Source: Methanobacteriota archaeon
GTDB taxonomy: Archaea > Thermoplasmatota > Poseidoniia > Poseidoniales > Poseidoniaceae
Length of the DNA stretch: 34,203 nucleotides
Assembly: GCA_009937205.1 (NCBI GenBank)
Contig: JAACCR010000136.1
Coordinates: 1-34,203 of the forward strand
Reading direction: 5' to 3'
The translations under genes were made by a program, and so were the position numbers. Below the pieces are notes generated by a model that was not told the origin of the DNA, did no database searches, and saw nothing but the letters and a program-made list of their open reading frames with translations. Below, piece after piece: positions 1 to 34,203 of this stretch (the first letter of the stretch is position 1; the number at the start of each line of letters is the position of its first letter).

Positions 1-639
1 AGGTTGGGTGATGGTTTGTGTCATTGGTACTTGTCCAGTAACAGGAGTTTGATATGTTACTTGCCCGCCAGGAATTTGGCCAGAAGTCAATGCTACATTT
101 GGCTTATCATCTAAGGTTAAGGCAAGAATGATACCCAAAATTAATACTACTACTGAACAACAAATGCCCATAAATCCGCCTAATGTAGCAAAACCGCTGC
201 CGATGGCTTGTTCCATGCACGCGTCGTCACAATACGTTCCAGAAACATCTACTCCAACATTGCTACTTAGAGTATATTCCATACCGGACATTTCATGACT
301 AATAGAAGCATATAATTGCCTTGATCCTTCAACATATTCAATAGCTTCTCCCTCTTCATCAACACTATAGCATCCGTAATAGTATTCAATCACATCATCC
401 CCTCTACTATCAACAATTGTAAGGTCAATCGATTCGCAATCCACTGGATGAATAATGTAGACCGTAATGTCCCAAGATTCATTTTCATTTATGGTAAAAG
501 TTCCACTGGACTGTTCTTCGAGGTAAATACGATCATCACCTGCACTTACGAGCCCACCGATACCCGCACCTGCACTGATAACACTGAAGATGAACATGAG
601 AACTCCGATGCCGAGAATGACTTTGCTAGCAATGTGCAT
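1..639 (-). CDS. Two-helix membrane protein, C-terminal end cut by the window edge
   Basis: The first 213 codons of a minus-strand gene read without a stop to base 1. The ATG at 639 begins Met-His-Ile-Ala-Ser-Lys. An in-frame TAA lies 16 codons upstream with no other ATG between. A first hydrophobic helix spans about residues 6-30. It is followed by an acidic, beta-rich segment (about 31-130) with cysteines in CES, CYS and a C-x3-C pair (CDDAC), which could form disulfides outside the cell. A second helix spans about 140-165. The visible C-terminus is a Gly/Pro/Gln/Thr-rich tail, probably disordered. I do not recognise a named family. The layout suggests a small envelope protein with an external domain and a cytoplasmic low-complexity tail. 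No clear Shine-Dalgarno precedes the ATG. The codons just upstream also read like protein (LDNEKALDRI), so the true start could be non-ATG. Confidence 0.75.
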   Translation of the reverse strand, partial: MHIASKVILGIGVLMFIFSVISAGAGIGGLVSAGDDRIYLEEQSSGTFTINENESWDITVYIIHPVDCESIDLTIVDSRGDDVIEYYYGCYSVDEEGEAIEYVEGSRQLYASISHEMSGMEYTLSSNVGVDVSGTYCDDACMEQAIGSGFATLGGFMGICCSVVVLILGIILALTLDDKPNVALTSGQIPGGQVTYQTPVTGQVPMTQTITQP

Positions 640-817
640 GATACGGTCAAGCGCCTTCTCGTTATCAAGGTGTCTAAAGGGTGATTATCGAACAAAATCA
701 AACTCGATGCAAAGGGGTCGTTTTGAACGATTAGGATTCTCTATTGCTAATGATTATTGAAATTAAGTCGTAATTAGATTGAAATGCTGTAGCCCGTAGG
801 CACTAATAGGTGAAAGC

Positions 818-2305
818 ATGCAAATCACAGTAAGTTCAGGAAACAATATCAATGGCACTCTAATTCTACCACTCTTTCAAGGCACAGAAAAGTTAGATGA
901 TTCAATCAAAGGCATCCCTGCTCAATTAAAAAGCCAGATTAACAATGTCTTATTTGACAATGATTTCAAAGCAAAGGCAAAATCTACTCTTACACTTCTT
1001 GGAAGCGAAGGTGGAAAGGCAATGCTAGTTGGACTCGGTAAGCAAGAAGATGCTGATGCGAACATGTACAGAAAAGCTGGTGCTCGTGTAGTAAAGGCTA
1101 GAGGAAAAGCCCATGGAACTGAATTGACTGTGAAATTAGATTCAACTGAAATTGAATTGGTCTCCGCATTTGCTGAAGGACTACTATTACGAGATTACTC
1201 TTATAATCACTACAAAACAATGGATGAGGATGACAAAGAAGATGACCTCAATGCTAGAATTATTTGTGATGAAGGTATTGAAGAAGAGTTGAATGAGTCT
1301 GTCCGGATTGCTACTGGTGTTGCTTCTGGAGTTCACCTTTCTAGAGACTTAGGAAATGCTCCACCAAATGATATGTATCCAATGGCATATGCTAAGAAAG
1401 CAATGGATTGGGCGAAGCAATATGATTCTGTTAGTGTTGGCGTAATAACTTACGAAGAGGCTATTGAACATGGAATGGGTGGACTTATCGCCGTCGGTAA
1501 AGGTAGTGCGAGAACACCATGTATGGTTATCTTCAAAATGAATGAGCACCTTGAGGGGCGCTGTCCTGTCATCGTTGGAAAAGGAATTACATTTGACACC
1601 GGTGGAATTTCATTGAAGCCTGGTCAAAACATGGATGAAATGAAGTACGACATGGGTGGCTCTGCTACTGTATTTGGAATGATGGAAGCACTTGCTTCTA
1701 CTGGACATACAGGCAAGGTCATTGGAATTACTTGTATGGCCGAAAACATGCCATCTTCTAATGCTCAACGCCCTGGTGATGTCATCAAAACGCTTTCTGG
1801 AAAGACCATCGAGATTTTGAACACCGATGCTGAAGGACGATTGGTTCTAGCTGATGGCCTGTGGAAGGCTGGTGATTACGATCCTGAATATATTATTGAT
1901 TTCGCAACTCTTACCGGAGCCTGCGTAGTGGCACTCGGACATGAAGCGACTGGGCTATGGTCTAACGACGATGAGTTCCGAAGTACTATCCACGAAGCAG
2001 GAAATGCTGTTGATGAACTGGCATGGCCAATGCCACTATTGCCTGCATTCGAAAAAGAGATCACCGATTCAAAGATTGCTGATACACGTAACCTTGGTGC
2101 TGGACGCTGGGGTGGAGCAAATACCGCAGCTGCATTCTTGAAACAATTCGTACCAATGCGAGGTGAAGGGGATGACGCAGAACAAATCCCTTGGGCTCAC
2201 ATGGATATTGCAGGTACCTTCTGGGGTGCAAAGACCAACGACATGGTTGGCCATGGTGCATCAGGAATACATGTTAGGACCCTTTACCACTTAATTACAC
2301 AGTGA
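818..2305 (+). CDS. pepA: Leucyl aminopeptidase, peptidase family M17
   Basis: A cytosolic metallo-aminopeptidase that removes N-terminal residues from peptides, here probably in peptide turnover downstream of proteolysis. At 495 aa it is the usual length for M17. The two-metal site is complete and keeps the spacing of the E. coli enzyme: Lys255, Asp260, Asp278, Asp337 and Glu339 as metal ligands, with catalytic Lys267 and Arg341. The family signature NTDAEGRL lies at 335-342. The N-terminal third is the poorly conserved macro-like domain of M17. The ATG is 3 bases after an AGGTGAA Shine-Dalgarno (808-814). The gene stands alone, with about 180 bases to the divergent gene on its left and 199 bases to the chaperone cluster on its right. 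M17 enzymes are mostly bacterial and eukaryotic, so an old transfer into this archaeal lineage is plausible (inference). Confidence 0.95.
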   Translation: MQITVSSGNNINGTLILPLFQGTEKLDDSIKGIPAQLKSQINNVLFDNDFKAKAKSTLTLLGSEGGKAMLVGLGKQEDADANMYRKAGARVVKARGKAHGTELTVKLDSTEIELVSAFAEGLLLRDYSYNHYKTMDEDDKEDDLNARIICDEGIEEELNESVRIATGVASGVHLSRDLGNAPPNDMYPMAYAKKAMDWAKQYDSVSVGVITYEEAIEHGMGGLIAVGKGSARTPCMVIFKMNEHLEGRCPVIVGKGITFDTGGISLKPGQNMDEMKYDMGGSATVFGMMEALASTGHTGKVIGITCMAENMPSSNAQRPGDVIKTLSGKTIEILNTDAEGRLVLADGLWKAGDYDPEYIIDFATLTGACVVALGHEATGLWSNDDEFRSTIHEAGNAVDELAWPMPLLPAFEKEITDSKIADTRNLGAGRWGGANTAAAFLKQFVPMRGEGDDAEQIPWAHMDIAGTFWGAKTNDMVGHGASGIHVRTLYHLITQ

Positions 2306-2459
2306 GCTAATTATAGTTTAACAGTAATTTGCTAGTGCAAGCATGAACGGATGTAATATCACTGGTTTTACGGCTTAATATTGATAATTTCGCCCTTTCT
2401 CTTAGCAACACACAACTGAGTCACAAGAGCGGAGCAATCGTTGAGTTCATATAGGTCTG

Positions 2460-2490
2460 TACATAGGGCACTATGTAACTGAAGGTTCAG
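2460..2490. promoter_or_regulatory. Twin dyad elements before the chaperone cluster
   Basis: Two perfect inverted repeats lie end to end. TACATAG (2460-2466) and CTATGTA (2471-2477) are separated by 4 bases. CTGAA (2479-2483) and TTCAG (2486-2490) are separated by 2 bases. A TATA-like CATATA sits at 2448-2453, so the expected archaeal transcription start (about 25 bases downstream) falls at the edge of the first dyad. The GGTGAG Shine-Dalgarno (2495-2500) and ATG (2505) follow. This is the position expected for a repressor operator, or for a short 5' leader hairpin. Regulation by heat or unfolded protein is a guess from the genes it precedes. Confidence 0.4.
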
Positions 2491-2504
2491 TAGTGGTGAG
2501 ATAG

Positions 2505-3227
2505 ATGACAGGTGGCGAAGATTGGGAAGAGAAATTGATTGAACAGTTGTCGGAAATGTTTCGAAACATGGGCATGCCAATGGATAAAGACCAATTGCGC
2601 AAGTTAATGGAACAATTCCGTAGCCAATTTGAAGGAATGGGCATTGATGCTGAAAAGATTGCAAAGGGTGAAGTTAATTTCAATTTCGATTTGTCTAATT
2701 TGGCTAAAATGTTTGCCAAGGGCGATGACCTTAATGATATCTTGAAAAATATGGGTATGGCTGTAGAAGTCGATGCCGCTGTAGAAATTCCTACTCCTAC
2801 TTCTGAAAAGAAAAACGATGCTATTATTGATTTGCCATCCGATGATATTTACTTAGACGGATGGAATATGAGCGTTACTATTGACTTCTCATTACGTGGC
2901 GAAGTTGAACAGGATCAAGTAGAATTAGCATTGGTCGATGGTGGGCAACAGATAGAAGTTCTCAAAAATAACCAAACACAACCATTGGCGAGAATAGCAC
3001 TACCCCATCAATGTGAAGATGTTGTTGAATTCAGTCTCAACAACGGAATTCTAGATATTACTCTAAAATTAACACCTCAAGGTTCAGCCACTGAATCAAC
3101 TGCAAATGATGTTGATTTAGATGATGAAGATTATGACGATAGCGCACCTTTATCCGATAATGCCAGGATTGATTTTGATGATGATGACGACGATGATGAT
3201 GAAGATGGTGGAATTAAAATCTTCTGA
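2505..3227 (+). CDS. Hsp20/GvpH-like protein with acidic C-terminal tail
   Basis: A 240-aa protein directly upstream of dnaK. Residues 5-90 are Met-rich and form predicted amphipathic helices. Residues about 114-190 look like an alpha-crystallin/Hsp20-type beta sandwich, with a WNMSVTIDF strand, an ARIALP strand and a closing NNGILDITLKL that matches the family's A-x-x-x-N-G-V-L end. Residues about 197-240 are very acidic, including a run of eight aspartates. The I-x-I/V tail motif used by many small heat-shock proteins for oligomer contacts is not obvious; the chain ends GIKIF. I infer a holdase or adaptor that feeds clients to DnaK. The domain call rests on pattern only and is less sure than the reading frame. 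The start is set by GGTGAG five bases before the ATG. The gap to dnaK is 43 bases on the same strand, so co-transcription is likely. Confidence 0.75.
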   Translation: MTGGEDWEEKLIEQLSEMFRNMGMPMDKDQLRKLMEQFRSQFEGMGIDAEKIAKGEVNFNFDLSNLAKMFAKGDDLNDILKNMGMAVEVDAAVEIPTPTSEKKNDAIIDLPSDDIYLDGWNMSVTIDFSLRGEVEQDQVELALVDGGQQIEVLKNNQTQPLARIALPHQCEDVVEFSLNNGILDITLKLTPQGSATESTANDVDLDDEDYDDSAPLSDNARIDFDDDDDDDDEDGGIKIF

Positions 3228-3270
3228 ATAGTAATATTATAGCACAAGTGAAAAAAAGGAAAGTGAAAAT

Positions 3271-5166
3271 ATGAGTAAAGTAATAGGAATTGATTTAGGA
3301 ACTACGAATAGCTGTGTTGCAACGATAGAAAATGGTGACCCCGTCATCATTCCGAATGCTGAAGGTGCAAGAACGACTCCTTCGGTTGTAGCGTTTGCAA
3401 AAGATGGTTCAGAACGACTGATCGGAGTTGTCGCAAAGCGCCAAGCGGTAACAAATCCAGAACGAACTATCCTATCTGTAAAAAGGCATATGGGAACTGA
3501 CTGGTCAACAAAAATTGATGATGCTGAGTACACACCTCAAGAAGTATCTGCATTTATCTTACAAAAGTTGAAGGCTGATGCTGAAGCCTATTTGGGTACT
3601 GAGGTTAAGCAAGCAGTCATCACATGTCCTGCATACTTTACCGATGCTCAAAGAAAGGCAACTAAGGATGCTGGTAGAATTGCTGGTCTAGAAGTTCTAA
3701 GAATTATCAACGAACCAACTGCTGCTGCATTGGCATATGGAGTGGACAAAGGAGATGAAGCAACTATTATTGTTTACGATCTTGGTGGTGGAACATTCGA
3801 TGTATCCATCCTAGAGATATACGAAGTTGATGGGCAACCACAAATTGAAGTTAAGGCAACCGCTGGAAATAACAAACTTGGTGGAGACGACTTTGATGAC
3901 TTAGTCATTGGATGGTTAGTCGCAGAATTCAAGAAATCAACTGGAATTGACTTAAGCAAAGATGTTCAAGCTCTATCACGCCTCAAGGAGGCTGCAGAAA
4001 AGGCAAAGATTGAACTTTCTGGTACTCAAACAACTCAAATTAATTTACCATTTATCACAATGAAGGATGGTCAACCTGAGCATATGGATATTACTTTGAC
4101 CCGCGCTAAGTTTGAAGATTTAATCTCTAAGTTGATTGAAAAGACAATGCGCCCAACTCGCCAAGCTATGAAAGATGCAGGTGTTAAGAAAGGAGATGTT
4201 GACAAAGTAATTCTCGTAGGTGGTTCGACACGTGTACCTGCTGTTCAGGCTGCTGTTGAGAAGGAAGCCGGTAAAGAGCCATACAAGGGGATCAACCCTG
4301 ATGAAGCCGTTGCAATGGGTGCTGCTATACAAGCAGGAATTATTGCGGGAGATGAAGGTGTATCCGACATATTACTACTCGATGTAACACCTCTAACACT
4401 TGGAATTGAAACTCTTGGTGGAGTAATGACCACAATGATTGAGCGCAATACAACAATTCCTTCACGGCGCTCTGAGATATATTCTACCGCTTCTGATAAT
4501 CAACCTGCTGTAGAAATACATGTTCTGCAAGGTGAGCGTGAATTCGCAAAGGATAATGTCACACTTGGACAATTCCATCTAGGCGGCATTCCTGCTGCGC
4601 AGCGTGGCGTTCCTCAAATTGAAGTCACTTTTGACATAGATGCAAATGGAATCGTCAATGTTAGTGCAAAAGATATGGGCACTGGTAAGGAACAATCCGT
4701 TACTATTGAATCTGACACCTCACTAACCGAAGATGAAATCCAATCAAAGATTGAAGAGGCTGAAAGTTTCGCTGAGGAAGATAAAACTCGTAAGGCTAAG
4801 GTTGAACTTAGGAATATGGCAGACCAGGTAGTCTACCAAACTCGTCGTACCTTAGAAGAAAATGCTGAGAAGTTAGATGATTCTGATGTAGACCCTGTAA
4901 AGTCACTATTGGATGAACTTGAAAAGATGGTTCAGGATGAAGATGGTAAGCCTCTTGATCTAGATGATGTTGATGAAGCATCTATTCAAACCAAGGTAAA
5001 GGAAATTGAAGAAGCAATGCATGCCGTATCCTCCAAATTATACGAGGCTGCTGCGGCTGAAATGGCTGAACAAGAAGGCAACTCCGATGCAGACGATGGC
5101 GATATCAATGTCGATGGCGATGATACTGTCGTAGATGCTGATTTTGAAGTCGTTGACGAAGATTGA
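3271..5166 (+). CDS. dnaK: Molecular chaperone DnaK (Hsp70)
   Basis: An ATP-dependent Hsp70 that binds exposed hydrophobic segments of client proteins in the cytosol. The 631-aa chain is full length. It has the N-terminal phosphate-binding [10 protein letters not shown], the [10 protein letters not shown] loop, the [11 protein letters not shown] segment and the linker [14 protein letters not shown], followed by the substrate-binding beta domain (about 375-490), helical lid and an acidic tail ending EVVDED. It lacks the N-domain insertion of about 24 residues found in Gram-negative DnaK, as do Gram-positive and archaeal forms. The Shine-Dalgarno AGGAAAGTGA precedes the ATG. Its usual partners grpE and dnaJ are not in this window. 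The flanking genes are instead an Hsp20-like protein and a thermosome subunit. Archaeal DnaK is generally regarded as acquired from bacteria. Confidence 0.97.
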
Positions 5167-5270
5167 TTGTTTTCATCTGCAAATATTGTGAAATAATAGA
5201 TAATCTTGTGATTTCTTATTGATGATATTAGAAGCGTTTGGCTTATTGATGAGTGGTTGGTGGCTTGTCT

Positions 5271-6863
5271 ATGAGCGATGCATCAATCCTCTCTGATACC
5301 GACCGAACCACTGGTCGAGATGCTCTGCGTAAGAATATTCAAGCTGCACTTGCATTGTCAGGTGCTATTCGCTCAACACTCGGTCCACGAGGACTTGACA
5401 AATTGTTAATCGACGACACTGGACGAACCTTGACTACCAATGATGGAGTCACTGTTCTTGAAACTGCAAAGGTAGAACACCCTGTGGCAAAAATGCTAAT
5501 CAATGCTTCATCTGTACAAGATAAAATCGCAAGAGATGGAACTACAACTACCGTACTAATTAGTGCAGAAATGTTGAACAATGCTTGGCATCTTGTAACC
5601 CAAGGAGTTCACCCCTCAATGATTGCACGTGGTTATCGGATGGCTGAAGATTTCTGCCGAACAGAATTACCAACTTTCACTATCGCTGCTGCAAAAGATG
5701 ACCTATTAGTAGCAACTAAAACCGCACTAGCAGGAAAAAGTCATGAGGCAATGCGTATACATTTATCCCGCCTATCGGTTGAAGCTGCTGAAATTATTAT
5801 CGAGACACAATCAGGTGTAACCATTGCTGACCCAACAAGAGTCAAGGTGCTTTCACAAAGCGGAGGAGTTGTTACTGATTCCCAATTGGTTACTGGATTA
5901 GTATTAGCAAAAAAGCGAATCCTTGAAGCAATGCCTAAGAAAATTGGAGCAGGTAAAGTTCTTTTGATGAACGGTGGAATTGAGAGGCGCTCTATGGCAT
6001 CTGAAATGAAACTAAATGTGACATCTCCTGGTATTCTTCAATCCTTTAGAGATAAGGAAATAGATCTATTGTAGCAGCAAGTCAAACATTTACAATCTTT
6101 AGGGGTTACTTTATTAGCCTGCAAAGAAGGTATTGATGATGACATCCGTTCTACACTAAACGAAGCCGGTATTCAAGCGTTTAGAAGAGTTGCTAGAGAA
6201 GATTTGGATTTACTTGCCAGAGGTTGCGGGGCGACATTATTGTATGATGTAAAAGGTGCAACTGCTAGCGATTTAGGTGTATTTATTGAATCAAGAAATG
6301 AAATGTGGAATGGTGTAGCGCACTGGATTGTAAACACTGAAGAAGGCGGTGCGACTTTCATTGCTCGCGGTTCAACTACTGATGTATTAGGTGAAGTTGA
6401 GAGGTGCTTTGCTGATGCTCTTGGTGTTGCATGCCAATTATTAGAAGAACCTTTGTTATTGGCTGGTGGAGGTGCTACACAAGTTGCTTTAGCAAGAAAA
6501 CTAAGAAGGTATGCTGAAACAATTCCGGGTAGAGAACAATTGGCGATTGAAGCCTTTGCTGATGCATTGGAGATTATCCCCCGAGTACTCGCAGAAAATG
6601 CTGGATTAGATCCAATCAATACTTTACTGGAAGTTGTTGCCTCTCAAAGCAATGCAAATGAGGATGTCTCACATCATTTCGGATTGGATGTAAACACAAA
6701 AACACCTGCTAATATGATTGAAAACGGTGTCCTTGAACCTCTGAGGATTACACGGCAAGCGATTAGTGGTGCTACTGAAGCAGCCGTTTCGATTCTACGT
6801 ATAGATGATGTATTGTGGGCAAAGGCTGATGCAACGGTACCAGACTTGCCAGATATGGATTAA
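5271..6863 (+). CDS. ths: Thermosome subunit (group II chaperonin) with an in-frame TAG codon
   Basis: This encodes one subunit of the double-ring chaperonin that folds proteins in archaeal cytosol. The reading frame is colinear with the family from start to end (530 positions, near the usual 540-550) but contains one TAG at 6072-6074, codon 268. Before it lie the nucleotide-site motifs GPRG (38-41), NDG (57-59) and DGTTT (89-93). After it lie KEGIDDD, the GGGATQVALA segment and the equatorial EIIPRVLAENAGLDP. There is no shift of frame or missing residue at the TAG. Family members usually have a variable or charged residue there, in a helix of the apical domain. The start ATG 5271 was chosen over the GTG at 5253 because a typical MSDASIL-like N-terminus follows it and GGTGG lies 9 bases before it. 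Possible readings are a nonsense mutation, a sequencing error, amber readthrough or amber decoding. The terminal stop is TAA. Confidence 0.85.
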
Positions 6864-6925
6864 GTTGACTAAACTTAGACCATCTTGAAAACGATTGATA
6901 TTACGGCTACGCCGGTATCTTGTTC

Positions 6926-6933
6926 AAATAATA
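6926..6933 (+). promoter_or_regulatory. TATA-like element of HMG-CoA synthase
   Basis: AAATAATA lies about 25 bases before the ATG at 6953. No Shine-Dalgarno lies between, so a leaderless or nearly leaderless transcript is possible. This is based on spacing and composition only. Confidence 0.3.
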
Positions 6934-6952
6934 GATTGAATTAGATGTATCC

Positions 6953-8524
6953 ATGAGTAAAGAATCTCAAATACCTGTGGGCGTTGATGATATCGCAATT
7001 CACTTCCCACGATTATTCATGGATATGAGAGATTTTGCTGATATGCGCGGTGCTAATTTTGCTAAACTTAACAAGGGACTTGGACTAACTGCGATGTCTA
7101 TTCCTGACGTTCATGAAGATACTGCGACGATGGGGGCAATGGCAGTAATGCAGATAATTGACCGAAATGGTTTGAACCCTAATGATATTGGAAGAATGTA
7201 TCTCGGTACCGAATCTGCATTGGATGGAGCAAAACCAACTGCGACATATATTGTTGATATGTTAACCCAGCGCTATCAAGAACGATACGGTGGTGATTGT
7301 TTCGTCAATTGCGATGTAGTGGATATGACCTTTGCCTGTATCGGTGCTGTTGATGCTCTGCATACTACACTGGATTGGGTTGCTCGCTCAACCGAGGAAG
7401 ATGAACGAATCGGAATAGTAATTTTCTCTGATAATGCAAAATATGCACTTGAATCATCTGGTGAATATACCCAAGGCGCAGGTGGTGGTGCACTGTTGAT
7501 TAAACAAAATCCTAGGTTACTTGAAATTCCTGATTGTTTTGGTGTTTCAACAACTCCAGTCCACGACTTCTTCAAACCAAGGCGTAATGTTTCTATTCAT
7601 TCAGTGATTACAAATGTAATGCAATTAGCACAGGAAACCGGTCAAACCGTCAAGAAAGGCCTTGTCGGAAGGATGATCAAACATCTTCCAGAATCTACTG
7701 TAAGGAAATTAGGAATTTTCGCACATGGTGAAAACTCAGTTAATGTTCATCGGGATGAACCTATTTTTGATGGTCAATTTTCCAATAGATGCTTCCAAAC
7801 TGCGGTTCGTCAAGCATTCAAGAATTTTGTAAAAAAGGCAAAATCCAATGGCCGCTATGACTGCGAAGTTGATGAAAGGTTTACCGAGCAGTGGTCGAGA
7901 ATTATCATGCATCTTCCATATGCCTTCCAGGCAAAAAGAATGTTCCCCGATATATTTCGTCATGACCGCTTAGGAACTCCAGAATGGGAATTGATTGTGA
8001 AGAAAATAGGGGAGCCCCCAATTGAAACAAAATCAAAAGACGCTAAAGTCATTGAAGCATGGGAGAAGGAAATGGATGATTACCGCCGTGCGATTTCAAA
8101 GACTGAAGAATACATTGAATTTCATGCATCACGGATTGAGAAGGGGCAACGCGCTTCCAGTTTAATTGGAAATCAATATACTGGCTCTATCTTCCTCGCA
8201 TTGATGTCTACATTTGAATCAGACTTAGAAGCAAATTGTAATTTAGATGGAGATTATTTCGGACTTTGTGGATATGGTTCAGGTGCGAAAGCAAAGGTGT
8301 TCGAAGCAAAGGTCAATCCACGATGGAGAGAAGTTGTTTCTCGTTGGCATTTATTTGAAAGACTTGGAGGCAGGGTGGCGATAGACCAAATCACCTACGA
8401 AAGTCTTCACAAAGGTACTCAAGACAAGTCGGTAATCTCACCTAATGGAGAATTCGCTTTGGTGGAAATTGGAGAAGAGGGTGTCATGGAAGGATCCAGG
8501 CACTATGAATGGATTTCAGCTTGA
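6953..8524 (+). CDS. mvaS: Hydroxymethylglutaryl-CoA synthase
   Basis: It condenses acetoacetyl-CoA with acetyl-CoA to HMG-CoA, the committed carbon source of the mevalonate pathway and so of archaeal ether-lipid chains. The catalytic triad is visible: Glu87 in GTESALDGAKP, Cys129 in DMTFACIGAVDAL and His320 in IIMHLPYAFQAKRM. At 523 aa it is much longer than the roughly 350-aa enzyme of most archaea. Landmarks such as HDFFKP (204-209), FDGQFSNRCF near 272 and the His320 region resemble the eukaryotic and bacterial long form. The usual NACYGG around the nucleophile is altered to FACIGA. The start ATG follows a TATA-like box at leaderless distance. Its last 9 bases overlap the convergent threonine dehydrogenase. 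The family call is firm; descent from a bacterial or eukaryote-like source is inference. Confidence 0.88.
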   Translation: MSKESQIPVGVDDIAIHFPRLFMDMRDFADMRGANFAKLNKGLGLTAMSIPDVHEDTATMGAMAVMQIIDRNGLNPNDIGRMYLGTESALDGAKPTATYIVDMLTQRYQERYGGDCFVNCDVVDMTFACIGAVDALHTTLDWVARSTEEDERIGIVIFSDNAKYALESSGEYTQGAGGGALLIKQNPRLLEIPDCFGVSTTPVHDFFKPRRNVSIHSVITNVMQLAQETGQTVKKGLVGRMIKHLPESTVRKLGIFAHGENSVNVHRDEPIFDGQFSNRCFQTAVRQAFKNFVKKAKSNGRYDCEVDERFTEQWSRIIMHLPYAFQAKRMFPDIFRHDRLGTPEWELIVKKIGEPPIETKSKDAKVIEAWEKEMDDYRRAISKTEEYIEFHASRIEKGQRASSLIGNQYTGSIFLALMSTFESDLEANCNLDGDYFGLCGYGSGAKAKVFEAKVNPRWREVVSRWHLFERLGGRVAIDQITYESLHKGTQDKSVISPNGEFALVEIGEEGVMEGSRHYEWISA

Positions 8525-9577
8525 AGGAAATTGTAGAACTACTTTACCACAATTTCCAGATGTTGCTAATTCCATCCCTTGTTCAAATTCAGAGATTGGG
8601 AAGTAGTGGGTGATTATTGTTTCAATATCTATTTGACCTGAACTAAGTAATTCGTGCATCGTATCCCAGGTCGACCACATTTTGCGGCCATTGATTCCTT
8701 TCAAATGTAAATATCGGAATACTAATTCATTCATTGGAATCTCTGGAGTTGGGTTGCCGTATACTGATAAAACATTGACATAACCACCCATTCTAGTAGA
8801 TTTTACTGTATTTGACAATGCGACTGGTGAACCTGAAAACTCGCATGAGTTGTCAACTCCTCTTCCATCTGTTGCAGCTAATATCTCAGCAACGATGTCA
8901 TTGTCTTTTCCAAGAACCATGTCAGCACCTAACTTTTCTGCCAAACCCATACGATATTGGTTATCCCAATCAATAGCAATTACTTTCTTCGCACCCATTG
9001 CTTTGGCTGCATTTACTGCGAATAACCCAATCGGCCCCAAGCCGTGAATTGCCACGGTTGCGCCTTTGATAGGCCCTCCAGTCAAAGTGTGAATCGCATT
9101 GCCCAATGGATCTTGTATCGATGCGTGATTTGGATTCAGTCCTTCAGGAATCGTTCTTGCATTGACACTTGGGGCTGCGAAATATGGACCAAACGCTCCA
9201 TTGACTTCAACGCCAAATATTGTACCACTTTCACATATGTGAGCATTTCCTTCATCGCAACGAGGGCAATTCCAGCATGCAAAATGGCATTCTATTGCCA
9301 CATTTTGTCCGATTCTAGAGTCGGAAACAGCACTACCCACTGCGACAATTTTACCACATGTTTCATGTCCAGTAATAGTTCCGAGTGGAACATTTTCTCG
9401 ACTCCATTGATCCCATTTCCAAATGTGTATATCGGTTCCACAGATTGAAGTCGCCAATGTCTGGACGATCACTTCGTCTTCCTTCGGAGTGGGAACTGGA
9501 TGCTGAGTAAGAGAAAAACCTCCTCTTGCATCAGCGGTTTTTGTCCACGCCATCATCGTTGTTGGAATGGTTATCAT
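8516..9577 (-). CDS. tdh: L-threonine 3-dehydrogenase (zinc alcohol dehydrogenase family)
   Basis: It oxidises L-threonine with NAD+ to 2-amino-3-oxobutyrate, the first step of threonine breakdown to glycine and acetyl-CoA. The 353-aa chain carries the catalytic zinc ligands Cys46 (SICGTD) and His71-Glu72 (GHE). It has structural zinc cysteines at 101, 104, 107 and 115, and a Rossmann segment GLGPIGLFAVNAAKAMGA. Threonine-dehydrogenase features, rather than those of a general alcohol dehydrogenase, are the IHIWKWDQWS segment after the catalytic Cys, DPLGNAIHT, and a C-terminal stretch of KGINGRKM followed by ITHYFPISEFEQG. The N-terminus has about 8 extra residues (MITIPTTM) before MMAWTK, so the start could be at either internal Met. 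No kbl (2-amino-3-oxobutyrate CoA ligase) is adjacent. The gene is convergent with mvaS and divergent from pyrG. Confidence 0.9.
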   Translation of the reverse strand: MITIPTTMMAWTKTADARGGFSLTQHPVPTPKEDEVIVQTLATSICGTDIHIWKWDQWSRENVPLGTITGHETCGKIVAVGSAVSDSRIGQNVAIECHFACWNCPRCDEGNAHICESGTIFGVEVNGAFGPYFAAPSVNARTIPEGLNPNHASIQDPLGNAIHTLTGGPIKGATVAIHGLGPIGLFAVNAAKAMGAKKVIAIDWDNQYRMGLAEKLGADMVLGKDNDIVAEILAATDGRGVDNSCEFSGSPVALSNTVKSTRMGGYVNVLSVYGNPTPEIPMNELVFRYLHLKGINGRKMWSTWDTMHELLSSGQIDIETIITHYFPISEFEQGMELATSGNCGKVVLQFPSS

Positions 9578-9671
9578 CGCGCTCCCCTAAATCTTCTTTA
9601 GAGACGCCACCTTTTGGTTATTGGCTTGCTCTATGTCAACTTTGATGATGTGCTATGTGAAAATAATTAAC

Positions 9672-9679
9672 AAAATAAT
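9672..9679 (+). promoter_or_regulatory. TATA-like element of pyrG
   Basis: AAAATAAT is centred about 31 bases before the ATG at 9707. It would place transcription initiation just before that codon. This favours the upstream start of pyrG with a very short leader. Judged from spacing and composition only. Confidence 0.3.
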
Positions 9680-9706
9680 GCCTATTTTACCAATTTTGGA
9701 ATTGGG

Positions 9707-11392
9707 ATGGCTGAGGGTATGTTGATTAAGGAGGCGCGACAGCCTCAAAACCCGTTGATGTCAATGAAATACGTCGTGGTCAGCGGAGGAGTCCTTTCCG
9801 GATTAGGCAAAGGAGTGACTGCCAGCAGCATTGGAGTATTACTCAAATCCGCTGGACTGCGAGTCACTTCAATCAAAATTGACCCATATCTAAACAGCGA
9901 TGCTGGAACTATGTCGCCGTTTGAACATGGAGAGGTTTTCGTTTTAGATGATGGCGGCGAAGCAGATTTAGATCTCGGTAATTATGAGAGATTCTTAGAT
10001 ATCAATTTAGCCAAGGACAATAATTTGACAACTGGGAAAGTATATTCTAAGGTAATTGAAGCTGAACGTCGTGGAGACTATCTTGGAAAAACTGTACAAG
10101 TAATTCCACATATTACCGATGCGGTAATGGAATGGATTGAAGATATTGCTAGCAAACCTGCAGATGGTTCAGATCAAACGCCTGATGCTTGTATTATCGA
10201 ATTAGGTGGAACTGTTGGTGATATTGAATCTTCACCATATATCGAAGCATTAAGGCAATTTCAATTTAGAGTTGGAAGAGAGAATGTTACTTTCGTTCAT
10301 GTTTCATTGGTTCCGGTAATGGGACCTGTTGGCGAGCAAAAAACTAAGCCGACACAGCATACTGTCAAAGAGTTAAGGGGTCTGGGAATATCGCCAGACA
10401 TCCTAGTTTGCAGGTCTACGGCTCCGTTGAACCTTGAAACTAAGGAAAAGTTGGCTGCATTTTGCCATGTTAGCCCAGGCGCTGTGTTTTCAACACACGA
10501 CGTTCCGAATATCTATCATGTTCCTCTAATGCTGCAAGAACAAGGTTTGTGCAATATCCTCGGAGTGGATTGTGAAACTACTGGATTATTGGCTGAATGG
10601 AGAAAGATGGCATTACACCTAGACACTCTAGAACAAGAAGTTAGAATCGCAATGGTTGGGAAATATACCGGTTTGAGTGATGCATATCTTTCTGTGATCA
10701 AATCATTACAACATGCAGCGATGGCAGTTGATAGAAAATTGGTGATCGATTGGGTTGAAGCATCACATCTGGAAGAGAATTGGTCAAATGCCGAAGAATC
10801 TGGAAGTGCATGGAAGATGCTGAAGGGTGCTGATGGGATTTTGGTTCCAGGTGGCTTTGGCGATAGAGGTATTGAAGGGAAAATAATCGCCGCTAATTAT
10901 TCTAGAATTAACAATGTCCCATACCTAGGAATTTGTCTGGGATTACAAGTTGCAACTATTGAGTTCTGCCGCAATGTCTTGGGGCTCACAGGTGCGAACT
11001 CAACTGAATTTGACGAAAGTGTTGAACATGCAGCAGTTGTATTCATGCCAGAGATTTCAAAGACTCATTTGGGTGGAACAATGCGTTTGGGTAGCCGACC
11101 TACATTGTGGCAAGTCGATGAATGTAAAATTAGAACACTATATGGAGAAGGTGATTCTGTAGATGAAAGACATCGCCATAGATACGAAGTCAATCCAGAC
11201 CTAATCGAAGCAATTGAAGCGGCTGGCTTGAAGTTTGTTGGTAAAGATGAAACTGGACAGCGTTGTGAAATCTTTGAACTAGACGGACATCCATATTTCG
11301 TTGGAGTACAATATCATCCTGAATTCAAGAGCAGGCCTAATCGCCCATCTCCTCCATTTTTGGGATTACTCCAAGCGGCTGCTAAAAATTGA
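9707..11392 (+). CDS. pyrG: CTP synthase (glutamine-hydrolysing)
   Basis: It converts UTP to CTP using ATP and ammonia from glutamine, the last step of de novo pyrimidine nucleotide synthesis. The synthetase domain begins with the P-loop [10 protein letters not shown] (27-36) and contains [27 protein letters not shown] and QVIPHITD. The C-terminal class I glutamine amidotransferase domain has its triad at Cys410 (LGICLGLQ), His537 and Glu539 (YHPEF). Most homologues start at the equivalent of MKYVVVSGG (Met20 here). The upstream ATG is kept because a TATA-like box sits at near-leaderless distance, but ATG 9758 or 9764 would remove an otherwise unexplained extension of 17 or 19 residues. A GGAGG at 9730-9734 is too far from either internal ATG to serve it. 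Together with pyrB-pyrI in this window it covers two steps of the pathway. Confidence 0.96.
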
Positions 11393-11411
11393 TTGGACAA
11401 TTCATCACAAT

Positions 11412-11435
11412 CTTGTAAGCGATACTCTTTACAAG
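11412..11435. other. Inverted repeat after pyrG
   Basis: CTTGTAA (11412-11418) and TTACAAG (11429-11435) are perfect inverted arms around a 10-base loop, starting 20 bases after the pyrG stop. No T-tract follows directly. It may be a 3'-end stem of pyrG mRNA, or it may mask the AAGGAG at 11433-11438 that precedes the possible small ORF. Confidence 0.35.
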
Positions 11436-11456
11436 GAGTTGAGACAATTATAATGT

Positions 11457-11552
11457 ATGCAATTAGCAATTATTACCGGATTATTATACCTGACTCTAAC
11501 ATCAATATTTCTTGCAAATATTGCAAAAATGAATAAAGAAATCAAAATTTGA
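11457..11552 (+). CDS. Possible 31-aa single-helix membrane peptide
   Basis: A short ORF between convergent genes encodes one hydrophobic helix (about residues 3-23, rich in Leu, Ile, Ala and Thr) followed by a lysine-rich end (KMNKEIKI). This is the layout of a small single-pass membrane protein with a cytoplasmic C-terminus. The stop (TGA, 11550-11552) lies one base from the end of the convergent NAD-kinase-like gene. An AAGGAG lies at 11433-11438 but is 18 bases from the ATG, farther than usual. Function is unknown. Chance occurrence is quite possible; the argument for it is the neat hydrophobic-then-basic pattern in otherwise empty sequence. Confidence 0.3.
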   Translation: MQLAIITGLLYLTLTSIFLANIAKMNKEIKI

Positions 11553-11553
11553 T

Positions 11554-12741
11554 TCATTGTGCAATTCTAATCAGCCTCGTTGTACGGAAGCCTTGTAAGA
11601 TTTTGATGAATCTCTTTTCGTGAAACATCTCATCAAGTGTTGTATCACCAGTATCGATTCTAACATTGGATAAACCAATCAATTTACTAGGAGTTGCAAC
11701 ACCAAGAATATTTTCAATCCCAATTTCCCTAAGAACATCTGGAGAAAGTTGTAAATTACCTCTACCGATTAGGAATCCGTGGCCTCCCATCGGTGAAAGT
11801 AGTAACAATATTGGCTTAGCCTCGCCGTCATCATCTACGTGCTGGTGAATAATTTCTAACAAACGTTGTTCGTTTAAGTCAAGGTGAATTGTACGATCTG
11901 TTTCTCCATTTATTGAAGGCGATTCTATGTCAATTCCAAGCAGAGTCAATTCATGGCCACAGTGTTTACCCATACGATTCAAAGTTCCACCACTGCCCCA
12001 TACTATCATCAAATCATTATTATCTGCAACTAAAGTTTTGATATGTTCCGCAAGTGCTTCAATAGTTTCTTCTTCGCTTGCACGTTCAACCTGCTCTTTG
12101 GCTCCTTGCATAAATCGAGGACTACTTGGAGTCCATGCTTCGCCATACATACGAACTTTCCAAACACCGGTTTGATAAACCTCTTCATCCAAATCCATGA
12201 CCTCTGTAATTCCAGTTCTTAAATCACCTAAATGGTAGGCTAAAACAACTTCAGCTGCTGCTTTAGGAGTTGTAGCAAAGCAACCACTATGCATTTTTAC
12301 TCCACCTGGAACTCCAACAATCGCTGTTTTAGAAGCGTCATTGCCAATGATTTCGAGCGCTTTTACAATATCTCTCGTCGTTCCATCCCCTCCTGCATAG
12401 AGAATTATATCTACTTCTGAATCAATTAATTGCTTTACCAGCAATGCCGTATCCTGCGCAGAAGTTAATTGTGGTGACTCTCCAATAATGGTCACTGGTA
12501 TTTGCCCTATCCATGAAGAACCCATGCGGCCAGACCAGCAAATGAATTCCATTGCCTTACCTTGACGGTTTAGGCTACTGTCAAGAAGTTGACTCAATTT
12601 GTCAATACATTGCTGCATTCTTGGTCCAGCTCTATCCAGTGCCCCAGCAGCCCTTGCTTCCTCGGCCCTACCATCGCTACCCTTGAAGCCTAAGCGACCG
12701 CCTAAGCCAGCATCTGGATTGACGATGATACCGACTCGCAT
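11554..12741 (-). CDS. ATP-NAD kinase family protein (COG3199 type)
   Basis: A 395-aa protein of the NAD kinase/diacylglycerol kinase fold. The N-terminus IIVNPDAGLGGRLGFKG matches the COG3199 branch, and the nucleotide-site motif GGDGTTRDI lies at 117-125. A GVPGGVKMHSG segment and a C-terminal beta domain (SPMGGHGFLIGRGNLQLSP) complete the pattern. The branch is predicted to phosphorylate NAD+ using ATP or polyphosphate, which would supply NADP for biosynthesis. The substrate has been shown for only a few members, so the specificity here is inferred. The start ATG lies about 8 bases after AGGTGG, which supports it. The gene converges on pyrG and diverges from the small acidic/basic protein at 12847. 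Confidence 0.85.
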   Translation of the reverse strand: MRVGIIVNPDAGLGGRLGFKGSDGRAEEARAAGALDRAGPRMQQCIDKLSQLLDSSLNRQGKAMEFICWSGRMGSSWIGQIPVTIIGESPQLTSAQDTALLVKQLIDSEVDIILYAGGDGTTRDIVKALEIIGNDASKTAIVGVPGGVKMHSGCFATTPKAAAEVVLAYHLGDLRTGITEVMDLDEEVYQTGVWKVRMYGEAWTPSSPRFMQGAKEQVERASEEETIEALAEHIKTLVADNNDLMIVWGSGGTLNRMGKHCGHELTLLGIDIESPSINGETDRTIHLDLNEQRLLEIIHQHVDDDGEAKPILLLLSPMGGHGFLIGRGNLQLSPDVLREIGIENILGVATPSKLIGLSNVRIDTGDTTLDEMFHEKRFIKILQGFRTTRLIRIAQ

Positions 12742-12846
12742 AGTACTGCCACCTGCTCAACATTCATCAATGTGCGGAGAAAAATAATTACCAATTTTCA
12801 AGATATTATCAACAATATTGAATTGTTAGCAACTCCTAGCCATACC

Positions 12847-13248
12847 ATGCGCAGTTATGATGAGACTATTCCAAACCTAGAGGATGCGGTTTCTGGAGGC
12901 TTTTCGGAATTCAAAATCGGTGAAAAGAAATTTAAAGAATCTGAACAAAAGAAAGAGAAAACATTTGAAGACTCTGTTGTAGAAACTAATACTATTGAAA
13001 AATCAGAACCGAAGTATGGCTATAAAATCAATGCAGTAGAATCTAGAGAATCGTTTGTAGTCAAAGCCAATTCAGCCACACTGGAGACAAAGGGAGGGCT
13101 TGACATTACAAGTCCTGCCGAAGAAGATAGAGTCGCTCAGGAAAAGGCTCGGCTAGAAGCCCTAGCACAACAACCGCAAAAGCCTCAACAAGAAATCAAA
13201 GATAAGACATCTTCAACGATCGGTGATGAATTTGATGTAGCGTGGTAA
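12847..13248 (+). CDS. Small charged, probably disordered protein of unknown function
   Basis: A 133-aa protein if started at ATG 12847. It is rich in Glu, Lys and Ser, has no cysteine, and contains a Gln/Pro-rich stretch near the end (AQQPQKPQQ). A compact beginning (MRSYDETIPNLEDAVSGGFS) and end (IGDEFDVAW) bracket what is probably a flexible middle. I recognise no domain. The frame is open upstream to 12772, but the 12847 ATG is preferred because a TATA-like CAATATTG is centred about 31 bases before it, which suits a nearly leaderless mRNA. It lies 132 bases before thrS on the same strand. The conserved-looking short ends suggest a binding peptide or adaptor, but nothing in the sequence says to what. 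Confidence 0.6.
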   Translation: MRSYDETIPNLEDAVSGGFSEFKIGEKKFKESEQKKEKTFEDSVVETNTIEKSEPKYGYKINAVESRESFVVKANSATLETKGGLDITSPAEEDRVAQEKARLEALAQQPQKPQQEIKDKTSSTIGDEFDVAW

Positions 13249-13368
13249 TCAATTTTAAATTTGTAACTTTTTGCTAATAAGTTTTGAGAATTAAAGGTGG
13301 ATTTGATAGGTTGGTGGCGTCCCCCAAGGTTTGTCGGACACAACCTACGGGGAGTGTTTCTACAATCT

Positions 13369-13372
13369 GAGG
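13369..13372 (+). promoter_or_regulatory. thrS: Shine-Dalgarno deciding the thrS start
   Basis: GAGG lies 8 bases before ATG 13381. This selects that ATG over the GTG at 13297, which would add 28 residues upstream of the TGS domain with no family counterpart. Confidence 0.5.
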
Positions 13373-13380
13373 CTAGTGTG

Positions 13381-15414
13381 ATGTCAATGATTAACGTAAC
13401 TTTACCAGATGGAACAATCAATGAGTATGCTGAAGGAATTACCTGTGCTGAAGTGATTACTGATGCATTAGGCCGCAAGCATGGGTGTCTAGCAGCAACG
13501 GTTGATGGTGTTGAAAAAGACATGTCAACTAAACTTACCTCCAGTTGTTCTATTGTAGGTATTCTTTCAACTTCAGAAGAGGGAATACACATTCTACGTC
13601 ATAGTGCTGCACATCTTTTAGCACAGGCCGTTACCGAACTTTATCCTGGCGCATTGCCAACGATTGGCCCTGCTATTGAAAGAGGATTTTACTACGATTT
13701 CAAAATGGACCCTATCACAGAGGCTGACCTCAAGGCAATCCAAAAGAAAATGCAATTCTTAGCAAAGCAAAATGCTGTCGTTGAAAGAATCGAATTAAAT
13801 GAAGAGGATTTGAAATCTCATTTTGAGCACAACCCATACAAGATGGAAATAATCAATGAGAAATTGGAAGATGGTGCTGGTTCCACCATTTACAAACAAG
13901 GTGAATGGTACGACCTTTGTCTTGGACCTCACGTTCCGAATCTATCTCGATTGATGTTTGTCAAACTAACTTCGGTTTCTTCTGCATATTGGCGTGGAGA
14001 TCAAGAAAGAGAACAATTAGTGCGAATTTATGGTTTGGTTGAACCAACAAAGGACGCCCTACAAGCCACTCTAAAGAATATTGAAGAAGCTAAGAAAAGA
14101 GACCATCGTAAACTTGGAAAGGATTTACAATTATTCCATATCGATGAAGAAGTTGGTCAGGGACTAATCTTGTGGACCCCTCGCGGTTCAATTATTCGTC
14201 AGGAATTACAGGATTTCATTTCCTTCCATTTACGCCGACAAGGATACTCACAAGTGTTCACTCCACACGTTGGTAAATTAGATTTGTATCGCACCTCTGG
14301 ACATTTCCCTTACTATCAAGAATCACAATATCCACCACTTGTTGAAAAGGACTTGATGAAGAAGTTAGCTGATGAAGGATGCTCATGTTCTGAACTTTCA
14401 AATTTAATGAAATCTGGTGATATTGATGGATATATGCTAAAGCCAATGAATTGCCCTCATCACGTTAAAATTTATTCATCTCAAGCCCGCAGTTATCGTG
14501 ATTTACCTTTGAGGTTGGCTGAATTCGGAACAGTATATCGCTGGGAACAATCTGGTGAAATATCTGGTATGACCAGAGTCCGTGGATTTACTCAAGATGA
14601 TGCTCATCTATTCGTAACCGAGGAACAAATCGCTGAGGAAGTTCTAGGTTGTATTGAATTGGTTCAAATTATCTTTGATAAATTGGGAATGACCGATTAT
14701 AGAGTAAGAGTTGGATTAAGAGATCCCGATTCTGACAAATATGTTGGACAATCTGAAGCTTGGGATAAGGCGGAAGATGCCTGCCGCTCTGCTGCTCAAT
14801 CATTAGGTGTGGAATGGACTGAAGAAGAAGGAGAGGCTGCATTTTACGGACCAAAGATAGATTTCGTCGTTAGAGATGTTATCGGAAGAGAATGGCAACT
14901 TGGAACTGTTCAAGTCGATTATAATCTTCCTGAGAGATTTGACCTGTTGTACAAAGGGAGTGATGGAGAAATGCATCGCCCTGTAATGATTCACAGAGCC
15001 CCATTCGGTAGTATGGAAAGGTTCGTAGGAGTTCTGATAGAACACTTTGCAGGAAAATTCCCTACTTGGTTAACACCGACTCAGTGCCATATTATTACAA
15101 TCTCAGAGAAGCATAAACAATATGCTCAGGAAGTTGCAGATCTGCTTAAAGAAAAGGAAATTCGTGTATTAGTTGATGATGGAGATGATACAATTGGCAA
15201 GAAGATTCGCACTCACAGGAAAATGCAACCTGCCTATATGGTAATTCTTGGAGAAGGTGAGGCTGAGAACAGAACTGTGAGTTTGCGGGCAAGAAATGGT
15301 GACCAAGTATCTGATTTGCCTCTAGACCAGTTCATAGATAGCCTAACGACTGAAATTTCTAACAAGGAGTCACAGCCATGCTTGGTTCCTAGCCAGCAGC
15401 AATCTGATGATTGA
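13381..15414 (+). CDS. thrS: Threonyl-tRNA synthetase, bacterial-type domain layout
   Basis: It charges tRNA-Thr with threonine in the cytosol. The 677-aa chain begins with a TGS domain (MSMINVTLPDGT). An editing domain follows with the HxxxH motif at His74 and His78 and a CLGPH partner. Next come the class II catalytic core (KPMNCPHH with the zinc Cys, RWEQSGE, TRVRGFTQDDAH, HRAPFGSMERF) and an anticodon-binding domain. Archaea more often have a different N-terminal editing domain. The MNCPHH and YEQSGE-like motifs and the LGTVQVDYNLPERF run are closest, as I recall the families, to those of Bacteroidetes, which suggests transfer; this needs a tree. An insertion with two close cysteines (EGCSCSEL) precedes the zinc Cys. 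The start follows GAGG at 8 bases. Confidence 0.95.
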   Translation: MSMINVTLPDGTINEYAEGITCAEVITDALGRKHGCLAATVDGVEKDMSTKLTSSCSIVGILSTSEEGIHILRHSAAHLLAQAVTELYPGALPTIGPAIERGFYYDFKMDPITEADLKAIQKKMQFLAKQNAVVERIELNEEDLKSHFEHNPYKMEIINEKLEDGAGSTIYKQGEWYDLCLGPHVPNLSRLMFVKLTSVSSAYWRGDQEREQLVRIYGLVEPTKDALQATLKNIEEAKKRDHRKLGKDLQLFHIDEEVGQGLILWTPRGSIIRQELQDFISFHLRRQGYSQVFTPHVGKLDLYRTSGHFPYYQESQYPPLVEKDLMKKLADEGCSCSELSNLMKSGDIDGYMLKPMNCPHHVKIYSSQARSYRDLPLRLAEFGTVYRWEQSGEISGMTRVRGFTQDDAHLFVTEEQIAEEVLGCIELVQIIFDKLGMTDYRVRVGLRDPDSDKYVGQSEAWDKAEDACRSAAQSLGVEWTEEEGEAAFYGPKIDFVVRDVIGREWQLGTVQVDYNLPERFDLLYKGSDGEMHRPVMIHRAPFGSMERFVGVLIEHFAGKFPTWLTPTQCHIITISEKHKQYAQEVADLLKEKEIRVLVDDGDDTIGKKIRTHRKMQPAYMVILGEGEAENRTVSLRARNGDQVSDLPLDQFIDSLTTEISNKESQPCLVPSQQQSDD

Positions 15415-15499
15415 TGATTAAACTGTAATGGGCTTGGAAATCTCCCTTTTCTTAGCGTATACACCATAAGGTGAAATGCAAAAAGATTGAGCAGAGATT

Positions 15500-18049
15500 A
15501 TGAGCGCACCTCCTATCATCACTGAATTTTCAGTGGAGGCTCTAGTGCCCTTGTTTTTTGCAATATCTACGGCTCTATTGTTTTGGAATAGAATTGTTCC
15601 AAGACAACTACGAGGTTTACAAGTTGCCTTTGAAACTGGTGAGAAGAGATATGAAGTTCACAAAGTAACAGAATCATTTCAAGATGCTAAGGATTTACTA
15701 ACTAGCAAATACATGAGATTCGGAGTTTCTTCATACCTGTTCGCACTGACAGGAACACTTCTGCTCTTTTTTGAATATCTAATGATTCGTTTTGATATAT
15801 ATTCAGGCTATCATGCACAAACATTAGCATTGGCACTATTGATGATCACCTGGCCTGCTGTTGTTTCAAGTGGTGCATCTCTTGGTGCTCAGGTCATCAA
15901 ACCCCTCGGTAATACAAGAGCGACATTACAAGATTCTTCGATTTGGAGAACTTATTCATATTTTTTATTAGCAATAATTTGGTTCGGCTTAGTTGCTATC
16001 GTCGCGTTGGCTTTGGATATCAATGATGTTCCACAGAACCGAATTTTCTCGATAGCAGCATTTACTGCTTTCTCACCAGCAATATTAGCCTACGGAAGAA
16101 TACTAGGTTCTTCTTGGCAAGCACTACATCAATCTAGTAAAAAAATTGCTGCTGGAGAATCTTCGCCCTTCCATAATCATATTCCGTCTACAAAACAAAT
16201 CGCTGTAGCTTCAATAGTAAAATGGAATTTAATAGCAATGCCATTTGTTGCTACTAATACTGTCATTTCACTAATTGCATTATTATATGATCCAACACTA
16301 TTTGTTCACTCAGATAGAGTGATAGGACTTCCAGAGTATAGTATTCAATCAACGATAATGGAAGAAGGAGGTTTGCTCGGCTTTGGATTGATTGAACTGT
16401 TCGCATACATTCCTCAAGCCGGTATTAGAGTTCCAATAGTAACTGGAATGCTCCTTTTCCTTCTTCTCAACGTAGCATTAATCGGATTCCTATTCATCTA
16501 TGAAGTTGCAAGAATTCTTTTCCTTGATATCCAAGATGTTTCGGGCAGAGGGGGAATAAAATTAGCAGACTCACGGTTATTGAGAGCAGAAATCTCTGTC
16601 CAAGCAAAGGTTCTAAATTTTTGTTTTACCGGGTTTGCTGGACAAAGTATGTTATTGCTCTCACTAGCAATGATAACATTCTGGGATTCAAGTTTTCTAC
16701 CTCAAGGTGAAACATGTGGCCCTTGGGAGAATAGCGTTTGCAACATACTGACAAAGAATAGTTTGGAAGAATTAACATGGATGTTAGCCGCTGGTGGTCA
16801 AATTTCTTTCCTCTTTGTATGGGTAGGTTCTATCAACCGAGGCAGCAAATTAGAAGATATCAATTTTGATGCTTCAATGAGTGAGAATAGAGAGATTTTA
16901 ACTCAATTGGAAGATAAAATATACCTCAAACAAAAACCAATTACACAACTTATCGCTAATGATGAATGGGATCAGTTGTTTAAACAACTGGATATTATTT
17001 TAGAGGGGCATGGAGAAGAACTAGAGGGACTTGACCTAGTTAGGAGAATTAGTGCCAAAATGACCGTATATTGTAGCCTTGGGCGTTGGGATGAGGCTGA
17101 AGAGGAAGCTGTGTCATTACTGGCCTTACGCGGTGGTAGAGAAGCTCAAGTTGCGAGATTGGTGCTAACTGCTGCTAGCCTTGCTCAAAGAGATTTAGCC
17201 GAAGCTAAACCTCGCTTAGCATTCTTATCCGAAGGCGATATTGAAGGTGCTAGACTACAATGGTTTGCCAGTATTATGAGCCCTAAATCAAGAAAACTTT
17301 CACCTGAATTTCATGCAATGCTTGCTGTCGATCCACTGACTAAACGTAATATGGACCTGATAAAGAGATTGAACACAGGTACCTCTGTTAGTAAATTGAA
17401 ACCACATGATAACCCCGCGGGAAGGATGCAATTTTTAGGAGACATTGCTAGGCTAAGATTGGAAGGACAATATGAAAGAGCAATCAATTTACTTGAGGAG
17501 TTTATTGAGGAGAATGATATTAAAAAATGGCCACATGGCAACTTAGTTCGTGCTTTAATTAACTACGACGAAGGTCGAATTAATACCGCTGCAGATATGA
17601 CTGAGAAATTATTCGATACTAATTCACGCCATCCACATATACGCACATTTATTCGCCATTTAGCTACTATTGGCCATACTGAGTATTCATTGCAAGAAGA
17701 AACTGGAATGGAATGGTGTATTGATTCTGGATTGGATTGGGTCGGTTCTTGGGAAAAGATGCACAATGTTGCACCAGCACCCGAACTTCGTAATAAAAAA
17801 TTGAAGAAACATGCTTGGAAAGCAAATGCTTGGATTGCTCATGATGTTGGAAATGGCTTACAATCGGCACTGTCCAAGAAAGCAAAGGGTTGGAAGGCAT
17901 TGAGTGTGGACGATTCAGCCCTTCCGATTTGCCTATACACTCATCTAACTGGAATTGTTGTTACCTTGGGTGGAATGCCGGTTGATTTGGGATTACCTGG
18001 TGACCTTGATTTGAAGAGTATTGAGGCCAACGGTCTAATCGATTTGTGA
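15500..18049 (+). CDS. Large polytopic membrane protein with C-terminal helical repeats
   Basis: An 849-aa protein of unrecognised family. The N-terminal half (to about residue 455) has roughly nine hydrophobic helices, for example around 9-28, 74-96, 107-125, 150-171, 240-262 and 315-345. A short external loop near 405-420 carries a cysteine pair in ETCGPWENSVC. The C-terminal 390 residues are soluble and helical with TPR-like features. Paired helices with alanine/tyrosine positions (GRWDEAEEEA, GQYERAINLLEEF, DEGRINTAADMTEKLF) resemble degenerate tetratricopeptide repeats, which bind other proteins. It is probably an envelope protein that displays a cytoplasmic protein-binding scaffold. The ATG lacks a strong Shine-Dalgarno. 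It lies 85 bases after thrS and ends 5 bases from the convergent pyrI. Confidence 0.8.
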   Translation: MSAPPIITEFSVEALVPLFFAISTALLFWNRIVPRQLRGLQVAFETGEKRYEVHKVTESFQDAKDLLTSKYMRFGVSSYLFALTGTLLLFFEYLMIRFDIYSGYHAQTLALALLMITWPAVVSSGASLGAQVIKPLGNTRATLQDSSIWRTYSYFLLAIIWFGLVAIVALALDINDVPQNRIFSIAAFTAFSPAILAYGRILGSSWQALHQSSKKIAAGESSPFHNHIPSTKQIAVASIVKWNLIAMPFVATNTVISLIALLYDPTLFVHSDRVIGLPEYSIQSTIMEEGGLLGFGLIELFAYIPQAGIRVPIVTGMLLFLLLNVALIGFLFIYEVARILFLDIQDVSGRGGIKLADSRLLRAEISVQAKVLNFCFTGFAGQSMLLLSLAMITFWDSSFLPQGETCGPWENSVCNILTKNSLEELTWMLAAGGQISFLFVWVGSINRGSKLEDINFDASMSENREILTQLEDKIYLKQKPITQLIANDEWDQLFKQLDIILEGHGEELEGLDLVRRISAKMTVYCSLGRWDEAEEEAVSLLALRGGREAQVARLVLTAASLAQRDLAEAKPRLAFLSEGDIEGARLQWFASIMSPKSRKLSPEFHAMLAVDPLTKRNMDLIKRLNTGTSVSKLKPHDNPAGRMQFLGDIARLRLEGQYERAINLLEEFIEENDIKKWPHGNLVRALINYDEGRINTAADMTEKLFDTNSRHPHIRTFIRHLATIGHTEYSLQEETGMEWCIDSGLDWVGSWEKMHNVAPAPELRNKKLKKHAWKANAWIAHDVGNGLQSALSKKAKGWKALSVDDSALPICLYTHLTGIVVTLGGMPVDLGLPGDLDLKSIEANGLIDL

Positions 18050-18054
18050 TTCAT

Positions 18055-18531
18055 TCACAAAACATTCTTGATTAATTCATCCAAGTCCTGTGGCCTGCCA
18101 CAATAGTGGCAACGAATGTGTAATGGATCTCTGCTAATCACCTTGAGTCGGTGTGGTAGTGGTTCACGTAAATTGGTAGTAATACAATTAGAGAATGTAC
18201 AACGAACAACATTCAAAACTTCAGTTCCAAGGTTGATCGTCAACTTTTCTGCTACAGAATATGCTCTAATAATAGCAACATGCGCATCTGGTGCAACTAA
18301 AGCAAGGCGGTCTAATTCTGTTTGAGTTAATTCTCGGTCTTCAACCTTGATAATGTCCTTGGCACCCATTTTCTTAGATGGCACGTTCATGACCAAAGAA
18401 ACTGGTACTGATGACTTACCACCTATTCCGAGCATCTCAAGAACTCTGAGTGCTTGACCTGAAGGAATATGATCAATAACAGTACCGTTACGAATTGCAG
18501 TTACACGGCGCATACTATGTTCATTGGCCAT
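18055..18531 (-). CDS. pyrI: Aspartate carbamoyltransferase regulatory subunit
   Basis: The zinc-containing chain that joins PyrB catalytic trimers into a holoenzyme and, in characterised enzymes, binds CTP/ATP as effectors. The 158-aa length is normal. The four zinc cysteines are present as C-x4-C (Cys111, Cys116) and C-x2-C (Cys141, Cys144). The nucleotide-binding N-domain begins RRVTAIRNGTVIDHIPSGQALRVLEML with the expected Asp-His pair. The ATG overlaps the stop of pyrB by one base (TGATG at 18529-18533), so translation is probably coupled. The upstream Met at residue 7 (MRRVTAIR) could be an alternative start. Confidence 0.96.
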   Translation of the reverse strand: MANEHSMRRVTAIRNGTVIDHIPSGQALRVLEMLGIGGKSSVPVSLVMNVPSKKMGAKDIIKVEDRELTQTELDRLALVAPDAHVAIIRAYSVAEKLTINLGTEVLNVVRCTFSNCITTNLREPLPHRLKVISRDPLHIRCHYCGRPQDLDELIKNVL

Positions 18532-19481
18532 CAGAGTGCACCCCCTTCAGATTCAACATCAATAGGAACTGTAATCCCTAGAAGATAGCAAATCAATGCC
18601 ATCCTAGCAACAACTCCATTGAATGCTTGATTGAAATAGCAAGCATGACGGGTTGAATCCACACTTGCGTGTATTTCATCAACTCTTGGCAATGGATGCA
18701 TGATAATCATTTCAGACTTTACATCTGCGAGATTGTCTGCATGTAGTTTGTATGCACCTGCGCAGCGGGCATATTCATCTTCATCGGCAAATCTTTCCTT
18801 CTGAATTCGAGTCATGTATACGACGTCAGCATCGTTGATTGAGCCTAACAAATCCTCAGTCTCAACCACATTTGCACCATGCTCTCTAAGATCTGATACG
18901 ATTTCTGCTGGCATCTTCAATAATTCTGGACTAGCAAATATCAATTCACAACCGAATCTAGTTAATGCGTGTGATAAGGAATGAACTGTTCTTCCATATC
19001 TCAAATCACCTGCTAATACAACCTTCAATCCCTCTAAAGTTCCATGTGCTTGCCTAATAGTAAACAAATCTAGCATTGTTTGGGTAGGATGATGTCCAGC
19101 GCCGTCCCCACCATTCATAATTGGCACATTGGCTGAATCTTGTGCATATTGTGCAGCACCTTGTCGTGGATGTCGCATAGCAATTATGTCAGTATAGCCA
19201 TCGACCATTTGAATGGTATCGAAAAGAGTCTCGCCCTTAACCACGGAGGAGTTTTTTATATCTCCAAGGTTTACTACTTCTCCACCTAAACGCTTCATAG
19301 CGGTCTCAAAGGACATACGAGTCCTGGTGCTCGGTTCAAAAAACAAATTACCCAAAATCCGTCCTTGTAACAGTGGTAAAAAGAGTTCACCTTTAGCCAC
19401 TGGAAGTAATCTTGTAGCATCATCTAAAATATTGATGATCTGTTCATTTGTTAGGTCGTCCATCGTGATGAGTCCCGCCAT
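18531..19481 (-). CDS. pyrB: Aspartate carbamoyltransferase catalytic subunit
   Basis: It makes N-carbamoyl-L-aspartate from carbamoyl phosphate and aspartate, the first committed step of pyrimidine synthesis. At 316 aa it is a standard catalytic chain. The carbamoyl-phosphate motif STRTR lies at 51-55 in FFEPSTRTRMSFE. MRHPRQGAA, NGGDGAGHHPTQTMLDLFTI and the aspartate-loop end MHPLPRVDEI are all present. The start at ATG 19481 (MAGLITMDDL) is chosen because a strong GAGGAGAGG lies just upstream. The frame extends seven more codons to a TTG that would lie on top of that ribosome site. It is the first gene of a pyrB-pyrI operon and is divergent from the membrane/coiled-coil gene at 19556, with 74 bases between. 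Confidence 0.97.
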   Translation of the reverse strand: MAGLITMDDLTNEQIINILDDATRLLPVAKGELFLPLLQGRILGNLFFEPSTRTRMSFETAMKRLGGEVVNLGDIKNSSVVKGETLFDTIQMVDGYTDIIAMRHPRQGAAQYAQDSANVPIMNGGDGAGHHPTQTMLDLFTIRQAHGTLEGLKVVLAGDLRYGRTVHSLSHALTRFGCELIFASPELLKMPAEIVSDLREHGANVVETEDLLGSINDADVVYMTRIQKERFADEDEYARCAGAYKLHADNLADVKSEMIIMHPLPRVDEIHASVDSTRHACYFNQAFNGVVARMALICYLLGITVPIDVESEGGAL

Positions 19482-19488
19482 ATTCTTC

Positions 19489-19497
19489 CCTCTCCTC
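19489..19497 (-). promoter_or_regulatory. pyrB: Strong Shine-Dalgarno of pyrB
   Basis: On the minus strand GAGGAGAGG ends 7 bases before ATG 19481 and fixes that start. Confidence 0.65.
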
Positions 19498-19555
19498 AGC
19501 AAGCCGGCGCGAGTCGGTATTGAACATTGCCACTAAACAAGGCGGGGCGATTGTT

Positions 19556-21343
19556 ATGGCTGATTGCTTACTAGGCAATTCTATGCAAGCATGGGCTGAT
19601 GTCGAAAAGGCGATTCAGGCTGAGAAATTAATGCGCAATAAGAAGATGGATAATCTTGTTAATTTCAGTGCTTTTTCGCTATTGGCTACTGCAATATGGT
19701 TAGCATGGCCGGCACTTAATTCTGCAATTGAAGGAGAAAGTGGAATTGTTTCAGGATTGGGCCTGCCAATCATAATATTGCTATGGGGAGTAATAATTCA
19801 AGATATAGTCGTTGATGACGCTAAAGCACGTTCAAGAGTAGGCGGCGGAGCAAGTATCATTTGGCCAATATTGTTGATGATCGGTGCGTTGAATGTAGAT
19901 TTTACCCTCTCAACTGTGACTTTAGGTAGTCTCCTAGTGATAATAGTAGCATTTTTTTGCTATAAATCAGCCGCGAACACCCTGCAAGGTAACCTCGGAG
20001 TACTTCGCTTTCGTTCTTTGATGACCGGTGTTGGCTGTCTGACATCTTTTTCACTATTTATTGGTAAAATGCCTGAAAGTATGAGTACACATTGGTTTTT
20101 AACAATCTCAATACTATTGATTTCAGTTACTGAAGTAACCTATACCTGGGTAAAAGGTGATGATCAAAAAGAGATTAGGAAAAGGTTTAGAAAATTATTA
20201 GACCAAGTTGAAAATCAATTATTAGAATTGAAAGCAAAGGGTGCAGCTGTAGACCAAGCCAGTAGTTTGGTAACAACTGCGCAAGAGGAAGGACATATTG
20301 ATCCAGTTTATGGAATGAGGCTACTAGATGATGCTCAAGAGGAGATCAAACGTTCAATCTCACTTGCTGGTGATGTTAAAGTCATTATGCAAGATGCAAG
20401 ATCTGCGGTTGATGCTGCAGAGGATATAGCACCTATTGCAAAGCGGCCAAGAAAGTCTTTCAATGCCGGTGTTAGAGAAGTTGAATTGGGTTCATTACGT
20501 GATGGAGAGTTGCTCTTTAGGCAAGCCAAGAAGTCTGCAAATGAGATTATTGAATGGTGGCGTCCTGCTGAAAATGCAATTACTGAAGCCTCACGTCAAT
20601 TAAGTGGGAAAAGTGGAGATGCTGTTGAGCACTTAGTAGAAATGTTGGCTGATGCTAAGAAAAAATTGTCTTCAGAAAAGCCAAAGGAGGCTTTTGCATA
20701 TGCAGTGGTAATTCCTCAGCAATTGGCTGCAGATGGTGATGCACAAGCTAAAGCAGAAAATTCTGTCACTGAAGCAGATAGACAACTAAAGCAAACAGAT
20801 GGATTAGATACTTCTGATATGGAAAAACGATTATCTCAAGCAAAAGAAGAAATGGAAAAAGGCAATGCAAGTCAAGCGATGGGATTAGCAGATGGAGTTG
20901 TAAGGACAATTATTGCTGAACGTGCTGCAATGGATGATGTTCGTAAAGCATTGCGTCAACGCAAGAAATTAAAAAAGCAATTTGAATCGAGAGAGGATAA
21001 AGAAGTATGGCAATCTAAACTTGATGATATTGATGCTGCTGCTGATGAAAAGCAATGGACACATGCTGCTACTCTGCTCGAAAGAATGACCAAAGAACTC
21101 GACAAAGAAGGCCGTGCGAGCGATGATGCGCTGGAATTATATGACTTCGTAATGGATGAATGGAGAATCCTGCGTAATCAATGTGAAGCTGCATTCATCA
21201 AGGTTACTGATGATGACCGTCGTGACTGTGAACAGGCGATTGCTCTTGCAGAAGAAGAACTTGGAGTTGGTAGAATCCCCGAATGTTTGGAACTATTATC
21301 TAAGGCAGATTCTGCAATGGAGAAGTTACGAAGAAGGATCTAA
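19556..21343 (+). CDS. Six-helix membrane protein with long C-terminal helical/coiled-coil domain
   Basis: A 595-aa protein of unknown family. Residues 1-30 are an amphipathic N-terminus. About six hydrophobic helices follow to residue 205 or so, including LLATAIWLAWPAL, PIIILLWGVIIQDIVV, LLVIIVAFFCY and FLTISILLISVTEV. From there to the end the protein is charged and almost wholly helical, with many Glu/Lys/Ala/Gln-rich stretches that look like coiled coils or helical bundles. No cysteine-based or catalytic motif is seen in the soluble part. It probably anchors a long cytoplasmic helical domain to the membrane. ATG 19556 is preferred to the TTG at 19520 that also opens the frame, but no convincing ribosome site supports either. 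It is divergent from pyrB and convergent with ncsA, with 5 bases between. Confidence 0.75.
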   Translation: MADCLLGNSMQAWADVEKAIQAEKLMRNKKMDNLVNFSAFSLLATAIWLAWPALNSAIEGESGIVSGLGLPIIILLWGVIIQDIVVDDAKARSRVGGGASIIWPILLMIGALNVDFTLSTVTLGSLLVIIVAFFCYKSAANTLQGNLGVLRFRSLMTGVGCLTSFSLFIGKMPESMSTHWFLTISILLISVTEVTYTWVKGDDQKEIRKRFRKLLDQVENQLLELKAKGAAVDQASSLVTTAQEEGHIDPVYGMRLLDDAQEEIKRSISLAGDVKVIMQDARSAVDAAEDIAPIAKRPRKSFNAGVREVELGSLRDGELLFRQAKKSANEIIEWWRPAENAITEASRQLSGKSGDAVEHLVEMLADAKKKLSSEKPKEAFAYAVVIPQQLAADGDAQAKAENSVTEADRQLKQTDGLDTSDMEKRLSQAKEEMEKGNASQAMGLADGVVRTIIAERAAMDDVRKALRQRKKLKKQFESREDKEVWQSKLDDIDAAADEKQWTHAATLLERMTKELDKEGRASDDALELYDFVMDEWRILRNQCEAAFIKVTDDDRRDCEQAIALAEEELGVGRIPECLELLSKADSAMEKLRRRI

Positions 21344-21348
21344 ACAAT

Positions 21349-22356
21349 TCATTCTTCTTCACTTCTAAGCAAGTCCCGCATATCACAGGCCTTACATTGT
21401 TCTCCAGAAGTAACATTACCACAAGACGGGCATGCTTTTGCCGGTGCTGGTGGATTCTGTCTTCCGCCTAATTGTTCAATCTCATCACGAAGTCCTTTGA
21501 TTTGGTCTGCCATATGCAACAATGAATGGCGTGTTCCCGGAGTATCTGCTTCCATTTGCGCACTCCCTTCTCTATCGCGCCATCGCGTAGCCCCGTGGGC
21601 TTTTGGTCCTTCTTCATGATGAAGAGGCAACTCTCGGTGGAGAGCATAAAGGTGCACTTCTTGTTCAGGCACCCAACGAAGAGGAACAATTCTAGGTGCT
21701 AACCCTTCAACAAGTGATGCAGCATGAGGCGCTAAGCGAAGAGTTCTCTCCAAATCACCATTGGACAGATTCATCATCACTGTTTGTGCCATATCATCCA
21801 AATTATGGCCGAGTGCAATCACATCAGCACCAACACTCGCAGCCAGGTGATTTATTCCCTGCCTGCGGAAAACACCGCAATATGAACAAGCTAACCTTGG
21901 AGCGCTGCTATCTTTCTTGGCCACCATTGTCAGACGTCGAACGACCTCATCCATTTCATGGAATGACAATTCTGGATATGAAACTCTGATGTATTCAACA
22001 CCAAGTCTGTCACATAACTCTTGAGCACAAATAATCGATGGAGGCCTGTATCCTTCAATTCCTTCATCAACAGTACCTGCCACAATTCGGACATCTGGAT
22101 TTTTTCCAAGTAAGTCAACTAATGAATCAAGCAATACCGCCGAATCTTTACCACCTGAAATAGCCACGAAAATAGTTGTTTTCTTCCCTTTAGGCAATGT
22201 TAATTGTAGTCTTAATTCTTTACTGATCTTCTTACGAACAGATTTTGCTAAATGCTTACTGCAAAGAAGTCTACCCGAATAAGCCTGTTCAACAACCGCA
22301 GGGTGCTCACAAGCATCGCATTGTGGCACGGTAAAGGCTGAACTCTCTACGGTCAT
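21349..22356 (-). CDS. ncsA: NcsA/CTU1/TtuA-family tRNA 2-thiouridine synthetase
   Basis: A PP-loop ATPase family that thiolates U34 (or U54) of tRNA after adenylating the base. From ATG 22356 the chain is 335 aa. It has an N-terminal zinc site (Cys13, Cys16, Cys32, His35), the PP-loop SGGKDS at 67-72, CSYCGVFRR with Cys157 and Cys160, GHNLDD at 183-188 and a C-terminal zinc ribbon (CPSC and CKAC). The third cysteine that holds the [4Fe-4S] cluster in characterised members normally sits in an EECP-like context. Here the matching place reads HEEGPKAHG, with Gly250, so the ligand seems missing. A TTG at 22386 also opens the frame; the ATG was preferred. It lies 35 bases after the cysteine-rich gene on the same strand, which suggests co-transcription. 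Confidence 0.85.
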   Translation of the reverse strand: MTVESSAFTVPQCDACEHPAVVEQAYSGRLLCSKHLAKSVRKKISKELRLQLTLPKGKKTTIFVAISGGKDSAVLLDSLVDLLGKNPDVRIVAGTVDEGIEGYRPPSIICAQELCDRLGVEYIRVSYPELSFHEMDEVVRRLTMVAKKDSSAPRLACSYCGVFRRQGINHLAASVGADVIALGHNLDDMAQTVMMNLSNGDLERTLRLAPHAASLVEGLAPRIVPLRWVPEQEVHLYALHRELPLHHEEGPKAHGATRWRDREGSAQMEADTPGTRHSLLHMADQIKGLRDEIEQLGGRQNPPAPAKACPSCGNVTSGEQCKACDMRDLLRSEEE

Positions 22357-22391
22357 AACACAGGGCGATACTTCGCCTTTTTTCAAGGTAG

Positions 22392-22598
22392 TTACTCATC
22401 TGGGAATGTGTAAGTACATACGTCATTGGTGGTATAGCATCTATCCTCGCAATCTTCACAGACCCACTCATAGTCATGCTTGCATTTGAATCCGTCTTCA
22501 GGGCAACATGGCCCACAAAGACATTCCAACCATCTAGCATTAGCTCCCGCTTCACGAGGAGTTGTGTTACAGTGGATACAGGGTGAGTTTTCGGCCAT
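22392..22598 (-). CDS. Cysteine-rich 68-aa protein, probably metal-binding
   Basis: A small protein with eleven cysteines in 68 residues: 7, 10, 26, 28, 31, 32, 39, 47, 50, 54 and 61, plus His9 and His41. The spacings C-x2-C (7/10, 28/31, 47/50) suggest two zinc knuckles or a cluster site. The ends are acidic (AENSP, TFPDE) and no membrane segment is present. I do not recognise a family. It precedes ncsA by 35 bases on the same strand, so a shared mRNA and a role in tRNA thiolation, metal supply or sulfur handling are possible, but this is from context only. The ATG has no obvious Shine-Dalgarno. It is the first gene leftward from the long non-coding region at 22599-22994. Confidence 0.7.
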   Translation of the reverse strand: MAENSPCIHCNTTPREAGANARWLECLCGPCCPEDGFKCKHDYEWVCEDCEDRCYTTNDVCTYTFPDE

Positions 22599-22720
22599 AC
22601 TGCGCTGTCAATTTTATACTACTTAGTATTTGATAGAAGACTGCGAATATAGTTGATCCATATTAGACGATTCAAGCCAACTACATACACATATTTACAG
22701 CATATTTTCCAATTGCAAAA

Positions 22721-22744
22721 TCAATTTTTCAATTGAAATATAAT
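22721..22744 (+). promoter_or_regulatory. TATA-like box with adjoining dyad for the roadblock locus
   Basis: AAATATAAT at 22736-22744 fits an archaeal TATA box. A perfect dyad TCAATT/AATTGA (arms 22721-22726 and 22731-22736) lies directly upstream and touches it. Transcription would start near 22766-22772, giving a leader of about 225 bases that contains the whole structured segment. Confidence 0.35.
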
Positions 22745-22784
22745 TAGTTGAGTCTAAATTAGTTTTGGAAAAAAGTACTCATCT

Positions 22785-22941
22785 GGGGGATCGGTTTCGA
22801 TCAGAGAGAATAGATTTTATTGGCCTGGTCGCTCCCTGTTTTACGCGGAAAATACTGCATCATATCTGTTCCGCGATTGAATTTCGCTTATTTTGCAGTT
22901 GGAAATTTAATTTGGGTCTGTAAATCCCCCTTTAGGGGGAT
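22785..22941 (+). ncRNA. Candidate structured RNA element or regulatory leader
   Basis: GGGGGAT at 22785-22791 can pair with ATCCCCC at 22924-22930 to close a domain of about 145 bases. Inside it, CGCGGAA (22844-22850) pairs perfectly with TTCCGCG (22869-22875) over an 18-base loop. Competing local helices exist: GATCG/CGATC (22789-22793 with 22798-22802), and the same ATCCCCC with GGGGGAT at 22935-22941 over a TTTA loop. One strand segment with two equal partners is the layout of a switch, or of an RNA followed by a terminator-like stem. No known RNA family was recognised, and pairing was judged by eye without energy calculation. Confidence 0.4.
22924..22941. repeat. Perfect GC-rich hairpin before the roadblock gene
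   Basis: ATCCCCC (22924-22930), loop TTTA, GGGGGAT (22935-22941). The hairpin is 53 bases before the ATG at 22995 and is not followed by a T-tract on either strand, so an intrinsic terminator is unlikely. Confidence 0.6.
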
Positions 22942-22994
22942 GGAAACGCAAAGGTTCTTGAAGGCTACAACGCTGACAACGAAATTGAGCATAC

Positions 22995-23336
22995 ATGCTA
23001 CAACGAGTTCTTGCCGGTTTACTTCGAATTGAAGGGGTTGATCAGGCTATGTTAATTGATGATAATGGCCGCTTGTTGGCCAGTGTTGGAAATGAAGGTA
23101 TATTGCCACCTTTGGACAAGGCGATTAAGATTACAACTGCTGCATTGGAGTGCGCATACGCTACTGAAATTGGCGATGTGTTTGAAATTTGGTGCGAGGG
23201 GAATGAGAGAATGATGATAGACATCGCATCTCCGAACCGCATAGTAGTGCTAAGTGGAGAGGGTGGCCGTCTTGCTAGATGGCGCCATGCTTTGGACCGA
23301 GACCGTCGCATCATCGCGACAACACAAATGAGTTGA
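22995..23336 (+). CDS. Roadblock/LC7-domain protein
   Basis: A 113-aa protein that is nearly all one roadblock/LC7 fold. It has an N-terminal helix (LQRVLAGLLRIEGV), a strand-turn with QAMLIDDNGRLLAS, a middle helix (LDKAIKITTAALECAYA), two central strands (VFEIWCEGNERMMIDI, RIVVLSGEG) and a closing basic helix. In bacteria and eukaryotes such proteins dimerise and regulate small Ras-like GTPases such as MglA. No GTPase gene is in the window. The start has no Shine-Dalgarno and no TATA at leaderless distance, which fits a longer structured leader. The next gene begins 5 bases after this stop on the same strand, so the two are almost certainly one operon and probably work together. Confidence 0.75.
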   Translation: MLQRVLAGLLRIEGVDQAMLIDDNGRLLASVGNEGILPPLDKAIKITTAALECAYATEIGDVFEIWCEGNERMMIDIASPNRIVVLSGEGGRLARWRHALDRDRRIIATTQMS

Positions 23337-23341
23337 TACCT

Positions 23342-26300
23342 ATGTTTGACCTACCAATTGGAAAGCCTATCAAAGAAAAAATATCTGTTGAAGCAGGTTC
23401 TATACAGCCATTTGATCATGGAATTATTACCACATGGCTGGGAAGAAGGAAAACTCCTTCCGGCCATCGTTTAATTCGTGCTGGAAGAGTTGTTGCATGG
23501 ATTTGTGAAAACGAAACTGGAAAGTACCTACTCGCTGGTAGTGAGGCAAAAAATAGACTGGAGGAAATAGAAAGCTCTGGCGCTAGATTAGAAGCAAGCC
23601 AATATTCCATGGCAGGATTGGGTTGCGTCGCAGAAATAATTCCTGAATCATTTGAATTCAATGCAGATCGCCAGGGATTGATTCCTCGCGGAAATGCTGT
23701 TGAACGACTACTATCACGTGACCTTTCATCCGTTCTGCGTATAATTTGCGAAAATGTCACGGTTCGAGGCGCTATTGCAGTTGATGCTGGTATGTTGATA
23801 GATAGTGTTGGCGAATTACCTGGGGAAGCAGAGGATCTTGCAGCTCAAGTTGGAACTGCAATAGATGCTAGGAGTTCATTATCCAATAATCTAGGCTTAA
23901 CCAATCAAGGACACTGGACTCTTCACACCGCCGATGGCGCTCTATTACTTGCCCAAACTGGTGAAATTGCAATAGCTGTTTGGACTGAGTCAAATTCTGA
24001 CCATTCAAGGATAATTACTGCTGCTTCTGCTGCTCTTGATGGAGAGATAGGAAGCACTGGCGCTTTGGGTGCTGAATTACCAGACGGTTTCGTAATGCGT
24101 GAAGGAAAGGGAGGCCCGGGTGCGATTATTTCAATGCTTGAAGCGGCGATAAGTGAACAAGTGACTGGTCATATCAAATCGGGGATTACCGAAAATACTG
24201 CTGTGTCCCTTGTACTAAGCAAGGGCATACCTGTGACAATTTCTGCACCAAATAATGTTTCTTTTGAAGAAGCAATATTGAATTTAACTGATTCCAAGAG
24301 AATCCTCAAACTTCACCGACTACCAACAGGAACAATCGTATCAAAGGAAAGTGGAAATCTTAGTGACTTTACTCTCGCAGACTTTAGAGATTTACTCGCT
24401 ACAATCCGAACCCGTTCGGAATCAAGAAAAGAGACTTTGACACAAAAAATCAATCTGTTAATGGGATTCGAAATAGGTGTAGAAGCATTGCGGAAGGCGA
24501 GAGCACATGCAAAGTTCAAGACGACTCTTGATCACACTTCACAAGGCCTCCCTGAGGTTGAAGCAGAACCCGCTCCAGCTGTAGATGCTGGACTGAGAAG
24601 AAGATTAGAGGCCGCTGAACTTGAAATTGATAATTTAACTAAGGGTAATGCTTCACTAAATGCTAAATTAAATGACGCTCAAACTGCAAAAACTGCTGCT
24701 CAAAGTCTTGCTCGCCATGCTACCGAAAGTAGTGGTGAGCAAACATCTGCTTTGGAATCTGCAAACTCTTCTCTAAATTCTATGCAAGTAGATTTGGCTC
24801 AGGCCGTATCCAAGAGTGAGGATGCAGAATCAAGAGCGCTTCGTTTGGTAAAAAGAGTAAATGAATTAGAGCATCAAGTTAGTGAAAGAGCAAGTCAGTT
24901 AGCTAAAGCACTAGGAGATTCAAAATCTAGCGAGGCTCTTAGAGATGCAATTCAAGATATGGCTCTAAAAGAGGCGGAATTAAATTCTTCATTGGATGAA
25001 GGTAGTGAAAGGTTGTCCACAATCCGTCAGCAATCTGATGATGATGAAAGGCGCCTTAGAGTATTGCAAGAGCAAGTTGAGACTACGCGTGAACGTCATG
25101 CAAGGGCTCAGGCTGAATTGATGCAACTAGAAGAGAGGATTCATGTTGCAAATACAAGCCTTGATGAAATTGATTCTGAAACGAAGGCCAGTAGACGCAG
25201 AGCTGAAGAAAATAGAAACCGTCTCGCTCAAGATGAGGCAAGACATAGTCAAGTGCAAGCAGAATTACGAGAATTGATGGATGAACGACGCCAAGTATTG
25301 CGAGAACTAGGTGATATCGGAGGTCGCAAAGGCCAGAGTGAAGCGGAATTATTGTCATTAATAGATAAGGCTGAAGATTTGAGTCAAGCACACGAAGAAG
25401 CATTACTGGACATCCAGGAAGCGGAAAGAATTCGTGCTAGACTCGCTGACGAACCACTGGCTCAAGCATTATTGGATGATGCTTCAACCTTTGAAGGTCT
25501 AGGACCTGTACTTTCACGACTTGAAACTGCACGTGGACTCGGATATTCTGTTACATTACTGGATAGGGCGGTAGAACGTGCACTACAAGTAATTCAGTCA
25601 ACAGTTGACCATGTAGCAACTACTCCTAGACATTTACTTTCAAATGAAGTAATGTCATTGCTTGAAAGACAAGTTCCACAAACCGCTGGAGCAGTAAGGG
25701 GATTAGCACGTTGGTCAGTACAGCAGAGATTAGAACATCAATTAGGAGATACAGTTGGCCATCTAATTGTTGATTTAGAAAATTTACTAGAAGATTTCGA
25801 CCGTTCTATTACAATGCTGCGACGTCTACGTAATGTCCTTGAACAATTAGCAAAACTTGGCGCACCTGTGGATGAAATCGAAGCATTGTTAGCAAATTGT
25901 AATCGTCCTGAAGCATTACCAAGTATTGCAAAGGCAACTCATAAATTGATTCGTGTCGCATTAGATGATATTTACTTGGAGGCTGATCAAAGAGACGCTG
26001 GTGAATCAATAGCATTAGAAGAAACTGCAAGAGTTCTTGAGGAGTTAATCACTCAACTTGATGCCAGTGGTTTAGCCGATGGCACACCTAATGGCATTAT
26101 GTGGGAATTCCAAAGAGATGGATTATTACCTTATGAGAGAAATACTATGCCTGCTGCACAGCGTCTTGATGTCAATGATGAAATGATTTCTCATATGGAG
26201 CCATCATTAGCAGGAGAGGTTCCAGTCTCATTGGATAAAGCAGTAAGTGATGATGCTTCTGAGGCTTCGGAAGAAGATGATGAAGATGGATGGCAACAAA

Positions 26301-26533
26301 TGCCTACTCCAAGCGATTCAACTGAAAGTACTGCTGCAACATATATCGCTTCCCCTGAAGCACCCGCACTTCCTCAACCTGGAACTATCAATGAAGATGA
26401 TGAAAGAGCCTTGCTAGATGAAGAATTAGCACGCCTAGATGCTGCATGGGATCACAGAAATGAACCAAAAGATTTGGCAGTGGACCCTGCATTATCTGCA
26501 TTAGAGGCAAAACTTAGCGGATTAGATATGTGA
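23342..26533 (+). CDS. 1063-aa protein: roadblock-like N-terminus, long coiled coil, acidic tail
   Basis: A large protein of unrecognised family. Residues 1-125 form a mixed alpha/beta head. Residues about 146-230 resemble a second roadblock domain (GAIAVDAGMLIDSVGE, then HWTLHTADGALLLAQTGEIAIAVW). Residues about 258-335 form another small alpha/beta unit (GAIISMLEAAISEQVTG ... RILKLHRLPTG). A long coiled coil spans about 419-705, rich in Glu, Arg, Ala, Gln and Ser heptads. A helical domain follows (about 715-935), then a Glu/Asp/Ser/Pro tail. There is no Walker A motif, so it is not an SMC or Rad50 ATPase despite the coil. There is no signal peptide or membrane helix. ATG 23342, 5 bases after the roadblock stop, is preferred to a start at 23279 that would overlap that gene. 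Its scaffold or polarity role is inferred. Confidence 0.8.
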   Translation: MFDLPIGKPIKEKISVEAGSIQPFDHGIITTWLGRRKTPSGHRLIRAGRVVAWICENETGKYLLAGSEAKNRLEEIESSGARLEASQYSMAGLGCVAEIIPESFEFNADRQGLIPRGNAVERLLSRDLSSVLRIICENVTVRGAIAVDAGMLIDSVGELPGEAEDLAAQVGTAIDARSSLSNNLGLTNQGHWTLHTADGALLLAQTGEIAIAVWTESNSDHSRIITAASAALDGEIGSTGALGAELPDGFVMREGKGGPGAIISMLEAAISEQVTGHIKSGITENTAVSLVLSKGIPVTISAPNNVSFEEAILNLTDSKRILKLHRLPTGTIVSKESGNLSDFTLADFRDLLATIRTRSESRKETLTQKINLLMGFEIGVEALRKARAHAKFKTTLDHTSQGLPEVEAEPAPAVDAGLRRRLEAAELEIDNLTKGNASLNAKLNDAQTAKTAAQSLARHATESSGEQTSALESANSSLNSMQVDLAQAVSKSEDAESRALRLVKRVNELEHQVSERASQLAKALGDSKSSEALRDAIQDMALKEAELNSSLDEGSERLSTIRQQSDDDERRLRVLQEQVETTRERHARAQAELMQLEERIHVANTSLDEIDSETKASRRRAEENRNRLAQDEARHSQVQAELRELMDERRQVLRELGDIGGRKGQSEAELLSLIDKAEDLSQAHEEALLDIQEAERIRARLADEPLAQALLDDASTFEGLGPVLSRLETARGLGYSVTLLDRAVERALQVIQSTVDHVATTPRHLLSNEVMSLLERQVPQTAGAVRGLARWSVQQRLEHQLGDTVGHLIVDLENLLEDFDRSITMLRRLRNVLEQLAKLGAPVDEIEALLANCNRPEALPSIAKATHKLIRVALDDIYLEADQRDAGESIALEETARVLEELITQLDASGLADGTPNGIMWEFQRDGLLPYERNTMPAAQRLDVNDEMISHMEPSLAGEVPVSLDKAVSDDASEASEEDDEDGWQQMPTPSDSTESTAATYIASPEAPALPQPGTINEDDERALLDEELARLDAAWDHRNEPKDLAVDPALSALEAKLSGLDM

Positions 26534-26553
26534 ACATGGCTTTGGTCGCAATT

Positions 26554-26560
26554 GAGGAGG
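26554..26560 (+). promoter_or_regulatory. Strong Shine-Dalgarno deciding a TTG start
   Basis: GAGGAGG lies 7 bases before TTG 26568. It is the best ribosome site in the local sequence. The nearest in-frame ATG is 51 bases further on, inside the protein's first charged segment. Confidence 0.65.
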
Positions 26561-26567
26561 AATTGTA

Positions 26568-26816
26568 TTGAACGAAACACTTGTTGGTCGGCAAGAAAAG
26601 CAAGGTAGATACTTTCCAATGTGGTTGGAAAGGCTATTACTTATTTCAGCTATTCTTACAATGTATCTATTCCATTCGGATGTTGCTGATTTTTTCCAAA
26701 CGCAAGGTAATCCTGATTGGTTGATTTTTATCATTGAATGGTGCTTATTACCAATTTCATTACTAGTGCTATCTGAATTGATTGGCAGGGTAATGCAAGC
26801 AGTTCACAGTGATTGA
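26568..26816 (+). CDS. Small two-helix membrane protein
   Basis: An 82-aa protein that starts at TTG, supported by a perfect GAGGAGG 7 bases upstream. A charged N-terminus (NETLVGRQEKQGRYFP) precedes a hydrophobic helix at about 22-40 (LLLISAILTMYLF), a short polar loop and a second helix at about 52-70 (FIIEWCLLPISLLVLSEL). The C-terminus is polar. I recognise no family. It is 34 bases after the coiled-coil gene on the same strand, so it is probably the third gene of the roadblock operon and a candidate membrane anchor for that complex (inference from position). Its stop is 2 bases from the end of the convergent eight-helix protein. Confidence 0.7.
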   Translation: MNETLVGRQEKQGRYFPMWLERLLLISAILTMYLFHSDVADFFQTQGNPDWLIFIIEWCLLPISLLVLSELIGRVMQAVHSD

Positions 26817-26818
26817 GA

Positions 26819-28045
26819 TTAAGCATCAATTTTTATTAAATCTTTACCGCTCTCTTGTGCTATTTCGTTACTTGGTAAGCGCGATTGAATTAGACCCCAG
26901 ACTCTCTGCCAAGGGATGAAGAAACGCATCACTGCCATCAATGATAGGAACATCAATGCTGATATTACCAGGCCATAGGTTAGGGACAATTCTATCGATT
27001 CACTAACTTGGCCTGCCCATTGAGAACCTGTGGTCTTGCTAACGATTTCCAATAGTACACTATGGAATCCTAATGCAACCATCGTTGCAATCGCTGTCAA
27101 TCCTAAGAATCCAATGGTATGTCGTAGATGACCGTTTAGCATATTATCCATCTGGCGAACATATTCTGGGTCTCTTTTACAAGACTCTGGTAGGCGGTAA
27201 GCATACTCAAGATAACGAATTACTCCGTAAGATGATTCTTGGAAGACCATGATTAGAATTGCAATAGCAATCAAATTGAATTGCTCTTGAGTAACTAATT
27301 TGAAACCGAGTAGACCAATTGTTGGAGAGCCCACCTGACTTTCGAGTGTTATGAATTGGGCTCCGTATGAACCGAGTTGTCCTTTGATAAGCGGGAAAGT
27401 CAAAATCGCATGTATTCCTAAGAATATCAAAGTGAATCCTATTGCCCAAGCAACTGAGCGACGACTTAATCCCCAGATTCCTCTAGTACCCATGATAACC
27501 GGTAGAAGATAAATGAAGAGAATAATTAGTGACATTATCATCAGTAATGGCCATTGCAGAGTTTGTAGTTCTGAATCATTTGGTAAGCGCAAATCAAAAG
27601 AAAACAACATTCCAGTTAACCAAGAAAGGATTAGGCGTCCCACCAACATTACAATCAAGGTAATAATAAATCCAAGTTTGATTCTCTGCTGCATTTGAGG
27701 CGTTTGGAATGCTAAGAAGGCCATTCCGCCTCCAATAGACATTCCCAGTATGAGAGGGACAAAGAAGCGACTTAATCCATCTCTACCTTCTCCTGTTAAC
27801 CAATCCCCTAATGGTAGTTGGTCGCCAATTATTAATTCAATTGAATCAAATAGCATTGTGTGATCAATAGAGCCAACAACATATGTTGAAACAACTTCAA
27901 GATACATCGCTATCAAAGCAACTGTTGCTAATATTTGCAAAGTTAGAATTTGCCATTGCTTTCTCAGCAATTTCAAGTGAAGGGTGCGGGCACCAAGGCC
28001 ATCTGTCATTGTGACATCTGACTGAACATCAACTTCACTTGCCAT
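26819..28045 (-). CDS. Eight-helix membrane protein of the DUF58 operon
   Basis: A 408-aa integral membrane protein with about eight hydrophobic helices (near 34-52, 94-113, 124-143, 165-185, 197-217, 257-275, 312-335 and 352-375). A polar N-terminus of about 25 residues contains a possible cytoplasmic basic patch (KLLRKQWQ). A loop of about 35 residues after the sixth helix (LEYAYRLPESCKRDPEYVRQ) holds its only cysteine. The family is not recognised. It starts one base after the stop of the DUF58 gene (28047) and so ends a three-gene operon. It may form the membrane part of a complex with the DUF58 and DUF4350-like proteins, which is inferred from spacing alone. Confidence 0.8.
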   Translation of the reverse strand: MASEVDVQSDVTMTDGLGARTLHLKLLRKQWQILTLQILATVALIAMYLEVVSTYVVGSIDHTMLFDSIELIIGDQLPLGDWLTGEGRDGLSRFFVPLILGMSIGGGMAFLAFQTPQMQQRIKLGFIITLIVMLVGRLILSWLTGMLFSFDLRLPNDSELQTLQWPLLMIMSLIILFIYLLPVIMGTRGIWGLSRRSVAWAIGFTLIFLGIHAILTFPLIKGQLGSYGAQFITLESQVGSPTIGLLGFKLVTQEQFNLIAIAILIMVFQESSYGVIRYLEYAYRLPESCKRDPEYVRQMDNMLNGHLRHTIGFLGLTAIATMVALGFHSVLLEIVSKTTGSQWAGQVSESIELSLTYGLVISALMFLSLMAVMRFFIPWQRVWGLIQSRLPSNEIAQESGKDLIKIDA

Positions 28046-28046
28046 T

Positions 28047-29300
28047 TCAGTACCCCCTAACCTGCATTAATGCCTGTGACAAATCCATGTCTGGCATCCA
28101 ATCAATAACCTGTGCACCAGAACCTGCTAGTGTCGTCAAACGGTTCTGCCTTTCTAATTTTAGAACTTCGTATGACATTCTTGGAATTCTTGAAACCAAT
28201 CTTTCAAAGTCGATACTAGATGGACTTAGAACAGTTACTTCGTGCCCTCGTCCAACTAAATCACGTACTGCTGCAGGAACTGTTCCATCTCCTTCACAAC
28301 TTGAAATTATGAATACAGGAGATCCTCTGCTGAATCTTCCACTAAGAGAATTAGTAACTGCTTGTAAAGGCATATTTCCTTTTGGAGTTACACCCGCAAG
28401 CGCACTTAAAATCTTGAAATATTGCTTGTCTCCTGTGTCTGGAGGTAAGTAGGATAGTTCATCTCCATATATTCCCAAAGCGACAGAATCTCTGCGATGT
28501 AAGAAGAATGATGCTAGACTGGCAGATGAGACACAGCTCATTTCTAGTGGATTTTTCAGAACAGTTCCAATTCGTGCAACATCTCTACTATCGAGTAATA
28601 TGTACAAGTCGGTTACTGCATCTCTACACTTTTCATTAACCATTAATTCACCAGTGCGTGCGTATGCCTTCCAATTGATATTCTTGAATGGGTCTCCAGG
28701 AACATACTCACGCAAAGAAAAGAATTCAGAACCTTGACCTGGGATTCTTAGTGTTGTTGCACCAGTATACATCTTAGGTGTGCGAGAACGAAGGAAGGCT
28801 TCCTCAATATCTTTTATTTGAGGGAAGATAACTATGTCAGAATGATGGTCAACATACATTTCTTCAACACCTAGATTGAATGTGTTCTTGGCCCTAAGTG
28901 AGACTGGACCGATAGAATAATGCCCACGTAGTGGACATCTTAGAACATAACGAATACGCGCACTTTCACCTGGGCGTAGGTTCAAACGCATCTGATTTAA
29001 ACCACTACGCAATTTCATTTCATGAGGAATATTATCGTATACTTCTAGCAACTGAGTCTTACGGTTACTACGGTTAGTGATTAGAAGTTCAACGTAGAGA
29101 TCGTCACCTTTGTACAAATTGTCGGCACTCAATTTTCTTTGAACTTCAACATCACCATGTCCAGAAATCCATGAATTAACTACAATGAATGCTACAAAGG
29201 CAAATCCTAAAATCATCATTTGATGATTTGATATCATCATACCAATAAGAATGAGGGCAATTCCTCCAGTAAATGTGAATGCTGCTTTACGAGTCCACAT
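28047..29300 (-). CDS. DUF58 family protein (membrane-anchored, vWA-like)
   Basis: A 417-aa protein with two close N-terminal hydrophobic helices (about 8-22 and 28-44). A beta domain follows (about 50-160) that ends in the RCPLRGHYSIGPVSL pattern common to DUF58 proteins. The family's signature spans residues 197-212 and reads REYVPGDPFKNINWKA. A von Willebrand A-like domain follows (LYILLDSRDVARIG, then VTVLSPSSIDF). DUF58 proteins normally sit beside a MoxR AAA ATPase and are thought to act in envelope or metal-dependent assembly. No MoxR gene is present here. The ATG directly abuts the stop of the upstream DUF4350-like gene, with no bases between, so the two are translationally linked. 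Confidence 0.88.
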   Translation of the reverse strand: MWTRKAAFTFTGGIALILIGMMISNHQMMILGFAFVAFIVVNSWISGHGDVEVQRKLSADNLYKGDDLYVELLITNRSNRKTQLLEVYDNIPHEMKLRSGLNQMRLNLRPGESARIRYVLRCPLRGHYSIGPVSLRAKNTFNLGVEEMYVDHHSDIVIFPQIKDIEEAFLRSRTPKMYTGATTLRIPGQGSEFFSLREYVPGDPFKNINWKAYARTGELMVNEKCRDAVTDLYILLDSRDVARIGTVLKNPLEMSCVSSASLASFFLHRRDSVALGIYGDELSYLPPDTGDKQYFKILSALAGVTPKGNMPLQAVTNSLSGRFSRGSPVFIISSCEGDGTVPAAVRDLVGRGHEVTVLSPSSIDFERLVSRIPRMSYEVLKLERQNRLTTLAGSGAQVIDWMPDMDLSQALMQVRGY

Positions 29301-30920
29301 TCAAATCACCTCTGTTCTACCCCAAGCCTTGATTCTTTTAACCAAAGCAACGGTTTGTTCTAATGAATATTTACTATTCGAATCAATTGCAAACTTAGCA
29401 AGTACAGGGTCATTGATTAGCCCAACTAATTCTCTTGCGGGCAAAGCATGAAATTCCTCCCTCGTCAGTCCATTTTGATTACGTATTTTGGACAAGAAAA
29501 CTTGGTGTATCTTTTCCACTTTAGAATAATAAACATAGCGATTAGCATCTCCAAAGCCGTAGTAAATAATACTGAATACGTGCCTCCATGGCTCAGGGTC
29601 GCGCTTTTTGATAAGTACTGCTTCAAATGCAACAAACAATAGCAGGAATAGAATTAGCATAGCTAATCCTTCTCCTGTAAAGTATACAAGTAAGAAATAA
29701 ACGGTGTTATACGAATCTGCGAGAAGGGCATTTTGAGGATGTCTTGATTCATCAAAGATTACCATAGCATTGTCCGAGGCCTGGCCCTCTTCACCAATTT
29801 TTGTACTCATTAGAGACTCTGCAATTACATCCAATGCCCACTTACGGTTGTCATTATCTGGAATTAAATTACTCACATCCCCATACTCGCCATCATTGAA
29901 CCCCTGATAGTCATACATTGCATTCATCAGGGCTGAACCGTCAGCGACAAAGATGATTTCTCCACCATCATTTGGATCACAAGTCGAACGAGCACATGCT
30001 TCTATGCTGAGATTGAATTGGCCCCATAAGTCAGGTGTTTCGGTTGTAATTTCACTGCCAACCCAAATTTCTCCATCTCCGTTTACATCAACCGTTGCCT
30101 CATTACTTGTAACAGCACGAATAGCAACTTCTGGAAGTGCACCTTGAATACCAGGCATTATTTCCAATCCAGTGATATTGTTTAGAAGTAATTTGTAAGA
30201 TGGGTCGAAATTTACAACACCATTATCCCAGTGCTGACCACAAAGTCCGGCATCCTCTAAGGTCATTGAATCTCCATCCAGTAATTTACAAGGATGTGCT
30301 CCTTCTCCGTTTTCATCACCCCACCTTTCGTGTTGTGTAACGGTGTCAAGATCTATTTCAGTACCATTCATTCCACACGGATTTGCCTGTACACACATCC
30401 AAATATAATTGAAATCAAGTTCGGTTGCATAAGTTGTATCAAATAACTGATAACCATTGTAGCGCACTCCGAATGCTTCAGCTATAGTTCCCGCAAATCC
30501 AAAGTCTTCAAGAATTAATGCCGTTCCTCCTGCTTCAACAAACTCTACTATTGCTATCACTTCAGAAGGTGAATAACCATCATCTGTTGAGATTGTGATA
30601 AAGCCATCATCATCAAATTGAGGTAGTGAGAGAGTATCTCTTTCTACACCTGCAACGACGAATGTGGTATTTCTTGGATCTTCAATATCCGCCAGTAACA
30701 ATGGAGATGAGACCAATGAACGTGTATCAATTCCCATTTCATTCAAATCTTCCCTAAAGGCCGACATATCATTCCAATCATCATCGTAGGCAGATAATTG
30801 ATTTGTATTTGAGATGTTAACAAAATTTAGCAATATAGTCATCAATAACATAGAAAGTACAAACCAAAAAGCGACTTGTAATCCGAGTCTTCGATAATTC
30901 AATTTGCTAAGTTCCACCAT
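29301..30920 (-). CDS. DUF4350-like membrane protein
   Basis: A 539-aa protein with one N-terminal helix (about 12-34), a large acidic domain of about 370 residues that probably faces outside, and one C-terminal helix (about 407-437). A basic cytoplasmic domain of about 100 residues follows. The part near residues 85-165 has the DUF4350 pattern: a strand, then SPSEVIAIVEFVEAGGTALI and EDFG. The external domain carries several cysteine pairs (CVQANPC, CARSTC) and Asp-rich, calcium-site-like stretches (DVNGDGEIW, DPNDGGE). The start was moved to ATG 30920 because AGGTGA precedes it by a few bases; the frame is open to an ATG at 30965. It is the first gene of the operon with DUF58 and the eight-helix protein. 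A TATA-like TTTTATAA lies near 31030 on this strand. Confidence 0.82.
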   Translation of the reverse strand: MVELSKLNYRRLGLQVAFWFVLSMLLMTILLNFVNISNTNQLSAYDDDWNDMSAFREDLNEMGIDTRSLVSSPLLLADIEDPRNTTFVVAGVERDTLSLPQFDDDGFITISTDDGYSPSEVIAIVEFVEAGGTALILEDFGFAGTIAEAFGVRYNGYQLFDTTYATELDFNYIWMCVQANPCGMNGTEIDLDTVTQHERWGDENGEGAHPCKLLDGDSMTLEDAGLCGQHWDNGVVNFDPSYKLLLNNITGLEIMPGIQGALPEVAIRAVTSNEATVDVNGDGEIWVGSEITTETPDLWGQFNLSIEACARSTCDPNDGGEIIFVADGSALMNAMYDYQGFNDGEYGDVSNLIPDNDNRKWALDVIAESLMSTKIGEEGQASDNAMVIFDESRHPQNALLADSYNTVYFLLVYFTGEGLAMLILFLLLFVAFEAVLIKKRDPEPWRHVFSIIYYGFGDANRYVYYSKVEKIHQVFLSKIRNQNGLTREEFHALPARELVGLINDPVLAKFAIDSNSKYSLEQTVALVKRIKAWGRTEVI

Positions 30921-31077
30921 AATATCACCTACTAGAGCATAATTCCGACAAAGCCATGCAAGCATATTGGTTTAGAAGGTTGCCCACACTTGAGAAAATA
31001 ATGCTCAACTGCACCAGTCCCTCAGAACGTTATAAAAGTGCTAAAAAACATATTTAAACGGTACTTTTAGAGGTTAT

Positions 31078-31317
31078 TCAGCGAGTCAGATGGACTTTAG
31101 TTGCAATCCTTGAAACTTCAGCCACAGGCACACTTACAATGCCATCCTTAGCAACCCAAGGCAGTAATTCTGCGTCAAGATCTATACCGATTTTTACTAA
31201 AAATTCTGTTATTGCTCCTAACTGATTATCAAAAACAATATCAATTAATTGCCCAAGAACTTCGCCGTGAGAGTCAACAACTTCTCTTCCAATTAACTCT
31301 CGACCAAAGATTGCCAT
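31078..31317 (-). CDS. PRC-barrel domain protein
   Basis: A 79-aa protein that is one PRC-barrel: FGRELIGREVVDSHGEVLGQLIDIVFD, then a turn, then ITEFLVKIG and WVAKDGIVSVPVAEV. Stand-alone PRC-barrels are common in archaea, where they have been linked to RNA processing and to cell-division control (the CdpB family). Which role applies here cannot be told from sequence. The frame is open to a GTG at 31326; ATG 31317 is used because FGRELIG is close to the usual domain start, though no ribosome site supports it clearly. It lies 82 bases downstream of cdc48 on the same strand and may be read with it. Confidence 0.8.
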   Translation of the reverse strand: MAIFGRELIGREVVDSHGEVLGQLIDIVFDNQLGAITEFLVKIGIDLDAELLPWVAKDGIVSVPVAEVSRIATKVHLTR

Positions 31318-31399
31318 ATGCCTCACTTGCTCCGTAATATCACAACGGTGGGTTGAACTCCTTCAATGCGTCGCCAGCAAGCAGCCTAAATCACATAGT

Positions 31400-33613
31400 T
31401 TACATGCCGAATCCACTGTCACGAGTACGTTTGATATTAGATAATCCAGAAGTCAAACGCTCCTCCATCTTTTGGTAATACTGTAGCATTTCATGCGTAA
31501 CTGTTGGACGGACACGAGAAATTGCTTCTTCAAAGTGTCCTTTGGTTACCTTCTTCTTGCCAGCCCTCATTGTAATCAATGCTGCTTCACGGCATACTGC
31601 TTCAATATCAGCACCAGTAAATCCATCTAATCCACCAATAATATCCTTCAAAGAGAATTTGCTCAGTGGCATTCCACTAGCATGGATATTGAAGATTTTC
31701 TCTATTGCTTCAGCATCTGGTGGCGGAATGTGTAATACACGCTCAAAACGACCGCTGCGTAGTAATGCAGGGTCTATCATCTCCGGCCGGTTTGTTGCAG
31801 CAATGACGATAACTCCATCCAATGATTCAACACCATCCATACTGGCCAATAATTGATTGACCACACGATTTGAAACATCACTTCCTTCTGAAGAACCTGA
31901 ACGCATGCTGGCAATTGATTCGAACTCATCTAAGAAGATAATCGCCGGTGCTGATTGCTTGGCTTTCTTGAAAATTTCGCGGATTGCACGTTCTGATTCT
32001 CCGACCCACTTTGAAATCATTTCAGGACCTTTAATACTGATGAAATTTGCTTGGGCTTCATTTGCAACTGCCTTAGCAAGTAATGTTTTTCCAGTACCTG
32101 GTGCACCAAATAGAACAATACCGCGAGGTGGTTTTATTCCAAAATGCTCGAAAGCTTCTGGCTTGGTCAACGGCCACTCAACCGATTCCTTGAGCCTATC
32201 TTTAACCTCTTCAAGGCCGCCGACTTCTTCCCAAGTAACCTTAGGGATTTCAACATAGATCTCACGCAATGCAGAAGGTTCTATGTCTTTGATTGCGCCT
32301 TTGAAATCATTCATTCTAACTTCCATCTTTTCCAAGACTTCTGGTGGAATCGTATCTTCTTCCAAATCCATTTCTGGCAAATAGCGACGTAGTGCAAGCA
32401 TTGCTGATTCACGAACTAAGGCCGCAAGATCTGCTCCAACGAAACCATATGTATTGTCTAGAATCCAATTTACATCAAAGTCTTCTGAAATTGGCATTCC
32501 GCGAACGTGAACATCCATTATCTCGTTTCGACCTTCTCTATCTGGAACACCTATCTCAATCTCTCTATCAAAGCGTCCTGGTCTCCTAAGAGCAGGGTCT
32601 AACGCATCTCTACGATTTGTGGCACCAATAACGACAACATTGTCTCGCCCTTGCATACCATCCATTAGAGTAAGCATCTGAGCAACGACTCTTCTTTCTA
32701 CTTCACCACTAACCTCTTCTCTCTTAGGACAGATTGAATCTATTTCGTCAATGAAAATAATAGCAGGTGCATTTTCACTTGCTTCATCAAATATCTCACG
32801 TAATTGTTTCTCAGATTCACCATAATACTTGGAGATGATCTCAGGACCGTTAATAATTTTGAAATGTGCGTTTACTTCTGTGGCAACCGCCTTTGCAATC
32901 ATGGTTTTTCCTGTACCAGGAGGTCCGTGCAATAGAACTCCTTTTGGAGGGTCAATTCCTAAACGACGGAATAATTCAGGGTGCTTTAGAGGCAATTCAA
33001 TCATCTCTCTAACCTTCAGCAATTGTTGGCCGATACCTCCAACATCCTCATAGGTGATTCCACCGGTTTGACCAACGTCTTCAGCTTCCAACGGTTCATC
33101 TTTGATGACAATATCAGTTTCAAGTGTAACCTTGACAATACCTTTTGGAGTTGTGCTCAATACAGCAAAGGGAAGTGCCTCAGCGAACATTGTCATTCCA
33201 GGAATAAAAATTCTATCACCTTTAACGACTGGGCGTTTGGATAATCCTCTACGAGCAAAACCTTCAATTCCATGGCCAAATTTAACCTTCTGTTTATTCG
33301 CCATCACTGGAGATAGTGTCAATTTGACACATTCCTTTGCCTCGACTTTGGAAACTGTTACCGCATCGCCCAAACTGACTCCTGCATTTTTTCTAACCAT
33401 TCCATCGACACGAATTAAATCCATTTTTTCGTCTTCGGGTCTGCTTCGCCAATAAATTGCACCGGTAGAACGTTCTTCGCCCTTAATTTCAACGATATCA
33501 CCTGGTTTTAATCCAAGTGCGTTCCCACCAGAAATACGAGCTCTGCCGTGAGCAACATCGGATGGTATTGCCTTTGAAACGCGTAATGTAATTGAATCCT
33601 TTTTATCTGCCAT
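31400..33613 (-). CDS. cdc48: Cdc48/VAT-type double AAA+ ATPase
   Basis: A hexameric unfoldase that extracts and unfolds proteins, often for the proteasome. The 737-aa chain has the N-terminal double-psi barrel and four-stranded domain (to about 180). AAA domain 1 has Walker A GPPGTGKT at 230-237 and Walker B FIDEID at 287-292. AAA domain 2 has Walker A GAPGTGKT at 503-510 and Walker B FLDEFES at 560-566. Sensor and arginine-finger regions ([40 protein letters not shown]) are intact. The second Walker B has Phe-Glu where most family members have Ile-Asp. The chain ends DSGFGM, without a hydrophobic-Tyr-x proteasome-docking end. GGTGATT precedes the ATG. Confidence 0.95.
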
Positions 33614-33787
33614 AGTTAATCACCATACTGTTTCAAGCACGCCGACAGTATACAAAGACACTTCCGACCGCTCTCAACAAACCTCCCTGTTTCTGCGAAC
33701 CACCTTAAACTCTCACATTCTTCACTTTGCTTTTTTTGACCGGAAAAAATTGCAAATCAGATAGTCATATTCAATAAGCCACCGCCG

Positions 33788-34203
33788 ATGGCCAACAATA
33801 TGGTTCATGTATTAGAAACCGGAATAGAGATTTTATCAACTGAACACCCTCAGGGAAAACCTATGGTAAAGGGTTACAACATCATCAATGGGCAATTAAC
33901 CTCATCAAGTGATGGAGCAACTTTCACTTCCATAAACCCAGCAATATTGACAGACACTCTTGGAGAGTTCCCTCTATCGACTAAAGCGGATGTAAACGCT
34001 GCTTTGGATGCTGCGCATGCTGCCTTCCCAAGTTGGGCGGCGACACCTGCTCCAACACGCGGACAAATAATTGGAAACATGGGAAGACTCCTAATGGATA
34101 ACAAAGATGCTATTGTTGCACTTGAAACAAGAGAGATCGGAAAAACATTGAAAGAAGCCGCTGGATCTGTTCAAGAAGCGATTGATACCTGTTTGTTTTT
34201 CCA
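33788..34203 (+). CDS. Aldehyde dehydrogenase, N-terminal part (cut by window edge)
   Basis: 138 codons of an NAD(P)-dependent aldehyde dehydrogenase run to the right edge. The N-terminal ALDH pattern is clear: GYNIINGQLTSSSDGATF, SINPA, then LDAAHAAFPSWAATPAPTRGQII and a helix LLMDNKDAIVALETREIGKTLKEAAG followed by VQEAID. The last stretch resembles the piperideine-6-carboxylate/aminoadipate-semialdehyde branch (ALDH7 and bacterial Pcd), but the catalytic Cys and Glu lie beyond the window, so the substrate cannot be named. Three in-frame ATGs are close together (33788, 33800 and the one before VKGYN). No Shine-Dalgarno helps, so the start is uncertain. It is divergent from cdc48, with 174 bases between. 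Confidence 0.88.
   Translation, partial: MANNMVHVLETGIEILSTEHPQGKPMVKGYNIINGQLTSSSDGATFTSINPAILTDTLGEFPLSTKADVNAALDAAHAAFPSWAATPAPTRGQIIGNMGRLLMDNKDAIVALETREIGKTLKEAAGSVQEAIDTCLFF

Follow-up and report, generated by a model that had tools for sequence, protein, structure and literature searches.

Roadblock proteins are mainly understood, from bacteria to humans, as regulators of Ras-like GTPases. In the conservons of Streptomyces, CvnB is paired with the GTPase CvnD and a kinase-like protein. Another arrangement is found in AglZ and FrzS of Myxococcus, where an N-terminal regulatory domain of the receiver type is followed by a long coiled coil, an order that recurs in the protein BIG described here; AglZ acts together with MglA.

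The window analyzed in this work, a DNA stretch of 34,203 nucleotides, originates from a member of Candidatus Poseidoniaceae (marine group II). Archaea of the Poseidoniales type are uncultured (PMC6336850). In agreement with the window's list of open reading frames, three genes, ROBL, BIG and TM82, are present on one strand. Together with the parts of BIG, they are located as follows:

22995..23336, plus strand: ROBL, stand-alone roadblock/LC7 protein, 113 aa
23342..26533, plus strand: BIG, multi-domain coiled-coil protein, 1063 aa
23393..23695, plus strand: BIG domain D1 (aa ~18-118), small alpha/beta domain without assigned family, delimited by AlphaFold2 secondary structure
23726..24040, plus strand: BIG domain D2 (aa ~129-233), predicted roadblock domain, from AlphaFold2 topology, PDB profile matches and hhalign
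24074..24376, plus strand: BIG domain D3 (aa ~245-345), from profile matches to DUF835/DnaA-like proteins of Thermoplasmatota
24578..25453, plus strand: proline-free coiled coil of BIG (aa 413-704), from the lack of proline and from periodicity
25259..26176, plus strand: C-terminal all-helical domain of BIG (aa 640-945), the most conserved part
26402..26530, plus strand: conserved C-terminal tail motif of BIG behind an acidic variable linker, from the alignment
26568..26816, plus strand: TM82, small membrane protein, 82 aa, a neighbour and probably no obligate part of the module

Gene layout and distribution

The start of BIG was taken as the ATG at 23342, the mechanical open reading frame beginning at 23279. 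TM82 starts with TTG and encodes two hydrophobic segments, one of which is weak in the window copy. No significant Rfam match to an RNA element was obtained upstream of ROBL. The genes of the locus are subject to strong purifying selection with dN/dS values of 0.05-0.12 (ROBL 0.05-0.10, BIG 0.07-0.12).

In all 11 genera of the Poseidoniaceae, and likewise in four of the sister family, ROBL and BIG are adjacent genes. They are carried by nearly all members of the former and by the members with larger genomes in the latter, and in every case in which the starts of both could be placed, the gap between the two genes amounts to −4 to +9 nt. We regard the module as consisting of two genes with TM82 as a neighbour, because one clade of small-genome genera has lost exactly ROBL and BIG and retained TM82. 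Furthermore, TM82 still resides beside ttuA and mem408 in genomes without ROBL and BIG and is missing from one BIG-containing locus (L032). The three-gene unit proposed in an earlier note on this DNA has therefore to be narrowed: the adjacency of ROBL and BIG is indeed kept in relatives, but TM82 is probably no obligate member. The two-gene module and its distribution are well supported. The operon comprising mem408, DUF58 and DUF4350 was also considered as a partner and was rejected: within the order, 125 of 126 genomes contain mem408 irrespective of the presence of BIG, and there is therefore no specific link.

Domains of ROBL and BIG

ROBL just reaches the curated cut-off of the Pfam family Robl_LC7 (E 6.5e-5, 23.0 bits, cut-off 23), a family that matches six of 16 relatives at E ≤ 1 (best 8.4e-08). 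Its AlphaFold2 model exhibits the topology a-bb-a-bbb-a with a pLDDT of ~90, and its profile retrieved Asgard roadblocks and MglC from the PDB. The same topology was obtained for BIG D2, with a pLDDT of ~80-90 for most of the domain. D2 stays under the cut-off of the Pfam roadblock family (best E 0.0078); a profile of BIG residues 120-237 matched mainly roadblock proteins in the PDB, the best being CvnB5 (E 0.0013), and hhalign related D2 to ROBL at E 6.5e-4 in a single comparison. A roadblock fold is predicted for both ROBL and D2. It had been claimed before that this locus encodes a 1063-aa protein with a long coiled coil and a roadblock-like segment at residues 146-230; the protein was recovered at 23342-26533, and its roadblock segment is borne out by the AlphaFold2 topology and the PDB profile matches. 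An artificial ROBL-BIG fusion, derived from the relative L049 by reading through the in-frame stop with the stop set to Gly, was modelled with good individual domains and an overall pTM of 0.35, that is, no fixed mutual arrangement is predicted. The model thus speaks neither for nor against the heterodimer of the two roadblock units suggested in the earlier note.

BIG does not match any family in Pfam. Two further small N-terminal domains, D1 and D3, had been overlooked in the earlier note, and D1 has no relative in the PDB. Their identification as PATAN/DUF4388, suggested by motifs, found no support in Pfam and was dropped. Proline is absent from residues 413-704, a hydrophobic period of 3.5 residues is discernible in parts of this stretch, and family models recognize an SMC/Rad50-type coiled coil at residues 423-751. 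Anti-phage defence proteins (JetC/LmuB-like) were matched weakly (E ~1e-3) and on account of the coiled coil, and the defence and phage families searched gave no match beyond it, so that this candidate was abandoned.

It is not the roadblock region but the helical domain at residues 640-945, likewise overlooked before, that represents the most conserved part of BIG, with a mean column identity of 70% and more than 60 invariant columns in the alignment. Judged from the aligned sequences, this conservation looks like that of a binding surface or functional core. The domain was modelled by AlphaFold2 with a pLDDT of 83 and a pTM of 0.62, and searches of the PDB by profile and by fold yielded no fold match; weak matches to FliS and spectrin-type structures were taken as chance.

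The D3 profile matches share five invariant columns, G-G-G-G-P. In BIG-containing genomes, D3 is also part of a DUF835 protein whose gene lies next to that of a DnaA-like AAA+ ATPase (for instance at 5312-7447 and 7447-9627 of locus L147), and single D3-DnaA-DUF835 polypeptides occur elsewhere in the phylum. The resemblance of D3 to sequences outside BIG is weak, with E values from 1e-22 to 5e-3, of which the stronger were obtained for sequences included in the profile. No D3 matches were detected in BIG-less genomes of the sister family, and the joint absence of BIG and the D3-DUF835 protein represents a single loss event in the small-genome clade. Among the domains of archaeal signalling proteins, DUF835 is given as KaiC-like and inactivated (PMC5847659).

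GTPases in Poseidoniales

Searches that a very divergent GTPase would escape detected neither Ras/MglA-type GTPases (PF08477) in any of 58 Poseidoniales genomes nor Arf-type GTPases (PF00025) in any of 49, and none is encoded in the window. The same searches found a GTPase of ~180 aa in the sister order and clear positives in control genomes. The GTPase encoded elsewhere that the roadblock proteins had been suggested to recruit was thus encountered neither in the genome from which the window derives nor in the other Poseidoniales searched.

Proposed function

We tentatively put forward, as a real possibility, that ROBL and BIG constitute a translationally coupled two-gene scaffold that operates without a Ras-type GTPase and is linked via D3 to the DUF835/DnaA-like pair. 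BIG would probably dimerise via its coiled coil of ~290 residues, which would act as a spacer of ~40 nm. At one end, D1, the roadblock D2 and D3 would provide a regulated binding platform, with ROBL as the likely partner of D2 through a presumed direct contact. D3 probably joins BIG to the DUF835 protein and the DnaA-like AAA+ ATPase; the state of the scaffold would therefore be set by an ATPase/KaiC-like hub instead of a GTPase. At the other end, the helical domain and the C-terminal tail motif would hold a conserved, as yet postulated target. Our confidence in the mechanism as a whole is moderate to low. That the order, in which such GTPases were not detected, has kept a rewired roadblock biology, in which ROBL and BIG are driven by the KaiC-like (DUF835)/DnaA-like pair and the target is held by a helical domain of unseen fold, we consider conceivable but unlikely. 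An order-wide roadblock scaffold under strong selection, in genomes without a detectable Ras-like GTPase, would mean that roadblocks can serve as dimerisation platforms alone or for another class of NTPase. It would also provide planktonic archaea that rank among the most abundant with a candidate large internal scaffold.

The similarity of the long coiled coil to SMC/Rad50 arms and the occurrence of D3 in both BIG and DnaA-like proteins bear the possibility of a chromosome or division scaffold, in which BIG, as an SMC- or golgin-like tether, would cooperate with the DnaA-like AAA+ protein at the division site or on the DNA. We judge this improbable, since the SMC similarity is confined to the coiled coil, no ATPase head is apparent in BIG by Pfam, DNA binding by the DnaA-like protein is putative and one clade has lost BIG without replacement.

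As a pole or membrane organiser for archaellum or type IV pili, BIG would play a part in adhesion to particles. Archaellum genes occur in all genera of the Poseidoniaceae (PMC6461757), which all carry BIG, and archaeal type IV pilus loci often encode roadblock proteins (arCOG02603; PMC4858521). In the sister family, however, g17 and g22 contain BIG without archaellin while g14 and g21 contain archaellin without BIG, and archaellum genes adjoin BIG in none of the loci read, rendering this role quite improbable. The archaellum link was rejected as sole function on the basis of this double dissociation, and motility is not supported as part of the polarity, motility or division scaffold suggested earlier; the locus continues to be explained best by a role as scaffold.

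A classical polarity module, with ROBL-BIG serving a small Ras/MglA-like GTPase encoded elsewhere as its GAP, its GEF or an effector platform, would conform to the regulation of MglA by MglB and related roadblocks (PMC4316618) and to a fold search returning MglB, Asgard roadblocks and Ragulator subunits, but it is rendered very improbable by the GTPase searches described above. Very improbable, too, is a relative or analogue of the eukaryotic tri-longin platforms (Mon1-Ccz1, Inturned-Fuzzy, BLOC-3): their chains are the best fold matches of the model of ROBL and the BIG N-terminus (E ~1e-7, ~430 columns), but at a TM of ~0.15 and an rmsd of ~21 Å with an artificial fusion containing two roadblocks as the query, D1 and D3 do not match longins in sequence, and Rab-type GTPases were not found in the Poseidoniales genomes searched.

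Comparison with known systems

The GTPase-independent scaffold favoured here shares the roadblock fold predicted for ROBL and D2 with MglB and MglC from Myxococcus and Thermus and with Asgard roadblocks, and ROBL resembles these also as a small stand-alone protein. Whereas they are adjoined or accompanied by a cognate GTPase (MglA, Rab/Rag), none was detected in Poseidoniales, and one of the two roadblocks forms part of a giant coiled-coil protein. CvnB5, the closest sequence match of D2 in the PDB, belongs to the Streptomyces conservons, whose CvnD-type GTPase and kinase-like genes have no counterparts here. SMC and Rad50 have the long coiled coil in common with BIG but differ by an ABC ATPase head (Walker A/B, signature) and a hinge, both of which BIG lacks. 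With the DUF835 (inactivated KaiC-like) and DnaA-like AAA+ proteins of Thermoplasmatota, BIG is related by one common domain, D3, and does not itself contain DUF835 or AAA+. Unlike AglZ and FrzS, BIG combines a roadblock and two other N-terminal domains with a conserved C-terminal helical domain.

Results

The stretch (34,203 bases, 41% G+C) belongs to contig C84 in a genome of 1.77 Mb, and its closest named relatives are Candidatus Poseidoniaceae/Poseidoniales, i.e. marine group IIa. The three genes proposed as a module in the earlier note are present as described:

22995-23336, same strand as BIG and TM82: ROBL, roadblock protein of 113 aa
23342-26533, same strand as ROBL and TM82: BIG, coiled-coil protein of 1063 aa
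26568-26816, same strand as ROBL and BIG: TM82, membrane protein of 82 aa

They are flanked by a divergent ttuA-like gene on one side and, on the other, by a convergent operon of mem408, DUF58 and DUF4350 with cdc48 after it. When the window is compared with four relatives (87-91% identity in BIG), dN/dS amounts to 0.07-0.12 for BIG and 0.05-0.10 for ROBL. Where both starts can be placed, the gap between these two genes is -4 to +9 nucleotides, as expected under translational coupling. A perfect short inverted repeat, CCCCCTTTAGGGGG, lies at 22926-22939, about 55 bases upstream of ROBL, and found no match in Rfam. Elsewhere in the window, a thermosome subunit gene (5253-6863, +) is split by one in-frame TAG (6072-6074), the halves on either side both matching thermosome models in register; the TAG may be an assembly error, a strain variant or a mark of a pseudogene.

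The proposal of a coiled-coil scaffold with two roadblock units, the second within residues 146-230 of BIG, is borne out. ROBL scores exactly on the Pfam cut-off for Robl_LC7, and among PDB entries its family profile matches MglC and Asgard roadblocks. BIG matched no Pfam family; a profile of its residues 120-237 retrieves mostly roadblock proteins from the PDB, among them CvnB5 (E 0.0013), Asgard roadblocks and LAMTOR4/5. AlphaFold2 was run on ROBL and BIG 1-370 of a relative (L049), artificially fused by reading through the in-frame stop between the genes; the model has good local confidence (mean pLDDT 82) but a pTM of 0.35. In it, the order a-bb-a-bbb-a appears in ROBL and again in BIG ~129-233 (D2), and on the strength of this model both are roadblock folds. 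Further alpha/beta domains, D1 and D3, flank D2 on either side and have no relative in the PDB by sequence. Residues 413-704 are free of proline, with stretches of heptad-type periodicity. Conservation in BIG is highest in residues 640-945 (70% mean column identity over two families), a segment that is predicted to be all-helical (pLDDT 83, pTM 0.62) and has no convincing PDB relative by profile or fold (best fold E 1.5); it may represent a new fold. Beyond it the alignment shows a variable acidic linker and then, at the C-terminus, a short motif that is conserved.

Of 116 Poseidoniaceae genomes, 104 have ROBL and 108 the N-terminus of BIG; both occur in all 21 high-quality genomes and in 11 of 11 genera. 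Searches of the phylum with N- and C-terminal profiles restrict BIG to Poseidoniales: among 293 genomes of the phylum the former had no further match, bar one to the D3 region, and among 313 the latter had none. In the sister family, BIG is present in genera g15, g17, g19 and g22, and neither profile found it in g12, g13, g14, g16, g18, g20 and g21. A DUF58+mem408 tree unites the BIG-less genera in one clade (bootstrap 100) beside BIG-containing g19 (82), and a single loss in this small-genome clade is the simplest history. Basal MGIIb clades are reported to have both larger genomes and oligosaccharide degradation in common with MGIIa (PMC6336850), a pattern which resembles the distribution of BIG, although this is only a correlation.

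That the three genes are kept together holds for nearly all loci read, which retain the order ROBL-BIG-TM82; L032, however, lacks TM82. In BIG-less genomes a TM82-like gene is all that separates ttuA and mem408, which face each other. Exactly ROBL and BIG were therefore lost, so that the functional unit is the ROBL-BIG pair and TM82 is a neighbour, and probably not the obligate membrane member envisaged before. The mem408-DUF58-DUF4350 operon (26819-30965, -; adjoining cdc48) keeps its position in the loci read with or without ROBL and BIG, and of the 126 Poseidoniales genomes searched for mem408, 125 have it. One assembly, G152, carries ROBL-BIG-TM82 twice (L096, L097) with closely similar BIG copies, which probably reflects a duplicated assembly rather than two copies.

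Discussion

In the literature searched we found no description of a roadblock module of the ROBL-BIG kind in Poseidoniales. The idea that it serves motility is unsupported. Archaellum genes occur in all Poseidoniaceae genera (PMC6461757), making co-occurrence with BIG uninformative there; in the sister family the two separate in both directions, with BIG but no archaellin in g17 and g22, and archaellin but no BIG in g14 and g21.

Recruitment of a GTPase encoded elsewhere likewise found no support. Searches with PF08477 (Roc) and PF00025 (Arf) gave no match in 58 and 49 Poseidoniales genomes, respectively, in contrast to the sister order of the same class, where matches to both, strong for PF08477 (E ~1e-30, ORFs of ~180 aa), indicate that the assay works. 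Many genomes of that order (L107-L114, f3) encode a single Ras-like GTPase, a small protein of ~180 aa. Poseidoniales thus appear, as judged from sequence, to lack Ras/Arf/MglA-type GTPases, although a divergent G protein could escape these two profiles.

A different lead comes from D3. The weak match in the phylum search led to a 717-aa protein, in which D3 and a zinc ribbon are joined to a DnaA-type AAA+ domain and DUF835, and to a 714-aa protein of D3 and DUF835. In archaeal signalling proteins, DUF835 is classed as a KaiC-like domain that has been inactivated (PMC5847659). The joint alignment with BIG has five invariant columns, and its profile detects a second D3 protein in most BIG-containing genomes and in scattered other Thermoplasmatota, with no match in the BIG-less genomes of the sister family. 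In Poseidoniales the D3-DUF835 gene is followed by a DnaA-like AAA+ gene and, in most loci, by a gene for a CxxCxxCC protein (e.g. L147:5312-10091, L153:6090-11057); other Thermoplasmatota carry the AAA+ domain and DUF835 behind D3 in single polypeptides (L089:2382-4535, -; L159:4965-6941, +). The D3-DUF835 gene of the window's own genome (G000:C68, L146:5488-7623) seems split into ORFs of 447 and 237 aa, versus one of 712 aa in the close relative G097. The findings on D3 suggest a tie between BIG and an ATPase-based hub. They are a lead and not proof, because BIG and the second D3 protein have a single domain and a single loss in common.

The most likely mechanism would be a GTPase-independent scaffold of ROBL and BIG. 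ROBL and D1-D2-D3 would contact each other to form a platform, the coiled coil would act as dimeriser and ~40-nm spacer, and the C-terminal helical domain with its tail might anchor the assembly to a putative conserved target. A fold search with the N-terminal model places Mon1-Ccz1, Inturned-Fuzzy and BLOC-3 on top, at a TM of only ~0.15 and with a query that is an artificial fusion containing two roadblocks. The likeness to these eukaryotic tri-longin platforms goes no further than a row of several small domains of this alpha/beta class.
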